Source: Rossellomorea aquimaris TF-12 (lineage in GTDB: Bacteria; Bacillota; Bacilli; Bacillales; Bacillaceae_B). Taken from it: 64,000 nt of DNA. Of this stretch, positions 1-64,000 are shown one piece after another. The notes under the pieces are model-generated. The model did no database searches and was not told the origin of the DNA. It was given only the letters and a program-made list of their open reading frames with translations. The position numbers were made by a program, and so were the translations under genes. The stretch covers positions 62,001 to 126,000 of the forward strand of contig NZ_LQXM01000029.1 in NCBI RefSeq assembly GCF_001648555.1, written 5' to 3'. Each line of letters begins with the position of its first letter. The stretch's first letter is position 1.

Positions 1-141
1 AGGCAAACAGGAAAGAACTTGCAAGTGCCGCTTTAAAATAGGTTCAACGTCTACCCTGTGAAAGTGTGCTTCCTTTAGCTACAATCAACCACTGCTATTC
101 CAACTTAAATGGCTACAATACTTATGCAAACCGCCATATGA

Positions 142-864
142 TTATAAGTTAGTAAATAAATAAGATAATATGATTCCAAGAGAGGAAATAAATCCTACAA
201 TTGGACCTCCTTCTTCAAATGCTTCGGGAAGCATAGTAGATGAGACCATTGATAATAATCCGCCTGCTCCAAATGCACCAATCGCGTATATAAAATCTTG
301 TGAGGCATTCTGCAAGAAGACATATCCACAAAGGGAACTAAGTGAGGATAGAATTACCACACTTCCCCATAAAAAAAGTATTTTCCTTGAGCTATATTCA
401 TCAAGTTTTAAACCAATGCTACTCGATAACGATTCAGGCAGGTTGCTTATAAAAATGGCCAAGATAAATACCCATTGAATAGATTGGTTGCCAATAAAGC
501 TTACGCCAATAATGATTGATTCTGGAATGGCATCCATAATGGTCCCTATGTAAATGGCTAAACCTGAATGACCGTGAGGATTTTTTTTAGATCTTTTTCG
601 TTCTTTACCACCTTTTTTTGATATGAAATATTCAAGGACGGTAAACACTAGAGCACCTATTAAAAACAATGCAGTAACTAATAGTAAATTTGCTTCCCCA
701 GTTGATTCTCCTAATAAATCAAAGGTTGCCGAACCAATAATCAATCCTGTTCCAAAAGCCATAAAAGCAACTACTTTTTTAGGAATAGTAAAGAATATGC
801 CCATTAAAGCTCCAATAAATAGAGACAAACTTGCTACTCCACCCCAAAATGCTGCTTGAATCAT
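142..864 (-). CDS. ZIP-family divalent metal transporter
   Basis: A 240-residue polytopic membrane protein with about seven to eight hydrophobic segments. It is probably a ZIP-family carrier moving zinc, iron or a related divalent metal across the membrane. Visible family marks are the helix motifs MDAIPES (about residue 110) and SNLPES (about 140), which correspond to the metal-binding HxxPE-type motifs of ZIP helices 4 and 5, and a Lys/Arg/His-rich loop (KKGGKERKRSKKNPHGHSG) before them, typical of the cytosolic variable loop. The usual first His is replaced by Asp, so metal preference is uncertain. The ATG start has a GGGGTGAG site just upstream. It is transcribed alone and away from the next gene. 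Confidence 0.8.
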   Translation of the reverse strand: MIQAAFWGGVASLSLFIGALMGIFFTIPKKVVAFMAFGTGLIIGSATFDLLGESTGEANLLLVTALFLIGALVFTVLEYFISKKGGKERKRSKKNPHGHSGLAIYIGTIMDAIPESIIIGVSFIGNQSIQWVFILAIFISNLPESLSSSIGLKLDEYSSRKILFLWGSVVILSSLSSLCGYVFLQNASQDFIYAIGAFGAGGLLSMVSSTMLPEAFEEGGPIVGFISSLGIILSYLFTNL

Positions 865-1016
865 TTATTCTCACCCCTATATATCTAGTATGGATACAAC
901 TTGTCGTTACATTCATTCTAAATGTGATTTCCTCAAGAGGTATTTTTGAATATTTGTTGAATAGATTATTGCTTCAGTGGAGATAGTAAGGGGGAAACTA
1001 TTTAGGAGGTATTTTT

Positions 1017-1538
1017 ATGAAAAAATACGTGTTCACAGCGTTAATAGGTGTATTGTTTTTAGGAATCGTTTCTGGTTGTGGAACCAACGATAACATGAAT
1101 GAACAAGGGTTGAATGAAAACAATAGAGATCTTCAGAATGTAAAATACAATAATAATCAAGGGAATCGTGATTATGTGAATTACGATGGAGAGATGGTAG
1201 AAGAAAATTATTCTATTTCTGATAAGGCCGCTAACAAGGTAGCTACTCTAAACCAAGTCGAAAGTGCATATGTCCTGACTACCAAAAGAAATGCTTATGT
1301 AGCTGCAGTTCTAGAAGACAGATATAATGGGGAAATCAACAACGAGTTAGAAAAGAAAATAGCCGATAGTGTTAGAAGTGTTGATCCAGGAATACAAAAT
1401 GTTTATGTATCTACAAACCCTGACTTTATTGATTCTATGAGAGATTATGCTAACAAAGCAGATCAAGGTAAACCAATTAAAGGTCTTGGAGAAGAAATGG
1501 CGGATATGTTGAAGCGGGTATTCCCAAATAGAAAATGA
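1017..1538 (+). CDS. YhcN/YlaJ-family spore lipoprotein
   Basis: A 173-residue secreted lipoprotein. The N-terminus is a type II signal peptide with lipobox VSGC, so Cys21 would be lipidated after cleavage. It is followed by an Asn-rich linker and then a YhcN/YlaJ domain (about residues 65-140, with the pattern NQVESAYVLTTKRNAYVAA). In Bacillus this family sits in the forespore or spore membrane and influences germination or outgrowth; that role is family knowledge. The start is supported by AGGAGGT at 1004-1010. It is a single gene followed by a terminator and ends in TGA, showing that TGA is a normal stop in this genome. Confidence 0.85.
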   Translation: MKKYVFTALIGVLFLGIVSGCGTNDNMNEQGLNENNRDLQNVKYNNNQGNRDYVNYDGEMVEENYSISDKAANKVATLNQVESAYVLTTKRNAYVAAVLEDRYNGEINNELEKKIADSVRSVDPGIQNVYVSTNPDFIDSMRDYANKADQGKPIKGLGEEMADMLKRVFPNRK

Positions 1539-1558
1539 TTTTTTCAGTAACACCTATT

Positions 1559-1592
1559 AAAAGTCGGTGGAAATCTTTCATCGGCTTTTTTG
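1559..1592 (+). terminator. Terminator after the YhcN-like gene
   Basis: Inverted repeat AAAGTCGGTG / CATCGGCTTT with a run of T after the right arm. Confidence 0.75.
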
Positions 1593-1846
1593 TATGTTTG
1601 TAATCAGATCTGTATTTAATTGGATCTTTTGGAGAAGATTTTAAAAACGTTTTTGTTTCTATTTAAATAGCGGTGTATGATAGATTTAGATTAGTATTCA
1701 TTATTTTCAAAATTAATGATTTATTTTAAAATGACTTCACACTCTATACATAAGCAGTGAAAAAAGATATATTTAGTGAATACAAACGTTGAGAAGTGAG
1801 AGAATTAAGCATAAAAAGCTTCACTTTAATAGGAGGAAATAGAATA

Positions 1847-2707
1847 ATGTCTTCATTAAAACCAGGAACGGTAGTGGATTTATTTGTTGATCATGAAGTA
1901 CCATATGGTTTCTTTTTAACAGATGAAACAGAGGATCGAGTTTTACTTCACCATTCTGAAATAACAGAAGAAATTTTTGAAGGAGATACTGTGAAAGTAT
2001 TTCTTTATCATGATAAAGAAGTTAGGCTTACTGCAACCATGCGAATTCCAAAAGTACAGGTTGGGACTTACGGTTGGGCTGAAGTAGTAGATAAAAGAGA
2101 AGATTTAGGAGTTTTTGTAAATATAGGATTACCGAAAGATATCCTGGTATCAGCGGATGACCTTCCAAAGTTTCTTGAACTTTGGCCCAATCCAGGCGAC
2201 CAGCTTTTCCTAACTTTAAATAGAGATAAACAAGACCGATTGTATGGACGTCTAGCAACTGAAAACATTATTGAACAAGTTTCAAGACGAGCACCTAGTG
2301 AAATGATAAAGGCCCAAGTTCAAGGTAGAGTTTATCGCCTATTAAGAGTAGGAACCTTCTTCTTATCCGAACAAGGATACAGATGCTTCGTTCATGAAAA
2401 TGAACGAAAAGAAGAACCGCGTTTAGGAGAATTAGTTACGGGAAGAGTAATTGATGTAAAGGATGATGGGAACCTGAATGTATCGTTCCTTCCATTAAAA
2501 CAAGACAAAATGGGAGAAGATGCGGAGGTAATCTTAGATTATTTAAATCAACGGAATGGGGCTATTCCTTATTGGGATAAAAGTCTACCAGATGAAATAA
2601 AAGACCGTTTTAACATGAGTAAGGCTTCTTTCAAGAGGGCTCTTGGTAAACTTATGAAAGAAAATCTTGTTTATCAAGAAGAGGGTTGGACCTATTTAAA
2701 AAAATAA
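1847..2707 (+). CDS. cvfB: CvfB-type S1 RNA-binding protein
   Basis: A 286-residue cytoplasmic protein of the CvfB/YitL family: three S1-like OB folds (about residues 1-70, 70-140 and 150-220) and a C-terminal winged helix (about 220-286, ending QEEGWTYLKK). CvfB of Staphylococcus binds RNA and affects virulence gene expression; in Bacillus its function is little known. The reading frame is open from 1796, but AGGAGG at 1831-1836 lies ten bases before the ATG at 1847, and family members begin near SSLKPGTVVDL, so 1847 is chosen. The preceding gap (1593-1846) is AT-rich and presumably holds the promoter; I see no other element there. Confidence 0.85.
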   Translation: MSSLKPGTVVDLFVDHEVPYGFFLTDETEDRVLLHHSEITEEIFEGDTVKVFLYHDKEVRLTATMRIPKVQVGTYGWAEVVDKREDLGVFVNIGLPKDILVSADDLPKFLELWPNPGDQLFLTLNRDKQDRLYGRLATENIIEQVSRRAPSEMIKAQVQGRVYRLLRVGTFFLSEQGYRCFVHENERKEEPRLGELVTGRVIDVKDDGNLNVSFLPLKQDKMGEDAEVILDYLNQRNGAIPYWDKSLPDEIKDRFNMSKASFKRALGKLMKENLVYQEEGWTYLKK

Positions 2708-2751
2708 AGAAGGGGAGTGCTGACCATTATAGGTTTGCACTCCTTCTTTTT
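2706..2751. terminator. Bidirectional terminator between cvfB and the MFS gene
   Basis: Stem AAAGAAGGGGAGTGC / GCACTCCTTCTTT with A and T runs outside; serves the convergent genes on both sides. Confidence 0.8.
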
Positions 2752-2758
2752 AATTCTG

Positions 2759-3982
2759 TTATAACATGCTACCTTTACTGTCAGGTAGGATGACTTGTTT
2801 CTTCAAGGCTCTTATAGGAAGTAATGTCCCAATTAGCGCGATCAAACTACATCCGATCAATACATTCGAATACCCTGTTAGAGCTATTGTTGATAATAAT
2901 CCAAAAACAATAAGATCCAAGCCTGAATCCACAATTGAAAGTAAGGAGATGGTCGTTGCCCTTACTTTAGAGGGGATCAGGTCATTACTTAGTTGTGAGT
3001 ATATGGGATAGCGGAGAGCTCTTACCAGACGTAAGACAAAAAATGCACCAATAATCATCCACAGGGATGAAGCGAATATAGCTGAAACTATTAATCCGAT
3101 AACGGCTAACATTCCTGAGAAGTTCATGAGTAGAACTCTTGAGAAATGAGCAGTCAACCAGCCAATCGAATGAGAAGCAATAAAACCTACACAAGCTGAA
3201 ATTGCATATAGAATTCCTATTAAATACACTGGTAAACCGGCACCTTTTAATAAGGGTTGATCAAAATATCCATACACAGCACCAGCGGGAATAAATACTA
3301 ACGTCACATTTAAAAACATAAGTAATAATTGAGGTGCTTGTTGAATAACACGAATACCACTTTTTAATTGCAAAAATGGATTTTTTTTAGTGAAAGAATC
3401 ATTACCAGGTTGTTTTATTTTTAGAATTAAGAAAAATTCAATTATATGAAAAAATAATCCTAATATTATCAGAAGATTAAATTGTTGATTTGTCAAATCT
3501 TTAGCGAGTAATGATCCAAGAACAACAGCGATGAGCATGCTCACAAATGTAGCAGATTGAATTTTACCCATTGCCGAGTCCATGCGGTTTTCTTCTCCTG
3601 ATTCTTTTAAAGAATCATAGATTAATGCTTCGTCTGCACCTGAAAAAAACGTAACAGAAAAGCCGTTAATAAAGCTATATAAGAAGAACATCCAAGGCTC
3701 ATAAGTGAAAAGAAGCATTACCATACTTATGGTTTTTAAAACGGAGCCTACAAGAAAAGAAATTTTGGCACTGAAGCGATCGGCGAAAATTCCAGTAGGA
3801 ACCTCACCTATTAAGACGGCACCGCTCCAAAACATTAAGACTATCAATATCTCAGATGAGTTTAATCCTCTCTCCATATAAAATAACGTTAATACAGGCT
3901 GTAAAAAGCTTATTGTACCAAAAAAAGATACCCAAAATAATATTCGTACATTATGACTTGCCAGTGATAGTTGATTGTTCAT
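2759..3982 (-). CDS. MFS transporter (efflux type)
   Basis: A 407-residue major facilitator protein with about twelve hydrophobic helices. The loop between helices 2 and 3 reads GEVPTGIFADRFSAK, the MFS motif A region, and an acidic patch SGADEALIYDSL follows helix 4. This DEALIYDSL pattern is common in Bacillus exporters annotated as drug or unknown-solute pumps; the substrate cannot be told. The ATG has GGAAGTAGGAG upstream. The leader upstream holds a short ORF with a very strong ribosome binding site (4055-4108), which could mean translational attenuation, as known for some drug-efflux genes. Confidence 0.8.
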   Translation of the reverse strand: MNNQLSLASHNVRILFWVSFFGTISFLQPVLTLFYMERGLNSSEILIVLMFWSGAVLIGEVPTGIFADRFSAKISFLVGSVLKTISMVMLLFTYEPWMFFLYSFINGFSVTFFSGADEALIYDSLKESGEENRMDSAMGKIQSATFVSMLIAVVLGSLLAKDLTNQQFNLLIILGLFFHIIEFFLILKIKQPGNDSFTKKNPFLQLKSGIRVIQQAPQLLLMFLNVTLVFIPAGAVYGYFDQPLLKGAGLPVYLIGILYAISACVGFIASHSIGWLTAHFSRVLLMNFSGMLAVIGLIVSAIFASSLWMIIGAFFVLRLVRALRYPIYSQLSNDLIPSKVRATTISLLSIVDSGLDLIVFGLLSTIALTGYSNVLIGCSLIALIGTLLPIRALKKQVILPDSKGSML

Positions 3983-4054
3983 TATTTCTCCTACTTCCTT
4001 TATTTAATGAATATAAGAAGAAGGAGCCGCGTTTCATGTTAATATATAAGTAAC

Positions 4055-4108
4055 TTAAACGTTCACTCCTCCTTGAGATGGTAAGAAAGCGATAGAGATT
4101 TTTTGCAT
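4055..4108 (-). CDS. Possible 17-residue leader peptide of the MFS gene
   Basis: Reads MQKISIAFLPSQGGVNV and stops about 70 bases before the MFS start. GAGGAGG at 4116-4122 sits seven bases before the ATG, a stronger site than that of the MFS gene itself. The 3' end of the ORF (GGAGGAGTG) also resembles a ribosome binding site. The rest of the gap 3983-4420 shows no other gene I can support. Leader-peptide control is inferred from position only. Confidence 0.4.
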   Translation of the reverse strand: MQKISIAFLPSQGGVNV

Positions 4109-4420
4109 AATATTTCCTCCTCAAATTAAGATACTCTTAGTTTACCAAAAGACATGTTCATAAGTAAGAGCTTTATATTCTCATTTTTTCTAAGCTGAAT
4201 CTAAAAGCATAGAGGATTTTGGTAAATAAGTGACAAGTATAAGAAAATACTTTACATAATACTCTCAGGAGAATCTCTGTCGGTCCCATGAAAAGGGGAG
4301 ACCTGGAATGGAATTCTTTGATTCTCAACATTTTTTATTAGCAACAATCATTATGAAAAGAGCTTTATAAAAGAACAGGTGGATTAACCAGTTTCTAATG
4401 AATGAAGGGGGATAAAAGGA

Positions 4421-4951
4421 ATGTTCTTTCAGCTGAACAATCAACGATTTACCGTAAAGAAAGCTACTTTAGAAAACTTAGATAGTATTGAAAATTTACT
4501 GATTGAGGCTTCAAAATGGATTGAGTCAAAAGGGCTGTCCCAATGGAAATATTATTTGACGAATATGGAAGGGAATAGAAATGAAATTGTAGATTCCATA
4601 GAAAGGGGAGATACCTTTGTGCTTGCTTTTCAAGGTGAAGTGATAGGGACGTTAACATTAAGCGATTCTCCTACAGATTGGGATGTTGACATATGGGGAG
4701 ACGAGGTGTGGGAAGAAGAGAGCGTTTACTTACACCGTGTTGTAATTAGTAGGAGGTTCAAGGGAAAGGGAGTTGGTCAAGCGTTTCTTCATTGGGCGGA
4801 ATCCTTTTGTAAACGTAAGGGTGTAAAGAAAATTCGTTTCGATTGTTTATATAACAATAAAAATCTAAACAGCTATTATCAAAAAAGATACCCTCTAAAG
4901 GATATCGTCAATAAGTTTGGCCAACATAGTATATATGAAAAAATATTATAA
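4421..4951 (+). CDS. GNAT-family N-acetyltransferase
   Basis: A 176-residue cytoplasmic acetyltransferase. The acetyl-CoA loop is seen as RRFKGKGVGQAFLHWAE (the RxxGxG/A signature, about residues 110-127), preceded by the beta-4 strand YLHRVVIS and followed by IRFDCLYNNKNLNSYYQK, where the conserved Asn and Tyr end the fold. The family transfers acetyl from acetyl-CoA to amines; the acceptor is unknown. The ATG is preceded by GAAGGGGG. It stands alone between two terminator regions. Confidence 0.85.
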   Translation: MFFQLNNQRFTVKKATLENLDSIENLLIEASKWIESKGLSQWKYYLTNMEGNRNEIVDSIERGDTFVLAFQGEVIGTLTLSDSPTDWDVDIWGDEVWEEESVYLHRVVISRRFKGKGVGQAFLHWAESFCKRKGVKKIRFDCLYNNKNLNSYYQKRYPLKDIVNKFGQHSIYEKIL

Positions 4952-5020
4952 GAAGAGGAACCGAGAAAGTCAGGCGATTGATGGCTATCTTGGTGGAGGA
5001 CTTTCTCGGCTCTTCTTCTT
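4950..5020 (+). terminator. Long-stem terminator after the GNAT gene
   Basis: Arms AAGAAGAG..CCGAGAAAGTC and GACTTTCTCGG.TCTTCTTCTT form a stem of about 18 pairs with a small internal loop. Confidence 0.75.
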
Positions 5021-5094
5021 AAATTGTACAAATTTTATAAATCTATTCACTATATGATTTTAAATAGCCCAATAGATGAAAAAACTAGTTTTGT

Positions 5095-5592
5095 TCAGAC
5101 AGATGTAGATTTTTCTCCAGTAATGCTTTTTTTACAAGGCATTTTTTTCATTTCCTTTATCTTTGTTACTCTTAAGCGATTGTATCTTTGAATCAGCACT
5201 AGGGGAACGTTAAATGCAAATGCATATAGAAACATACTCCAAGCAATAACTCCTTCATTCACCCATAAAAATAATGGTGCAGGAACTATTTGAAGCCAAT
5301 GAGAAATTTCCGCGCGATTCGTTTCCAAAAGGAATTTTTCTCGTCCAACCTCGGTATTTAGTCCAATCTTTTCTTTAGATATTCCATTTTGAAACCAACC
5401 ACCAGCATCTGGTATATACTTCTTCCATTTCTTAACTTTTAAAATTTGATATAGCTTTACTGATTCAATGCTATGGATAGGGTGAAGGACCACAGACAAC
5501 TTTTGAATTTGTTGGGATGTTAATCGGGAAGTGATGATTGAAAACGAAAGATGAATACATACCCATCCTATGATATTCAGTAGGATAATCAC
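5095..5592 (-). CDS. crtO: CrtO-type glycosyl-4,4'-diaponeurosporenoate acyltransferase
   Basis: A 165-residue membrane protein, the same length as staphylococcal CrtO, which adds a fatty acyl chain to the glucosylated C30 carotenoid acid as the last step of staphyloxanthin synthesis. Hydrophobic helices lie at about residues 1-18 and 108-135. The family-like central segment is KVKKWKKYIPDAGGWFQNG, matching the KVKxWKxxxPDA pattern I recall for CrtO. It follows crtQ with a four-base overlap, so the two are translationally coupled. A run of charged residues and KKMPCKKS forms the tail. Confidence 0.75.
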   Translation of the reverse strand: MIILLNIIGWVCIHLSFSIITSRLTSQQIQKLSVVLHPIHSIESVKLYQILKVKKWKKYIPDAGGWFQNGISKEKIGLNTEVGREKFLLETNRAEISHWLQIVPAPLFLWVNEGVIAWSMFLYAFAFNVPLVLIQRYNRLRVTKIKEMKKMPCKKSITGEKSTSV

Positions 5593-6704
5593 TTCATTTT
5601 TTCATCCTTCCCCTTTTCCACCAATACATATCGATCCTTCCACATTACCTTTTTTGTAATAAAACGTTGAATAAACGAATATGTGAATGTGAAAATAAAA
5701 AACAGTAAATGAAGGGGAAACAACAATGTATCGAAAAAGCTGAAGTTTCCAATCCTTCTCAACACAAAATATAAGTAAGATGATAGAAGTAAATATTGAA
5801 ATAAAAACACATACGTATCTGTCCAGAGTAGAGTAGGAAAGTGTATGACAAAAGAGGTCATCAAACTAATCCATATTGACGTGAGTAAGAAGAGCATTAC
5901 ATTTGTCGTTTTTGCACCAGAAGCAATACTTTTTGACCAACCATGAATTAAATCCTTAAACCCCATTGAGTACATCCTCATTAAGATGGCACCTTTTCCA
6001 CTAGCTGCTTCCACAGGTTCACCGAGTTTCTTGGCTCTCTTCATTAATGCGAAATGCTCTACCATATGTTCCTTTATTGCATAATGTCCTCCGACACGAT
6101 AATAAGCACTTCTTGAACAAAGCATGCATTGACCAAAACCGCCTGAGGGTGTAAAAAATAAGGAAAGAAAGTGAGTAATTCCTGTTGAAGCAAAAATAAT
6201 TAAGTGGAAAAACATAGAAAATGTTTCGTAGCCATCTTTCATTTTATGATAAGGGTGAATACTTAAAAACCCTTGGTTTAGCTGGTTCTTAAATGTTTCA
6301 CAAATTCGTAGTAAACCCGTTGTTTCAAACCACGTGTCTGCATCTACAAATAATAACATTTCTCCTTCAGAAGCCTTCACTCCATTCCAGCAAGCCCATG
6401 ACTTCCCGTTCCACCCTATAGGCAGTGGAGGGTTATCAACAACTCTCGCTCCATTTAATAGAGCGATTTCTTTTGTGTGGTCTGTACTGGAATCATCCAC
6501 AACAATTACTTCTAACGGTTGAATTAGTTGGTTCTTGATACTTGTTAATAATTTTTCTATATTTTCTTGTTCATTTCTAGCCGGGATAATAATTGAACAT
6601 TTCTTAACAAGATAGCTATTCTGTACATGAATCGTTTTTCTGACGGAAGATATTCTTGTAAATAGAAGAACTGTAAAAACAAAAGCACTTAGCCATATGA
6701 ACAT
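5589..6704 (-). CDS. crtQ: CrtQ-type 4,4'-diaponeurosporenoate glycosyltransferase
   Basis: A 371-residue family 2 glycosyltransferase with an N-terminal membrane anchor and C-terminal membrane helices (about residues 270-345). The GT-A fold is marked by SIIIPARNEQENI, VVDDSST and the metal-binding LFVDADTW (about residue 118). In the staphyloxanthin pathway this enzyme attaches glucose to the carotenoid carboxylate. Length and architecture fit CrtQ (about 375 residues), and adjacency to crtO and crtP supports the assignment. A generic hopanoid or lipid glycosyltransferase is the alternative. Confidence 0.75.
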   Translation of the reverse strand: MFIWLSAFVFTVLLFTRISSVRKTIHVQNSYLVKKCSIIIPARNEQENIEKLLTSIKNQLIQPLEVIVVDDSSTDHTKEIALLNGARVVDNPPLPIGWNGKSWACWNGVKASEGEMLLFVDADTWFETTGLLRICETFKNQLNQGFLSIHPYHKMKDGYETFSMFFHLIIFASTGITHFLSLFFTPSGGFGQCMLCSRSAYYRVGGHYAIKEHMVEHFALMKRAKKLGEPVEAASGKGAILMRMYSMGFKDLIHGWSKSIASGAKTTNVMLFLLTSIWISLMTSFVIHFPTLLWTDTYVFLFQYLLLSSYLYFVLRRIGNFSFFDTLLFPLHLLFFIFTFTYSFIQRFITKKVMWKDRYVLVEKGKDEKMK

Positions 6705-6942
6705 CTTTTCACCTGCTTCAATAATAGTATATGTAACGACATTTTAACCATTATTGTTGAGGAGAATACGTGTTGACTATTAATTAGCTAAGGATTCTTG
6801 GCAACTATACGTTCCTGGTTTTTATATTAAACATGAAAACCAGGGTTTGAAAAAGAATAGATTGGGCAGACTGAAATGCTGAAAAGATATTAATCAATCA
6901 ATTCCAATATTAATAAATTCTCTTAAATAGGAGGCGAGGAAA

Positions 6943-8448
6943 TTGAAAAAGAAAGTGTTGATTGTTGGTGGAGGATTAGGTGGAATGTCTACTGCAATCC
7001 GCCTTGCATCTGAAGGCTTTCAGGTAACCATTTTGGAAAAAGGTGATAGACTCGGTGGGAAATTAAATAAACGTGGAGGTAAAGGCTTTTCATTTGATAC
7101 AGGACCTTCCATTCTTACGATGCCTTGGGTATTAGAGAAAGTGTTTGCCCATGCAAATCGGGATATAAATGATTACCTTGATATCGTTCGTGTGGAACCA
7201 GGATGGAGAACGTTTTTCGAGGATGGCAAAACATTAGATGTATCATCAGATTTACCTACTATGTTAAATGAAATGAAGAAGACCTCTCATGAAGATGCAA
7301 ATAATCTATTTAATTATTTAAGCTATTGTGGGAAAATGTATGAACTGACAATGAAAAGCTTCTATAAAAAGAGTATTAATGGATTACAAGACTTACGATC
7401 TATGCATCCTGTGAAGGAATTACTTCAAATGGATCCTATGAAGTCAATGGATGCCGCTACTCGCCGATTTATTAAGGATAAACATCTACAACAATTATTT
7501 AATTTTCTTGTGATGTATATTGGATCTTCACCATACCATGCTCCTGCTATCATGTCACAGCTTACTCATGTTCAATTAGGCTTAGGCGTTCATTATGTTA
7601 AAGGTGGCATGTACAAAATAGCCGAAGCGATGGCAAAGGTGTTAGAAGAATTAGATGTTGAGGTGCGTTTGAATTGTGAGGTTGAAGACATCATAACGTC
7701 CAACAGTAGGGCAGAAGGAGTTCGGACAAAGATAGGGGAAGAGATTAAAGGTGATTTGGTTGTTTCAAATTTAGAAGCCATTCCTTGTTATAAATCTCTA
7801 TTAAAGGAACATCATGAATCTTTTAAAGAAGTCCATGAGCTAAATAAATATGCACCCACAGTTTCAGGATTAGTTTTATTACTAGGGGTTGACCGCACTT
7901 ATGATCAGTTAGCACATCACAATTTCTTCTTTAGCAAGGACCCGCGTAAAGAATTCAAACAAATTTTTGATGAAAAGAAATTAGCGGATGATCCAACAGT
8001 GTATATAGGGGTTTCTTCTAAAACCGATGAAACTCAAGCACCTGAAGGTAAGGAGAATCTATTTGTGTTAACCCATGTCCCACCTTTAAAAGAAGGAGAA
8101 GACTGGAGTATATACAAGGACAACTATCGAGAGAAGATAATAACAAAGCTAGAAAGAATGGGTGTATCAGATTTAAAGAAACATATTGAATATGAGTATA
8201 CCTTTACACCAAATGATTTGGAAAATCTATACGGTGCGAACGGGGGATCCATTTATGGAACGGTTACAGACCGTAAGCTAAATGGAGGATTCAAAATACC
8301 AAATAAAAGTAGGATTCTTTCAAATATGTACTTTGTAGGGGGTTCTACCCATCCTGGTGGTGGTGTACCAATGGTTACATTATCAGGACAGCTAACAGCA
8401 GAATTAATAATGGAAGAACAAGTAAAAGTAAATCGTTTTATTGGATGA
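6943..8448 (+). CDS. crtP: CrtP-type diapolycopene/diaponeurosporene oxygenase
   Basis: A 501-residue FAD-dependent carotenoid oxidoreductase of the phytoene-desaturase family. The dinucleotide-binding motif VLIVGGGLGGMSTAIRLA starts at residue 4, FDTGPSILTMP follows near 50, and the C-terminal FAD motif YFVGGSTHPGGGVPMVTLSG ends the protein. Segments such as LAHHNFFFSKDPRKEF, DDPTVYIGVSSKTD and THVPPL resemble staphylococcal CrtP more than the desaturase CrtN; CrtP oxidises the terminal methyl group of C30 carotenoids. It diverges from crtQ-crtO across 238 bases that should hold both promoters. The start is TTG with AGGAGGCGAGG upstream. It ends in TGA. Confidence 0.8.
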   Translation: MKKKVLIVGGGLGGMSTAIRLASEGFQVTILEKGDRLGGKLNKRGGKGFSFDTGPSILTMPWVLEKVFAHANRDINDYLDIVRVEPGWRTFFEDGKTLDVSSDLPTMLNEMKKTSHEDANNLFNYLSYCGKMYELTMKSFYKKSINGLQDLRSMHPVKELLQMDPMKSMDAATRRFIKDKHLQQLFNFLVMYIGSSPYHAPAIMSQLTHVQLGLGVHYVKGGMYKIAEAMAKVLEELDVEVRLNCEVEDIITSNSRAEGVRTKIGEEIKGDLVVSNLEAIPCYKSLLKEHHESFKEVHELNKYAPTVSGLVLLLGVDRTYDQLAHHNFFFSKDPRKEFKQIFDEKKLADDPTVYIGVSSKTDETQAPEGKENLFVLTHVPPLKEGEDWSIYKDNYREKIITKLERMGVSDLKKHIEYEYTFTPNDLENLYGANGGSIYGTVTDRKLNGGFKIPNKSRILSNMYFVGGSTHPGGGVPMVTLSGQLTAELIMEEQVKVNRFIG

Positions 8449-8450
8449 GA

Positions 8451-8486
8451 AAAAAGTGATCGCTTTCAGACAAGCGATCACTTTTT
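8451..8486. terminator. Bidirectional terminator after crtP
   Basis: Perfect arms AAAAAGTGATCGCTT / AAGCGATCACTTTTT around a six-base loop. Confidence 0.85.
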
Positions 8487-8495
8487 AAATTATTT

Positions 8496-8654
8496 TTATT
8501 CCTTTTTATTATCTGGTAAAGAATTTACGACATCTGAATTCGTAAGTTTCTCTGTTTCTTCATCAGGCACAGGATCAAAAAAGTTGACGGCTTTGCCTGG
8601 ACCTTCATATCCCATAACTTGTTCTCTATCAGTAGAATTTGTTTTTTTCTTCAT
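8496..8654 (-). CDS. Small acidic hypothetical protein, 52 residues
   Basis: Starts MKKKTNSTDREQVMGYEGPG and ends in LPDNKKE. It is acidic, soluble, and has no membrane segment or recognisable domain. The purine-rich GGATAAGGATGG just upstream is a weak ribosome binding site. The ORF fills the gap between the crtP terminator and msrA on the msrA strand and may be expressed by read-through from msrA. I do not recognise the family; small proteins of this kind are common in Bacillus spore or stress regulons. Confidence 0.5.
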   Translation of the reverse strand: MKKKTNSTDREQVMGYEGPGKAVNFFDPVPDEETEKLTNSDVVNSLPDNKKE

Positions 8655-8713
8655 AAGAACACCATCCTTATCCAGTAGTGTGTCAGAAGGAGGTGATATT
8701 CATTCAACTATTT

Positions 8714-9244
8714 TTAATGATTCCAGTGACTAAGGATAAACTCATCCCTGCCTGATTTAGCACGATCCGATTTGTATTCATTTGGATTTTTTTTGTAAAA
8801 TTTTTGATGGTATTCTTCTGCTGGATAAAAGACAGATGCAGGAAGAATTTCTGTTACGATAGGCTTTTTGAAGCGACTACTCGCGACAATTTCTTTTTTT
8901 GTATTTTCAGCAAGAATTTTTTGTTTTTCATTATGATAAAAGATGGCCGTGCGGTATTGATTCCCTCTATCATGGAATTGTCCGTTTTCATCAGTAGGGT
9001 CAATCTGGGGCCAGTATAATTCTAATAATTTCTCATATGGAAATAGGCTAGGATTAAAAGTGATTTGTACCACTTCATAATGTCCACTAGTACCTGATTT
9101 AACATCTTTATATGTTGGGTGTTCGATATGACCACCTGAATAGCCTGAGACAACATCGATTATTCCGGGCAATTCATCAAAAGGCTTTACCATGCACCAA
9201 AAACAACCGCCTGCAAAGGTTGCTAGTTCTAAATCATTATTCAT
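8714..9244 (-). CDS. msrA: Peptide methionine sulfoxide reductase MsrA
   Basis: A 176-residue cytoplasmic enzyme that reduces the S-epimer of methionine sulfoxide in proteins. The signature AGGCFWCM holds the catalytic Cys14 and the nearby Cys17. SGYSGGH, the segment HYEVVQITFNP and the C-terminal YHQKFYKKNP (the QxYL-like region) are all present. GGAGGTTTCCCACATG gives a clear start. Some selenocysteine users replace the MsrA cysteine with Sec; here it is a normal Cys. No msrB is adjacent. Confidence 0.95.
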   Translation of the reverse strand: MNNDLELATFAGGCFWCMVKPFDELPGIIDVVSGYSGGHIEHPTYKDVKSGTSGHYEVVQITFNPSLFPYEKLLELYWPQIDPTDENGQFHDRGNQYRTAIFYHNEKQKILAENTKKEIVASSRFKKPIVTEILPASVFYPAEEYHQKFYKKNPNEYKSDRAKSGRDEFILSHWNH

Positions 9245-9436
9245 GTGGGAAACCTCCTGTATAGCACCTATGCTACTCTAATGGATTAAAGAGATAAATA
9301 ACATGAGAAGATTTTATCATTAATACGCAGATTTTGACAATCAAAAAAAACAATGTAACAACTATTTTTTATTTCTTTTAGATTATACCTATACTCATAT
9401 TCCAAAAAGGTGTGATAGGTTAAATGGCATAAATAA

Positions 9437-9485
9437 AAAAGGTTGTATTAGATATGAAGATACTCCTCAATCTAAAACAACCTTT
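9437..9485 (-). terminator. Terminator of the padR gene
   Basis: Arms AAAGGTTGT..TAGAT and ATCTA..ACAACCTTT; read on the minus strand the hairpin is followed by a T run. Confidence 0.75.
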
Positions 9486-9491
9486 AATTAT

Positions 9492-10034
9492 TTAATTTGG
9501 TATCTTACTGATCTCATTTATGGCCCAATCACACCATTCAATATACATTTTTGCGTAGCGTATCCCAAACTCTGCAGTTAGATAATCGCCAATGTGGTCG
9601 TAAGGAGGCGGGGCTGTTTGAAAAGATTGATCCTTCCAGAGCTGAGTTCCTTGGACGATGTTTTGATTGTGTTTTTTCATTTTACGGACAAGTGTAATGG
9701 CCTCTTCTTTAGAAATAACATGAAAGGCAGAGGCTCTGATAAGGAATTCGTCTTTAATCTTTGCTGGTTTGGATTCCTCGTGAATCAGCCATTGTATTAA
9801 TTGACGTTCTCCTTTAGGTGTAATGGTGTATATTTTCTTATTCGGACTGCCTTCTTGGTAAACAACATCAAAGGTCGTTAAATCATCTTCTTCCATTTTA
9901 CCAAGTTCTTTATACACTTGAGAATGAGTGGAACTCCAAAAATATATATGCTGTGTTTTAAAAGTATGAAATAGATCATAACCTGTTTGTGGTTTTTTTG
10001 CTAGTAACCCTAACAAAGCGTAACGAATTGACAT
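9492..10034 (-). CDS. PadR-family transcriptional regulator
   Basis: A 180-residue DNA-binding regulator. The N-terminal winged helix spans residues 1-85, with the family pattern YALLGLLAKKPQTGYDLF, SQVYKELGKMEEDDL and KIYTITPKGERQL. The C-terminal half is a helical Vir_act_alpha_C-type dimerisation domain (about 90-175). Such PadR proteins commonly repress neighbouring efflux or detoxification genes, but no such target is adjacent here. The start at 10034 has AAGGAG seven bases upstream. Confidence 0.9.
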   Translation of the reverse strand: MSIRYALLGLLAKKPQTGYDLFHTFKTQHIYFWSSTHSQVYKELGKMEEDDLTTFDVVYQEGSPNKKIYTITPKGERQLIQWLIHEESKPAKIKDEFLIRASAFHVISKEEAITLVRKMKKHNQNIVQGTQLWKDQSFQTAPPPYDHIGDYLTAEFGIRYAKMYIEWCDWAINEISKIPN

Positions 10035-10258
10035 GGTGAAAACTCCTTATGAATTATCGATCAATTTCTAAGAAACGGTTATTGAACTCGCCCGATAAAC
10101 TTTATTATTTTTAGTATACCATGTAGAGAGTAACTGAGAGTAGCTCATTAAGAATAGAATTCACCTTGAGAACAAAGAATGATCTTAAAAAATCATTCCA
10201 AATAAATAGAAACTTATGTATAATGCAAATGAACGGAAAATTACATACTTTTGAGATT

Positions 10259-10436
10259 AGGTGAAGTGGAATTTGTATTTACAAACTCCTCTGCTTCATA
10301 ATAGGGAAGTTGGTGAAAATCCAACGCGGTCCCGCCACTGTAAATGGAAGTGAGCTGTATAAAACCACTGTACTGTATTGAGTATGGGAAGGGTGCAGCA
10401 CGCAATGACCATGAGCCAGGAGACCTGCCTAATGTC
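10259..10436 (+). promoter_or_regulatory. Cobalamin (AdoCbl-type) riboswitch
   Basis: The conserved core is plain: AATAGGGAAG, TTGGTGAAAATCC, GCGGTCCCGCCACTGTAA, AAACCACTG, GGGAAGG and the B12 box GAGCCAGGAGACCTGCC near 10413-10429. It lies upstream of btuF-btuC-btuD and ends before a terminator hairpin, so binding of the cobalamin cofactor should turn off uptake genes. A likely sigma-A -10 element TATAAT is near 10220. Confidence 0.93.
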
Positions 10437-10502
10437 TTTAGCACCAGTACTACGCGGATAGGAAGGTGTAACATGCATACGGTTTTTTTGGTTGCATTTT
10501 AC

Positions 10503-10538
10503 ACAACATCTCTTACTGCTAGAGATGTTTTTTATTTG
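10503..10538 (+). terminator. Attenuator hairpin of the btu leader
   Basis: AACATCTCT / AGAGATGTT followed by six T. It sits between the riboswitch and btuF and fits the expression platform of a transcription-terminating switch. Confidence 0.85.
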
Positions 10539-10608
10539 TCTAAATTCATACATTTAGATAATTTTTAAGTTTACATGTAGGATAAAAATTGATTTAGGGG
10601 GAAGTAAA

Positions 10609-11574
10609 ATGAAACAGTCAGTTAACGTATTATTCGCCTTTTTATTATCTATTAGTTTATTGGCAGCATGCGGAAGTAATGAAAATGGTATGAAGGAGAA
10701 GGAACAAAAAAATGGAGAAGTAAATCAGGAACAATCATCTGAATCTGTAACTCTTAAAGACGCCTTAGATAACGAGGTTACCTTGGAAAAAAGACCGGAA
10801 AAAATCGTCTCACTAATTCCAAGTAACACTGAAATTTTATTTAACTTGGGGTTAGATAAAGAAGTAGTCGGTGTAACAGATTTTGATAATTATCCTGAAG
10901 AAGCAACAAAGAAAGAAAAGGTAGGAGGTATGGAATTTAATGTTGAAAAAATAATAAGCTTAAAACCGGATTTGGTATTGGCGCATGAGTCATCAGCAAA
11001 AAGTGCTGAAGAAGGACTGAATCAATTACGAAATGCAGGAGTAACTGTTTATATTGTACGGGACGCTGCGAACTTCGAAAAACTCTTTACTACAATTGAA
11101 AATATAGGAGTTCTTGTTGGGAAGAAAGAAGATGCAAATAAGACAGTTTCAGAAATGAAGTCCAAGCTGGAGGATATAAAAGAAAAAACCAGTACCGTGT
11201 CAGAGAAGAAAAAGGTGTATGTAGAGGTTTCTCCTGCCCCTGAAATATATACAACTGGGAAAAACACATTCATTGATGAAATTCTTTCACTTGTAAACGC
11301 TGAAAATGTTGTGACAGAAGAAGGATGGGTTCAAACAAACCAGGAATCTGTTATTCAATCCAATCCGGATGTGATCATTACTACTTATGGATATTATAGT
11401 GAAAACCCAAAAGAACAAGTAATGAGTCGAGAAGGATGGCAAGGTATTGCTGCTGTGAAACATGGAAATGTCTATGATGTTCATTCAGATTTAGTGACTA
11501 GAACCGGACCAAGATTAGGAGAGGGAGTAGAAGAAATTGCCAAATCGATTTATCCAGAGTTATTTACAGAATAA
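10609..11574 (+). CDS. btuF: Cobalamin/corrinoid-binding lipoprotein BtuF
   Basis: A 321-residue solute-binding protein with a lipoprotein signal ending LLAACGSNE (lipidated Cys21). The mature part is the bilobal periplasmic-binding fold of the BtuF/FhuD class, with IVSLIPSNTEILFNLGL, VVGVTDFDNYPE and KPDLVLAH in lobe 1 and the long connecting helix near residues 175-200. It captures vitamin B12 or cobinamide outside the membrane and passes it to BtuC. GGGGGAAGT precedes the ATG. The riboswitch upstream identifies the ligand class, since the fold alone could equally bind a siderophore or haem. Confidence 0.88.
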   Translation: MKQSVNVLFAFLLSISLLAACGSNENGMKEKEQKNGEVNQEQSSESVTLKDALDNEVTLEKRPEKIVSLIPSNTEILFNLGLDKEVVGVTDFDNYPEEATKKEKVGGMEFNVEKIISLKPDLVLAHESSAKSAEEGLNQLRNAGVTVYIVRDAANFEKLFTTIENIGVLVGKKEDANKTVSEMKSKLEDIKEKTSTVSEKKKVYVEVSPAPEIYTTGKNTFIDEILSLVNAENVVTEEGWVQTNQESVIQSNPDVIITTYGYYSENPKEQVMSREGWQGIAAVKHGNVYDVHSDLVTRTGPRLGEGVEEIAKSIYPELFTE

Positions 11575-12592
11575 AATATGGATAATTTATGGAATGGCAT
11601 GTGTTTTTCTATTGCTTTCACTTCTGGCAGGTATTTCAATTGGCACAATTTCCGTTCCTATTCGTGATATTTTCATGATTATTAGTGCGAAAATATTCCG
11701 CTCTGAATTACCACAAACGATAGATTCGATGTACACAAATATTGTTTTCTCTATACGTTTACCTCGTGTTTTATTAGCATTATTAGTTGGAAGCTCCTTA
11801 GCTATTGCAGGAGCTTCTTTTCAAGGTTTGTTGAGAAACCCGTTAGCTGACCCTTATACACTTGGTGTTTCCTCTGGGGCATCAGTGGGAGCCGTTATCA
11901 CTCTGTTTTTTAATTTGAGTTTACCCGTAGTAGGTAAATTTTCTTTACCATTTTTAAGTATTATCTTTTCTATTTTAACTGTATTTCTTGTCCTATGGTT
12001 TGCCCAAAAAGTTGAAAAAACAATGAAGGTTGAAACAATTATCTTAACGGGAATCATCTTTAGTTCCTTCTTGGGTTCATTACTCTCATTAATGATTGCA
12101 TTGACTGGTGAAGAACTCAGACAAATCATCGGTTGGTTATTAGGAAGTGTGTCCATGAGAGGGTGGGATTACCTATTGATTATTATCCCTTTCTTTTTAA
12201 TTGGTGTCATACTCTTACTCTTCAATAGTAAAGAACTAAATGGGATGAGCTTTGGTGAAGAGCAGGCACAGCATATTGGGATTTCTGTTCAAAGAAGAAA
12301 GCTTGTTATCCTGATATCTGGAAGTGTTTTAACAGGTGCAGCTGTCGCTGTTTCTGGAACAATAGGATTTGTTGGACTTGTTATTCCACACTTCTTGAGA
12401 CGGATTGCAGGACACGACCATCGTCATTTACTTCCTTTATCACTCATTGTGGGTGGTGGATTTTTGGTATTAGCTGATCTTCTTTCAAGAACAATCATTG
12501 CCCCTACTGAGCTTCCAATCGGTGTAATTACAGCATTAATTGGAGCACCTATGTTTGCGTATATTCTTTTAAAAAGAAGAGGTGTTTCATAA
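11537..12592 (+). CDS. btuC: Cobalamin ABC transporter permease BtuC
   Basis: A 351-residue FecCD/BtuC-family permease with about ten membrane helices. Family marks are RLPRVLLALLVGSSLAIAGA, FQGLLRNPLADPYTLGVSSG and the coupling region GFVGLVIPHFLRRIAGHDHR. The TTG start at 11537 lies inside btuF (38-base overlap) and is preceded by GAGGGAG, so translation is probably coupled. The next possible start in frame would remove part of the first helix. The ORF ends on the A of the btuD ATG. Confidence 0.88.
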   Translation: MPNRFIQSYLQNKIWIIYGMACVFLLLSLLAGISIGTISVPIRDIFMIISAKIFRSELPQTIDSMYTNIVFSIRLPRVLLALLVGSSLAIAGASFQGLLRNPLADPYTLGVSSGASVGAVITLFFNLSLPVVGKFSLPFLSIIFSILTVFLVLWFAQKVEKTMKVETIILTGIIFSSFLGSLLSLMIALTGEELRQIIGWLLGSVSMRGWDYLLIIIPFFLIGVILLLFNSKELNGMSFGEEQAQHIGISVQRRKLVILISGSVLTGAAVAVSGTIGFVGLVIPHFLRRIAGHDHRHLLPLSLIVGGGFLVLADLLSRTIIAPTELPIGVITALIGAPMFAYILLKRRGVS

Positions 12593-14052
12593 TGTTAGAT
12601 ATAAAACATGTATCCGTGGGATATGACGACAAAAAAATAATCGACGATATGAATTTTCAGATTAAAAAGGGAGAATTTTTTGGTATTTTAGGACCAAATG
12701 GAAGTGGGAAAACTACATTACTTAAAGCTATGACGGGAATCCTTCCTCTGATTGAAGGAGAAATTTTTCTAAACAATAAAAACATACATCACTTCTCTTC
12801 AAAAGGTCTGGCAACTCATATGGCTGTTCTTCCACAGATTACATCAGAATCATTTTCTTATAAGGTTAAAGATACTGTTTTACTTGGGAGGTATGCTCAT
12901 CAAAAAGGTTTCCTAAGGGGGATAAATGTAAGAGATAATGAAATTGTAGAAAACGTAATGAAGCAAACGGGCATTTTCTCTTTTCAACATCGCTATCTTC
13001 ATGAGCTATCAGGTGGAGAAAGACAGCGTGTATTCCTTGCCCAGGCATTAGCTCAAGAGCCTAAACTCCTCCTTTTGGATGAACCGACAAATCATCTGGA
13101 CTTATCCTTTCAAAAAAACTTGTTGGATTTGTTGAAAAATCAGACTATATATGAAGAATTAACAGTCATTGGGATCTTTCACGATTTGAACCTGGCAAGC
13201 TTATACTGTGATCGGTTACTGTTATTAGAAGAAGGAAAAACAAGATTGATACATCACCCTGAAGAGGTTTTAAAAGAAGAGCATATTGAAGCAGTTTATA
13301 AAACAAAGGTTCAAAAACATGCACATCCTATGATTGCAAAGCCCCAAATGGTGATTATTCCAGATGATAACGAAAAAGAAGATGTTCTTCTAAATGAAAA
13401 ATACCTTCAAATAAATGAAGAGTATCTCTTTTACCATGCACCTAGTCCATTAAAATGCATGTCTTCTGGAATTATTGGAGCTGGAATTGGATGGTTTAGA
13501 AATTTTGTGAATCGACGTGTTCCATCTGAGTACGATTGTTCAGATTATCAAGAGGATATGAAAGCTTTTCTAAATCAACAACAAATAGATCCAACGTTTT
13601 CAGTTGGTATGATGACTGCATTGGATATTAAGGATGTGGTTTTCAAGCGTTTTCAATTAGATCATCTATCCATTTTTGTCATCGTAACTGCAGGAGTGGG
13701 AAATGCAATTGATGTTGCCACAAGCTATCAATACGATTCAAAGGCAAATCCAGGAACTATCAATACTTGGGTCTTTATAAATGGAAATCTTTCTGATGAA
13801 GCATATATCGAAGCACTTGTCACTTCAACTGAAGCTAAAGTCAGGGCACTTCAAGATATGAACATTAGAGATAGGAGAACGGGTAATTTAGCTACGGGTA
13901 CACCAACTGACAGTATCCTTATTGCTTCTTCACAAAAAGGGCAGCTGGAACCCTTTGCAGGTCCAATAACAACCATTGGTAAGTTAATAGGAAGAGGTGT
14001 ATATGAAGTAACAAAGGAAGCGATTGAAAGATACTTAAATAAAAGTTCATGA
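12592..14052 (+). CDS. btuD: BtuD ATPase fused to CbiZ adenosylcobinamide amidohydrolase
   Basis: A 486-residue two-domain protein. Residues 1-240 are the ABC ATPase: Walker A GPNGSGKTT, signature LSGGERQR, Walker B LLLLDEPTNHLD and the switch His in FHDLNLA. Residues about 275-486 form a CbiZ domain (MSSGIIGAG, VGMMTALDIKDV, VTAGVGNAIDVA, RRTGNLATGTPTDSILIASS). CbiZ cleaves the aminopropanol arm of adenosyl-(pseudo)cobinamide to cobyric acid, so imported corrinoids can be rebuilt into the organism's own B12 form. A fused arrangement is known in some Bacillus. No cob or cbi synthesis genes are adjacent. It ends in TGA, an ordinary stop. Confidence 0.9.
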   Translation: MLDIKHVSVGYDDKKIIDDMNFQIKKGEFFGILGPNGSGKTTLLKAMTGILPLIEGEIFLNNKNIHHFSSKGLATHMAVLPQITSESFSYKVKDTVLLGRYAHQKGFLRGINVRDNEIVENVMKQTGIFSFQHRYLHELSGGERQRVFLAQALAQEPKLLLLDEPTNHLDLSFQKNLLDLLKNQTIYEELTVIGIFHDLNLASLYCDRLLLLEEGKTRLIHHPEEVLKEEHIEAVYKTKVQKHAHPMIAKPQMVIIPDDNEKEDVLLNEKYLQINEEYLFYHAPSPLKCMSSGIIGAGIGWFRNFVNRRVPSEYDCSDYQEDMKAFLNQQQIDPTFSVGMMTALDIKDVVFKRFQLDHLSIFVIVTAGVGNAIDVATSYQYDSKANPGTINTWVFINGNLSDEAYIEALVTSTEAKVRALQDMNIRDRRTGNLATGTPTDSILIASSQKGQLEPFAGPITTIGKLIGRGVYEVTKEAIERYLNKSS

Positions 14053-14260
14053 CCAACATGCCTCTATCTTAATATGAAATCTACCTTCATAACAAATCAA
14101 TACATTTTATCAGTTATATGATAAAATAACTTTCAAATAGTAAAATCATTTGAGAATTATGGTAGTTTAACCAAAAGAATAGGATTGCCAATGTCACCAA
14201 TCTGTATTACTATTTCATACTATCATCATAGTTCTTGAATGACATAAAGAAGGTGAAGGA

Positions 14261-15211
14261 ATGGTTTCACGTTTAGATCGTAAAGTGAAGAAGAAAAAAC
14301 GCGGTAGAAAAATTGTGTTGGTTTTATTATTAATGATTATCAGTTTATTAGGATATTCAGCTTTTCAATTTTATCAAGGGTTTAAATTGGCTGATAAAGG
14401 TCAAGCCATGGAAGATTATAAATTTAATGGGGTGAAAGATGAAAATGGCAAAATTAACGTTCTGTTAATGGGAGTCGATAGTAGGGGAGAAGAGAAATCC
14501 CGAACAGATACTATGATGCTTGCTCAAGTAGACCCTAAAACAAACGAAACTAAGCTTGTTTCGTTTATGAGAGATATTTATGTTGAAATTCCAGGATACA
14601 AAAATTACAAATTAAACACAGCTTTTTATTTAGGTGGTCCAGAGTTATTAAGACAAACAATTAAACAAAACTTTGATATAGATATTCAATATTTTATGAT
14701 GGTAGACTTTAAGGGCTTTGAACAGTCAGTTGATATTTTAGCACCAAAGGGTATTGAAATGGATGTAGAAAAAGCTATGTCTAAAAATATTGGTGTTTCT
14801 CTTGATCCAGGTGTTCAAAGCTTAAATGGAAAAGAACTTCTAGGTTATGCAAGATTTCGTGCAGACGAACAAGGAGATTTTGGTCGCGTAGAAAGACAAC
14901 AAAAAGTCATAGCGGCTTTAAAAGAAGAAGTCTTAACAATCGATGGTGTGACCAAATTGCCTAAGCTTGCTGGATCGATCCAACCATATATTGAAACGAA
15001 TATGAGTAAGCTTGATCAAATTTCATTGTTAAAAGATGTATTATTAAGTAATAGTGATGAAATTGATAAGCTAACGATTCCTGTTGAAGGAACATATGAT
15101 TTTAATAGTTATAGTGGAGTCGGTTCCGTCATTGAGTTGAATTTTAATGAAAATATACAGGCACTAAAAGATTTCTTGAACGGAAAAAAAGAAGAAGCTC
15201 CAACTGAATAA
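14261..15211 (+). CDS. LytR-CpsA-Psr (LCP) family cell-wall glycopolymer ligase
   Basis: A 316-residue membrane-anchored enzyme: a very basic N-terminus (RKVKKKKRGRK), one helix at about residues 19-38, and an extracellular LCP domain from about 70. Conserved elements are NVLLMGVDSRGEEKSRTDTMMLA, FMRDIYVEIPGY, LNTAFYLGG, DFKGFEQ and the arginine-bearing YARFRADEQGDFGRVERQQ. LCP enzymes transfer lipid-linked wall teichoic acid or other polymers onto peptidoglycan. It is closest in layout to TagU/LytR; which paralogue cannot be said. The 208 bases before it show no element I can name. Confidence 0.9.
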   Translation: MVSRLDRKVKKKKRGRKIVLVLLLMIISLLGYSAFQFYQGFKLADKGQAMEDYKFNGVKDENGKINVLLMGVDSRGEEKSRTDTMMLAQVDPKTNETKLVSFMRDIYVEIPGYKNYKLNTAFYLGGPELLRQTIKQNFDIDIQYFMMVDFKGFEQSVDILAPKGIEMDVEKAMSKNIGVSLDPGVQSLNGKELLGYARFRADEQGDFGRVERQQKVIAALKEEVLTIDGVTKLPKLAGSIQPYIETNMSKLDQISLLKDVLLSNSDEIDKLTIPVEGTYDFNSYSGVGSVIELNFNENIQALKDFLNGKKEEAPTE

Positions 15212-15220
15212 GAATAAAGA

Positions 15221-15259
15221 AAGCCCATAAGATATTTGATGTCTTGTGGGTTTTTTTTG
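15221..15259 (+). terminator. Terminator after the LCP gene
   Basis: Arms AGCCCATAAGAT / GTCTTGTGGGTT then eight T. Confidence 0.85.
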
Positions 15260-15261
15260 AT

Positions 15262-15400
15262 GGCTCTTTTCGCAAAGATTGTTGTTTTTTACATGAGTTC
15301 TGCCCTGGCTTTGTCAATCAGTGTGTGCTGGATGGTGGGGGAAACTGCTCCGCTTTCCGCGGAAAGCGAGCATCCTGGAGTGGAAATCAACTACTACTCT
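15262..15400. repeat. MITE-like element, copy A (left end plus core)
   Basis: Begins with the shared end GGCTCTTTTCGCAAAGATTG TTG and contains the perfect palindrome CGCTTTCCGCGGAAAGCG at 15351-15368, followed by CATCCTGGAGTGGAAATCAAC. The same end sequence recurs at 31688 and, diverged, at 32957, 33131, 39185 and 39453. A right end is not clear here. The remaining gap up to proC (15401-15942) holds no gene I can support; a 73-codon minus-strand ORF there lacks a ribosome binding site and family match. Confidence 0.6.
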
Positions 15401-15942
15401 CTTCTTTAAAATATCCTTTTGATAGAAGTATTAAATCCCTACCATATTATTTTCGAGTGCTGTACCTAAAAGCCACTTCTGATAGTGCAATAAATTCAAT
15501 ACAAGAAAGTACGACATGATCATCAGTAATAATGGAATTTCATGAAACCTCTAATGAATGAACCAAGATATCCTTCCAAGTATGCAAACTCTCAACGTTT
15601 TATCCTTAATCTTCCCGATGGTTTTCACCTTAACCTGGTTTATAAATAGAAGGGAAAATTCTGATTATAAGGGCTGAGAGCCAATATAAGGCCTTTAGAA
15701 GGAATCTGAATAACTGAAATGGTAATGATAGCGCTTCCACTAACTATTTCGACGATTTCCTTACTACTTCCTTTGATTCTCTTGATATCATTCATCAGCA
15801 TGTTACGATTAATAACGTTGTGAACAAAAGGCGCAGCAACAATACATTTTTTATAAATCATCTATTAAATAATGAATAAATTTTAAAACTAATTTTATAT
15901 GAAATGATGACATTGAAGTTAAACTAACAGGAGTGGATTTGA

Positions 15943-16788
15943 TTGTTGAAAAATAAAACGATTGCTTTTCTAGGTGCAGGAAATATGGCGGAAGCAATGA
16001 TTTCTGGTACTGTACAAAGCGGGAAAATACCTTCAAACCAAATAATAGTTTCTAATCGAAGTAATGAAGGTAGACTTCAAGAGATGAAAGCAAAATATAA
16101 CATTACGGCAATGACAAAAGATAAGTTAAATTTTAATGAAATAGATATGTTAATCCTTGCAATGAAACCTAAGGATATCGATAAAGCTTTAGATTCAATA
16201 AACCATTTAGTAAGAAAAGATACAGTAATTATGTCAGTTCTTGCTGGAATAACGACATCTCATATGGAAGAACAGCTTCCAGGAGGTCAATCAGTTATTC
16301 GAGTAATGCCAAACACTTCAAGTATGCTTAAAGAATCTGCAACTGCCATTAGTGCAGGTAGATTTACTTCTGAAGAAGATATGAATAATGCAAAAGAGTT
16401 ACTATCTACAATTGGTGAAGTATTTATTATAGAAGAAACTCAAATGGATATATTCACAGGAATTGCCGGTAGTGGTCCAGCTTATTTCTACTATTTAATG
16501 GAGCACATCGAAAAAACGGGTGCAGAAGCGGGATTAGATCCAAAGCTAGCTCGGAAAATTGGTGCACAAACAATATTTGGTGCTGCAAAAATGATGTTAG
16601 AGCGTGAAGAAACACCAACACAACTTAGAGAAAATGTAACATCCCCTAATGGAACAACAGCTGCAGGACTTGATGCACTAGCCGAGTTCGGCGGAGGTAA
16701 AGCCATCTCAGAAGCTGTAAAAGGAGCAGAAAAAAGATCTAAAGAAATCAGCTCTTCCTTACAGTCCAAACAGTTAGTAACCAACTAA
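15943..16788 (+). CDS. proC: Pyrroline-5-carboxylate reductase
   Basis: A 281-residue cytoplasmic enzyme that reduces 1-pyrroline-5-carboxylate to proline with NAD(P)H. The N-terminal Rossmann motif is AFLGAGNMAEAMISG, VIRVMPNTSS is the conserved middle, and the substrate/dimer region reads FTGIAGSGPAYFYYLMEH and ENVTSPNGTTAAGL. Two adjacent TTG codons (15943 and 15946) follow AGGAG at 15930-15934; the first is used here. It lies upstream of proB and proA on the same strand but is separated from them by a hairpin, so it may form its own transcript. Confidence 0.93.
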   Translation: MLKNKTIAFLGAGNMAEAMISGTVQSGKIPSNQIIVSNRSNEGRLQEMKAKYNITAMTKDKLNFNEIDMLILAMKPKDIDKALDSINHLVRKDTVIMSVLAGITTSHMEEQLPGGQSVIRVMPNTSSMLKESATAISAGRFTSEEDMNNAKELLSTIGEVFIIEETQMDIFTGIAGSGPAYFYYLMEHIEKTGAEAGLDPKLARKIGAQTIFGAAKMMLEREETPTQLRENVTSPNGTTAAGLDALAEFGGGKAISEAVKGAEKRSKEISSSLQSKQLVTN

Positions 16789-16853
16789 TCAACTAAAAAT
16801 AACCCATATAAATAACCTCATTAAAACAAACTACCAACAAACAAGAAATACAA

Positions 16854-16898
16854 GTCCGTCCCTGCAAATGTAGTAGGGGGCGAGGGACGGACCTTTTT
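16854..16898 (+). terminator. GGGACGGAC-type hairpin between proC and proB
   Basis: Perfect arms GTCCGTCCC / GGGACGGAC followed by TTTTT, immediately before the proB ribosome binding site. It can end the proC transcript or act as an attenuator for proBA. It belongs to a hairpin family with copies at 25286, 53269 and 55177. Confidence 0.75.
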
Positions 16899-16913
16899 AC
16901 TAGGAGTGATTTA

Positions 16914-18029
16914 ATGTCCCAGAATAGTCAGAAGAAACGTATTGTTATTAAGATAGGAAGTAGTTCATTAACAAGCTTACATGGAGAAATGAGTCGTAGA
17001 AAATTAGAACGATTAGTAGATGAAGTTGTACGCTTAAAGGATGACGGTCATGAAGTATTACTTGTTTCATCAGGAGCCGTTGCAGCAGGATACCGTAAAC
17101 TTGGCTGTCTAACGCGTCCTAGCTCTTTACCAGAGAAGCAAGCAGCTGCAGCTATTGGTCAAGGATTATTAATTGAAGCTTATTCTGATCTATTTATCTC
17201 TCATGGATACGTAGCTTCTCAAATTCTGATCACTCGTAGTGATTTTTCTGATGAAGATCGTTATAACAATGCCCGAAACACGATTAATGTATTACTCGAA
17301 AGAGGTATTATTCCAATCGTAAATGAAAATGATACTGTAACCATTGATCGCCTTAAATTTGGAGACAATGATACTTTATCTGCTAAAGTTGCAGCATTAG
17401 TGGATGCGGACCAATTAATTATTCTATCGGATATTGATGGTTTATATGATTCGGACCCTCGTAAAAATCCAGATGCCGTATTACTGGAAAGTGTTAATGA
17501 AATTACAGATAGCATTGAAGATATGGCAGGTGAGCCTGGCAGTTCTGTAGGTACAGGTGGAATGCGTTCGAAAATAGATGCTTTCAAAATAACTATGGCA
17601 TCAGGAATTCCAGCTTTCCTTGGTAAATCTGGAAATACTGACGTAATCTATGATGCTGTTCAACATACAGCAAAAGGCACGTACTTTGAGTCTAAGGAAG
17701 ATGCTGTTAACTTAGATTCTAAAAAGCAATGGATTGCATTTAATTCAGGACCTGAAGGCGTTATTACTATTGATTTAGATGCAAAAGAGCGCATTTTAGA
17801 ACAGAAAGAAAGCTTAACGATTAATGACATCTATACAGTGGAAGGACGTTTTGACAAAGGAGCAGTAGTGAGAATCATTGACAATACTAAGGAAGAAATA
17901 GGTCTTGGAATGGTAAACTATCGCTCTGGTCAATTGAAAAATCCAACAGATATTCAAGAGGATCAAATTGCTGTTGAGATTGATCATCTCGTTTGTCATG
18001 TTGAGGTTCCAATTCCAGTCGGAGTCTAA
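16914..18029 (+). CDS. proB: Glutamate 5-kinase with PUA domain
   Basis: A 371-residue enzyme that phosphorylates glutamate, the first and feedback-controlled step of proline synthesis. The amino-acid-kinase domain covers residues 1-255 (IVIKIGSSSLT, VSSGAVAAG, PIVNENDTV, FGDNDTLSAKVAALVDADQLI, GTGGMRSKIDA) and a PUA domain covers about 275-357 (GPEGVITIDLDA, DKGAVVRIID). AGGAG stands ten bases before the ATG. proA follows after about 100 bases. Confidence 0.95.
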   Translation: MSQNSQKKRIVIKIGSSSLTSLHGEMSRRKLERLVDEVVRLKDDGHEVLLVSSGAVAAGYRKLGCLTRPSSLPEKQAAAAIGQGLLIEAYSDLFISHGYVASQILITRSDFSDEDRYNNARNTINVLLERGIIPIVNENDTVTIDRLKFGDNDTLSAKVAALVDADQLIILSDIDGLYDSDPRKNPDAVLLESVNEITDSIEDMAGEPGSSVGTGGMRSKIDAFKITMASGIPAFLGKSGNTDVIYDAVQHTAKGTYFESKEDAVNLDSKKQWIAFNSGPEGVITIDLDAKERILEQKESLTINDIYTVEGRFDKGAVVRIIDNTKEEIGLGMVNYRSGQLKNPTDIQEDQIAVEIDHLVCHVEVPIPVGV

Positions 18030-18127
18030 TAAGGAAATAAGAAGAAGGTAAATTGAATCATATACTTTTTTCCAACTTCCCTTTATAAAAATGATATTTG
18101 AAATATAAAATAATCAGGAGGAATTTG

Positions 18128-19390
18128 ATGACTGTAACAATAGAAAAAACAGATGTAAAAAAACAAGCAATGCTGGCGAAGAAAGCTTCGAAAACACTTA
18201 GCCTATTAACGACTGAGCAAAAGAACAAAGCACTTCACATTCTTGCGGATCATCTAGAAACAAAGTATCAGTCCATCCTAGATGAAAATGAAAAAGATTT
18301 AGAGAGAGGTAGACAAAAGGGCTTTGAAGATGCCTTTATGGATCGTTTATCACTAACAAAAGAACGCGTCCAGGATTTCGCCGACGGACTTCGTCAAGTG
18401 GCCGAACTAGAAGATCCAACGGGTAAAGTTGTATCCGATTGGGACCTTGAAAACCAACTTCAGGTACAAAAGGTGACAGTTCCACTAGGCGTTATCGGAA
18501 TGATTTATGAGGCACGACCAAACGTAACAGTAGATGCAACTGGTTTAGCACTTAAGTCAGGGAATGCTATTGTGTTAAAAGGTGGTTCAAATGCAATAAC
18601 TTCTAATAAAGCAATTGTAGATGTTATGCATGAAGCTTTAGAGCAGACAGACATTCCAAAAGATGCTGTTCAATTCATTAACACAACTGACCGTGAAGCT
18701 ACAAGTGAATTATTTACAATGAAAGAACAGATTGATGTATTAATTCCACGAGGTGGTGGTGCATTAATCAATGCCGTTGTGAATAATGCCACTGTACCTG
18801 TACTAGAAACAGGCGTTGGAAACTGTCATATTTATATTGATAAAGATGCAGATGTAGAAAAGGCTTTGAATATTCTTATAAATGCTAAGACGGACCGTCC
18901 AGCTGTATGTAATGCTGCTGAAACTGTCATCATCCACGAAGATTGGTTTAAAGAAAATAAAGATGCTTTTGTAAATAAATTAGACGAAAGCAATGTTACG
19001 ATTCATGGTGATGAAAAGGTAGTAGAAGCCATTGCAGACGCGAAATTAGCTGGAGAAGAAGATTGGGCAAATGAATACCTTAGCTTAGATATTGCTGTGA
19101 AAATCGTTACATCTCTGGATGAAGCAGTAGATCATATCGAACAATATGGGACGAAGCATTCAGAAGCCATTGTGACTGAAAACAATGAAACAGCCAAGAA
19201 GTTCATGATGCTAGTTGATGCAGCTGCCCTTTATCATAATGCCTCTACTCGTTTCACAGATGGTGGAGCATTAGGGTTCGGAGCTGAAATTGGTATTTCC
19301 ACTCAAAAATTACATGCTAGAGGACCAATGGGGCTACCTGCATTAACAACTGTAAAATATATGATGCATGGAACCGGACAAATCCGATAA
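18128..19390 (+). CDS. proA: Glutamate-5-semialdehyde dehydrogenase (gamma-glutamyl phosphate reductase)
   Basis: A 420-residue NADPH enzyme that reduces gamma-glutamyl phosphate to the semialdehyde, working directly after ProB. Seen are GVIGMIYEARPNVTVDATGLALKSGN, the IPRGGGALI segment, and the catalytic cysteine region DRPAVCNAAETVI. HASTRFTDGGALGFGAEIGIST is here HNASTRFTDGGALGFGAEIG. The frame is open from 18098, but AGGAGGAATTTG directly precedes the ATG at 18128 and fits the family N-terminus. Confidence 0.95.
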   Translation: MTVTIEKTDVKKQAMLAKKASKTLSLLTTEQKNKALHILADHLETKYQSILDENEKDLERGRQKGFEDAFMDRLSLTKERVQDFADGLRQVAELEDPTGKVVSDWDLENQLQVQKVTVPLGVIGMIYEARPNVTVDATGLALKSGNAIVLKGGSNAITSNKAIVDVMHEALEQTDIPKDAVQFINTTDREATSELFTMKEQIDVLIPRGGGALINAVVNNATVPVLETGVGNCHIYIDKDADVEKALNILINAKTDRPAVCNAAETVIIHEDWFKENKDAFVNKLDESNVTIHGDEKVVEAIADAKLAGEEDWANEYLSLDIAVKIVTSLDEAVDHIEQYGTKHSEAIVTENNETAKKFMMLVDAAALYHNASTRFTDGGALGFGAEIGISTQKLHARGPMGLPALTTVKYMMHGTGQIR

Positions 19391-19410
19391 TTGTAAATGA
19401 ACTATAACAT

Positions 19411-19447
19411 AAGAAGACTCTTGAGGCTGATCTCAAGAGTCTTCTTT
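19411..19447. terminator. Bidirectional terminator after proA
   Basis: Perfect arms AAGAAGACTCTTGAG / CTCAAGAGTCTTCTT, shared with the convergent exonuclease gene. Confidence 0.88.
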
Positions 19448-19455
19448 ATGTTGGT

Positions 19456-20205
19456 TTATCCAAATGATTCCTCGTTGATCTTTTCATGTAGTCCACGAAT
19501 CGTATGGATTTCTTGTTTGTAACAAAGCTTTAAAAGTTTTTCGAAGATTTCAGCCGTCATAATGGCATCATTTAGTGCGTGGTGACGATTACGGTATTCA
19601 ATATTAAAACGTTGGACGAGATCGTCTAAGTAACAATCATCTCTATCTAGTAATTCATTTGCCAAAGAGAAGCTATCTACATATTCCGGGTCAAAGCTAG
19701 GAAGTTCCCATTTATTTACCCGTTTTTGTAAAAAATTGATATCAAAGCTCGCTGGATGAGCTACTAAAATTGTTCCTTTGCAATACTCTAAAAAACGCTC
19801 TAAACCAATGGGGAGAGTGGCACCTTTTACAAAATCCTTTCTTCTTAACCCGGTAAACTTCTTTGTACGTCTTGATACGGTTTGAAGGGGGTTTATGACT
19901 TGATAGAAGGTGTCTTTACTATAAGTTTTCCCATTGTGAATTTTAACAGCTCCAATTGAAATAATCTCATCACCTACTTCAGGGAAAAATCCAGTTGTTT
20001 CAAGATCAAAAATGGTGAATGTACAGTCTGACAAGTGCTTCCTTTGTAAAGTTGGTTTTTCTTCTTCAAACTCCTTAAGTGTTTTAGTTAATTTTTGATA
20101 GGAGGGCTTTATTTTCTCGCGTTTCACTTGGATTCTAAAGAAAAACTGCTGCCATAAATAATATTTTAATATTCTGTAGCCTACATTGATTCCGATTTCA
20201 TTCAT
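19456..20205 (-). CDS. DEDDh 3'-5' exonuclease (DnaQ/PolC epsilon type)
   Basis: A 249-residue exonuclease. The DEDDh motifs are FDLETTG (Exo I, Asp and Glu), VAHPASFDINFL (Exo II) and HHALNDAIMTAEIF (Exo III, with catalytic His and Asp). It cuts single-stranded DNA or RNA 3' ends; partner and substrate are unknown. Its start overlaps the stop of the upstream DUF294 gene by one base (TAATG), so the two are translated together, an arrangement that recurs in Bacillaceae and proteobacteria and suggests a shared role in nucleotide or nucleic-acid handling. Confidence 0.88.
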   Translation of the reverse strand: MNEIGINVGYRILKYYLWQQFFFRIQVKREKIKPSYQKLTKTLKEFEEEKPTLQRKHLSDCTFTIFDLETTGFFPEVGDEIISIGAVKIHNGKTYSKDTFYQVINPLQTVSRRTKKFTGLRRKDFVKGATLPIGLERFLEYCKGTILVAHPASFDINFLQKRVNKWELPSFDPEYVDSFSLANELLDRDDCYLDDLVQRFNIEYRNRHHALNDAIMTAEIFEKLLKLCYKQEIHTIRGLHEKINEESFG

Positions 20206-22121
20206 TAGACCACCCGGTTCCTATTAAAGCTTATTTCCATCACTTGTTGGAGACGGTTGGCTATTTGTATCGACTCCTTTAACTTTTGACGTTCTTCTTT
20301 CGTCAAAGTACGCATATCAATTTCGTTGCTTAATGGTAGTCCCTCGTTAAGCTGATGTAGGTTTTGTTGAGTTCGCATCGATAATAGAATATGCATAGCT
20401 GTTTTTACATTTTCAGCATCTCTGGGGTGAAATGCTTGCATATTTTTTAATGCTTGAAGTCTTTTAATGGTATTCACTTCTTTTACCCCGTATTTAACAG
20501 ATTGGATGCGAACCATATTTACGATTTGAAGGAGCCCGGACTTCTTAATATTAAAAAGGTGGTTCTTAGGTTTGAGATTCACTCTTCCTAATGGCCCTAC
20601 AGGGAGCTTAAACCGAAGAGCATCTTTTCTCAACAGCTGCTGCATATTCAATGATCGTTTTGATTTTTCAGCCAAGTAACTTCTTATCTCTTCTGCAATT
20701 GAATAGTCTCCATAAATTGGTCTGAAATCATAAAACATAGTAATATTTTGAACCTCTTGTGCATCAATTTCATGCAGCCACTGATCTATTGCTCTTTTCC
20801 AATCAGTGTAGGAGCGCTTCCATTTTTGCTCTTTAGCCATGATACCGCCTGTACATTCAGGAAAGCCGCAAGCTGCCAGTTTTAGATTCAATTTCTCAGT
20901 GAAAGCTTGAAAGTAATGATCAACTTTATCTAAATTTGTTAAGTGATTATAGTCATCTAATATGATTCCATTATCTTGATCTGTATGGAAACCCTGTTCA
21001 CTACGTCCTTGACTGCCCATTACAATAAAGCAATAATTGATTGGTGCAGATCCATACCCTTCTTGGCGCATTTCTCTTTCGGATAACTGAATAATCTTAC
21101 GATGTAGTCGATCATTATAATTTGAAATAACTTCACAAATATCGTAGCCCAAGCTATCTTGAAGAAGAAGATCACCGATAAATTGTTGGAAGGTTTTACT
21201 CTTTACCGTGGCTAATTTTACGAGCTCATCATTCGTGAGAGCTTTTTGTATTTTATAAGATAAGTCAAGATAGTTGGAATCCTGAATATTAAGGAAAGAG
21301 GTACTTGTTAATACACCAACCACAGCATCATTGCGAATGATCGGAACAAAGTCAACTTCTTCATGTTTAAAGTATGAGAGTGCTTCATATGCAAAAGATT
21401 CATCACGAATCCAAAATGGTTTTTTCTTCATCCAATCCTTTACCGATTCAGACAGGGGAGAATTTGTGATATAAGATAGAATTTCTCGTTGAGTTAAAAT
21501 GCCAAGCATTTTATGGTTGTCATCAACGACAACCAAACCATATGTATCTTCATCCTTCATTTTCCTTGCAGCGCTTATGATCGTATCATATTCTTTAATA
21601 AATACAGGACGTTCCATAAGAGTGTGAACTTTTGTACGGAATAGTGTAATGTTTTCATCATCTGTTTCAGTAGCAGACTTAGTTTTTATTTCATCATATA
21701 AAGTCTTCATTCTATTTCCGATGCTTTCGAAAATGATTTTTGAAAAATCATTATTCCTTGTCATCACATCTAATAAATGATCTTTTCGGATACGGAAAAC
21801 GTTGCAGTCTTCCATGGCCTGTACAGAAAAGGTCATTTCACCACTTGTCAGCATTATCATAATTCCAATTAAATCCCCTGGATAGTAGAACCTCAAAGAA
21901 TATTGCTTTCCACTTGAGCGATGGAGAACATTTTTTGCTAAACCAGAAACGATAAAGTAAATATCGAGTTCTTCGACAGTTTCATCCTCATGAAAAAGAA
22001 ATTCACCCTTTTTAAAAGTAGTGTATTTTGATCCTGAAATAATATCATGTAATTGTTCTTCTGTTAAAACGTCAAAGGGATAATGCCCCTGAATTATTTG
22101 AAGCAATTCGGATTGTTTCAA
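20205..22121 (-). CDS. cNMP-binding/CBS/DUF294 nucleotidyltransferase-like protein
   Basis: A 638-residue cytoplasmic multidomain protein. Domains in order: cyclic-nucleotide-binding fold (about 10-125, FLFHEDETVEELDIYFIVSGLAK), two CBS motifs (about 165-285), a DUF294 nucleotidyltransferase core (about 330-450, GSQGRSEQGFHTDQDNGIILD with the acidic pair) and a helical DUF294 C-terminal domain. It probably senses a nucleotide and acts on protein or nucleotide by nucleotidyl transfer. An ATG ten codons further upstream (22151) is possible, but GGGAGG lies seven bases before the TTG at 22121, which is preferred. It is coupled to the exonuclease. Confidence 0.85.
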   Translation of the reverse strand: MKQSELLQIIQGHYPFDVLTEEQLHDIISGSKYTTFKKGEFLFHEDETVEELDIYFIVSGLAKNVLHRSSGKQYSLRFYYPGDLIGIMIMLTSGEMTFSVQAMEDCNVFRIRKDHLLDVMTRNNDFSKIIFESIGNRMKTLYDEIKTKSATETDDENITLFRTKVHTLMERPVFIKEYDTIISAARKMKDEDTYGLVVVDDNHKMLGILTQREILSYITNSPLSESVKDWMKKKPFWIRDESFAYEALSYFKHEEVDFVPIIRNDAVVGVLTSTSFLNIQDSNYLDLSYKIQKALTNDELVKLATVKSKTFQQFIGDLLLQDSLGYDICEVISNYNDRLHRKIIQLSEREMRQEGYGSAPINYCFIVMGSQGRSEQGFHTDQDNGIILDDYNHLTNLDKVDHYFQAFTEKLNLKLAACGFPECTGGIMAKEQKWKRSYTDWKRAIDQWLHEIDAQEVQNITMFYDFRPIYGDYSIAEEIRSYLAEKSKRSLNMQQLLRKDALRFKLPVGPLGRVNLKPKNHLFNIKKSGLLQIVNMVRIQSVKYGVKEVNTIKRLQALKNMQAFHPRDAENVKTAMHILLSMRTQQNLHQLNEGLPLSNEIDMRTLTKEERQKLKESIQIANRLQQVMEISFNRNRVV

Positions 22122-22218
22122 ATTGATTCCTCCCGTTCCTACAAGTTCCATAGTACTCTAACATAGATTTCCCTATTTTGAAAACGATAAAACAAGGAAT
22201 GCGAGGAGGAGGGAAGTC

Positions 22219-22252
22219 AAAAAAAGAACCCCGATGCGACAAGGCATGGGGG
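22219..22252 (-). terminator. Terminator of the MMPL gene
   Basis: Stem CCCC.ATGC / GCAT.GGGG; on the minus strand it is followed by TTCTTTTTTT. Confidence 0.7.
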
Positions 22253-22268
22253 TAAATTCAAATTCGTT

Positions 22269-24425
22269 TTATGATGCTTTACGAGCTTTTAAATATTGTT
22301 TACTCTTATTTCGAAAAGGCATCCACCAGTTCCAATCCCCTAGGAGCTTCATTAAAGAAGGAACTAGGATCATACGAATAATGGTGGCATCTATAAAAAT
22401 AGCGATGGCAATGCCAATCCCGATTTGTTTCACAGGCATAACACCCGTAAAAGCAAATGCCCCTGTGATAACAATCATAATTAGGGCTGCAGAGGTAATG
22501 ATTTTACTTGTTGAAGTAAGCCCTTCAATGGTTGACAAAGTATTATCTCCTGTTTCCTGATAAATTTCATGAATTCTAGAGATAAGAAAGACTTCATAGT
22601 CCATACTTAATCCAAATACTAAACTAAAAACAAGAACCGGTAACACTAAAGCGATTTCCGATTGTGGTATCCCGAAAAGCCCACCTTGGAATATCCATAC
22701 GAGAATTCCAAAAGTGGAAGTCAGACTGATCATATTCATTACGATCGCTTTTAAAGGAATAACTAAAGAACGAAAAGCGACCATTAATATAAGGTAAGTA
22801 GAGCCTAATATGACGATCAGACATAATCCAACTTTGTTATAAATTTCATCAAAAATTTCTTGGTTAAATTTCACTTGTCCTCCAAACTGCAAGGGGTGAG
22901 ACCAGTCTTTTTCACTCCAAGCTCGAACAAGTTCTTGAGCTTTGCTCGAAGATGCATCGATTGATAAGTGAACGGGTAGAAGAGCCTTATTTTCTTTAAT
23001 AAAATAATTTAAGGCTGGTTCTATCTTTTGAGAAGTTTCAGGTTTTTGAAGAGCTAGAAAAAGCTTCTCACTTGATTGTATGTCACTTACAGAAAAAATG
23101 GATTCAATTGACGAAACGCTGGATTCTGTTTTAAGTTCTGCGATTAATTGATCCAGCTCTTTAAGGCCTTCTTTGGATGTCCAACCATTTGGTCGTTCAG
23201 CTACAACATAAACTATACTGTTTTCATTGGTTTTAAATTCTTTTTGAATGGTATCAATCGCTTGGCGTGATTCAAAGCTTGTAGGGAGTGCCTCTGAATC
23301 TGGTATTGATAGCTTCATGGATTGAACAGGCAATATACCAATAGCCAAAACGGATAATGCTAAAACCGCTAACATAATAGGTCGTTTCATGACAAATCCT
23401 GAAAATTTTCTCCACTTATTTTGGTTACTATTTTTCTGTTTAATAATCATCCATTTATTTAGAGAGTGTCCAAGGACAAGAAGGACAGATGGAAGTAAGC
23501 TCAATGCAGAAATAACAGCTAACAAGACTACGACCATTCCACCAATGGCAATTGTTTGAAAGATATCAATTTGGATGATCAACATGGCACCTAAGCCGAT
23601 AAAAACACAAACAGCAGAGAAGATAATTGATCGACCAGCTGTGCGTATAGTTGTTTGAATCGCGTCTCTGATAGAGGCCTTTTTTAATTCCTCTCGATAA
23701 CGATTAATAAATAATAGAGAGAAATCGATACTTAATGCTAAGCCAATCATAGGAACAACATTTAGTAAGAAAACGGATAGTTCCACAGAACCGCCAACCA
23801 ACGTTAATATGCCAAAAGCAGATACAACAGTAACTACACCAATCAATACCGGAACGATAGAAGCAATCACTGATCCAAAAGCAAATAATAGGACTATCAT
23901 TGCAACAGGTAATCCAATAAGTTCTGCACGTTTTAAATCATTTTGACTAGCTTTGTTGATATCAGAACTAATGATAGAAGCTCCTGTCAAAGATTGGCCG
24001 GGGTTGTCATCAATTAATTGTTCAATCGTTTTGATCTCGTTAGAAATATCTGAATGATCAAATGCAAGGATAGCATAGGCAACATCCTTTTTCTTCAATT
24101 CATCGTTTTGAAGAGGGGATTGAATGGAGGCAGTAAGCTCGAGATTTTCAATTTCTTTTATTGTTTGTTGAATGGATTGATTGAAATCCTCCTTATTTTG
24201 AGAACTTTCTTTTTCCATTAACAATAGAATGGTTGACTCAGGGAAATCAAATGAGGATGACAGTTCTTCTTGAACAGATTCAAATTCTCCATCAGTTCTA
24301 AAACCATCTCCCCCTAAAATAGAAGGTAATTCAGTTGCAAAATAACCAAAGACTCCAGCTACAATTATCCAAAAAGAAATAATCCATTTATAAAAACGAG
24401 TAACTCCTTTTCCTAGAACATTCAT
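22269..24425 (-). CDS. MMPL/RND-family membrane exporter
   Basis: A 718-residue RND-superfamily protein with the duplicated layout of MMPL transporters: a single N-terminal helix, an extracytoplasmic domain (about 35-150), five helices (about 160-335), a second external domain (about 370-510) and a final six-helix bundle. Motifs GLALSIDFSLLFINRYREE and GLSMDYEVFLISRIHEIY are the characteristic Asp-Tyr/Asp-Phe pairs that carry protons in helices 4 and 10. The substrate is probably a lipid, peptide or drug. It is monocistronic, and the 218 bases beyond its start show no recognisable regulator gene. Confidence 0.9.
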   Translation of the reverse strand: MNVLGKGVTRFYKWIISFWIIVAGVFGYFATELPSILGGDGFRTDGEFESVQEELSSSFDFPESTILLLMEKESSQNKEDFNQSIQQTIKEIENLELTASIQSPLQNDELKKKDVAYAILAFDHSDISNEIKTIEQLIDDNPGQSLTGASIISSDINKASQNDLKRAELIGLPVAMIVLLFAFGSVIASIVPVLIGVVTVVSAFGILTLVGGSVELSVFLLNVVPMIGLALSIDFSLLFINRYREELKKASIRDAIQTTIRTAGRSIIFSAVCVFIGLGAMLIIQIDIFQTIAIGGMVVVLLAVISALSLLPSVLLVLGHSLNKWMIIKQKNSNQNKWRKFSGFVMKRPIMLAVLALSVLAIGILPVQSMKLSIPDSEALPTSFESRQAIDTIQKEFKTNENSIVYVVAERPNGWTSKEGLKELDQLIAELKTESSVSSIESIFSVSDIQSSEKLFLALQKPETSQKIEPALNYFIKENKALLPVHLSIDASSSKAQELVRAWSEKDWSHPLQFGGQVKFNQEIFDEIYNKVGLCLIVILGSTYLILMVAFRSLVIPLKAIVMNMISLTSTFGILVWIFQGGLFGIPQSEIALVLPVLVFSLVFGLSMDYEVFLISRIHEIYQETGDNTLSTIEGLTSTSKIITSAALIMIVITGAFAFTGVMPVKQIGIGIAIAIFIDATIIRMILVPSLMKLLGDWNWWMPFRNKSKQYLKARKAS

Positions 24426-24643
24426 TTTATCTCACACCTTTAACGTTTTTCTTGTATCAATCACGGGACATAATGTATAGGAAGAATGAATCACTAGTCT
24501 AGTTTAATTGGTAATGAGCAGTGGTGCAATAAATAATTGGTGAGCCTATGAAGAAAATGTTCAAATGAGCTGGTGCCCCTATATAATACAGAAGGGATGT
24601 ATGGTTAATGAGATTAAAGCTTCATGGAGAGTATAAGTGTCCA

Positions 24644-25180
24644 TTAATTTGCAGCTATATAAAATGAGGCTTCCAACAAATTTTTAAATAACTTATCAGC
24701 TTGAATAATGTGTCTAGAAGCATCGTCGCTGCATAGTAATATGGTTTTTGTGCCAGCTCTGCTACCAGCCTCTATATCAGTTTCACGATCACCAATCATA
24801 TAAGAAGAGGACAAGTCTATATCGTATTTTTGGGCTAATTCCAAAAGCATCCCTGGTTCAGGTTTTCTGCAAGCACAGCCTTCATGTGGTTTGTGAATAC
24901 AGCATGAAATGTCATGAATATTTCCACCTGAAGATTTTATTTCATCCACCATATAATCGTGGATGGATTGGAGCTGATCTATTGAAAGATACCCTAATCC
25001 AACTCCGCCTTGATTCGTAACAACAAAAATTAGATAGCCTGCCTGGGATAAAATCTTTATAGCTTCAAGGGAACCTTCTAGGAAATAAAATTGATGAGGC
25101 TGATTTACAAACCTTACTCTTGATGTCTTTACTTCGTTAATAACTCCATCACGATCTAAAAAAATAGCCTTATTCAACAT
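24644..25180 (-). CDS. HAD-IIIA phosphatase, GmhB-like
   Basis: A 178-residue cytoplasmic phosphatase related to D-glycero-D-manno-heptose-1,7-bisphosphate 7-phosphatase. The HAD motifs are FLDRDGVINE (motif I, nucleophile Asp), VVTNQGGVGLG (motif II) and MIGDRETDIEAG (motif IV). A zinc-binding loop is visible as CCIHKPHEGCACRKPEPG. Gram-positive GmhB homologues may act on other sugar bisphosphates, since no other heptose genes are here. The ATG at 25180 follows GAGAGGTG; a GTG two codons upstream is possible. Confidence 0.85.
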   Translation of the reverse strand: MLNKAIFLDRDGVINEVKTSRVRFVNQPHQFYFLEGSLEAIKILSQAGYLIFVVTNQGGVGLGYLSIDQLQSIHDYMVDEIKSSGGNIHDISCCIHKPHEGCACRKPEPGMLLELAQKYDIDLSSSYMIGDRETDIEAGSRAGTKTILLCSDDASRHIIQADKLFKNLLEASFYIAAN

Positions 25181-25285
25181 TAACACCTCTCATTCGATTT
25201 ATTTCAACATTTCTCTTAATTAAATGTCACATTATGCGGTTTCCGAGGAAATAATGACAGACTATTCTGTCATTTATCTGTGGGT

Positions 25286-25322
25286 AAAGGGACGGACCTC
25301 CAAATTGGAGGTCCGTCCCTTT
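25286..25322. repeat. GGGACGGACC palindromic hairpin
   Basis: Arms of 18 bases, perfect: AAAGGGACGGACCTCCAA at 25286-25303 and its complement at 25305-25322. It lies just after the rRNA methyltransferase gene and may serve as its terminator, though the T tract is short. It is one of four copies of this hairpin family. Confidence 0.8.
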
Positions 25323-25324
25323 CA

Positions 25325-26551
25325 TTACATTTTTTTTATGAATACGACTTTTAGATAGTCAGCTTGTTTGTACTGGTTTATGGTTTTGAAGTCTTCAGGT
25401 AAAGTGTGTTCTTCGAGAATTTTGTAGGATTTATTCAATTCATTAAAGGCCTTATCAATGAATCCTTTGAACTTTTTCATATTAAAGGTACTGCAATTGG
25501 TTGAAGCTACAATCACGCCTTTATCCTCTGTTATGGAAATGGCTTCTTTCAGCAAGTCTTTATAGTCTTTTGCTGCACTAAACGTATGTTTTTTAGAACG
25601 GGCAAAGCTTGGGGGATCCAGAATGACCAAATCAAAGGAAAGTTCTTTTTTCACGGCATATTTAAAGTATTTAAATACATCCTCTACGATAATTTTTTGA
25701 GCTTCATAATCAATACCATTCACACTAAATTGTTCAATGGTTTTACTTAAGCTGCGATTAGCTAAGTCAACACTTGTCGTTTCTGTAGCACCGCCAAGTG
25801 CTGCAAACACAGAAAAAGCCCCTGTGTAGGAAAAGGTATTAAGTACTTGTTTACCTTCTGAATAGGAATCGCGTATTCGTTTTCTGACTTCTCGTTGATC
25901 CAGAAAGACCCCTACCATAGCTCCATCATTTAAGTAGATAGCAAATTGAACCCCATTTTCCTTCACTAATAAAGGGAAGGTAGGGCGATGGCCATCAACA
26001 AAATCATCTTCTTCAACGTATTTTCCATCCTCTGCAAATCGTTTTTTCTGATAAATTCCTTTGTAATCGGTTAATTCTTTAAGAGACTGAATGACATCTT
26101 CTTTAAATGTATAAGCTCCTTTTGAGTACCATTGAACTAAATAATATCCATCAAAATAGTCAATCGTGATGCCACCAAAACCATCGCCTTCACTATTAAA
26201 CAAACGGAATGCTGTTGTTTCTTCATTGTAGAAGAAATGAAGTCTCTGATTAATTGCAGCTTGAAGTTTTTTGTAAATGAATTCTTTATTGATTTCTTCT
26301 GGTTCCTTCCAACTTAAGAGCCATCCAAGTCCCTTATTTTGCTTACCATAGTAACCTCTTGCAACAAAAAGACCTTTTGAATCAACTAGTTTAATAATTG
26401 TTCCTTCTTTTATTTCCTCATTATGTGGAAAAATAACATTTTCCTTATTTATTAAAGGGAAGCCTTTTCGAAATTGACTTATGTATTTAGAAGTAGTTTC
26501 TAACTGGATTTCTTTTCCCAAGTGAATCATCCTAACCTGTGGTTTTGTCAT
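25325..26551 (-). CDS. Class I SAM-dependent rRNA (cytosine) methyltransferase, RlmI-like
   Basis: A protein of about 408 residues: an N-terminal PUA-like RNA-binding domain (about 1-80), a central alpha/beta domain and a C-terminal Rossmann methyltransferase. SAM-binding TFSYTGAFSVFAALGGA (motif I), VILDPPSFARSKK (motif IV, the DPP loop) and ASTNCSTF, with the conserved Cys, fit the RlmI/YwbD family that makes 5-methylcytosine in 23S rRNA. Start choice is uncertain: a TTG opens the frame at 26584, while family alignment favours the ATG at 26551; neither has a strong ribosome binding site. Confidence 0.85.
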   Translation of the reverse strand: MTKPQVRMIHLGKEIQLETTSKYISQFRKGFPLINKENVIFPHNEEIKEGTIIKLVDSKGLFVARGYYGKQNKGLGWLLSWKEPEEINKEFIYKKLQAAINQRLHFFYNEETTAFRLFNSEGDGFGGITIDYFDGYYLVQWYSKGAYTFKEDVIQSLKELTDYKGIYQKKRFAEDGKYVEEDDFVDGHRPTFPLLVKENGVQFAIYLNDGAMVGVFLDQREVRKRIRDSYSEGKQVLNTFSYTGAFSVFAALGGATETTSVDLANRSLSKTIEQFSVNGIDYEAQKIIVEDVFKYFKYAVKKELSFDLVILDPPSFARSKKHTFSAAKDYKDLLKEAISITEDKGVIVASTNCSTFNMKKFKGFIDKAFNELNKSYKILEEHTLPEDFKTINQYKQADYLKVVFIKKM

Positions 26552-26599
26552 GTGTAGTATAGAGGTTAAAGAGAGAATTGGCAACTTTCCATTAAAACG

Positions 26600-26627
26600 A
26601 AAAAAACTTACCCAAAAAGGGTAAGCA
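26600..26627 (-). terminator. Terminator of the lipase-like gene
   Basis: CTTACCC / GGGTAAG; on the minus strand the hairpin is followed by seven T. Confidence 0.8.
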
Positions 26628-26640
26628 ATAAAGAGTTAGC

Positions 26641-27477
26641 TTATCTTCCCCAAAGGAAGTCACCAACATGACGGTCTACTTTAACGGTTTCATGTAATCC
26701 ACTATGAGAAATAGAAGGATCATAAACAATTTTTGAATGGAACTCATTTTGTTCAAAGAGTTGTTCACTTCCTAAGGCACTTGCTACATTCACAACATCA
26801 TCACCAGAACCTGCAATGGACAAGACTTGTATATTTGAAGGAATTGTATGACGGTTTATGAATAACTTCTTTAATGCACGTGACTCAGGTTTTAAGTCGA
26901 TGACAGCGGATCCTGTGTTAATTTGATCATAAGATTCCTTCGTTACTCCTAAGAAGGGAGTGGCAATGGTAATAAATTTATGTGTTCTTGGAACCAACTT
27001 TTTATTAAAACTATTCTCTAGATATTTGGTAGAGGCTAAACCTCCCATTGAATGCCCTACGAGATTTATGTTATCAACTTGAAATTGTTGATGTAAAAGC
27101 TTCATTGCATTCTCTAACCATATAGCTTGTTTATCTAAAGATGAACGATTATTTTCAAAGATAACCTGAACGAGTGGAGGAGAAGAGGGGTTTTTAGGGA
27201 TTATTCCCTTATATGAAACGTTTCCTTCTTCAGAAACGTAAATCTCAAGTGTCTTCTGTCCCCAACCATGCTGATTTTCAAAGCGATCAAGCATCGTTTT
27301 AAATGAATTATATGTTCCTTTGTAACCGTGTATAAAGACGGTAGGGTACTTCTCCACTGCTGACAAAGTTTTCTCGCTAGATTCTACGTTGGTGGTGCGG
27401 AAAATTGTATATATTGAGAGGAGAGTAAAAAGTACAATCCCTCCCCAAAAAAAGGTACGCTTATGTTTGATTGCCAA
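26641..27477 (-). CDS. DUF915 alpha/beta hydrolase, membrane anchored or secreted
   Basis: A 278-residue alpha/beta hydrolase with an N-terminal hydrophobic segment (about 9-25) that may be a signal anchor. PTVFIHGYKGT carries the oxyanion HG, NLVGHSMGGLAS is the nucleophile elbow (Ser in GHSMG), VLSIAGSGDDVVN precedes the likely acid, and SHSGLHE supplies the catalytic His. DUF915 enzymes act as esterases or lipases with unknown natural substrates. It is monocistronic with its own terminator. Confidence 0.88.
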   Translation of the reverse strand: MAIKHKRTFFWGGIVLFTLLSIYTIFRTTNVESSEKTLSAVEKYPTVFIHGYKGTYNSFKTMLDRFENQHGWGQKTLEIYVSEEGNVSYKGIIPKNPSSPPLVQVIFENNRSSLDKQAIWLENAMKLLHQQFQVDNINLVGHSMGGLASTKYLENSFNKKLVPRTHKFITIATPFLGVTKESYDQINTGSAVIDLKPESRALKKLFINRHTIPSNIQVLSIAGSGDDVVNVASALGSEQLFEQNEFHSKIVYDPSISHSGLHETVKVDRHVGDFLWGR

Positions 27478-27675
27478 AATACATCGCTCCTTAAAGAGGT
27501 ATATCTCTATTGTAAGGGAAATGTTTAGTATTGAACATGTTATAAATGAAATTATTTTGTCATATTACATGCAATTTTTGGCATTTTTAAGGATCAGTTA
27601 ATACTTCTTGTTGATTTCTGGGGAAATGGGGTTGTAGGTAAATCATCTACTACTTTCTTATCTTTAAGAAAGCTT

Positions 27676-27711
27676 ATAAAAAACCTATATTACAATAGAT
27701 GTAATATAGGT
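27676..27711 (-). terminator. Terminator of the M29 aminopeptidase gene
   Basis: Perfect 11-bp arms ACCTATATTAC / GTAATATAGGT; on the minus strand TTTTTTAT follows. Confidence 0.85.
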
Positions 27712-27733
27712 CAAGGCAAATTAACGATTTAAT

Positions 27734-28966
27734 TTACACCCAATCACCATTTCTGAAAATGGATTCGATGGAACCGTCTTCTTTTTCACCATCAATATTC
27801 AAGTCAGCAGAACCAATCATAAAATCTACATGAATCATGCTTTCATTAAATCCTACTTTTCGTAATTGCTCAGGACTCATTTCTTTGCCATTTTCAACAC
27901 AAACAGATAAAGCTCTTCCAAGTGCAATATGGCAAGATGCATTTTCATCGAATAGTGTGTTGTTAAAAATGATATTCGTATTTGAAATAGGTGAGTTATG
28001 CGGAACTAAGGCTACCTCACCAAGATAAGAAGAACCTTCATCAGTTTCTAGAAGATTTTTTAATGTTTCATAGCCCTCTTCTGCTGAGAAATCTACTACC
28101 TTACCATTTTTGAAGGTTAAAGAAAAGTTCTTTATTAATGTGCCGCTGTAATTAAGAGGTTTTGTACTTGTAACAACACCGTTTACTCCTGTTTTTACAG
28201 GTATCGTAAAAACTTCTTCTGTTGGTAAATTAGGAACGAACGGAATGTTTTGATCATTTGTAAACTGGGCACTAATCCATTTTGTTTGCGGGTCAAATTC
28301 AATAGATAAGTCAGTACCAGGTGCTTTATAGTGTAGTTTCTTATATCCCTGCTCGTTTAAACGGCGAGCGTTTTTATTCAGTTCTTCAATATGTCTTTCC
28401 CATAAATCAACCGTATTGTCTTGATCAGTTCGTGTTGTATAGAAAATCTTATCCCAGAGCTTTTCTATTGAAGCTTCTTGGTCAAGATCAGGAAATACAC
28501 TTTGAGCCCACTCAATTGTTGGGTAAGCCGCAATTAACCAGCTTATTTTCCCGCCACCAATATAAGTGGAAAAATCTTTCATTGCTTCGGCTGAAGCTTT
28601 GTTTAATATAGCGACTCTCGTTGGATCTGAATCCTTTAGAAGTGATGGATTTGGTGCAGCTAAATTTAGAACTGCAACGTTATTTTCCGCCATTTCAATA
28701 AAGCCTTTTGCCTTCCAATGTGGGAAAGCCTTTAATCCTTCTTCAGAAGATTTTTCTAATCTGATTTTTTTAATCTCTTCATCATAATAATCTGTCAGCA
28801 CGTTTAATGCACCAGCATCATAGGCTTTAGCAGTTACATGACGAACGAACTTATAGGCTGAAATTGGAGCAGAGATTAATAACTCCTGATCTTTTTGTAA
28901 ATTTAATCCTACGCGAACAATTAAGTCAGCGTATCTCTCTAAATTTTTATCAAATTGTTTAGACAA
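27734..28966 (-). CDS. M29-family aminopeptidase (AmpS/PepS type)
   Basis: A 410-residue cytoplasmic metallo-aminopeptidase, the normal length of the family. M29 marks include TDLSIEFDPQTKWISAQ, FVPNLPTEEVFTIP (with the metal-ligand Glu), GEVALVPHNSPIS, NASCHIALGRAL (ligand His) and MIHVDFMIGSADLNIDG near the C-terminus. It removes N-terminal residues from peptides during peptide turnover. AGGAGGGATTTACTTTGTC gives a good start. It is a single gene. Confidence 0.92.
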   Translation of the reverse strand: MSKQFDKNLERYADLIVRVGLNLQKDQELLISAPISAYKFVRHVTAKAYDAGALNVLTDYYDEEIKKIRLEKSSEEGLKAFPHWKAKGFIEMAENNVAVLNLAAPNPSLLKDSDPTRVAILNKASAEAMKDFSTYIGGGKISWLIAAYPTIEWAQSVFPDLDQEASIEKLWDKIFYTTRTDQDNTVDLWERHIEELNKNARRLNEQGYKKLHYKAPGTDLSIEFDPQTKWISAQFTNDQNIPFVPNLPTEEVFTIPVKTGVNGVVTSTKPLNYSGTLIKNFSLTFKNGKVVDFSAEEGYETLKNLLETDEGSSYLGEVALVPHNSPISNTNIIFNNTLFDENASCHIALGRALSVCVENGKEMSPEQLRKVGFNESMIHVDFMIGSADLNIDGEKEDGSIESIFRNGDWV

Positions 28967-29115
28967 AGTAAATCCCTCCTTTTATATGTATACAGTTAAT
29001 ACTATATCTCTTTATTCAGAAAATTTCCATTTGTGACTTAAATTCGAAGGTATATTTATTGAATGAATTCAAAGACTAGATACAATAAGTATAAAAGGAA
29101 AGGGGGGAGTGGTTT

Positions 29116-29775
29116 ATGGATGTTAGTCTACTTTGGAAAGCAGTAATAATTGTCATTGGAGGGACGCTGCTTTTAAGAATAGCAGGAAGAAAGTCTATTT
29201 CTCAAATGTCACTTGCTCAAGTAGTGATTATGATTGGAATTGGTTCTTTATTAGTACAGCCAATTGCAGGGGAAGGTATTTGGTCAACACTTATCGTAGG
29301 ATTAATGCTCGTTCTCTCATTGATTATCATTGAGTATGCCCAGTTAAAAATAGATTTGTTTGAGAAATTCATTTCCGGAAGAGCAAAGGTTCTAATCAAA
29401 AATGGTGAATTACAAGTTGATACACTACGAAAACTTCGCTTTTCTGTGGATCAGTTAGAAATGAAACTAAGACAAAATCAAATTTCTTCTATTAAAGATA
29501 TCAAGGAAGCGACTCTTGAGCCAAATGGACAGTTAGGGTTTGTCCTTAATCCCAATAAACAACCTGCTTCAAATGAAGATATTCAGCTATTAAGACAGGA
29601 AATATTTGCACTGAAACAACTCATCCTTAACCCTTCATGGAAGTCTGCTAATTTATCAGATTTTAAACCTAACCAACCAACAATGTCAGCATTGAACCCC
29701 AAAAATGAAAATGATTTGTTTAATGAAATTAGTTCCCAGTCACATTCAGTAGAGCCACCTGAAAATTTACAATAG
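29116..29775 (+). CDS. DUF421 (YetF-type) membrane protein
   Basis: A 219-residue protein with three N-terminal helices (about 5-25, 35-50, 57-77) and a cytoplasmic DUF421 domain (about 78-160). Typical elements are RIAGRKSISQMSLAQVVIMIGIGS, SGRAKVLIKNGEL and LRQNQISSIKDIKEATLEPNGQLG. Bacillus paralogues such as YetF and YkjA affect spore or stress traits; the molecular role is unknown. The tail after residue 165 is variable. In the same frame after two stops a short run (KDWPLIITIRNMDDDGLLEI) remains open, possibly the decayed end of a longer tail. Confidence 0.85.
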   Translation: MDVSLLWKAVIIVIGGTLLLRIAGRKSISQMSLAQVVIMIGIGSLLVQPIAGEGIWSTLIVGLMLVLSLIIIEYAQLKIDLFEKFISGRAKVLIKNGELQVDTLRKLRFSVDQLEMKLRQNQISSIKDIKEATLEPNGQLGFVLNPNKQPASNEDIQLLRQEIFALKQLILNPSWKSANLSDFKPNQPTMSALNPKNENDLFNEISSQSHSVEPPENLQ

Positions 29776-29916
29776 TATTGAAAAGACTGGCCATTAATTA
29801 TAACCATTCGAAATATGGATGATGATGGATTATTAGAAATAATGGAACAGTAATAAAAGAAAATGATTAAAGCATTACTGAACTTTAGGGGGCTATTATG
29901 AAATAAACGCATCTTA

Positions 29917-29957
29917 AAAAGAAAAGCTCAGAATTAATAGCTCTGAGCTTTTCTTGT
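29917..29957. terminator. Bidirectional terminator
   Basis: Arms AAGAAAAGCTCAGA / TCTGAGCTTTTCTT, between the DUF421 gene and the convergent quorum-sensing operon. Confidence 0.85.
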
Positions 29958-30061
29958 GTGTGAGTTAATCTGAGAGTTCGGATGATATTTAGCTTGTTAT
30001 TTTAAATTTTCCCCACAGTAACTGAAATACTTACATTATTGTTTACAGTCTTTAATGTGGA

Positions 30062-30178
30062 TTATAATTTACTGCTAAACGGCGGGAAGTCTTCTTCTGG
30101 TGAGTTGATGACAACAACTCCCGCTAGTGCCATTGCAGTTAAGCTAGTTACAATCAATAGCTTCTTAAACTTTTTCAT
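30062..30178 (-). CDS. Secreted pro-peptide of an RRNPP quorum-sensing pair
   Basis: A 38-residue precursor: basic start MKKFKKLL, a hydrophobic signal segment (about 7-24, ending in AMALAGVVVI) and a short exported tail NSPEEDFPPFSSKL. This is the classic form of Phr, NprX and PapR pheromone precursors. It begins 11 bases after the stop of the HTH-TPR regulator on the same strand, and its ribosome binding site AGGAGGTGATG overlaps that stop. The mature signal is probably a five- to eight-residue piece of the tail around EDFPPFS; the D-x-P-F-like pattern recalls PapR. Which residues are kept cannot be told from sequence. Confidence 0.8.
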   Translation of the reverse strand: MKKFKKLLIVTSLTAMALAGVVVINSPEEDFPPFSSKL

Positions 30179-30189
30179 TTCATCACCTC

Positions 30190-31446
30190 CTAAAGTGAAA
30201 GCATATCTTCATAAATGGAATTGGCTTCATTTAAATGAAATGCAGCTTTTTTATATTTTCTGGCTTGCTGGTAATAATGTCCGAACAGTTTCGAGTATTC
30301 TGCGTAAAGAAGCGAATTCCCATTCTTTTTATAAAATGGTAATGAATAATCCTCCATAAATGATTCAAATCCTTTTGGGAAGTCATTTAAAGCATATTGA
30401 TAGTATGATAATTGATAGAATTTTTCTGGGTAAACCTCTTTTGAACAAAGTTTAAGCCCCTCCGATAACCATGAGCCAACATGTGAGAAGTGATTTTTTT
30501 TATAATATTCTTTTACTAATGATAAGATGGAATTTAGTCTACCTTCAATATCACATTCTTTCAGTTGAATGCTCCGTGTGTAATGTTCAATGGCTTCTTC
30601 ACTCTTATTCATGCCAGATTTTAAATAGCCCAGATTCTGTTCTACCTTGGCATGTAAACTAGTGTAATGGATAGACTGACTAATCATATTGGACCATTCA
30701 TAATGCTTTAAAGCCTCTTCGTTATATCGAATTCTTCTAAAACAGATTCCTAACAACAAATGTACCTCAGCGCATCTTTTTTGAAAGTACACACCTTGAA
30801 AAATAGACAAGGATTGTTCACCATAATATATAGCGAGTCGATACTGATGAAGTCGGGTTAGGACTAAACTAAACAAATAATACAAATCTGCCCGTTCATC
30901 TTCATTAATAACATTACCAAGTACATAATAATTTTCTGCTTCTTTTAATTCATCTCTTGCCTTGTCATGATTTTGAAGTAAATAATAATAATTCCCTTTA
31001 TATTTATGATAATAAAACTTTAATTTATCAGATAATTCTTTATAATTCGATTGGATTTCCACTATGAATTTAGATGCAAAGTTCATTTCTGAATGAATTA
31101 AATGAAATCGAATACAAAGCACTTTGTAAAATAATTGTGGCATCAATTCATCCGTATGTTCTAAACTCTCTTTTATCTTATTATGTATGGATTCTGCTTC
31201 TTTAAGATTGTTCCAGAGTAAAGATTGATTCCATTGGTCTAGTTGCTTGCTTAAATCGTTTTGGTTGTGCAGTAAACTAGATACTCCTAACCGAGAACAT
31301 AGGAGCTGAATAATGTCATTAGAAGGAGTTATTTGATTGTTTTCAAGTTTTGAGAGGTACGATACTGATATAATTCCCTTTGAAAGATCTTCTTGTGTTA
31401 ACTTTTTTCTAAGACGATGGTAGCGGATTTTTGCACCAATGGTCAT
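30190..31446 (-). CDS. RRNPP-family peptide-sensing transcriptional regulator (PlcR/NprR type)
   Basis: A 418-residue regulator: an N-terminal XRE helix-turn-helix (residues 1-62, LTQEDLSKG..SVSYLSKLENNQITPS) and about nine TPR-like helical hairpins to the end (for example CAEVHLLLGICFRRIRYNEEALKHYEW and NLGYLKSGMNKSEEAIEHYTRSIQL). This layout is that of PlcR and NprR, which bind a re-imported pheromone in the TPR groove and then activate target genes. The companion pro-peptide gene follows at 30062-30178. Close targets are not obvious; the peptide gene and the regulator itself are candidates. Confidence 0.88.
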   Translation of the reverse strand: MTIGAKIRYHRLRKKLTQEDLSKGIISVSYLSKLENNQITPSNDIIQLLCSRLGVSSLLHNQNDLSKQLDQWNQSLLWNNLKEAESIHNKIKESLEHTDELMPQLFYKVLCIRFHLIHSEMNFASKFIVEIQSNYKELSDKLKFYYHKYKGNYYYLLQNHDKARDELKEAENYYVLGNVINEDERADLYYLFSLVLTRLHQYRLAIYYGEQSLSIFQGVYFQKRCAEVHLLLGICFRRIRYNEEALKHYEWSNMISQSIHYTSLHAKVEQNLGYLKSGMNKSEEAIEHYTRSIQLKECDIEGRLNSILSLVKEYYKKNHFSHVGSWLSEGLKLCSKEVYPEKFYQLSYYQYALNDFPKGFESFMEDYSLPFYKKNGNSLLYAEYSKLFGHYYQQARKYKKAAFHLNEANSIYEDMLSL

Positions 31447-31687
31447 TTCCTCTGTCTCCTCTATATGGTGTTACCCTTTATTTCAGTAATTTAATGAAGT
31501 AATTAACTAAAATAGTATCACAAAAAAAGGTGAAATGTTTAGAATATTCCTATAATTATATTTTTTGTAGGTATATTGTATTGTGTTTTTGGGGGCGTTC
31601 ATTACTTTTGACATTTGTTTTGATGATGACCTTATGAGTCAATCCTCATCCACTTCAATCTTCACTCATACTCTAGAGTTTATGAAT

Positions 31688-31712
31688 GCTCTTTTCGCAA
31701 AGATTGTTGTTT
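31688..31712. repeat. MITE-like element, copy B (left end only)
   Basis: GCTCTTTTCGCAAAGATTGT TGTTT, identical over about 25 bases to the left end of copy A at 15263. It lies in the 370-base gap between the regulator and the aldolase gene; the rest of that gap has no gene I can support and should include both promoters. Confidence 0.65.
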
Positions 31713-31817
31713 ACAATAACATAATAGAGAGAGCTATGACGAAAAGTTCGTACAAGGATAAAAAATCATAGTTTGTTATACTATGGTCATTATGATTTAT
31801 TAGAGGAGGTAGAAGAG

Positions 31818-32834
31818 ATGATAGATTTAAGAAGCGATACAGTTACAAAACCTACAGAAGAAATGAGGTTAGCTTCATATCGTGCAGAAGTAGGAGACGA
31901 CATTTATGGAGAGGATCCAACGGTTCGAAATCTTGAAGAAAAAGCGGCATCTATTTTAGGGAAGGAAGATGCACTGTTCGTTACAAGTGGTACGCAAGGT
32001 AATCAAATTGCTGTTTTAACCCATACGAGACCTGGTAATGAAATTCTATTAGAAGAGAACTCTCATATATTTTATTATGAATCCGGGGCTGTTGCAGCTT
32101 TGGCCGGTGTTCAAACACGAACACTTCCTGGTGTAAAAGGAGCGATGGATCCAGCAAATGTAGAAGCTTCCATTCGTGTAGAAGATCAGCATTTTCCAGA
32201 AACAGGATTAATATGCTTAGAGAACACCCACAATCGCGCAGGAGGAGCAATTATTTCTCCTCAAAATATGGAAGCTATATATTCTATTGGGAAAGAATAT
32301 TCAATTCCAGTTCATGTAGATGGGGCACGGTTATTTAATGCAGCAAGTGCAAGTGGACGAGATGTTAAAGATTTCACAATTCATTGCGATACAGTGCAAA
32401 TTTGCTTGTCAAAAGGATTAGGTGCACCTGTTGGCTCTATTATCGCAGGAGATAAAAATTTTATTAAAAGAGCTAGAAAATGGAGAAAGAGGTTAGGCGG
32501 AGGCTTAAGACAAGTAGGGATAATTGCAGCCCCGGGACTTGTAGCACTTACAACGATGAGAGAACGGTTGGAAGAAGATCATCAAAAAGCCAAAATTCTA
32601 CAGGAAGCTCTTCAAAACTGTAAAGGGATCGAAGTCATAAATGATGTAGATACGAATATTGTTGTGGCAGATGTAAAGAACAGGGGAATCTCAGCAGAAC
32701 AGTTTGTAATTCAACTAAAAGAAATGGGCGTATTGGCTGTTTCGTTTGGTCCAACATCAGTTCGGTTTACAACTCATTATGATGTTTCAATGAATCAAAT
32801 AAAAGAAGTAGTGAAAATCCTTCAAAAAATGTAA
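31818..32834 (+). CDS. ltaE: Low-specificity L-threonine aldolase
   Basis: A 338-residue PLP enzyme cleaving L-threonine or allo-threonine to glycine and acetaldehyde. It starts IDLRSDTVTKPTEEM, has GDDIYGEDPTV, the cofactor region VTSGTQGNQIAV, the aspartate HVDGARLFNA, and the PLP-lysine in CLSKGLGAPVGSI. The upstream frame is open from 31773, but GAGGAGGT at 31803-31810 is seven bases before the ATG at 31818, which matches the family start. It is a single gene. Confidence 0.93.
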   Translation: MIDLRSDTVTKPTEEMRLASYRAEVGDDIYGEDPTVRNLEEKAASILGKEDALFVTSGTQGNQIAVLTHTRPGNEILLEENSHIFYYESGAVAALAGVQTRTLPGVKGAMDPANVEASIRVEDQHFPETGLICLENTHNRAGGAIISPQNMEAIYSIGKEYSIPVHVDGARLFNAASASGRDVKDFTIHCDTVQICLSKGLGAPVGSIIAGDKNFIKRARKWRKRLGGGLRQVGIIAAPGLVALTTMRERLEEDHQKAKILQEALQNCKGIEVINDVDTNIVVADVKNRGISAEQFVIQLKEMGVLAVSFGPTSVRFTTHYDVSMNQIKEVVKILQKM

Positions 32835-32956
32835 TAAATGATTTACATTTAATGATCTGCTTTTATCTATGAAATAAGCAAACTCCTTGGAGAAATAATG
32901 AACGATACAGTATTTTTGTGATAGATTTTCGAATGCTTTTAAGAATAGCAATACAT

Positions 32957-33162
32957 AAGGCTCTTTTTTTGTTGCTTTTTAAGGTTAGAGTGGTGGTTGA
33001 TTGCAGTTCAAGAGAGTTAGAGTGGTGGTCTATTTTTGCTTGATAATTAGAAATCCTGTCTATAAAAAAATGTTTTCTGTCACCATTAAGCACACACTAG
33101 TTGACAGAGCCTTATGTAGACCTAACATTTGAAAACAACATTCTTTGCGGTATGAGCCTTAT
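32957..33162. repeat. MITE-like element, copy C (both ends)
   Basis: Left end ATAAGGCTC..TTTTTGTTGC and right end GAAAACAACATTCTTTGCGG .. GAGCCTTAT are inverted copies. The interior has a 13-base direct repeat GTTAGAGTGGTGG at 32984 and 33016 and no coding sequence. The element fills most of the 408-base gap between the aldolase and DUF2680 genes. Confidence 0.6.
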
Positions 33163-33170
33163 AAAAAAAT

Positions 33171-33213
33171 AAAAGGCTAATCCTACTTCATATAAAGAGG
33201 ATTAGCCTTTTTG
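33171..33213. terminator. Bidirectional terminator
   Basis: Perfect arms AAAAGGCTAATCC / GGATTAGCCTTTT; serves the DUF2680 gene on the minus strand. Confidence 0.85.
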
Positions 33214-33243
33214 AAAAAATTAGTTGAAGCATTTATCAATAGG

Positions 33244-33570
33244 TTATTGATTGGAATCTTGTTTCAATTTTCCATGATGTGGATGCCATCTCATCATAAA
33301 ATCATTTTCCTTTAATTTTTCATGCTTTTTTTCCAGCATTTTTAACATGGTATCACCTTGTTCTTTTGTGAAAACACCATATTCCACATATTTATTAATG
33401 AGTTCCTTTTTCGTTGCCAGCATTTCATCATGTAGTTTACTTAACTCTGATTTTTGCTCTTCAGTTAGCTTTACTTGGGGGTTTTGCTGCTCTCCCTCAG
33501 CTGTGGCGAAAGACCCTATGCCAAGGCTCATAATAAAGACAACTAAAATGGATAAAAAAACTTTTCGCAT
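33244..33570 (-). CDS. DUF2680 (YckD-like) secreted protein
   Basis: A 108-residue exported protein. The signal peptide is MRKVFLSILVVFIMSLGIGS FATA (cleavage near residue 24). The mature domain is helical and charged: LTEEQKSELSKLHDEMLATKKELINKYVEYGVFTKEQGDTM, the DUF2680 pattern. A His-rich tail (MRWHPHHGK) might bind metal. The reading frame is open further upstream, but GAAGGGATTACTC precedes this ATG and the signal peptide begins here. Function unknown; related YckD is expressed in the forespore. Confidence 0.85.
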   Translation of the reverse strand: MRKVFLSILVVFIMSLGIGSFATAEGEQQNPQVKLTEEQKSELSKLHDEMLATKKELINKYVEYGVFTKEQGDTMLKMLEKKHEKLKENDFMMRWHPHHGKLKQDSNQ

Positions 33571-33700
33571 GAGTAATCCCTTCCTTTCTAATTTTCTCTG
33601 ATATTCTTTCCGGATATTTAGCAGAATATGTATGAGTGGACGAATAAGATAGAAACTTGATACCATTATGACAAATCAATGATTGAAAGGTGCTAATAAA

Positions 33701-34105
33701 ATGATAAAACAGTTTTTATCAAGCATTGGAATTGGACATGTAAAAGTGGATACGATTGTTCGTAATCCTAAAATCTCTCAAGGAGATGTGATAGAAGGGG
33801 AAGTAGTGTTACAAGGAGGTATGGCAGATCAACCCATCAACAATATACAACTCCTATTACTTCTTAAATATGAGGAAGATAAACAAGATAGCGACTTTTG
33901 TTTTCATGAAAGGGAAATTGAAACCATCATCTTAAACAAAATTGGTACAATTCATGCAGGTGAAGAAAAGAAGGTTTCCTTTCAATTTCCTACCCAGCAT
34001 GACCACCCGCTAACTTCTGATGCAAACCAAACAGTCTTAAGAACAACTGTCGATATTCCACAAGCAGTCGACCCAACTGATGAAGATAGTATTATCGTTC
34101 GATAA
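33701..34105 (+). CDS. Short Spo0M-like arrestin-fold protein
   Basis: A 134-residue protein matching the N-terminal half of Spo0M (about 258 residues): FLSSIGIGHVKVDTIVRNPKISQGDVIEGEV, the GDVIEGxVxLxGG arrestin strand pattern, and the ending LRTTVDIPQAVDPTDED. Spo0M influences sporulation onset and cell shape in Bacillus. The C-terminal arrestin lobe is missing and no remnant follows, so this is either a naturally short paralogue or a truncated gene; the clean stop and terminator favour the former. GAAAGGTG precedes the ATG. Confidence 0.75.
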   Translation: MIKQFLSSIGIGHVKVDTIVRNPKISQGDVIEGEVVLQGGMADQPINNIQLLLLLKYEEDKQDSDFCFHEREIETIILNKIGTIHAGEEKKVSFQFPTQHDHPLTSDANQTVLRTTVDIPQAVDPTDEDSIIVR

Positions 34106-34137
34106 TGCTTGTTTTTACAAATTTATTTATGAACCCT

Positions 34138-34172
34138 ACAGACTGATTCTTTAAGAATCAGTCTGTTTTTAT
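34138..34172 (+). terminator. Terminator after the Spo0M-like gene
   Basis: Arms ACAGACTGATTCTT / AAGAATCAGTCTGT followed by TTTTATTTTT. Confidence 0.85.
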
Positions 34173-34344
34173 TTTTCATGAATAATAAGTACCTTAGGGT
34201 TTTTGATTGAAGATGAGTGAATGTTCTTATTGAAATCAATACCAACGAATTGTAAGATAAAGTAAGCGTGTACATTCAAAATATTCAGAATTCATAAGTT
34301 TGTTTTGTGTACAGGCAAAAAAGCTATAGTTAAGGAGGAGTTTT

Positions 34345-36084
34345 ATGGGTGGAATATGGTTGGCTATTATTGGTGGGATTGTGTTCTTTTTAGGATATCG
34401 GTATTATTCCAAACTTATTGCGGAACGAGTATACCGATTAGATCCAAATTACGTTACACCTGCTCATCAATATAAAGATGGTGTCGATTTTGTACCAACG
34501 AATAAGTTTGTTTTGTGGGGACATCACTTTACATCAGTAGCAGGTGCAGCTCCGATTGTTGGTCCAGCGATAGCAGTATACTGGGGATGGCTCCCAGCCT
34601 TCTTATGGGTAATATTAGGTACTGTTTTTGCTGCGGGTGTACATGATTTTGGTACTTTGGTTCTTTCCGTTAGAAATAAGGGGCAATCTGTTGGTTCGTT
34701 AGCAAATAAGTTAATTGGGAAAAGGGCAAAAGTTTTATTTCTGTTCATCATCTTAATACTTGTATTAATGGTAAATGCGGTCTTTGCATGGGTTATTGCA
34801 AATTTATTTATTACGTTCCCTGCAAGTGTACTTTCTGTCTTTATTCAAATCCCATTAGCTGTATGGATAGGACATGCCGTTTATAAACGGAATGGAAGTA
34901 TGCTGTTACCTTCAATTGTTGCTCTTGCAGTGATGTATTTATCTGCAATAATTGCTAGTCGTGTAGGATTTCTCCAAATCGATCTAGTTAAATATTTCGG
35001 AGGGCAGGATGCAACTGGGGTGTTTGGATTAAGTACGACCAGCATGGCGTTCTTTGTATGGATCATCATTTTAATGATCTACGTATACATAGCTTCTACT
35101 TTGCCGGTTTGGAAGCTTCTGCAACCAAGAGATTATATAAATTCTCACCAATTAATTGTTGGACTGGGGTTATTATATTTAGGGCTATTATTTACTAATC
35201 CGGAAATTACAGCTCCTATGACCAATAGCTCAGCAGACGTATCCTGGTTCCCACTATTGTTTATCACAATAGCTTGTGGTGCAATTTCAGGATTTCATGG
35301 CTTAGTATCGTCAGGAACTTCATCCAAACAGTTAAATAATGAAACAGATGCACGATTTGTTGGGTATTTAGGTGCAGTAGGGGAAGGGGCATTAGCGCTT
35401 ATTGCGATAATAGCTTGTATTACCTTCTTCCCAAATGTCGAGGAATTTCAAGCCACATATAGTGGATTTGCTGCTGCAAGCGGAGCTGGTTTGGGTGTTT
35501 TCATTAAAGGAGCTGGCCAGCTTGCAACGGGCGTTGGAATACCAGCTGATATAGCAGCGACCATTGTATCTGTTATTATCGTAAGTTTTGCAGCAACTAC
35601 TCTAGATTCTTCCGTGCGATTAATGCGTTACATTATTGCCGAACTTGGTGAAGAGTACAATGTAAAGAAATTGACGAATACCCATGTAGCTACTTCAATT
35701 GCAGTAGTTTCCAGTGCTGCTTTAACTTTATTACCTCAAGGACCTAAAGGATTTGGTTCAGGTGGGTATCTGCTTTGGCCATTATTTGGAACTTCAAATC
35801 AGTTACTAGCTGGAATAAGTTTGCTTTTAATTACTATTTGGCTTAAACGACAAGGAAGGAATTATATTGCTACGTTGATTCCAATGCTCTTCCTTATGTT
35901 TATGACCTTGTGGGCAATGATTCATCAGGTAGTATTCGAGTGGTCAGGTTTCGGGGAGTCCGAAGGTAACATGCTTTTATTTATATTTGGTAGCATTATC
36001 TTGATTTTCACCTTATGGATATTGATTACAGCAGCTTCCACTCTTGGAAAGAAGAATGATGATCATACTCAATTTACGGCTTAG
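34345..36084 (+). CDS. cstA: CstA-family carbon starvation transporter
   Basis: A 579-residue membrane protein with about sixteen helices. CstA-family marks are FVPTNKFVLWGHHFTSVAGAAPIVGPAIAVYWG near residue 50, FHGLVSSGTSSKQL near 315, and ATTLDSSVRLMRYI near 415. Family members (CstA, BtsT) import peptides or pyruvate under carbon limitation; which substrate applies here is open. AAGGAGGAG precedes the ATG. No CcpA cre site was identified with confidence. It is a single gene followed by a strong terminator. This carbon-starvation CstA is unrelated to the CstA of the sulfur operon nomenclature. Confidence 0.9.
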   Translation: MGGIWLAIIGGIVFFLGYRYYSKLIAERVYRLDPNYVTPAHQYKDGVDFVPTNKFVLWGHHFTSVAGAAPIVGPAIAVYWGWLPAFLWVILGTVFAAGVHDFGTLVLSVRNKGQSVGSLANKLIGKRAKVLFLFIILILVLMVNAVFAWVIANLFITFPASVLSVFIQIPLAVWIGHAVYKRNGSMLLPSIVALAVMYLSAIIASRVGFLQIDLVKYFGGQDATGVFGLSTTSMAFFVWIIILMIYVYIASTLPVWKLLQPRDYINSHQLIVGLGLLYLGLLFTNPEITAPMTNSSADVSWFPLLFITIACGAISGFHGLVSSGTSSKQLNNETDARFVGYLGAVGEGALALIAIIACITFFPNVEEFQATYSGFAAASGAGLGVFIKGAGQLATGVGIPADIAATIVSVIIVSFAATTLDSSVRLMRYIIAELGEEYNVKKLTNTHVATSIAVVSSAALTLLPQGPKGFGSGGYLLWPLFGTSNQLLAGISLLLITIWLKRQGRNYIATLIPMLFLMFMTLWAMIHQVVFEWSGFGESEGNMLLFIFGSIILIFTLWILITAASTLGKKNDDHTQFTA

Positions 36085-36158
36085 GAATTAATGTAATAGG
36101 TGACCAAAGTTATCTAAAGGGGCTTTCAACTATTTCATGTATTCTTTGATTGTTGCCG

Positions 36159-36203
36159 ATGAAAAAAAGTGAAGAAGGATATTCCTTCACTTTTTTTCAT
36201 TTT
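36159..36203. terminator. Terminator after the CstA transporter gene
   Basis: Perfect 15-bp arms ATGAAAAAAAGTGAA / TTCACTTTTTTTCAT. Confidence 0.85.
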
Positions 36204-36227
36204 GTTAAATGAGGGAGGAGTGTCTAT

Positions 36228-36611
36228 ATGATAGAAATCATGATGATTCGTTCGGAGCTTGAAGTAGGAATGGGATGATGTGGAGGTATTAGTGGTGACG
36301 GGTTCATCACAATGGATCAAGATTTCTCACATCATGACCAGGAAAGAAAATCTCTTGCAAACTTATATTGCGAAACGATAGATAAGTATGAAGAGCACGT
36401 TTCAATGATGTATTGTGATCCTAGAAATGTGTTTACCATTCTCTTTTATCTAATTAAACACGTAGTTAATAAAAACATTACAATGTTAAGTGCATTGAAG
36501 AATCTCTTGTTTTGCATAAAGAGACAATCGGTATTCATAAACGGTTTATATATTGAAGAGTTAAAAGATTACCATTCTACTATTCAGAATTTGATAGAAG
36601 GGAGGAGATAG
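36228..36611 (+). CDS. Putative selenoprotein: ArsD-like thioredoxin-fold protein with in-frame UGA
   Basis: A 127-residue frame read through one TGA at codon 17 (36276-36278). It starts at ATG 36228 with GAGGGAGGAG seven bases upstream. MIEIMMIRSELEVGMG leads to UGA, then Cys18-Gly-Gly. The ATG after the UGA (36312) has no ribosome binding site. The order strand, UC motif, helix, strand VSMMYCDPRN, helix, strand SVFINGLYI matches thioredoxin-like/ArsD proteins, where a vicinal Cys pair sits at this point. A bSECIS-like hairpin follows (36292-36310). The gene heads an operon with a CC-tailed protein, an ArsA-type ATPase and an M24 peptidase. A nonsense mutation or sequencing error of a Cys codon is the alternative; the second Sec candidate in the window argues against it. 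Confidence 0.7.
36292..36310 (+). promoter_or_regulatory. bSECIS-like hairpin in the ArsD-like gene
   Basis: Stem GTGGTGA / TCATCAC (seven pairs, one G-U) with loop CGGGT. The loop begins 20 bases after the UGA and has G at its second position, within the bacterial SECIS consensus as I know it (loop 16-37 bases after UGA, a G among the first two loop bases). Confidence 0.6.
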
Positions 36612-36613
36612 AA

Positions 36614-36883
36614 TTGGATTCATCTTTGAAGAATAAACTGAAAAGGATAATCGAACTGTATGATGATATGATTCGACTTCCTCACAAAACGGAGATTGCA
36701 AGAGAACTTAGAGATGAAGATGATTTATTTTTACTACTGTTATACTCTGAAATGATTGGATTACCAAACCCTGTTTTCTATTATACTTTAGAGCTTTATC
36801 CTTATATGATTGAAAAATTCCATGAATGGCATCTAAGGATGGGTATGGAACATTCTCCTTTGGATGGAATGAGATGCTGTTAA
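36614..36883 (+). CDS. Small protein ending in Cys-Cys (cory-CC-star type)
   Basis: An 89-residue, helix-rich protein whose last residues are DGMRCC followed by the stop. This matches what I remember of the 'cory-CC-star' family, small proteins named for a terminal Cys-Cys and often found near ArsA-type ATPases. The central LFLLLLYSEMIGLPNPVFYYTLELYP is hydrophobic enough to bind a protein groove or membrane. The TTG start (36614) has GGAGGAG seven bases upstream and begins two bases after the previous stop, so translation is coupled. A vicinal dithiol at a free C-terminus suggests metal(loid) binding, redox relay or recognition by the ATPase; this is inference. Confidence 0.75.
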   Translation: MDSSLKNKLKRIIELYDDMIRLPHKTEIARELRDEDDLFLLLLYSEMIGLPNPVFYYTLELYPYMIEKFHEWHLRMGMEHSPLDGMRCC

Positions 36884-36910
36884 TGAAGAATCGAAAAAGG
36901 CGGTTTTAAA

Positions 36911-37858
36911 ATGCTTGAACTAGAACACTCCATTATTTTTGTAGGTGGGAAGGGGGGAGTGGGTAAATCCACAACTGCTTCTGCACTTGCATTAATGTAT
37001 GCAAAAATGGGAAAGAAAACTCTTATCATTTCAACCGATCCAGCTCACAACCTAGGAGATATATTTCATCAAGAATTAAATGGGAAGAAAACATTATTAC
37101 TTGAAAACTTATGGGGGATTGAAATTAACCCTGAATCAGAAACAAAACAATATATTAAAGAAGTAAAGAGTAATTTAAAGGGGATGATAAAATCCAAAAT
37201 GGTTGATGAAGTTCATCGCCAAATAGACATGGCTTCTTCAGCACCAGGGGCCGAGGAAGCTGCATTATTTGATCGAATGGTTTCAATCATATTAGAAGAA
37301 AATCTGCATTTTGATAAAATGATCTTTGATACAGCACCAACCGGCCACACTATTCGACTCTTGACCTTACCAGAGTTAATGGGAGTATGGATGGATGGGA
37401 TGCTTGAAAGAAGAAAGAAAACCAACCATAACTATACACAACTATTAAATGATGGTGAACCTGTTGAAGACCCAATCTATGAAGTTCTTCAAAAAAGGAG
37501 AGAGAGATTTGCAAAGGTGCGCAGTATTCTCTTAAATAAAAAAGAGACGAGGTTTCTGTTCGTATTAATTCCTGAGCGACTCCCTATCCTGGAAACGGAA
37601 AAAGCAGTAGAGTTAATGTCCAAACATGGATTAGATATCCAAAGTCTAATAGTAAATAAAGTCCTTCCCGATGAAGCGGATGGTTTATTCCTCAAAAAAA
37701 GAAAAGAGCAAGAAAAGGATTACATACAGTTAATGGAAAAGAAATTCAAGAAGCAAGAATTGTATAAGGTACCTTTATTAGAGGAAGATATATGTTCAAT
37801 GAAGCATTTAGAATCCATTGTTCACTATTTGAAAAAGGAAGTGCTAGGAGGGGTATAA
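36911..37858 (+). CDS. ArsA/Get3-family ATPase
   Basis: A 315-residue cytoplasmic ATPase with the deviant Walker A GGKGGVGKST at residues 12-21, the switch I segment STDPAHNLGD, the A-loop motif ASSAPGAEEAALFD and switch II FDTAPTGHTIRLL. It is a single-domain ArsA, half the size of E. coli ArsA. Only one Cys is present (in EDICSM), so neither the ArsA metalloid-site cysteines nor the Get3 CxxC zinc clasp is there. It may therefore hand over a client protein or use cysteines or Sec supplied by its operon partners. It starts 27 bases after the CC-tail gene. Confidence 0.88.
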   Translation: MLELEHSIIFVGGKGGVGKSTTASALALMYAKMGKKTLIISTDPAHNLGDIFHQELNGKKTLLLENLWGIEINPESETKQYIKEVKSNLKGMIKSKMVDEVHRQIDMASSAPGAEEAALFDRMVSIILEENLHFDKMIFDTAPTGHTIRLLTLPELMGVWMDGMLERRKKTNHNYTQLLNDGEPVEDPIYEVLQKRRERFAKVRSILLNKKETRFLFVLIPERLPILETEKAVELMSKHGLDIQSLIVNKVLPDEADGLFLKKRKEQEKDYIQLMEKKFKKQELYKVPLLEEDICSMKHLESIVHYLKKEVLGGV

Positions 37859-39115
37859 GTGAGAGGAAATATTAATAGTGTGGATTTACCTTCCATTTTA
37901 CCTTTGAAAAAGAGGGAAGAAACTCAAAATCGTTGGTTATTTCATCGTCTAAATACTTTATTACCCCAATTAATGAAGAAGAATAATCTTCATATGTGGA
38001 TTGTAGTGGGAAGAGAATATAACGAAGACCCTGTATTAAAAACTCTGTATCCTTCATCCATCGATGGTTCAAGAAGACTAACCATTCTTGTATTTTATTT
38101 AAATGAAGATGATCACTTGAAACGATGCGTTATCCATCCTAATCCAAGTTTCGAACCTTTTTATGAGCGCATATGGGAACAAGAATACGACCAATGGGAG
38201 TCATTAAGAAGAGTAGTCGAAAAGGTGAACCCTAATTCAATTGGGTTAAATTACTCACACTCTCTTGCAGCTTGTGATGGATTAAGTCATTCCCACTTTG
38301 AACATTTGAGTATGGTGTTAGATGAGTTTACTGACAAATTTGTTAGTGCCCAAAATGTAATAATCGATTGGCTTTCGATTAGAAGTAGAAAAGAAATGAT
38401 TGCTTATCCAATGATTGCAGAATTAGCAAGGGGGCTAGCTGAAGAAGCTTTATCAAATGCAGTTATACATCCAGGTATATCAACAACTGAAGATGTTGTA
38501 GATTGGATTCGTCAGAGAGTGCTCGATTTAGGAATTGAAACCTCCTTTTTCCCAACCGTTGATATTCAAAGAAGGGGTTCTGATAGGGACAGATTAGAAG
38601 GGGAAATCATTAGACAAGGTGATATCATTCATCTCGATTTTGGGATCCAGTATTTAGGACTCTCCACAGATACACAACAGTTGGCCTATGTTTTAGAGAC
38701 TGGTGAAAAGGAACCCCCAGCAGGAATTCAAGATGCATTTAAAACGGCATTACGATTCGAAGATCTTCTATCAAATGAGATGAAAGCCGGTAGAACAGGA
38801 AACGAAGTATTTAAAAGAGCAAAGGCGAAAGCAAGAGAAGAAGAGATAGAGGCTATGATTTATTCTCATCCTCTAGGAGTTCATTGTCACGAAACTGGAG
38901 CAGTAATCGGTTTATATGATCATCAAGATGAAGTTCCCATTCGAGGAGATCTACCTTTAACATCGAATACTATTTATGCCATGGAATTTAATATTAAGCA
39001 ATTTATTCCAGAATGGAACCAATTTGTCCCCATATATTTAGAAGAACCTGTGGCATTAATAAATGACAAAGTAGAATTTATGGCAAAAAGACAAACCACA
39101 TTTTATCTTATTTAG
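37859..39115 (+). CDS. M24-family metallopeptidase (Xaa-Pro/creatinase type)
   Basis: A 418-residue protein with an N-terminal creatinase-like domain (about 1-165) and a C-terminal pita-bread domain. Metal-ligand candidates are Asp in HLDFG, Asp in LSTDTQ, His in SHPLGVHCHETG, Glu in MEFN and a late Glu. Xaa-Pro peptidases act on peptides with proline at position 2; this member may be a peptidase or a binding protein. The GTG start follows the ArsA stop directly, with AGGAGGGG overlapping the ArsA end, so it belongs to the same operon. Its link to the ATPase and CC-tail protein is unexplained. Confidence 0.82.
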   Translation: MRGNINSVDLPSILPLKKREETQNRWLFHRLNTLLPQLMKKNNLHMWIVVGREYNEDPVLKTLYPSSIDGSRRLTILVFYLNEDDHLKRCVIHPNPSFEPFYERIWEQEYDQWESLRRVVEKVNPNSIGLNYSHSLAACDGLSHSHFEHLSMVLDEFTDKFVSAQNVIIDWLSIRSRKEMIAYPMIAELARGLAEEALSNAVIHPGISTTEDVVDWIRQRVLDLGIETSFFPTVDIQRRGSDRDRLEGEIIRQGDIIHLDFGIQYLGLSTDTQQLAYVLETGEKEPPAGIQDAFKTALRFEDLLSNEMKAGRTGNEVFKRAKAKAREEEIEAMIYSHPLGVHCHETGAVIGLYDHQDEVPIRGDLPLTSNTIYAMEFNIKQFIPEWNQFVPIYLEEPVALINDKVEFMAKRQTTFYLI

Positions 39116-39138
39116 TGATTATGTTTACAGTGGGGTAT

Positions 39139-39182
39139 AAAAGAGTACAGTAGATGTCTTGATTCTCACTTACTCTTTTATA
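39139..39182 (+). terminator. Terminator of the ArsA-CC-tail operon
   Basis: AAAAGAGTA / TACTCTTTT with a 23-base loop. Confidence 0.65.
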
Positions 39183-39477
39183 TTGGCTTTCGGAAATTTT
39201 GTTGCTTTTGATATAGCGAATAGTGGCTGATTGTTATTGCATCGTGGCGTGAATTGGTCCTCCTTTGTCCTGCGGGGTCTCACTATCTAGCACCGGGCCT
39301 TAAGGCTCGTAGTCATAAGTCAATTCTGCCAAATAGGGAAAGCGCCTTTCCGACAGAATCGGCGTATGCTTGTCGACCCTGGTCAAAGCCCTCGTGCCGA
39401 AGCGAAGTATTCACCCTCACCATCTAGGACATATTTGTTGAACCATTAATAGACAACATGCTTTGCTAAAAGAGTCT
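39183..39477. repeat. MITE-like element, copy D (full length, GC-rich core)
   Basis: Left end GGCTTTCGGAAATTTTGTTG and right end CAACATGCTTTGCTAAAAGA GTC are imperfect inverted copies of the shared end. The core is much richer in GC than its surroundings and has internal hairpins, for example ATTCTG..GGAAAGCGCCTTTCC..CAGAAT around 39323-39360. No ORF. It fills most of the gap between the M24 gene and cstR. Confidence 0.6.
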
Positions 39478-39527
39478 TCATATTAGACTAAGGGAAATAT
39501 ATACGAAAAGAAATTTTAAAATACCCC

Positions 39528-39556
39528 TTGACTTAATACCTAGTAGGGTATATTAT
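39528..39556 (+). promoter_or_regulatory. cstR promoter with CstR-type operator
   Basis: TTGACT (39528-39533), 17 bases, TATTAT (39551-39556). The inverted repeat ATACC-N6-GGTAT at 39536-39551 fills the spacer, so a bound repressor would block RNA polymerase. Confidence 0.75.
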
Positions 39557-39599
39557 TGTGAATGTAGCAAGAAAACAACAGCCAATTGGAGGTGTCTTT

Positions 39600-39860
39600 A
39601 TGGAATACAATACTCAAGTTAAGAATCGAATAAAACGTGTTGAAGGGCAGCTCCGAGGAATATTAAGAATGATGGAGCAAGGAGAAGATTGTAAAGATGT
39701 GATCTCCCAGCTATCAGCTGCAAAAACCGCTCTTGACCGTTCCGTAGGCTTAATTGTTAGTTTAAATCTTGTTGAATGCGTAAAAGATTCAAGAGAATCG
39801 GGAGAAAATACCGAGGAATTAGTAAAGGAAGCGGTAAATTTATTAGTGAAAAGTAGATAA
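39600..39860 (+). CDS. cstR: Persulfide-sensing repressor CstR
   Basis: An 86-residue CsoR-family helical repressor. Cys31 (GEDCKDV) and Cys60 (LVECVKD) sit exactly where the two reactive cysteines of staphylococcal CstR are, and the His of copper-sensing CsoR is absent. Per- or polysulfides link the cysteines and release DNA. KNRIKRVEGQLRGILRMMEQG is the family start, and the C-terminus EAVNLLVKSR is nearly that of CstR. The start 39600 has GGAGGTG upstream; the frame is open from 39558. It lies at the head of the sulfur genes and is autoregulated by the operator above. Confidence 0.92.
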   Translation: MEYNTQVKNRIKRVEGQLRGILRMMEQGEDCKDVISQLSAAKTALDRSVGLIVSLNLVECVKDSRESGENTEELVKEAVNLLVKSR

Positions 39861-39869
39861 CTAAAAGTA

Positions 39870-39912
39870 TTGACAACTTTTTTTATATCCTTTAGTATAC
39901 CCTTATAGGTAT
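39870..39912 (+). promoter_or_regulatory. Promoter and operator before tusA
   Basis: TTGACA (39870-39875), 17 bases, TAGTAT (39893-39898). The operator ATACC-CTTATA-GGTAT at 39897-39912 overlaps the -10 and the start point. Confidence 0.8.
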
Positions 39913-39946
39913 TTTATTGATACTAACTATTTAGGAGGAATTATAA

Positions 39947-40174
39947 ATGAACGCAGATAAAATTTTAGACGCAAAAGGGCTAGCTTGTCCGATGCCAATC
40001 GTTAAAACACGAAAAGCAATTAAGGAAATTGAAGCAGGACAAATTCTTGAAGTACAAACAACTGATAAAGGTGCCAAAAGTGATTTAACAGCATGGGCAA
40101 AATCAACAGGACATGAATTGATTGACTCAACAGAAGAAAATAACGTATTTACATTCTGGATTAAAAAAGGCTAA
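39947..40174 (+). CDS. tusA: TusA-family sulfur carrier protein
   Basis: A 75-residue TusA-like protein with the CPxP motif DAKGLACPMPIVKTRKAI; Cys14 would carry sulfur as persulfide. It passes sulfane sulfur between rhodanese, DsrE and acceptor enzymes. AGGAGG precedes the ATG. It is the first gene of a block tusA - dsrE - tusA/rhodanese - rhodanese/persulfide dioxygenase - tauE, with further operator-like sites in the gaps. Confidence 0.9.
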   Translation: MNADKILDAKGLACPMPIVKTRKAIKEIEAGQILEVQTTDKGAKSDLTAWAKSTGHELIDSTEENNVFTFWIKKG

Positions 40175-40192
40175 ATTTTTTTGAGGGGAAAC

Positions 40193-40208
40193 ATACCCCT
40201 TATAGTAT
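40193..40208 (+). promoter_or_regulatory. CstR-type operator before dsrE
   Basis: ATACC-CCTTAT-AGTAT, one mismatch to the consensus and the same spacing. Confidence 0.55.
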
Positions 40209-40226
40209 ATAGGAGGAGAAAAACTA

Positions 40227-40706
40227 ATGTCAGAAACAAAATCAACTAATATTATTCTTTTTAGCGGAGATTACGATAAAGCCATGGCAGCTTATATTAT
40301 TGCAAATGGTGCTGCGGCATATGATCATGAAGTAACCATTTTTCACACTTTCTGGGGACTAAATGCTTTAAGAAAAGAAGAAATGGTCCCAGTGAAAAAA
40401 GGATTTATGGAAAAAATGTTCGGGAAAATGATGCCACGTGGCGCAGATAAACTAGGTCTATCAAACATGAACTTCATGGGAATGGGTCCTAAAATGATTA
40501 AAGGTGTAATGAAAAAACACAATGCAATGCCTTTGCCAGATTTGATTGAAATGGCTAAAGAACAAGATGTGAAGTTAGTAGCATGTACAATGACGATGGA
40601 TTTACTAGGACTTGATAAAGATGAATTGCATGATGAAATAGAATATGCAGGAGTAGCTGCATATTTAGCAGATGCTGAAAATGGAAATGTAAACTTATTC
40701 ATCTAA
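40227..40706 (+). CDS. DsrE/DsrF-like sulfurtransferase family protein
   Basis: A 159-residue DsrE2-type protein: strand IILFSGDYDKAMAAYIIANGAAA, then HEVTIFHTFWGLNALRK, and the conserved cysteine in LVACTMTMDLLGLDKDEL (about residue 115). Proteins of this kind accept or donate persulfide sulfur with TusA and rhodanese partners. A Met/Lys-rich middle (EKMFGKMMPRGADKLGLSNM) is typical of DsrE2 of Firmicutes. AGGAGGAG precedes the ATG. Confidence 0.88.
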   Translation: MSETKSTNIILFSGDYDKAMAAYIIANGAAAYDHEVTIFHTFWGLNALRKEEMVPVKKGFMEKMFGKMMPRGADKLGLSNMNFMGMGPKMIKGVMKKHNAMPLPDLIEMAKEQDVKLVACTMTMDLLGLDKDELHDEIEYAGVAAYLADAENGNVNLFI

Positions 40707-40724
40707 ATTTTTTTAAATGAAAAT

Positions 40725-40740
40725 ATACCCTATGTGGTAA
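40725..40740 (+). promoter_or_regulatory. CstR-type operator before the TusA-rhodanese gene
   Basis: ATACC-CTATGT-GGTAA, one mismatch to the consensus and the same spacing. Confidence 0.5.
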
Positions 40741-40754
40741 TCGGAGGTATTTGA

Positions 40755-41327
40755 ATGAATACTATTGAATCAAATTTCTTATTAGATGCAAAAGGATTAG
40801 CATGTCCAATGCCAATCGTAAAAACAAAAAAAGCAATCAATAACTTAGAAGCAGGTCAAGTGATCGAAATTCAGGCAACGGATAAAGGTTCTAAAGCTGA
40901 CCTTGAAGCTTGGGCAAGAAGTGCAGGGCATGATTATCTAGGAACAGTTGAAGAAGGCGATGTGTTAAAGCATTTTATTCGCAAATCAAGTGGCGAAGAT
41001 ACAGCAGAAAGAAAACATGAAGCAGTAATAGATAATGATGAACTAGCCAGCAAACTTAATGATGATCAAGTAATTGTTTTAGATGTAAGGGAAAAAGCAG
41101 AATATGCCTTTAAACATATTCCAGGTGCTGTTTCTATTCCATTAGGAGAGCTTGAAAGTCGTTCAAATGAACTTGATAAAGATAAGAACATTTATGTAGT
41201 CTGTCGTACAGGTAATCGCAGTGATATGGCAGCTCAGCAATTAGCTGAAAAAGGATTTTCCAACGTCATCAATGTCGTTCCAGGCATGAGTGAATGGTCT
41301 TTTGATGTTGAATCGGATGTTAAGTAA
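40755..41327 (+). CDS. TusA-rhodanese fusion sulfurtransferase
   Basis: A 190-residue fusion. Residues 1-78 are a TusA domain with Cys17 in GLACPMPIVKTKKAI; residues about 92-188 are a rhodanese domain with active-site Cys150 in YVVCRTGNRSD. Sulfur could move within one chain from the rhodanese loop to the carrier cysteine. It resembles part of staphylococcal CstA, which combines rhodanese and TusA domains. CGGAGGT is upstream of the ATG. Confidence 0.9.
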   Translation: MNTIESNFLLDAKGLACPMPIVKTKKAINNLEAGQVIEIQATDKGSKADLEAWARSAGHDYLGTVEEGDVLKHFIRKSSGEDTAERKHEAVIDNDELASKLNDDQVIVLDVREKAEYAFKHIPGAVSIPLGELESRSNELDKDKNIYVVCRTGNRSDMAAQQLAEKGFSNVINVVPGMSEWSFDVESDVK

Positions 41328-41365
41328 TTTAGTGAAAAAATGATTACAAATCGGAGGTTAGAGTT

Positions 41366-42493
41366 ATGGCAGTTAGACCAATGAAGTCAAAAGAAGTAGC
41401 ACAAAAAGTAACGAAAAAAGAAAGTCTATTTATTTTAGATGTTCGAAATGAAGATGCATTTCAGGATTGGAAAATTGAAGGAGAAAACTTCAACTATTTA
41501 AACATTCCGTACTTTGATCTTTTGGATGGAGTAGAAGAAATTTTAGATCAGCTACCAAACGATAAAGAGATTCTTGTTGTTTGTGCTAAGGAAGGATCAT
41601 CTATCATGGTAGCAGAGATGCTTTCTGATGAAGGAAAAGATGTATCCTATCTTGAAGGCGGAATGAAATCTTGGAGCGAACACTTAGAGCCTGTTAAGGT
41701 TGGGGATTTGACCAATGGTGGAGAACTGTATCAGTTTGTAAGATTAGGAAAAGGATGCCTATCTTACATGGTTGTATCTGAAGGAGAAGCGGCTATTGTA
41801 GATGCGACTCGTATGACAGATGTATTTGTTAATTTTGCAAAAGAAAAAGATGTAAAAATTACACATGTATTCGATACTCACTTGCATGCTGATCACATTT
41901 CTGGAGGAAGAAAAATCTCAGAAGTGACAAATGCAACCTATTGGCTACCACCAAAAGATGCTGAGGAAGTTACGTTTAAATATTCAGCTTTAGAGGATGG
42001 AAATAATGTGAAGGTAGGGAACACAACAATCGATATTAATGCCTTATATTCACCTGGACATACGATTGGTTCTACATCCTTTGTTGTTGATGAAAAATAT
42101 TTATTATCAGGTGATATATTATTTATCGATAGTATTGGCCGCCCGGATTTAGCTGGAAAAGCTGAAGACTGGGTAGCAGATTTAAGAGAAAGTTTATATT
42201 CACGCTACAAAAAGCTGTCAATGGAACTAGTTGTCCTTCCGGCTCACTTTATGATAATGGATGAGCTAAATGATGATGGTTCTGTTGGTGAAAAACTAGG
42301 AAAACTATTTGATAAAAATCACGGTTTAAATATTGATAACGAAGAAGAGTTTAGAAAGCTTGTTTCTGAAAACTTACCTCCACAACCGAATGCATATCAA
42401 GAAATCCGTGAAACAAACATGGGTAAAATCACTCCTGATGAAGAGAAACAACGTGAAATGGAAATTGGACCTAATCGTTGTGCCGTGCGTTAA
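41366..42493 (+). CDS. Rhodanese-persulfide dioxygenase fusion (CstB-like)
   Basis: A 375-residue fusion: N-terminal rhodanese (1-110, Cys73 in VVCAKEGSS) and a metallo-beta-lactamase persulfide dioxygenase (about 120-330) with the iron-binding [11 protein letters not shown] at 171-181, SPGHTIGS and [18 protein letters not shown]. CstB oxidises persulfide to sulfite or thiosulfate. The staphylococcal enzyme has the dioxygenase first, so here the order is reversed. The C-terminus ends [10 protein letters not shown] with a conserved Cys. A paralogue of equal length lies at 49384-50511. Confidence 0.88.
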
Positions 42494-42579
42494 GAGGAGT
42501 TGTAAGAAAAAATAGAGCATTTAACAAAATGGGAACCTATGAAATTGGTTCCCATTTTCATAGAAGGGGGAGTTAACAA

Positions 42580-43356
42580 ATGGATTTGGCTTTTATTATA
42601 ACCATTTTTCTCATCGGATTTATTGGATCTTATATATCAGGAATGGTGGGTATCGGAGGTAGCATCATTAAATATCCAATGTTACTTTATATCCCGCCAT
42701 TGTTAGGAGTAGCCACTTTTTCTGCACATGAAGTATCTGGTATTAGTGCAGTTCAAGTATTCTTTGCTACACTTGGTGGCGTATGGGCATACCGTAAAGG
42801 TGGCTACCTAAATAAGAAACTTATCACTTACATGGGTGTAAGTATTTTAATAGGTAGTTTCGTCGGAGGATATGGATCTAAGTTTATGAGTGAAGCTGGA
42901 ATAAATATTGTTTATGGTATTCTTGCGCTAATTGCAGCAATCATGATGTTTATTCCTAAAAAAGGTATTGACGACATTAAATTAGATGAAGTTTCGTTTA
43001 ATAAATGGTTAGCAGCAGGACTTGCTTTAATTGTTGGTGTAGGTGCTGGTATTGTAGGAGCAGCCGGTGCTTTCCTATTAGTACCGATTATGCTTGTAGT
43101 ACTGAAGATTCCAACACGAATGACAATTGCCTCTTCACTTGCTATCACATTGATATCGTCGATCGGCTCAACTATAGGGAAAATTACAACTGGGCAAGTA
43201 GATTATTTGCCTGCCATGATTATGGTAGTAGCGAGTCTAATTGCTTCGCCACTAGGAGCAATGGCAGGGAAGAAAATGAATACGAAAATATTACAAATGA
43301 TTCTTGCGATTTTAATTTTAGGTACAGCTATAAAGATCTGGATCGACATTTTGTAA
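42580..43356 (+). CDS. TauE/SafE-family sulfite exporter
   Basis: A 258-residue membrane protein with about eight helices in two repeats ([21 protein letters not shown] and the second-half [20 protein letters not shown]). TauE proteins export sulfite or organosulfonates, so this fits removal of sulfite made by the persulfide dioxygenase upstream. GAAGGGGGAG precedes the ATG. It is the last gene of the block and is followed by a branched terminator. Confidence 0.9.
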
Positions 43357-43372
43357 AAATCTAAAATGAAGG

Positions 43373-43467
43373 AAAGTGCTTGGCTATCTTTTCCTATCTA
43401 AGACTCTAGTTTTCTTTAATAAGAACAGTAGAGAACCTGGATGGAGGTGGTAGCTAAGCACTTTTTT
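43373..43467 (+). terminator. Branched terminator after tauE
   Basis: Outer arms AAAGTGCTTGGCTA / TAGCTAAGCACTTT then a T run; the loop holds a second hairpin CTCTA..TTCTT / AAGAA..TAGAG. Confidence 0.7.
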
Positions 43468-43615
43468 GATTAGACTTTTATAAAAATTTTTGAATTATAG
43501 CCGATAAAATAAAGAAATTTCTGATTTTTTAAAAAGTCTTATGCAAAATAGTGAATTTTATGTAGAATAGTATATAAAGGTAATTTTAGTACTTTGGTAG
43601 GGAGGAGAGAAAACA

Positions 43616-45073
43616 TTGTCTGATGAAGCTCAACGGAAGAAATGTCAATTATATGAATATATAAACCAAAAGCTTCAATCTAATCAAATCTCATTTACAA
43701 GTAATGCTGATGGTTTATTTGTTTTTGATCTAGATGGAACAATTATTTATACAAATGAATCGTGTCAACAGATCTCAGGACTTACTCCAAGCCAATTACA
43801 ACACAAAAACTTCAAAGAGTTCTTACCCCAAAGGTTTTTACCCTCCACCATCAATCATTTTTCACAAGTTACAGAAGGAAGTATTCAAAATTTTGACTTG
43901 AAAATATATCATAAAGCAGGATATCCAGTTGAATTAAATATGACGCTATTCCCTGTTGAAGCTTGCAATGAAATTATTGGAGTTTATGGAATTGCTAAAA
44001 ATATTTCTTCCATTAAATCAAACGAAGAACAACTAAAAAATAAAGAAGAGCTATATAGAAGAATGGTTGAACTATCTCCCGATACAGTAATGATTAATCG
44101 TAATGGAGTTTGCCTATACATTAATGACACAGGAGTAAAACTATTAAAGGCGAAGGATAAAAACGAGGTTATCAATAGAAATCTCTTGGATTTTATTCAT
44201 CCTGATTTTAAAGATCAAGTATTGAAAAGGATAAACGTTTTAAATAAGGGGGAGTCTGTTTTACCACAAGCAGAAAAGCTAATTTGTTTGGATGGTACCG
44301 AAGTGGATGTAGAAGTAAAGGCCATTCCTACATATTTTGAAAATAAGCTGGCTTCCCATGTGATCATTCGTGATTTATCCGAAAGAAAAATAACAGAGGA
44401 ACTGATGATTAGATCAGAGAAATTGTCTGTGGCTGGTCAACTAGCAGCAGGAATTGCCCATGAAATTAGAAATCCTATCACATCTATAAAAGGATTTATT
44501 CAATTAATGAAGCATGAGAGTTCCCCTAAGGAGTATTACTTTGATGTCATCACTTCTGAAATGAGCAGAATTGAACTGATCTTAAATGAATTACTTGCTT
44601 TGGCAAAACCTAAAGTGTCAGACATGAAGGAAATTGATTTATTAGTATTGATTCAACATGTTGTCACTTTGATTAATACAGATGCCATAATGAAGAACAT
44701 TGAGATTATTTATAAATATGAAAAGCATACCTGTATCATCATTTGTGACGAAAACCAAATGAAGCAAGTATTTATTAACTTTATTAAAAATGCACTTGAA
44801 GCGATGGACGTCGGTGGAAAAGTAATGATTGAACTAGAAGAGGTTAACAATGAAATCTTCATCCGTTTCATTGATGAAGGTAGTGGAATTCCAAAAGAGG
44901 TATTAAGTCGGATTGGAGAACCTTTTTTTACAACCAAATCGAATGGTACAGGATTAGGTATTATGGTTAGTAAGCAAATTGTCGAAAATCATTTTGGGAA
45001 GGTAAATATTTCTAGTAATTCAAATGGTACATGTGTAGAAGTAGTGTTACCTCTTCCAGTATTAAGTCGATAA
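43616..45073 (+). CDS. Two-PAS sensor histidine kinase (sporulation-kinase type)
   Basis: A 485-residue soluble kinase without membrane helices. Two PAS domains (about 22-130 and 140-260), a HisKA domain with AAGIAHEIRNPITSIKGFIQLM (phospho-His near 280), then an ATPase with FIKNALEAM (N box), DEGSGIPKEV (G1), FFTTKSNGTGLGIMVSK (F and G2). The architecture is that of KinA/KinE-type kinases feeding the Spo0 phosphorelay; no response regulator is adjacent on this strand. The TTG start follows GGAGGAGAG. Confidence 0.85.
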   Translation: MSDEAQRKKCQLYEYINQKLQSNQISFTSNADGLFVFDLDGTIIYTNESCQQISGLTPSQLQHKNFKEFLPQRFLPSTINHFSQVTEGSIQNFDLKIYHKAGYPVELNMTLFPVEACNEIIGVYGIAKNISSIKSNEEQLKNKEELYRRMVELSPDTVMINRNGVCLYINDTGVKLLKAKDKNEVINRNLLDFIHPDFKDQVLKRINVLNKGESVLPQAEKLICLDGTEVDVEVKAIPTYFENKLASHVIIRDLSERKITEELMIRSEKLSVAGQLAAGIAHEIRNPITSIKGFIQLMKHESSPKEYYFDVITSEMSRIELILNELLALAKPKVSDMKEIDLLVLIQHVVTLINTDAIMKNIEIIYKYEKHTCIIICDENQMKQVFINFIKNALEAMDVGGKVMIELEEVNNEIFIRFIDEGSGIPKEVLSRIGEPFFTTKSNGTGLGIMVSKQIVENHFGKVNISSNSNGTCVEVVLPLPVLSR

Positions 45074-45075
45074 AG

Positions 45076-45113
45076 CTAAGGTAGGTAATGTACCTTCAGT
45101 TTTATGTTTTTAT
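45076..45113 (+). terminator. Probable terminator of the PAS kinase gene
   Basis: CTAAGGTA / TACCTTCAG with T-rich sequence after it. Confidence 0.55.
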
Positions 45114-45294
45114 TCTGATTAGAATATAGAAACTCATTTTGATATAATAGTGAAAAGGTTAAGGTTATGTGACGCATGCAAATTTTTTTCGTCTAATAGT
45201 ATAATAGAAAAAGTTCATGCATTCTACTATAATGTTTTTTGTGTGGACTTTTTAATGGTTCGTCTTTAATGATAAAACAAAAGGGAGTTCGACT

Positions 45295-46215
45295 ATGAAA
45301 AAAAACTTAAGTATAATCATGCTTTTTTCACTATTGTTTAGCATCTTTACAGGATCAAATGTTTATGCATCGGATCACGATAGTATAAACGAAAAGTTCG
45401 GCTTACCAATTGTAGTGTACGGTGAGACACTTTCAGCTGATCAGAAAGAAAAAGTACAAGAAAAATTAGACATTCATCCAGGTGATCAAGTTGAAGAATT
45501 TACTGCCACAGGAGAAGACCTTGTAAATTATATTGAAGGTGAGAACAGAAATGCCAGAATGTTTTCTTCTGCAAAAATAACCAGACATGAAAAAGGAGAA
45601 GGCTTAACAGTAGACATTGTAACACCTGAAAATATTACAGAAGTGACCAATTCAATGTATGCAAATGCTTTATTAACAGCAGGTGTAGAAAATGCAACCG
45701 TAGAAGTCGCTTCCCCGGTCAAAGTGAGTGGACACTCCGCTTTAGTAGGGATTTATAAAGCATATGATGTAAGTGGAGAGAAGCTTGATACAGTTCGGAT
45801 GGAAGTAGCAAATGAAGAACTAAATGTAGCTACTGAACTTGCAAAAGAAGCAGGGATTGACAAAGAGAAGGTCAGTGAATTATTAACAGAAATTAAGAAG
45901 GAAATTGCTGAGCAAAATCCTGCTACTAAAGAAGAAGTAGAAAAGATTGTAGAAGAAAAGTTGAAAAGCATGAATATTGAATTAAGTCCCGAGGATAGAC
46001 AACTTTTAATTGATTTATTTGAGAAGATGAGATCACTGGATATTAATTTTGATAACGTTCAACAGCAACTTGAAGATTTAACAAAAGATATTCAAACAAC
46101 GATAAAAAACCTTGTAAATGATGAAGGTTTTGGGCAAAAGGTATCGGATTTCTTTAGTGGATTATTAGAAGCAATAGCTAATTTCTTTAAAGCGATAAAA
46201 AATTTATTCTCCTAA
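45295..46215 (+). CDS. DUF1002 (YpuA-like) secreted protein
   Basis: A 306-residue exported protein with a signal peptide (about 1-26, SNVYASD). The DUF1002 domain (about 30-200) includes VVYGETLSADQKEKVQEKLD, ITRHEKGEGLTVDIVTPENITEVTNSMYANALLTAGVENATVEVASPVKVSGHSALVGIYKAY. The C-terminal part is helical and acidic and ends with the amphipathic FSGLLEAIANFFKAIKNLFS. Function unknown; B. subtilis YpuA belongs to cell-envelope stress regulons. AAAGGGAG precedes the ATG. Confidence 0.85.
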   Translation: MKKNLSIIMLFSLLFSIFTGSNVYASDHDSINEKFGLPIVVYGETLSADQKEKVQEKLDIHPGDQVEEFTATGEDLVNYIEGENRNARMFSSAKITRHEKGEGLTVDIVTPENITEVTNSMYANALLTAGVENATVEVASPVKVSGHSALVGIYKAYDVSGEKLDTVRMEVANEELNVATELAKEAGIDKEKVSELLTEIKKEIAEQNPATKEEVEKIVEEKLKSMNIELSPEDRQLLIDLFEKMRSLDINFDNVQQQLEDLTKDIQTTIKNLVNDEGFGQKVSDFFSGLLEAIANFFKAIKNLFS

Positions 46216-46217
46216 AT

Positions 46218-46254
46218 AAAAATCCTGAGACAGCATGCTGTCTCAGGATTTTTT
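46218..46254. terminator. Bidirectional terminator
   Basis: Perfect palindrome with 18-base arms, AAAATCCTGAGACAGCA and complement, between convergent genes. Confidence 0.9.
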
Positions 46255-47653
46255 ATTCGAATAATGGAAATGAAAGATAGACCGTTGTTCCTTTTCCCTC
46301 TGTACTATCTAATTTCAAAGTGCCATTGTGTTTGTTCATGATTTCTTTCGCTATGGATAAACCTAGTCCATAACCGCCAGTATCTCTTGTTCTTGAAAGG
46401 TCTGATCGATAAAACCTTTCGCCAATTTGTGATAATGACTTAGCTGGGATTCCAATTCCCTTATCCTGAATTTCCACAACAGCTTGCCTGTTTGATTCAT
46501 AGGTTTGTATATGGATCCTACTGTTTGTGCTGGAGTATTTTATTGCATTATCTAATACATTATAAAAAACCTGTAAAATACGGTTCGGGTCACCATCGAT
46601 AATCAATTCCTCATCAAGCTTATGATGAAGCTGAATGCTCTTTGACTGTGCAAGTGGATTCATTAGGGTGATAGAATCCATAATGAGCTGCGATAAAACA
46701 ACCGGTTCCTTTTCTAATGAGAAGGAGGAGTCTTCAAGCTTGTTTAACTCTAACAATTCAGTAATTAATTTTTGCATTCGCACAGCTTCATTTTGAATGA
46801 GGTGTAAACTCTCCTCTATTTCACTGGGATTGGTTTGAATTTTATCTGTTAATGCTCTTGCATAGCCGCCAATATAAGTAAGGGGTGTACGTAACTCATG
46901 TGCTACATTGGAAAGGAATTGCCTCTTACGAATCTCCTGATGTTGAAGGGAATCCACCATGCTATTAAAAGTTATAGCCAACTCTTCCATTTCGTCATCC
47001 GTTTTGACATTCAGTCTTTCACTAAAATCACCACGAGCTACTTTATTAGAAAACATTTGCATTTCTGCTACTGGCTTAAAAAGGGACCGTAAGGATGTAT
47101 GAATGATAATATAAAGAATAAAATAGAAAATCAGCCCAGTTAGAACTAAAATAGGTATTCCTTTACTAAATACTTCAGTCATTTCTGCTAAGGGGGTGTA
47201 AATGAATAAATACCCCATATTCTTTTCTTCGTTCATAAGTGGAAAAATAGCTCCGATTACATTCCGATTAAATTCATTTACATAGCCTTCTTTTATTACA
47301 TAATGACCTTCAGCTAATTGAGTTCTATCAGACTTAGTTAGGAAAGTTTGATGATTAATGTCATAAGGAAAACTATTAACTAATTCTTCAAGATTATCGT
47401 TTACAGTTACCTCGTAAGGAGATATGACATTATACCAAAGAATCTTATCTTTTACATTTCCACTAACATCACCATAGTGATAATGATCTGCTGTCCGTTG
47501 CCCTTGGTAGAGAAGGGATTGTTTTACAGTTCCAATATAAAGGTCCTTGTAAAGAAAATGAATAAACAGAAACGAAAAAACAATAGTGAAAAATAGAGTA
47601 ATCAATAATAGTAGGGATACTTTCTTCCGTAACGAATAATTTCGAATCTTCAT
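46253..47653 (-). CDS. HAMP sensor histidine kinase
   Basis: A 466-residue membrane kinase: helix 1 (about 10-32), extracellular sensor (about 33-165), helix 2 (about 167-190), HAMP (about 192-245), HisKA with LSNVAHELRTPLTYIGGYARAL and ATPase with YNVLDNAIKYS, DKGIGIPAKSL and GGYGLGLSIAKEIM. It pairs with the OmpR-type regulator whose stop overlaps its start by four bases. The signal is unknown. It lies between the two sulfur gene blocks but carries no obvious sulfur-sensing motif. Confidence 0.9.
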   Translation of the reverse strand: MKIRNYSLRKKVSLLLLITLFFTIVFSFLFIHFLYKDLYIGTVKQSLLYQGQRTADHYHYGDVSGNVKDKILWYNVISPYEVTVNDNLEELVNSFPYDINHQTFLTKSDRTQLAEGHYVIKEGYVNEFNRNVIGAIFPLMNEEKNMGYLFIYTPLAEMTEVFSKGIPILVLTGLIFYFILYIIIHTSLRSLFKPVAEMQMFSNKVARGDFSERLNVKTDDEMEELAITFNSMVDSLQHQEIRKRQFLSNVAHELRTPLTYIGGYARALTDKIQTNPSEIEESLHLIQNEAVRMQKLITELLELNKLEDSSFSLEKEPVVLSQLIMDSITLMNPLAQSKSIQLHHKLDEELIIDGDPNRILQVFYNVLDNAIKYSSTNSRIHIQTYESNRQAVVEIQDKGIGIPAKSLSQIGERFYRSDLSRTRDTGGYGLGLSIAKEIMNKHNGTLKLDSTEGKGTTVYLSFPLFE

Positions 47654-48342
47654 GACTTATCCTCAAATTTATACCCGAGGCCCCATACAGTTTCAATTAA
47701 ATTTCCATGGTTCTTTAATTTAATACGTAAAGTTTTTATGTGTGTATCAACTGTTCGGTCGCTACCGGTATAATCATTCCCCCAAATTTGGTTTAAAAGC
47801 TGTTCCCGTGTATAGACCCTTCCTTTATTACGAGCTAGAAAAAGAAATAATTCGTATTCTTTCAAAGTTAATCGTAATGAAATGTCATGAATGCTAACCG
47901 TTCTGGAAGAAAGGTTGAACGTAACTGGTCCAAACTCTTCAGTCATGGACTGTTGTTCTTTTGGTAAGCCATATGACCTTCTTAGAATCCCTTCAACCCT
48001 AGCTAATAGCTCATCAGGATTAAAAGGCTTGACCATATAATCATCACTTCCAAGCTTTAGACCAGTCACTTTATCGTAATCATCACCTTTTGCTGATAAG
48101 AATATAAAAGGGGTATCACTTGTTTGACGAACTTCTTTGAGCAACTGAAAACCGTCCATGAAAGGCATCATAATATCAACAATCATTAAATCAACTTGCA
48201 TTTTACTATGAATTTCAAGGGCTTTTATTCCATTTTCAGCCTGGAGGCAAACATAGTTTTCTTTATTTAAGTAAAGGGATAACAATCGTCTCATTTCCGG
48301 CTCATCATCTACTATGAGTACGCGCCACGTTTTCATATTCAT
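47650..48342 (-). CDS. OmpR-family response regulator
   Basis: A 230-residue regulator with a receiver domain (VLIVDDEPEMRR, phosphorylatable Asp in LMIVDIMMPFMDG, Thr/Ser in FLSAKGDD, Lys in VKPFNPDE) and a C-terminal winged helix (LTLKEYELFLFLARNKGRVYTREQLLNQIWG, RTVDTHIKTLRIKL). It is the first gene of the operon with the HAMP kinase. It diverges from the second sulfur block across 198 bases. Confidence 0.93.
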   Translation of the reverse strand: MNMKTWRVLIVDDEPEMRRLLSLYLNKENYVCLQAENGIKALEIHSKMQVDLMIVDIMMPFMDGFQLLKEVRQTSDTPFIFLSAKGDDYDKVTGLKLGSDDYMVKPFNPDELLARVEGILRRSYGLPKEQQSMTEEFGPVTFNLSSRTVSIHDISLRLTLKEYELFLFLARNKGRVYTREQLLNQIWGNDYTGSDRTVDTHIKTLRIKLKNHGNLIETVWGLGYKFEDKS

Positions 48343-48476
48343 ACTCTCCTAACAATCAGTCTTAAATGTGTATTTTGACTATATTATAATGGATAAACGT
48401 GAAGTTTTTGTGTAGAAATGAATTTACCAAAAAAAATTCAACAGATACACAACCATATCTGAAGGAAATATAAACG

Positions 48477-48505
48477 TTGACAAAATACCCATATAGGTAT
48501 ATATT
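48477..48505 (+). promoter_or_regulatory. Promoter and perfect CstR-type operator
   Basis: TTGACA (48477-48482), 17 bases, TATATT (48500-48505), with ATACC-CATATA-GGTAT at 48485-48500 in the spacer. This is the clearest copy of the operator and marks the second sulfur block. Confidence 0.8.
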
Positions 48506-48540
48506 GAGGGTAACAGATTTTTTAAAAGAGGTGCTTAGAT

Positions 48541-48900
48541 TTGGAATTTTTAGGATTGATCATTCTTGCCGTTTTTATACTTTTATATGTAATGAAAATG
48601 AAGCCAGGAAAGAATAGCAATCAAATATCAACAACTGAATTAAGAAAACTATTAGGAGATCCCAACATACAATTTATTGATGTGAGAACACAAGGTGAAT
48701 TTAAACAAAATCATATAAAAGGTTTTAAAAATATCCCTCTACAAACTATTTCTAGGGGCTCTGAAAAATTATCCAAAGAAAAAGACGTTATCGTTATTTG
48801 TCAAAGTGGAATGAGAAGTGCGCAAGCTAGTAAAATTTTAACAAAGTCAGGATTTTCCTCAGTAATAAACGTAAAAGGTGGAATGAACTCCTGGAACTAA
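48541..48900 (+). CDS. Membrane-anchored rhodanese
   Basis: A 119-residue protein: one N-terminal helix (about 2-18) and a rhodanese domain with active-site Cys in VIVICQSGMRSAQASK. The domain would face the cytoplasm or membrane surface and accept sulfane sulfur. TTG start after AGAGGTGC. It is the first gene of an operator-controlled block with a second rhodanese and a CstB-like gene. Confidence 0.85.
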   Translation: MEFLGLIILAVFILLYVMKMKPGKNSNQISTTELRKLLGDPNIQFIDVRTQGEFKQNHIKGFKNIPLQTISRGSEKLSKEKDVIVICQSGMRSAQASKILTKSGFSSVINVKGGMNSWN

Positions 48901-48933
48901 CAAAGAATATGCAAAGTGTTAGGAGAGAGAGCA

Positions 48934-49230
48934 ATGAAAACAGTCACAGTAAATGAAGTTAATGAAAAGCTACTTTTAGGTGAATCTCTAAATATTTTAG
49001 ATGTAAGAGAAGTGGCTGAAGTGCAAAAAGAAAAGATTCCTTCTGCAGTGAATATTCCACTAAGATTATTGGAGTTTCGAATGAATGAATTGGACAAAAA
49101 GAAGCAGTATTATGTGATTTGTCAATCTGGTGGTAGAAGCAGTCAAGCCGTTCAATTTCTTGAGTATCAAGGGTATAATGTTATAAATATTAATGGTGGA
49201 ATGCTTGATTGGAATGGAAGCATTGAATAA
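48934..49230 (+). CDS. Single-domain rhodanese
   Basis: A 98-residue cytoplasmic rhodanese with Cys in YYVICQSGGRSSQAVQ, starting MKTVTVNEVNEKLLLGESLNILDVRE. The frame is open from 48916, but AGGAGAGAG directly precedes the ATG at 48934. It probably works with the membrane rhodanese and the persulfide dioxygenase next to it. Confidence 0.88.
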   Translation: MKTVTVNEVNEKLLLGESLNILDVREVAEVQKEKIPSAVNIPLRLLEFRMNELDKKKQYYVICQSGGRSSQAVQFLEYQGYNVININGGMLDWNGSIE

Positions 49231-49234
49231 ATAA

Positions 49235-49268
49235 AAAAGGGAACAGTACACTTGTATTGTTCCTTTTG
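49235..49268 (+). terminator. Possible terminator after the rhodanese gene
   Basis: AAAAGGGAACAGTA / TATTGTTCCTTTT; the following gene has its own upstream region with degenerate operator half-sites (49298-49320). Confidence 0.55.
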
Positions 49269-49383
49269 ATTTAGATGGGAAAAAAGACTCAATTTAGATA
49301 CCCCTATCCCTATGTGGTTTGAAATTTGATTTTAAGGATAATGTACATTAATAAGGAAAAAATATTTCTAGGAGGTTTTTATA

Positions 49384-50511
49384 ATGAATAACAGTTTCAA
49401 AGAAATAACTGCCAAGGAGCTTACAAAGAAAATCATCAGAGGTGAATCACTTTTTATTCTAGATGTTAGACCGAAAGATGCGTTTGATGATTGGAAAGTA
49501 GAGGGGAAAAATGTAAAAATCATTAATGAACCATTTTCAAAATTGAAGGAAGACATTTCTACTATTAAAACAAAATTACCTCAGAATGATGAGATATATG
49601 TAATTTGTGCAAAGGGGAATTCCTCCACCAAAACAGCTCAAATGTTAGTAGATGCTGGAATGGAGAATATTTACTCTGTTGATGGGGGAATGGAAGCTTG
49701 GAGTGAATACCTAGAGCCCGTGAAAATTGGAGACGTTCAAGGAGGGTCACTATACCAATTTGTTCGAATAGGTAAAGGGTGTTTATCATATGCTATCGTT
49801 TCAAAAGGAGAAATTGTATTTGTAGATTCCAGTAGAATCACTGATCAATACAAAGAATTTGTTCGTACAAATAATGGAACGGTTACGGCTATACTAGATA
49901 CTCACTTGCATGCCGATCATATATCTGGAGGCCCCAAACTAGCTCAGGAATATAACGTCCCTTATTATCTATCACCTAAAGATGCTGAAGAGGTACAATT
50001 CCCATATGAAAAGCTAACGAATGAGACAGAGATTAAAGTTGGAGAGACTTCAATAAAAGCAATCTATTCTCCTGGTCACACAATTGGAAGTACATCTTTT
50101 ATTGTAGACGATCAATATCTACTAACTGGTGATATATTATTTATCGACTCAATCGGTCGTCCTGACTTAGCAGGGAAGGCAGAAGACTGGGTAGGGGATC
50201 TTCGTAAAACTTTATATTCCACATACAAAACCTTAAGAGAAGAATTATTGGTTTTACCGGCTCATTTTATGAGTATGAAGGAAATGAATAAAGATGGAAG
50301 TATCTCACACAAACTTGGTGATTTATATAAAGAAAATCATGGTTTAAATATTGAGGATAATAATGAATTCCGAAAAACTGTAACAGAAAATCTTCCTCCT
50401 CAACCAAATAGTTACGAGAAAATCAGAGAAACGAATATGGGGAAAATGATACCTGAAGAAGAAGAGAAACGAGAAATGGAAACGGGTCCTAACCGCTGTG
50501 CAGTCAGGTAA
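49384..50511 (+). CDS. Second rhodanese-persulfide dioxygenase fusion (CstB-like paralogue)
   Basis: A 375-residue paralogue of the 41366 gene, same length and domain order: rhodanese with Cys75 (YVICAKGNSS) and metallo-beta-lactamase dioxygenase with [26 protein letters not shown] and [23 protein letters not shown]. Its end, [10 protein letters not shown], is almost identical. AGGAGG precedes the ATG. Having two copies suggests dosage or different sulfur donors. Confidence 0.88.
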   Translation: MNNSFKEITAKELTKKIIRGESLFILDVRPKDAFDDWKVEGKNVKIINEPFSKLKEDISTIKTKLPQNDEIYVICAKGNSSTKTAQMLVDAGMENIYSVDGGMEAWSEYLEPVKIGDVQGGSLYQFVRIGKGCLSYAIVSKGEIVFVDSSRITDQYKEFVRTNNGTVTAILDTHLHADHISGGPKLAQEYNVPYYLSPKDAEEVQFPYEKLTNETEIKVGETSIKAIYSPGHTIGSTSFIVDDQYLLTGDILFIDSIGRPDLAGKAEDWVGDLRKTLYSTYKTLREELLVLPAHFMSMKEMNKDGSISHKLGDLYKENHGLNIEDNNEFRKTVTENLPPQPNSYEKIRETNMGKMIPEEEEKREMETGPNRCAVR

Positions 50512-50563
50512 ATGAGGGCCTTAGCTTAAATAAATGTGGAAATATATTTTGAAATGTTAATTG

Positions 50564-50593
50564 TTGGCCACGACTTTCAAAAGTCGTGGCCAA
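50564..50593. repeat. Near-perfect 30-base palindrome
   Basis: TTGGCCACGACTTT / AAAGTCGTGGCCAA with a two-base loop and no following T run. It lies between the second CstB-like gene and the DUF202 gene. It may still end transcription or bind a protein. Confidence 0.6.
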
Positions 50594-50645
50594 TCAATAG
50601 AAATAATCTTCTTACAGAGCAATAAAGCAAGGAAGTGGAAACAGT

Positions 50646-51002
50646 ATGAATGATACAAGTGAATTTAAATACATTCAGCAGCATTTAGCAAATGAACGAA
50701 CTTTTTTAGCCTGGATTCGAACGGCAATTGCAATTATAGGAATTGGTTTTTTAACCACAAGCTTACATTATAATTCTCCTCAAAGTAATCCATTACAAGA
50801 TAAAATATCCCTTGCCATTAGTGGAGTAAGTCTTATTATTGGTTTATCGGTAATTATAGGATCTACTATGAATTACTACCGGACAAGAAAACATATCAAT
50901 TCTCAGACCTATACATCAGCAGATAAATTTGTGAAAATGGTTGCAGCTGTTGCCACCATCATATTACTATTTGTGACCATCTATTTTTTATCAATGAAAT
51001 AA
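50646..51002 (+). CDS. DUF202 (YidH-type) membrane protein
   Basis: A 118-residue protein with three membrane helices (about 26-46, 57-78, 94-116). The N-terminal signature FKYIQQHLANERTFLAWIRTAIAIIGIG is the DUF202 pattern. Function unknown. AAGGAAGTGG precedes the ATG. Confidence 0.88.
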   Translation: MNDTSEFKYIQQHLANERTFLAWIRTAIAIIGIGFLTTSLHYNSPQSNPLQDKISLAISGVSLIIGLSVIIGSTMNYYRTRKHINSQTYTSADKFVKMVAAVATIILLFVTIYFLSMK

Positions 51003-51113
51003 ATGACTCTTTTTTGCTACTTTTTATGATCAAGATAGAAGTGAATAGTAGTGAACAGAGATGCTAATAGATAAATTTAGATTAAAAAAAATCCACTTGA
51101 GAAAAAGCCATAT

Positions 51114-51157
51114 AAAAAAGGCTGAACATTAGAACGTTCTAGTGTTCAGCCTTTTTT
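51114..51157. terminator. Bidirectional terminator
   Basis: Arms AAAAAAGGCTGAACA.TAGAA and complement, 21 bases each, centred on AACGTT. Confidence 0.9.
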
Positions 51158-51163
51158 AGTATC

Positions 51164-51427
51164 TTAGCTTTGTTTTTGTTCGTTATAATATTGAACAGAA
51201 GTCATTGCGCCTTCACTTACCATAGAGTTGTCTTCAATATTTGAGGGATCTGGATTTCCACCCTTCTCAACAGGTAAATCCTCTTTCTTTCTCTTTTTTA
51301 ATTTTGTTACGACGCCTTCCTTCATGTTGTGTAAATGGTTTCTATTTTCTTTTGATGATAATATCAATCCTAGAGATCCGGCAGTTACTGTTGCTGCACT
51401 GACTAATAAAGTTTTATTCATTTTCAT
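51164..51427 (-). CDS. Small hypothetical protein with N-terminal membrane segment
   Basis: An 87-residue protein: hydrophobic start TLLVSAATVTAGSLGLILS (about 6-24), then a basic KLKKRKKE stretch and an acidic, flexible tail (NPDPSNIEDNSM). The layout resembles YtxH-type membrane-anchored proteins, but I cannot assign a family. AGGAGGAATAAG precedes the ATG, so it is probably expressed. Confidence 0.65.
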   Translation of the reverse strand: MKMNKTLLVSAATVTAGSLGLILSSKENRNHLHNMKEGVVTKLKKRKKEDLPVEKGGNPDPSNIEDNSMVSEGAMTSVQYYNEQKQS

Positions 51428-51641
51428 TTCTTATTCCTCCTATCATTTCATTACGATGACTCAGTTTGAATATTTCTTTGTTAGTACGTTATTTTCCCGG
51501 AGTACAAAAAATTAAACATGTAGATATATCTAAATATTGGAAATGGATGTATGAAGGAGCTCAGGAGAAAGAGAGATGATAATGGACAAAATCCTGCATC
51601 TAGTTGAAAATATATCTACGAAGAAAAGGAGGATGGATACT

Positions 51642-52526
51642 TTGACGAAATTTAAAGATGAAAAAGCAGTCATAGGTTTCATTGGAACTGGTGTAATGGG
51701 GAAAAGCATGGTCAGACATTTGCTCCTTGGAGGATACGAGGTGGTCATTTATAATCGAACAAAGAAAAAGGCCGAGGATTTACTAAAAGAAGGTGCAAAT
51801 TGGGGGAGTACACCTAAGGATGTTGCAGAACGTTCACATATCATAATCACAATGGTAGGATATCCTTCAGATGTAGAGAATCTTTACCTTGGAGAGGAAG
51901 GAATCATACATAATTGCAAAACAGGTTGTATATTAATTGATATGACAACCTCATCTCCAACACTGGCTAGGAAAATACATAAAATCGGTTCAGAGAGAGG
52001 GATATTCACTTTAGATGCACCAGTATCAGGAGGAGATATAGGTGCTAGAGAAGGTAAGCTTTCCATTATGGTTGGAGGAGAACTTGAGCAATTTGAAAAA
52101 GTAAAACCACTTCTTAACCTGTTAGGTACAAACGTCATATATCAAGGGGAGTCGGGGGCTGGCCAACATACGAAGATGTGTAACCAAATCACCATTGCTT
52201 CCAATATGATTGGTGTGAGTGAAGCACTCGTATATGCTAAGAAGTCGGGATTGAATCCAGATACTGTATTAAAGAGTATTACTTCCGGGGCTGCTGGAAG
52301 CTGGTCTCTCTCTAATCTTGTACCAAGAATGATTCAAGAAGATTTCACTCCTGGTTTTTATGTTAAACATTTTATTAAAGACCTCAAAATTGCCTTGGAA
52401 TCTGCTAAGGAAATGGGAATTAAAACTCCGGGATTAGAATTAGCCCTTTCTATGTATGAAGAGCTGGCTCTAAAAGGTGAAGAAAATAGTGGGACTCAAG
52501 CCATCATTAAACTCTTAGAAGAGTAA
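51642..52526 (+). CDS. ykwC: 3-hydroxyisobutyrate dehydrogenase-like oxidoreductase (YkwC type)
   Basis: A 294-residue NAD(P)-dependent beta-hydroxyacid dehydrogenase, closely similar to B. subtilis YkwC: IGFIGTGVMGKSMVRHLL (Rossmann), TMVGYPSDVENLY, the substrate loop LDAPVSGGDIGAREG, catalytic Lys in GQHTKMCNQITIASN and AAGSWSLSNLVPRM. The substrate is a small hydroxyacid and is not defined. AAAGGAGG at 51625-51632 supports the TTG at 51642, which gives the family N-terminus; an ATG at 51576 with its own AGGAGAAAGAG would add 22 residues. Confidence 0.88.
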   Translation: MTKFKDEKAVIGFIGTGVMGKSMVRHLLLGGYEVVIYNRTKKKAEDLLKEGANWGSTPKDVAERSHIIITMVGYPSDVENLYLGEEGIIHNCKTGCILIDMTTSSPTLARKIHKIGSERGIFTLDAPVSGGDIGAREGKLSIMVGGELEQFEKVKPLLNLLGTNVIYQGESGAGQHTKMCNQITIASNMIGVSEALVYAKKSGLNPDTVLKSITSGAAGSWSLSNLVPRMIQEDFTPGFYVKHFIKDLKIALESAKEMGIKTPGLELALSMYEELALKGEENSGTQAIIKLLEE

Positions 52527-52529
52527 TAT

Positions 52530-52567
52530 AAAACCAGGACCAATTTATTTATTGGTTCCTGGTTTTA
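52530..52567. terminator. Bidirectional terminator
   Basis: AAACCAGGACCAAT / ATTGG.TCCTGGTTT between ykwC and the peroxiredoxin gene. Confidence 0.85.
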
Positions 52568-53191
52568 TATTTTTCCTATTAAATCGGGATCCTTTTTTAT
52601 TCCTGACTGATTTGGTAACCAGTTTGCAGGGATACCTGTTCCTGTTTGCCTGGCAAATTGAATCCCTTGTAAAATCCTTACTATTTCAAAGATATTCCTA
52701 CCCATTTCAGGTGGATTGATCCACCTTGATGATATCATTCCATCTGGATCAATGATGATAGTAGCTCTAAATGTCGCACCAGTACGTTCGTTTAAAACAT
52801 GGTAGGCTTTACTAATTTTATGATTTCTATCACTAATTAAAGGGAAAACGATTTTGGAAGCCGAGGGAGAAACTTCAGTAAATACTTTGTGTGAATAAAC
52901 ACTATCGGTGCTAATGGCAAGTACTTGGGCTTGTAGAGTTTGAAATTGAGAATAAATAGCAGCGACCGCTGCCAATTCAGTAGGTCAAACAAAAGTAAAA
53001 TCACTCGAATAAAAAAATAACACAACCCAACTTCCTTTGTATTGATCTAAACTGACCCTTCCAATTTTATTCGATTGATTAAAATAAGCTTCCGCAGTAA
53101 AGGAAGGAGCAACATCATTTGTCTGGGCACAAAAAGGCAAAGCACAGACCGCTTCACATGAATGACAATGTATCCCACTTGAATCACCCAT
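52565..53191 (-). CDS. Putative selenoperoxiredoxin, UGA at the peroxidatic position
   Basis: A 208-residue AhpC/Prx1-type peroxiredoxin read through one TGA (52985-52987, codon 69). The motif before and after the stop is SSDFTFV-UGA-PTELAAV, where normal enzymes have DFTFVCPTE, so the stop replaces precisely the catalytic Cys. Both parts are well conserved (LDQYKGSWVVLFFY; ISTDSVYSHKVF; FRATIIIDPDG). The downstream part has no ribosome binding site. A SECIS-like hairpin with a GGUC loop follows the UGA (52957-52974). The resolving Cys near the C-terminus (usual VCPANW) is Ile (GIPANW), and the N-terminus carries four Cys (CHSC, C, C at 9-21). The start ATG 53191 has GAGAGGTG upstream. Role: reduction of peroxide with a selenol. 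Confidence 0.8.
52957..52974 (-). promoter_or_regulatory. bSECIS-like hairpin in the peroxiredoxin gene
   Basis: On the minus strand TGGCAGC-GGTC-GCTGCTA folds into seven pairs (one G-U) with a GGUC loop starting 17 bases after the UGA. A GGU-containing apical loop at this distance is what SelB recognises in known bacterial SECIS elements. Confidence 0.7.
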
Positions 53192-53268
53192 CAAATCACC
53201 TCTCTTTCTAAAAAAAATAATGCAACCATAACAATTCAGCATATGCAGATCGTTTAAGAGTTATGTAT

Positions 53269-53283
53269 GAGGGACGGACCTCT
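53269..53283. repeat. Half copy of the GGGACGGACC hairpin family
   Basis: GAGGGACGGACCTCT without the complementary arm; upstream of the peroxiredoxin gene. Confidence 0.5.
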
Positions 53284-53393
53284 ATTATTGTTTGATTTAC
53301 ACATGTATTCATAGTTCTTATAGATATTGGAATAATAGAAGTAGGATGAAAAAAAACAATAGAATACGACTATATAGAGGTAAGGTGAGCTCC

Positions 53394-53534
53394 ATGAAAA
53401 AAATATCATCTAAACAAATACAAGGCATAATATATTTGATGGGATCGTTCATGACAGTTGTTGCAATCGTTGTCTCATACTTTCAAACACAAACGATTAT
53501 CAAAGCAATCAAAAAGTACAGTCCCTATAACTAA
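53394..53534 (+). CDS. Small single-span membrane protein, 46 residues
   Basis: Starts MKKISSKQIQGIIYLMGSF, has one helix (about 11-31) and ends in QTIIKAIKKYSPYN. AAGGTGAG lies five bases before the ATG; earlier in-frame starts lack a site. No family recognised. It stands between the peroxiredoxin and DJ-1 genes, the latter on the same strand, but association is only positional. Confidence 0.55.
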   Translation: MKKISSKQIQGIIYLMGSFMTVVAIVVSYFQTQTIIKAIKKYSPYN

Positions 53535-53606
53535 GTTAATTAGTTGCATTATTTGAACTAACCTTAGACAATGAACATTAGGAACAACAAACTAAGGAGT
53601 GAAAAA

Positions 53607-54131
53607 ATGAAACTAAAAGATAAGAAGATTATTCAGCTTGTCAGTGGTGATTTCGAAGACTTAGAATTGTGGTACCCTGTGTTACGACTTCGTGAAGAAG
53701 GTGCAACAGTACATATTGTAGGGGAGAAGGCAGAGGAAGAGTATATTGGTAAATATGGTGTTCCTATAACATCTGAATATTCCTTTAAGGATATAAACCC
53801 TGAAGATTATGACGCCATTTTAGTACCTGGTGGATGGTCGCCAGATAAGTTACGTCGTTATGAAGATGTGATAAAATTGGTACAGTCTATGAATAAAGAT
53901 AAGAAACCGATTGGACAGATTTGCCATGCTGGTTGGGTGCTTATCTCAGCTAAAATACTTGATGGAGTAAAAGTGACAAGTACTCCTGGTATCAAAGACG
54001 ATATGGAAAATGCAGGAGCATCTTGGATAAATGAGCCAGTGGTAGTGGATGGTCATATTGTCTCTAGTCGTCGTCCCCCGGATCTACCTGATTATATGAG
54101 AGAATTCATCGACGTAATGGAGAAATCCTAA
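53607..54131 (+). CDS. DJ-1/PfpI family protein (general stress protein 18 type)
   Basis: A 174-residue cytoplasmic class I glutamine-amidotransferase-like protein. The nucleophile elbow is IGQICHAGWVLISA (Cys near 110), with LVPGGWSPDKLR and the acidic VSGDFEDLELWYP start. Related YraA/YfkM proteins protect against carbonyl stress (methylglyoxal or protein glycation repair). AAGGAGTG lies before the ATG at 53607; the longer frame from 53571 is less likely. Confidence 0.9.
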   Translation: MKLKDKKIIQLVSGDFEDLELWYPVLRLREEGATVHIVGEKAEEEYIGKYGVPITSEYSFKDINPEDYDAILVPGGWSPDKLRRYEDVIKLVQSMNKDKKPIGQICHAGWVLISAKILDGVKVTSTPGIKDDMENAGASWINEPVVVDGHIVSSRRPPDLPDYMREFIDVMEKS

Positions 54132-54151
54132 ATGTAGGAGGACTGTATAGG

Positions 54152-54209
54152 AAGATGCTTTGGGAATTGCTCCCTGGAAAGGGAGTAAACAAGGCATCTT
54201 TTTTTTTAG
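54152..54209 (+). terminator. Terminator after the DJ-1 gene
   Basis: AAGATGC.. / GGCATCTT followed by nine T, with an inner CTCCCT / GGGAG hairpin. Confidence 0.75.
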
Positions 54210-54226
54210 TCTATTTTCTTCAAAAT

Positions 54227-54517
54227 CTATTCTTCTCCTTTTTTAGGATCGTTTACTCTAGAAAAAAAAGTTTGTTTGATTGATTGATGGGTTGTTATAG
54301 CTGCGCCAGTCGCGATGAACCCATTGGCAATTCCATTAAGGTCAAACCCTAAATGCCATACACTTGCAGCTACCCCTACAAGGAGTAGAATCCATATTAT
54401 CAACCAATCAGGAATACGAGGCGTTTTCTTTAAAACAAATCCCAATACCCATAGAGCTGGAACTAAAATGGTCAGTTGAGGATGTATCGCAATACCATTA
54501 AGCATTTCACCAATCAT
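54227..54517 (-). CDS. Holin-like membrane protein
   Basis: A 96-residue protein with two to three helices (about 12-30, 37-53, 60-80) and a charged tail (SRVNDPKKGEE), matching phage holin family proteins of the Hol44/superfamily V kind often found singly in Bacillus chromosomes. AGGAGGT stands before the ATG at 54517; a second ATG 24 bases upstream is possible. No endolysin or phage gene is nearby, so a role in sporulation or autolysis is more likely than phage lysis. Confidence 0.7.
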   Translation of the reverse strand: MIGEMLNGIAIHPQLTILVPALWVLGFVLKKTPRIPDWLIIWILLLVGVAASVWHLGFDLNGIANGFIATGAAITTHQSIKQTFFSRVNDPKKGEE

Positions 54518-54727
54518 AGTGTTACCTCCTATCATGTACATTTTTTAAATCATTTATCTGTATTAGTATATGAAGGGAAGAGGAAAGGTGAATGGACAAG
54601 TGTATACAATCTGAAAAATCACATCAATATAGCTAAAATATGAAAGTTTGTTGTGTGAATAAAGTGACATTAGAAATGTACAATGATATTATATTGTTTG
54701 ACCTTATTATGAAGAGGAGTGTTAAGT

Positions 54728-55165
54728 ATGGCGAAAAAAGGATACATACAATTCCAAACAGGTGAAAAAATTGAATTTGATTTATTTCCAAATGAAGCAC
54801 CTGGAACGGTTGAAAACTTCGAAAAATTAGCAAAAGAAGGCTTCTATGACGGACTTAACTTTCACCGTGTTATTCCGGGGTTTGTAAGTCAGGGTGGATG
54901 CCCAAATGGAAGTGGAATGGGTGGACCTGGATATACAATCAAGTGTGAAACTGAAGGAAATCCACATAAACATGAAGCTGGATCTCTATCAATGGCACAT
55001 GCAGGAAAAGATACAGGCGGAAGTCAGTTCTTTATCGTACATGATCCACAGCCTCATCTAAACGGAGTTCATACTGTTTTCGGAAAAGTAACTTCTGGAA
55101 TGGATATAGTTAATTCCATGCGTAATGGTGATGTAATGGAAAAAGTAGAAGTATTTGACGCATAA
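54728..55165 (+). CDS. ppiB: Peptidyl-prolyl cis-trans isomerase (cyclophilin)
   Basis: A 145-residue cytoplasmic cyclophilin that speeds proline isomerisation during folding. [25 protein letters not shown] carries the catalytic Arg region, then [34 protein letters not shown] is the classic core. GAGGAG precedes the ATG at 54728. A GGGACGGACC hairpin follows. Confidence 0.95.
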
Positions 55166-55176
55166 AATCAGTCATG

Positions 55177-55212
55177 AGAGAGGACGGACCTTTGTTAAAG
55201 GTCCGTCCCTCT
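55177..55212. repeat. GGGACGGACC palindromic hairpin after ppiB
   Basis: Arms AGAG.GGACGGACCTTT / AAAGGTCCGTCC.TCT around a three-base loop. Probably also the ppiB terminator, though the T tract is poor. Confidence 0.75.
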
Positions 55213-55216
55213 TCAC

Positions 55217-55245
55217 TTGAAATTGTTTAGAAGATGTTGTATTAT
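55217..55245 (+). promoter_or_regulatory. Promoter of the 6S-like RNA
   Basis: TTGAAA, 17 bases, TATTAT. The start point would be near 55252, with no ORF or ribosome binding site downstream. Confidence 0.7.
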
Positions 55246-55251
55246 ACTAAA

Positions 55252-55481
55252 TACAGGCTGCGTTGTACGTAATCATAACGAAGTTTTAACCTTTAAACTG
55301 TAATAGGGAGTTTTACATCGAAGTTGGAATGTCAAGCCTCCTCGATTGAGGACGACAGGAATACTTCTGCAAACACCCACTTTGAGGAGTGGTGGTTTAA
55401 AACTTTCTTATCTCAAATTACGGCAACTGTGGCTCTAAAAATGTTATTTAAGTCAGTACCATTGATGGTGCTGACTTTTTA
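55252..55481 (+). ncRNA. ssrS: Structured non-coding RNA, 6S RNA-like
   Basis: A promoter-driven, non-coding stretch that ends in a terminator (55450-55481). It folds as a long rod: GTTG..CGTAAT (55262-55273) pairs with ATTACG..CAAC (55417-55427), and AACGAAGTTTTAA (55277-55289) pairs with TTAAAACTTTCTT (55398-55410), enclosing a large bubble and two inner hairpins. A closing rod with a central bubble of about 200 bases is the shape of 6S RNA, which binds sigma-A RNA polymerase. Family assignment is by shape, not sequence match. Confidence 0.5.
55450..55481 (+). terminator. Terminator of the 6S-like RNA
   Basis: AAGTCAG.ACCAT / ATGGT.CTGACTT then TTTTT. Confidence 0.85.
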
Positions 55482-55493
55482 TCATTAAATAGT

Positions 55494-55542
55494 AAAAAAC
55501 AGCGGTGAAAAGGGAAAGTGTCCTTTTACCGCTGTTTTTTTA
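55494..55542. terminator. Second strong hairpin with T tract
   Basis: AAAAAACAGCGGT.AAAAGG / CCTTTT.ACCGCTGTTTTTTT. It is the second terminator in a row; which transcript it ends is unclear. Confidence 0.7.
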
Positions 55543-55553
55543 TTGAATTCAAG

Positions 55554-55611
55554 GCCCTTCCCGTCCGTACATGGTTAAGTGTCCCGCAACAAGCGAATGT
55601 TCGAGAAGGGC
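55554..55611. other. Unassigned GC-rich stem region
   Basis: GCCCTTC and GAAGGGC pair perfectly at the ends of 58 bases that include CGC-AACAA-GCG and GTTCGAG. It is not coding and not a complete tRNA. The remainder up to the DUF948 gene (55612-55737) shows only a terminator-like CATCCTA / TAGGATG for that gene. Confidence 0.4.
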
Positions 55612-55737
55612 ATAAATAAGTGTATCATGAGATGATCTTTTCTCCAAATCATGCTCTTAATACAACAACGAATTACCATAATATTATTATGTAAACTTAT
55701 TTACTTGAGAAACATCCTAGATATAGGATGCTTCCTC

Positions 55738-56034
55738 TTATTTTTTCATACTCTTCATAAATTCTTTCAAAACATTAGGTGTTTGCTTTACTTCATTGAT
55801 TGTATTTGTAATTGCCAACTTTTTATCTTCAATGTCCTCTTGTATTTCTACTTGAGTAGCTTGTAGTTGATTGGCTTCTGAATTAATTCCATCTATACTG
55901 TTTTGGATGTTTAGTACAGTTTGATTCATATTGTTGATCATTGGTCTCGTTGTTTTTAATGTTTGAATCAGCGTGAAACTTAATATGATAATACTGATCA
56001 CCACTAACCCGATACTCGCATAGACAATCCACAT
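55738..56034 (-). CDS. DUF948 (YtxG-like) membrane protein
   Basis: A 98-residue protein with one N-terminal helix (about 1-24) followed by a coiled coil (TMPxxNNMNQTVLNIQNSIDG pattern, heptads to about 85). DUF948 proteins such as YtxG are general-stress proteins of unknown function. AAGGAG lies nine bases before the ATG at 56034; two nearer ATG codons overlap the site. Confidence 0.8.
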   Translation of the reverse strand: MWIVYASIGLVVISIIILSFTLIQTLKTTRPMINNMNQTVLNIQNSIDGINSEANQLQATQVEIQEDIEDKKLAITNTINEVKQTPNVLKEFMKSMKK

Positions 56035-56187
56035 ATTCATCATCTCCTTTTTAAACTGTTTTATTTTTATTTTCCCTAAAATTCAATAAAATAACGACAA
56101 GAGCAAATTTTGTTTACTATTAAATACATTACTAGTAACCTTATTGTAAGCAATTGATTTTGGTACTAAGTGAAAGGGGAGGACTTG

Positions 56188-56976
56188 ATGATTAAAGGAA
56201 TATTCTTTGATTTAGATGACACACTATTATGGGATTCCAGAAGTATTGCTGAAGCGTTTCAATCCACATGCCTCTACGCAAGTGAAAAGGTAGATTTGGA
56301 TCCAGAACAACTGGAAATAAATGTTCGCATAAGAGCCAGGGAACTGTATTCTTCTTATGAAACATACAAATTCACGAAAATGATAGGAATTAATCCGTTT
56401 GAAGGTTTATGGGGAGATTTTGATGATGATCATCATGAGCAATTTAGTAAATTGAAAGAATTGGTACCTTCTTACAGGGAAGAAGCATGGACACAAGGAC
56501 TCACCTCCATAGGAATCAATGATAGACAGTTAGGAAAGGAATTAGCTGAATATTTCCGTAAAGAAAGAAAAAAACGTCCTTACGTATATGAAGATACATT
56601 CTATATTTTAGACGCCTTAAAGGACAAGTATGACCTTATGCTATTAACCAATGGATCGCCTCAACTGCAGAACACAAAACTCGGTATAACTCCGGAACTC
56701 CAACCATATTTTAAAGAAATTATTATTTCAGGAAAAGTCGGAAGAGGGAAGCCAGAGACAGAAATGTTTCAACAAGCTCTTGAAAGCATCTCCTTACAGA
56801 ATGATGAAGTCATAATGGTTGGTGATAATTTAATGACTGATATTCTCGGAGCATCCAGAATGGGGATAAAAACGGTATGGGTTAATCGGGAAAATAAAAA
56901 GCTGGACAAAGTCATCCCTGATTATGAAATCAGTCAGTTACGTGAATTGTTGCCATTAATCTCCCAATGGAAATAA
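56188..56976 (+). CDS. HAD-family hydrolase (YsaA/YfnB type)
   Basis: A 262-residue HAD-I phosphatase: motif I FFDLDDTLLWD, a helical cap (about 20-100), motif II MLLTNGSPQLQ, motif III Lys in KVGRGKPETEMF, motif IV VGDNLMTDILGA. It removes phosphate from a small metabolite; phosphoserine or nucleotides have been suggested for relatives. GGGGAGG precedes the ATG at 56188; a GTG at 56170 would add six residues. Confidence 0.88.
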   Translation: MIKGIFFDLDDTLLWDSRSIAEAFQSTCLYASEKVDLDPEQLEINVRIRARELYSSYETYKFTKMIGINPFEGLWGDFDDDHHEQFSKLKELVPSYREEAWTQGLTSIGINDRQLGKELAEYFRKERKKRPYVYEDTFYILDALKDKYDLMLLTNGSPQLQNTKLGITPELQPYFKEIIISGKVGRGKPETEMFQQALESISLQNDEVIMVGDNLMTDILGASRMGIKTVWVNRENKKLDKVIPDYEISQLRELLPLISQWK

Positions 56977-56977
56977 A

Positions 56978-57012
56978 GAAAATCTTCACTTCATGAAGTG
57001 AAGATTTTTACT
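56978..57012. terminator. Bidirectional terminator
   Basis: AAAATCTTCACTTC / GAAGTGAAGATTTT, between convergent genes. Confidence 0.88.
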
Positions 57013-57014
57013 GC

Positions 57015-58163
57015 TTATATCATTCGCATTGCAAGTCTACGTACCCTTGCTTCTAACTCTCTAATATTAAATGGCTTTGTTAAATAATCATCTGCTCCAA
57101 GTTCTAATGCTTTAATAATATCTTTTTCGTTTTTTCGTGCAGTGAGCATGATAATCATGACGTTTCGATGAGGGAAATCACGACGAATTCTTTTTAATAC
57201 TTCATATCCGTCCATCCTTGGCATAATGCCATCCAGTAATATAATAAAATTTCCTTCCTGCTTGAACCACTCATCTGTAAAAAAGGATTCACCTTCTCTA
57301 AAAGTTCGAATGTCAATAGAGAACCCATCAAAAGAAAATCGATTGAAGTAATCTTTTAGTACTTGCTGTATAACGGGATCATCATCAATAATTCCGATAT
57401 GTAGAACTTTAGTCGTCGATTTAGATAAACGATTCCTTTTTTTTATTGTCCCAGCTGGGTCTTTATATGACTGTAATTGGTATTGCTCTACTATTGTGAT
57501 TTTATTGTTAATCCTTATGAAAAGCTCTTCATCATCGATTGAGGACTGTAAATAGTCCACTATTCCAGATGAATAGGCTTGCTTTCTAAAAGTAGATGAA
57601 TCAGGTCCGTTTATTAGAAAAATCGGCGTAATGGAATGATAAGCTTCTTTTTTTATATTCTCTATATTTATTTGTTTATTTTTAAAGGTGTGAAAATCAA
57701 TCACAATACAATCAGGGTGATGATCCTTCAGTTTTTGGCTAATCTCTTCGCTATTATTGACAACATATACAACCCAACCATCGGATTCAAATAGACATTT
57801 CCCATGAGTTAGGGTGGATGTATTCTCGTCTATTAATACCATCAACTTACTTGTATTATTTCTTGTTGAAATCTCATTTGATTTGTCATTTTCCATTTGT
57901 CCTTGATTCTCAAAGAAGGAGAGAAGGGGCAAGGTGAATTTTTTCCATTTTTCCTTTTCCCATGTGCTACGTGAATTTTCGTCTAGATATCCTAGGAGTT
58001 CGTCTGCAATATTACTAAAATCAACTAGGCCAATAGTAGAAGCTGTTCCTCTAATGGAGTGTAGTAAACGGTAAAGTTCTGGACTAGAAATATATTCTCT
58101 TTCTTGCCAATTCAAGAGTGTACTCTTAATTTTCTGTATAAATAGTTGTTGGTATTTGTCCAT
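57015..58163 (-). CDS. Hpt and double-receiver response regulator
   Basis: A 382-residue signalling protein: N-terminal Hpt domain with phospho-His35 in LLHSIRGTASTIGL, a degenerate receiver-like middle (about 115-215, VIDFHTFKN with an Asp but no clear Lys pattern) and a full C-terminal receiver (IGIIDDDPVIQQVL, Asp in FIILLDGIMPRMDG, MLTARKNEKD, LTKPFN). There is no output domain, so it probably acts by protein contact or in a phosphorelay. It is the last gene of an operon with a HEAT protein and a processive glycosyltransferase and may control polysaccharide export. Confidence 0.85.
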   Translation of the reverse strand: MDKYQQLFIQKIKSTLLNWQEREYISSPELYRLLHSIRGTASTIGLVDFSNIADELLGYLDENSRSTWEKEKWKKFTLPLLSFFENQGQMENDKSNEISTRNNTSKLMVLIDENTSTLTHGKCLFESDGWVVYVVNNSEEISQKLKDHHPDCIVIDFHTFKNKQINIENIKKEAYHSITPIFLINGPDSSTFRKQAYSSGIVDYLQSSIDDEELFIRINNKITIVEQYQLQSYKDPAGTIKKRNRLSKSTTKVLHIGIIDDDPVIQQVLKDYFNRFSFDGFSIDIRTFREGESFFTDEWFKQEGNFIILLDGIMPRMDGYEVLKRIRRDFPHRNVMIIMLTARKNEKDIIKALELGADDYLTKPFNIRELEARVRRLAMRMI

Positions 58164-58193
58164 CCTGTTTCACCTCTATGAAGTAAACTGAAA

Positions 58194-59594
58194 TTATTTA
58201 GAAATTCCCTTTCGCGTCATTTCTCCCCAACCTTGCTGCTTGGTTAACACTTGCATAAACCCTTGTGCCCTCCACAAAACAGTAAGAGGACGATACCAAA
58301 ACGTTTCAGATAATGCATAAAAGAATAGTTTGATAATATGGCTTACTTTTGGGTATTTCCTCAAACTCCACTCTTCTAGAAGAACGGCACTTATTGAAAG
58401 AATGGATCCATACAAAAATGCTAGAGAAAATAAAAGAATAGCAAGATCAATGTGAATGAAAGAAAATAACATGCCAAATATCAGAATAATGTAACCTAAT
58501 AATTCAATAAATACACTAAAAAACTCAATGATAACAAAGTATGGCATCGAAACCATTCCCACTAAACCATACTTCGGATTAAAAATCATGGATTTATGAG
58601 TCCAAATAACTTCAAACAACCCCCTATGCCATCTATTTCGTTGTTTCTTTAAAGTCGAAATGTTCTCTGGGGCTTCTGTCCAGCAAACAGGATCAGGGAC
58701 GTAGACAATTTTCTTTTTCTGTTTTTTTTCTTTTATAAGTCGGTGAAGACGAACGACTAAATCCATATCTTCGCCTACGGTATTCCTTCGATATCCACCA
58801 ATGCTCAATAAAGATTCCTTATGAAAAATGCCAAATGCACCAGAAATAATTAACAACAAGTTGTGTCTGCTCAAACCAATTCTGCCCATAAGGAAAGCAC
58901 GTAGATATTCTATTACCTGCATGGTTACAAATGGGTTTTTGGATAACCCAATCTCCATTACTTCCCCACGCTCAATCGTACATCCATTGGCAATTCGAAT
59001 GCTGCCACCAACAGCTATTACTTCACCATTCGTATCAATGATTGGCTTCATAACTTTTAAAAAAGCATCTTGTTCTAATATTGAATCACCATCCAATGAA
59101 CATATATAAGGATAATGAGAGAAGTTTATTCCTGCATTTAATGCATCTGCCTTCCCACCATTTTCCTTATCAACGAGAAACACATTCTCATAAAGGGAAG
59201 ATTGATAAGTAGCTTTCACATCTTTTGTATCTAAAATTTTTCTTACTACTTTTTTTATTGGAGTCATTTCAAAATTCTCTATCATTACATTGACAGTATT
59301 ATCCTTTGAACCGTCATTTACAACGACAATCTCAAATTGAGGATAATTAACACTTAATAGAGAGCGAACACTATTATAAATGCCAACTTCCTCGTTGTAG
59401 GCAGGCACAATAATAGTTATTGGCTTTGTATCAATTGAGTTTTCAATATCCTCATAAGGTTCCTTAGAATTTAGTTCATATTGACTTCGTAATTGTTTCG
59501 CTGAAATGATGAACATCACTATATAAAAAAGAAAGACCATACTCATATACCCTATAAATATCCAGGATAAGACTCCCATTAGTTGAACTATCAT
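58194..59594 (-). CDS. Processive family 2 glycosyltransferase (PgaC/BcsA-like)
   Basis: A 466-residue membrane glycosyltransferase: N-terminal helix (about 7-32), GT-A domain (PITIIVPAYNEEVGI, VVNDGSKDNT, metal-binding SLDGDS, catalytic VGEDMDL and the QRNRWHRG motif of processive enzymes) and C-terminal helices (about 345-440). It probably polymerises a sugar such as GlcNAc or glucose into an exported polysaccharide. Its start overlaps the upstream HEAT gene by four bases; the Hpt-REC gene follows after 30 bases. Confidence 0.88.
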   Translation of the reverse strand: MIVQLMGVLSWIFIGYMSMVFLFYIVMFIISAKQLRSQYELNSKEPYEDIENSIDTKPITIIVPAYNEEVGIYNSVRSLLSVNYPQFEIVVVNDGSKDNTVNVMIENFEMTPIKKVVRKILDTKDVKATYQSSLYENVFLVDKENGGKADALNAGINFSHYPYICSLDGDSILEQDAFLKVMKPIIDTNGEVIAVGGSIRIANGCTIERGEVMEIGLSKNPFVTMQVIEYLRAFLMGRIGLSRHNLLLIISGAFGIFHKESLLSIGGYRRNTVGEDMDLVVRLHRLIKEKKQKKKIVYVPDPVCWTEAPENISTLKKQRNRWHRGLFEVIWTHKSMIFNPKYGLVGMVSMPYFVIIEFFSVFIELLGYIILIFGMLFSFIHIDLAILLFSLAFLYGSILSISAVLLEEWSLRKYPKVSHIIKLFFYALSETFWYRPLTVLWRAQGFMQVLTKQQGWGEMTRKGISK

Positions 59595-60643
59595 TCTTTA
59601 TCCTCACTTCTTTCTAGCCATTGTAATGCCATATCCTTTGCAAAGGGATCTTGATGAGATTGAACAATATGTGTGAGAATGTAGTTCCCATCATTATATT
59701 GCGAGAGTGCTTCTCCGGCAGCATTGCGTACAAACCAACTCTCATCTTCTAATAACTGAATGAGAGTTGACTTTGAGCGTTCTTTCTTTATAGAGCCACA
59801 AAGTCTGGCAAAAATCATTCTTTCTTCCCAATTGGTCGATTTTGATAGTGGTAAAATTTTATTATAGTCATTCATATATCCTAATGAAGATAGGGTTTTC
59901 ATAGTGGATAAACGCATCTCTAATGAAGGGTTATTTACTTGAGCTTCAACAAAAGGTAAATAATGTATGTCGTTTTGTTCTCCTATAAATTCAATTAATG
60001 CAATTTGAAAAGGCTCATAAAGCTTAGAAAAAGAGTCGATAAATGATATTAATACATTATCGTTCAATCTTCGTAATACTTCTTTATACTCAACTTTAGA
60101 AAAGGGATGTGGCGATACTAATAAAAATGATATTAATTTATGGTCTTGAAGTGATGCTAATGTTTTGATAATTTGCATTCTTTCAATAGCATCATTGTTA
60201 CTTAATTCTTCAAAACGATTCCAAAGGTTAGGACGAAAGGTATCTATTCGGAAATCCTCTATTTGGAATAACGTATTCATACGAATGCTCCAGCGTGGAT
60301 GTTTCATCCGAACAACATAATACTCTGATAAGAATTCTCTAGCAATAACCTGGGTTTTATTCTCCGTTTCTTCACTCTTCATAATCATTCCAAAATGATT
60401 CAACAGGTCTTCTAGTACCTCAAAAAAGAGGGGATCATTTTGTAGAATCCTGGTTTTGAATTCTACATTATGTAAAAAATGGTTCTGAAGATAAGGACTT
60501 AGTTTAGACTTTAATATTTCTTTCCTTCTTAATCGTCGGTTGTATTTCTTCTTTCTCAAGATTAAATAAAGAAGAAGTCCTGTAAGAATTGAAATCAGTA
60601 AAATATTCAATAAAATAATAAATAAAAATAAAAACTTCTCCAT
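59591..60643 (-). CDS. Membrane-anchored HEAT-repeat protein
   Basis: A 350-residue protein with an N-terminal helix (about 3-27) and repeated helix pairs of HEAT type (for example MRLSTMKTLSSLGYMNDYNKILPLSKSTNWEERMIFARLCGSI and EDESWFVRNAAGEALSQY). HEAT arrays are protein-binding scaffolds. As first gene of the operon it may tether the glycosyltransferase or its regulator at the membrane; this is inferred from position. Confidence 0.82.
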   Translation of the reverse strand: MEKFLFLFIILLNILLISILTGLLLYLILRKKKYNRRLRRKEILKSKLSPYLQNHFLHNVEFKTRILQNDPLFFEVLEDLLNHFGMIMKSEETENKTQVIAREFLSEYYVVRMKHPRWSIRMNTLFQIEDFRIDTFRPNLWNRFEELSNNDAIERMQIIKTLASLQDHKLISFLLVSPHPFSKVEYKEVLRRLNDNVLISFIDSFSKLYEPFQIALIEFIGEQNDIHYLPFVEAQVNNPSLEMRLSTMKTLSSLGYMNDYNKILPLSKSTNWEERMIFARLCGSIKKERSKSTLIQLLEDESWFVRNAAGEALSQYNDGNYILTHIVQSHQDPFAKDMALQWLERSEDKE

Positions 60644-60804
60644 AACTCACGTCAACTTTCATACTCACATCATTGTTTTCATTACATATATACTTTATCA
60701 AATTTATTCCGATTTAGATAACCTCTATTCTCTAAAGAATAAAAATTCTTAAAGAATCATACTATTGGACCGATGTGAAAAAATTGACTGATGGAGGTAA
60801 TCAA

Positions 60805-61281
60805 ATGGGAGAAGCATTCCATACAATTTCAGTTCATGCACCTCAAGAAGAGGTCTGGAATTTCGTATGTGATATGAGTAGTTGGGCACCACAAGTACCA
60901 GGATACATTAGTCATTCTGTAATAAATACCTCAATATCCATTTGGGTTTTTACGATTCCCGTTGGATTTGTGCGTAAGAAAGTTCATATACAAGTAGAAA
61001 TTATCGATTGGAGAGAGCCTTCAGGCATTGAGTTTGTCCTGGAAGAGATAAACGCTAAATTTTCAGGGAAAGGTTTTTTTCAAACTGAAAGGTTAGATTC
61101 AGATCAAACAAAAATAATAGGTTATTTACAAATAGACCCTAAAGGTTCCAGAAGAACATTATATGAACCATTTTTAGTGAAAGTACTTCCTCAACTAACG
61201 AAGGAATTAACTGAAAATGTTGGGACGGCAATTCAAAATAAATCAAATAGAAAAATAAATAGGAGTGATTCGAATATATAG
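60805..61281 (+). CDS. SRPBCC/CoxG-like protein
   Basis: A 158-residue cytoplasmic protein of the START/SRPBCC fold: SVHAPQEEVWNFVCDMSSWAPQVPGY (first helix pair), then strands and the end TKELTENVGTAI helix. The fold binds small hydrophobic ligands; CoxG relatives carry quinone-like molecules. GGAGGT precedes the ATG at 60805; the frame is open from 60775. It is probably a single gene. Confidence 0.82.
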   Translation: MGEAFHTISVHAPQEEVWNFVCDMSSWAPQVPGYISHSVINTSISIWVFTIPVGFVRKKVHIQVEIIDWREPSGIEFVLEEINAKFSGKGFFQTERLDSDQTKIIGYLQIDPKGSRRTLYEPFLVKVLPQLTKELTENVGTAIQNKSNRKINRSDSNI

Positions 61282-61403
61282 CAGAACAGAAATTCTTATG
61301 TTTGTGCTATTATGAATAATTAGTGAGTATGGCAGTTGTTCATAATGACATACACTAGGAATACATACAACCATTAAGGCTATATATTTAAAGGGGTTTT
61401 ACA

Positions 61404-63971
61404 ATGAAGAAGCTTCACATACTACGAGAAGAAGCCGTTGAAGAAACGAAACGAAAAATAGAAGAAGATGTGAATTCTTATTTAGAAAGACATGAAGAAT
61501 GTCCATCGTATGAAAACTATTTGTCAGAAAGAATCCATTTCTTTCAGCAAATGTGGACAAATGTATGGTTAAACAAAGTGACAAATGATGTTCTTCGCAG
61601 TCATAAAAAAGCATTTCTTCGAGAGAAAGGCTACGATGTTGAAGGAACAGATAAAAAGTTATTAAATAAATTATTTCGTAATGAAATAAGAAATTTTGAA
61701 CCTTTTCAAATTGTTGATTGGATTAGGGAGAATTCACCTACTAGTGATGAGTGGCAGGAACGTCATCATATAGTGAGACAGCAATACATCGGCAGAGAGA
61801 GAGAAAAGCGTAAAGCTTCTATTCAAAAGCAAACACAAAAAAGAATCGTTGCATTTATGGAACAGTTCTTAGACGGAATGGAACTTTCCTTTTATCTTGA
61901 ACTAAGATATCTATTTGCAAAGAAGCTTGTACATGATTTACAAACAAAGCATAAGTTCCGACATATCGAACCTTATATGCTAGAGGAAAAACTAGAGGAA
62001 GATGGACTGCTTAAAGAGGAGGATTTCAAGAACGTTTCTGATGTTTTTAAGGAATACACAGGAGCTATTCACAAAAAAAGTGAATATTGGCAAGGACAGG
62101 TATGGGAATATGAAACGTATTTTTATCCTTATGAACGATTCCTTAACTACCACACTGAGGACATTGTAAATAGACGTATTTTGGAAAACATACCCCATGA
62201 TCTCTTCCAAGCATATAAAAGAGAATTCCATGAAGATTTTTCCATTGAAAAGCTGAATAAATGGAGTAATCCATTTATTCTTTTATTACAAACCGATTAT
62301 TTAAATATGATTAAAGAAGAGTATGTAGAAGACTTACAGGTACTTATCGAAGTACCTTTTGACCCAAAGCTTCATTTGGTGATTTACAAAGAGGATGTTG
62401 CTAAGAGAGAGAGAAGAAAGGAAGAGGAATTAGCAGAATTAAAAAGAAAGCAACAAGAAGAAGAACGGATGATCGATGATATATTTGGTCGTGAATATAG
62501 TCCATTATTTAGAGGGGATATTCAATATATACTCCATATAGGGGAAACAAACACAGGGAAGACTCATCAGGCGATAAGCCGCATGAAGCGTGCAAAAAGT
62601 GGAATGTATTTAGCGCCTCTTCGCCTTCTAGCACTTGAAGTGTACGATAACCTAAATAATGAGGGTGTTCCATGTAATTTAAAAACAGGGGAAGAAGAAA
62701 AAGAAACCCCTTCTGCCAATCATGTTTCTTGTACAGTTGAAATGTTTCGGGAAGATGAAGAATATGAGGTCATTGTCGTTGATGAGGCACAAATGCTGGC
62801 AGATCAAGACAGAGGATTTTCGTGGTATAAAGCGATAACGAAAGCTAAAGCAAAAGAGGTTCATATTATAGGAAGTGAAAATGTACGTCAACTCCTTTTA
62901 GAATTAGTAGGAGAAGGTAACTTTCAGCTTCATCGATATAAAAGGGATATTCCATTAAAGGTAGAAGCGAAGGAATTTCAACTGCGACATACAAGGCAAG
63001 GAGATGCCATTGTTTGTTTTTCAAGAAAGAAAGTACTTGATACAGCATCAAGACTACAAAATTATGGGCATAAGGTAAGTATGATTTACGGAAGCATGCC
63101 CCCAGAAACAAGAAAAAAGCAGATGATGCAATTTATAAATGGAAAAACAAAGGTTATTGTTGCAACAGATGCCATCGGAATGGGACTGAACTTACCTATA
63201 CGTAGAATTGTTTTTTTAGAAAACGATAAATTTGATGGAACTAGGAGGAGAAGACTTACTTCTCAAGAGATTAAACAAATTGCAGGCAGAGCTGGCAGAA
63301 AAGGAATCTATGATGAAGGTAAGGTAGCCTTTACGAAAGAAATTAGGGCAATGAAACAGCTTTTAGAACAGGATGACCAACCTTTAAAGACCTTTGCAAT
63401 TGCCCCAACAAGTGGAATATTTGAACGTTTCCAACGGTATTACCATGATTTAGAGCGGTTTTTCCAATTATGGGACAAATTTGATAGCCCATACGGTACA
63501 GAAAAAGCCTCCCTCTTTGAAGAAAGAGAGCTGTATGAACTTATTCGAGGGACGGACATCGAAGCAAAACTTTCATTAAATGATCTTTACGGCTTTTTAC
63601 ACCTTCCTTTTTCAAAGAAAGAGAAGCAGTTAACTGAGCAATGGTTAGAGTATATGCATGCCATTGTCGATGGTGAAGAATTACCGGAGCCACAAGTAAA
63701 GAATAAAAACCTTGAGCAGAAGGAAGTCTCTTATAAAGCCGTTGGACTTCATCTTTTAATGCTCTATCGATTAGGGAGGCAGACGGAAGCGTTTTATTGG
63801 GAGCGAGTGAGGGAGGACATAGCAAATGGTGTTCAAGAGAGCTTACGAACAGAGGTTACAAGCATGACACGTACATGCAAACAATGCGGTAAGAAGCTGC
63901 CACCAACGTTTGGGTTTCCAATTTGTGATCGATGTCATGCCACAAGGGTAAAAAGACGTACAAGAAGATGA
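61404..63971 (+). CDS. SUV3-like superfamily 2 RNA helicase with zinc ribbon
   Basis: An 855-residue protein. The first 370 residues are charged and helical with no named domain. The helicase core starts with P-loop GETNTGKTHQA (about 380), VVDEAQM (about 460, DEAQ box), motif V-VI ATDAIGMGLNLPIRRIVF and QIAGRAGRKG. This core is most like mitochondrial SUV3 helicases of RNA degradosomes. A zinc ribbon CKQCGKKLPPTFGFPICDRC lies near 824-843. Bacillus carries it as a stand-alone helicase of unknown role; RNA unwinding or decay is likely. It ends in TGA. Confidence 0.88.
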   Translation: MKKLHILREEAVEETKRKIEEDVNSYLERHEECPSYENYLSERIHFFQQMWTNVWLNKVTNDVLRSHKKAFLREKGYDVEGTDKKLLNKLFRNEIRNFEPFQIVDWIRENSPTSDEWQERHHIVRQQYIGREREKRKASIQKQTQKRIVAFMEQFLDGMELSFYLELRYLFAKKLVHDLQTKHKFRHIEPYMLEEKLEEDGLLKEEDFKNVSDVFKEYTGAIHKKSEYWQGQVWEYETYFYPYERFLNYHTEDIVNRRILENIPHDLFQAYKREFHEDFSIEKLNKWSNPFILLLQTDYLNMIKEEYVEDLQVLIEVPFDPKLHLVIYKEDVAKRERRKEEELAELKRKQQEEERMIDDIFGREYSPLFRGDIQYILHIGETNTGKTHQAISRMKRAKSGMYLAPLRLLALEVYDNLNNEGVPCNLKTGEEEKETPSANHVSCTVEMFREDEEYEVIVVDEAQMLADQDRGFSWYKAITKAKAKEVHIIGSENVRQLLLELVGEGNFQLHRYKRDIPLKVEAKEFQLRHTRQGDAIVCFSRKKVLDTASRLQNYGHKVSMIYGSMPPETRKKQMMQFINGKTKVIVATDAIGMGLNLPIRRIVFLENDKFDGTRRRRLTSQEIKQIAGRAGRKGIYDEGKVAFTKEIRAMKQLLEQDDQPLKTFAIAPTSGIFERFQRYYHDLERFFQLWDKFDSPYGTEKASLFEERELYELIRGTDIEAKLSLNDLYGFLHLPFSKKEKQLTEQWLEYMHAIVDGEELPEPQVKNKNLEQKEVSYKAVGLHLLMLYRLGRQTEAFYWERVREDIANGVQESLRTEVTSMTRTCKQCGKKLPPTFGFPICDRCHATRVKRRTRR

Positions 63972-64000
63972 CGATAAGCATATTAGAAGATAGACCAAGC

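Follow-up and report, generated by a model that had tools for sequence, protein, structure and literature searches.

What does an in-frame UGA codon do near the start of a small gene that follows the gene of a CstA-family transporter? In the 64 kb stretch of Rossellomorea DNA analysed here (the window), a frame of 127 codons at 36228-36611 (ATG 36228, stop 36609-36611) contains a single UGA, at codon 17. A first-pass annotation described this frame, a ribosome-binding site before it and a hairpin after the UGA; this observation is confirmed, and the description was correct in the details checked. Comparison with relatives indicates that the UGA is almost certainly read as selenocysteine (Sec), and it is likely that the resulting selenoprotein acts with the products of its neighbours, namely cory-CC-star, an ArsA-like ATPase and CstA. 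The features of this region are as follows.

34345..36084, forward strand: upstream gene, CstA-family transporter (PF02554, E 9e-150)
36167..36192, forward strand: terminator-like inverted repeat with T run, between cstA and the selenoprotein gene (by eye)
36213..36220, forward strand: Shine-Dalgarno sequence GGGAGGAG, 7 bases 5' of ATG 36228
36228..36611, forward strand: selenoprotein gene, 127 codons, with the predicted Sec codon (UGA) at codon 17 within GMGUCGG
36276..36278, forward strand: predicted Sec UGA codon, with a Cys codon at the same place in 11 relatives
36292..36310, forward strand: bSECIS-like hairpin GUGGUGA-CGGGU-UCAUCAC, 7 pairs, loop CGGGU at 36299-36303
36312..36314, forward strand: internal ATG (Met29), the start in an annotated Cytobacillus spongiae record, most likely not the true start
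36614..36883, forward strand: cory-CC-star protein, ending Cys-Cys (NF041419, E 2.5e-37, 126.7 bits, cut-off 80)
36911..37858, forward strand: single-domain ArsA/GET3-family ATPase (PF02374, E 2e-82; TIGR00345 over its cut-off)
37859..39115, forward strand: next gene, M24-peptidase-like protein (PF00557, E 1e-11)

The reading frame and its start

The first-pass annotation assigned a strong ribosome-binding site to ATG 36228 and none to ATG 36312. Both statements are upheld, the Shine-Dalgarno sequence lying seven bases before the former and no such site being visible by eye before the latter. Purine-rich stretches of the GGAGG type also precede the start in many relatives (by eye). Directly after the UGA come Cys-Gly-Gly and then the hairpin.

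Could translation instead begin at Met29, leaving the UGA in a 5' untranslated region and nothing recoded? The segment 36312-36611 is open under the standard code, and in Cytobacillus spongiae (NZ_CP089998.1), which has the same operon, the gene is annotated as a hypothetical protein that begins at this very Met, after the UGA (WP_233812010.1; L146 4585-4872). However, the codons upstream carry a coding signature. Among six of the eight genus copies (G023 and G020 were left out; 15 pairs), pS is 0.54 and pN 0.054 over codons 2-16 (pN/pS 0.10), the corresponding values for codons 29-123 being 0.65 and 0.23. Since codons 2-16 diverge as a protein does, the stretch before the UGA is translated and a start at Met29 is refuted. 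Further points against it come from an alignment of 29 proteins (18 Sec and 11 Cys forms; G020, G023 and G050 left out), in which R8, G14, C18, G19 and G20 are invariant. Met29 itself is replaced by I, A or N in three of 19 Sec forms, and the 11 relatives with a plain Cys codon are stop-free from the upstream ATG. The first pass had foreseen that all homologues might start at the 36312 Met; this is not so, the codons before Met29 being under protein-level selection. A Met29 start is very improbable, and the C. spongiae annotation is a missed selenoprotein.

The UGA codon, the hairpin and the selenocysteine machinery

The gene is found in 8 of 36 genomes of the genus Rossellomorea, always with TGA at the same codon (8/8). 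In a sample of the order, 28 of 397 genomes gave a match and 27 of these were credible, 16 with TGA and 11 with a Cys codon at the position, so that the proposed search for homologues with Cys or UGA at position 17 returned exactly these two states. Altogether the UGA occupies the same codon in 21 copies from eight families (8 in the genus and 13 elsewhere). Two matches were dropped as chance, that of G042 in the order search (E 0.0025) and a second hit in G029 (E 0.002). A sample of the phylum (398 genomes) yielded nothing credible besides the window's own genome; three weak partial matches at E 5e-4 to 0.003, of which two contain several stops, were judged to be chance. When genome contigs were scanned with the window protein alone there was no match, and scanning with the alignment gave six.

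The 11 Cys forms all come from two genera of a single family (f7) and have a frame without a stop from the upstream ATG. The tree places them in a single clade (support 90/84; recovered in 92% of bootstrap trees), and under a midpoint root this reads as one Sec-to-Cys change. At position 22 every Cys form has a further Cys, and the 19 Sec forms have Ser, Ala or Thr.

A seven-pair hairpin with G at loop position 2, at the right distance from the UGA, had also been proposed, and both folding and the published limits bear this out. bSECIS elements are described as having a loop of 3-9 bases with a G among its first two positions, a stem of 4-16 pairs, a spacing of 16-37 bases from the UGA to the loop and an energy of -7.5 or below (PMC13188914, section 5). 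The hairpin falls within every one of these limits, with a loop of 5 bases (G at position 2, followed by another G), a stem of 7 pairs, a UGA-to-loop spacing of 20 bases and a folding energy of -7.8 kcal/mol for 36274-36315. The energy of this 42-base stretch is ordinary, 57 of 200 shuffles folding as well, and that of the 60-base stretch 36276-36335, whose fold includes the hairpin, is unusual (4 of 200 shuffles). When 45-base stretches beginning at the UGA are folded, 11 of 19 Sec forms, that of the window among them, have the hairpin in their minimum-energy structure, and the other eight fold otherwise.

The proof of the hairpin is comparative and not energetic. Over its codons 22-28, the six genus sequences (15 pairs) have no synonymous difference in 69 summed synonymous sites, with a pN of 0.02, and the two lowest of 116 seven-codon segments start at codons 22 and 23; this lack of synonymous change implies that the hairpin is held at the RNA level. 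A wider table covers 19 of the 21 UGA-form copies (G023, which has the same protein as G024, and the broken G020 were left out). Here all 19 have TTC at codon 26 and ATC at codon 27, and 18 have GGG at codon 25, the background shares of these codons among their synonyms being 25% for TTC, 22% for ATC and 17% for GGG (12 reading frames of the window). The 11 Cys forms keep neither the hairpin sequence nor its codon choice, whereas the 19 Sec forms do. With G050 also left out, 99.2% of 126 pair cells in 18 Sec forms are paired, and the outer pair is G-C in nine, C-G in eight and unpaired in one, a compensatory swap. Shifting the partner by one base lowers pairing to 43% or 16%, and by three bases to 50% or 77%. 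The hairpin is common to 20 of the 21 UGA copies, the exception being G020. At the Rfam gathering score, a scan of the whole window recovered only a cobalamin riboswitch (10242-10446) and a 6S RNA (55252-55439), and 36200-36620 at a relaxed score gave only two chance snoRNA matches.

Is the cell able to insert selenocysteine? It is: the genome carries tRNA-Sec (54.3 bits, cut-off 47; TCA anticodon by eye), SelB (351.5 bits, cut-off 242), SelA (553.6 bits, cut-off 268) and a SelD-like gene with AIRS domains (L018, approximately 7439-8491), which has an in-frame UGA of its own within KAGUGCK (at 7490). For the SelD-like gene a TTG start is seen by eye, and the standard code opens its frame only after the UGA. 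The second UGA gene that the first pass noted in the window is also real and encodes a peroxiredoxin:

52565-53242, reverse strand: AhpC/TSA peroxiredoxin, UGA at 52987-52985 (AhpC-TSA, E 3e-35)

Its best NCBIfam model is PrxU (168 bits, below the cut-off of 270). The UGA lies within FVUPTE, at the place of the Cys in the FVCPTE motif of AhpC-type proteins, and 17 bases past it there is a hairpin whose loop is GGUC.

Across the order, presence of the machinery follows the form of the gene. SelA and SelB are each over cut-off in 15 of 16 Sec-form genomes vs none of the 11 Cys-form genomes, and tRNA-Sec in 14 of 16 vs none of 11 (105 candidates were scored per genome, which makes the tRNA absences weaker). 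The SelA table has a point probability of 9e-7, but the Cys genomes are close kin; because all Cys forms fall in a single group within one family, this contrast rests on few independent events. Within the genus SelB is over cut-off in 30 of 36 genomes, all eight carriers included, which alone would not be significant. G066 has SelA and SelB and no tRNA-Sec over cut-off. G405 (99% complete; L076, L104) has an intact-looking UGA copy with its hairpin and none of SelA, SelB and tRNA-Sec over cut-off, and all three are present in its genus mate G197; the G405 copy may be a relic after a recent loss of the machinery. In G020 (L028), whose genome has SelA, SelB and tRNA-Sec, a deletion within the hairpin has taken out its 3' arm and puts a TAG in frame. 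This is the only stop of the kind that the first pass had thought might be scattered at random through the relatives, and it arises from that deletion.

A nonsense mutation, in a pseudogene or with chance read-through of the UGA, is scarcely credible: it could draw on the gene's absence from 17 of the 25 genus genomes with cory-CC-star, on the broken G020 copy and on the UGA kept in G405, but the codon is UGA in 21 copies from eight families, alternates with Cys only, and is followed in the 20 hairpin-bearing copies by a frame that is otherwise open and, in the genus, under selection. Selenocysteine and not chance nonsense, as first proposed, is the reading favoured by the conserved codon, the alternation with Cys, the machinery and the selection on the hairpin.

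An optional gene in the cstA operon

The order cstA, selenoprotein gene or Cys form, cory-CC-star, arsA is found in 23 of 24 loci from other genera (tblastn with the window's proteins), and terminator-like elements similar to that of the window are seen by eye upstream in genus relatives. In G166 the gene lies outside the operon and cory-CC-star is on another contig. All 27 gene-bearing genomes are among the 144 of 397 with cory-CC-star (hypergeometric 2e-13, uncorrected for kinship). In G036 (L077) the selenoprotein frame runs without a stop into cory-CC-star, a natural fusion in one genome; in G082, of the same genus, a stop separates the two.

The partners are often together without the selenoprotein gene, which is optional. 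In all 15 of the order loci without it that were examined, cstA lies upstream of cory-CC-star. Within the genus, cory-CC-star is present in 25 of 36 genomes, and in the 17 that have it without the selenoprotein gene the interval between cstA and cory-CC-star is short. Short remnants of the gene's start and end seem to be left as a scar in G003, G006, G021 and G035 (by eye). At locus L128 the gap between cstA and cory-CC-star is long, and no copy of the gene was seen there by eye. Being optional, the gene would encode an adjuster, not a core part, of the CstA system. All 55 cory-CC-star copies examined end in RCC. The idea that this Cys-Cys tail is kept because of the selenoprotein was rejected, since the tail is present in 23 of 23 copies with the gene and 32 of 32 without.

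According to the portion of Castillo and Saier (PMC2963123) consulted, a single-domain ArsA coevolves with CstA and with CstX, a protein of about 90 residues, in operons without ars genes. By its size and place, cory-CC-star is probably CstX. The present cluster resembles that system in joining cstA, a small protein of about 90 residues and single-domain arsA, and differs in that the auxiliary genes named in that portion of the source are cstX and an archaeal cstY, not a selenoprotein gene (PMC2963123).

Further downstream, 39558-43356 encodes a CsoR-type regulator, DsrE, TusA-rhodanese and MBL-rhodanese proteins and a further gene (42580-43356), without an NCBIfam match, which we take to be TauE-type. 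A second rhodanese/MBL set lies at 48541-50511. Both groups look like genes for sulfide or persulfide handling.

Fold, relatives and possible role

What kind of protein would this be? The first-pass annotation proposed an ArsD-like thioredoxin fold, a claim that the results do not establish. Scanning 29 members against Pfam and NCBIfam gave no credible match (best E 0.037 and 0.0019, to unrelated families, none of them selenoprotein models), a PDB sequence search with the profile gave nothing below E 0.95, and no ArsD model was among the Pfam/NCBIfam matches of the window proteins and family members. AF2 models from six sequences are of low confidence, with a pLDDT of 59.5 (window protein as query) or 68.2 (a relative as query) and values below 50 in the Sec loop (11-35). 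The latter model has the order E2-7, H37-54, E58-63, H68-82, H86-96, E101-104, H117-122. Foldseek against the PDB found no match at E <= 0.001; several Trx folds are among its matches, together with unrelated folds. On these models a thioredoxin-like fold is somewhat favoured.

Of the alternatives, the most probable is that the protein is a true relative of ArsD, a metallochaperone that would pass a soft ion, such as As(III) or Sb(III), on to the ArsA-like ATPase. Both are small proteins in which an N-terminal strand is followed by a Cys-rich loop, with a CC-G pattern that comes after this strand (by eye) and a late hydrophobic stretch followed by D/N-G (by eye), and the gene is two genes upstream of that of an ArsA-family ATPase. 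ArsD structures are also the best fold match, though insignificantly so (E 0.69 to 1.4, TM 0.26-0.35): they take rank 2 in the Foldseek search with the first model and ranks 1, 2 and 5 in that with the other. Profile similarity is lacking, however: hhalign against six ArsD proteins gave a probability of 0.2%, E 0.35 and a score of 11.5, and 14 of 30 column-shuffled controls (6.4 to 21.8) scored higher. The motif here is Sec-Cys-Gly-Gly, compared with CC-STG-VC of ArsD, and the neighbours scanned include no ars gene. The ATPase is of the single-domain, CstA-linked kind and not the arsenic one, a kind found apart from ars genes in the portion of the source consulted (PMC2963123). The profile comparison is thus negative, although ArsD ranks first in a low-confidence fold search; ArsD is a lead, with membership unproven, and a true ArsD relative is unlikely.

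A role in sulfur or persulfide metabolism, and not with CstA, is less probable still. In its favour are the genes at 39558-43356 and a similar order in C. spongiae, but neither the CsoR-like nor the DsrE-like protein has a tblastn match in the 24 loci from other genera (7 to 10 kb each), whereas cstA, cory-CC-star and arsA are adjacent in 23 of them.

Under the preferred reading, a selenoprotein of the CstA system, SelB with Sec-tRNA would decode the UGA of codon 17, directed to it by the hairpin that lies 14 to 32 bases further on. The product would be a small, probably thioredoxin-like protein with a vicinal Sec-Cys pair (UCGG) after its first strand, and would work with its operon partners cory-CC-star, the single-domain ArsA-like ATPase and the CstA transporter. 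Selenium would make such a pair faster and more easily reduced. Either electrons or an ion of a soft metal or metalloid might pass between the Se-S pair and the Cys-Cys tail of cory-CC-star, and this exchange would set whether the ATPase couples to CstA. That a Sec-Cys/Cys-Cys exchange governs the coupling is offered as a tentative proposal. The extra Cys22 of the Cys group could be a substitute for Sec. More speculative is the suggestion that the protein is the selenium-dependent part of CstA-CstX-ArsA, a selenol/thiol relay (redox or soft-metal) gating an ATP-driven carbon transporter, which is possible and rather doubtful.

Do known selenoproteins include this one? DUF466 is a partner of CstA in proteobacteria. 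The KCU-star/DUF466 family (NF033934, listed in PMC13188914) is likewise a small selenoprotein that is possibly CstA-linked, but its Sec is in a C-terminal Cys-Sec (motif CU); here Sec is N-terminal, the C-terminal CC protein is a separate gene and the model does not match. The motif GUxG of hypothetical protein DG (NF049953) would fit GUCG, although that protein is from Desulfosediminicola, as given in the part of PMC12013277 consulted, and none of the 29 members matches NF049953 at E <= 1 in the NCBIfam scan, assuming that the model is in the library release. A 2026 review (PMC13188914) tabulates 119 prokaryotic selenoprotein families or subfamilies; no entry in the table fits, these two being near by name only, and its main text has no word beginning 'Bacill'. 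No earlier report of the family was among the matches listed in a literature search, and priority is not certain. That this is a new selenoprotein family in Bacillales is well supported.

Standard annotation cuts the gene short at the apparent stop, as in the C. spongiae record. Its recognition ties selenium to the little-studied CstA-CstX-ArsA cluster, whose chemistry, in the portion of PMC2963123 consulted, is described only by inference. Should this cluster require the Sec-Cys pair, one could test directly for a redox or soft-metal step in the CstA system. The genus, in which UGA copies, a broken copy and deletions occur alongside species that lack full SelB, is a natural experiment. If the relay is true, the Cys group with its Cys22 would be a case in which Cys naturally took the place of Sec once the Sec machinery was lost.
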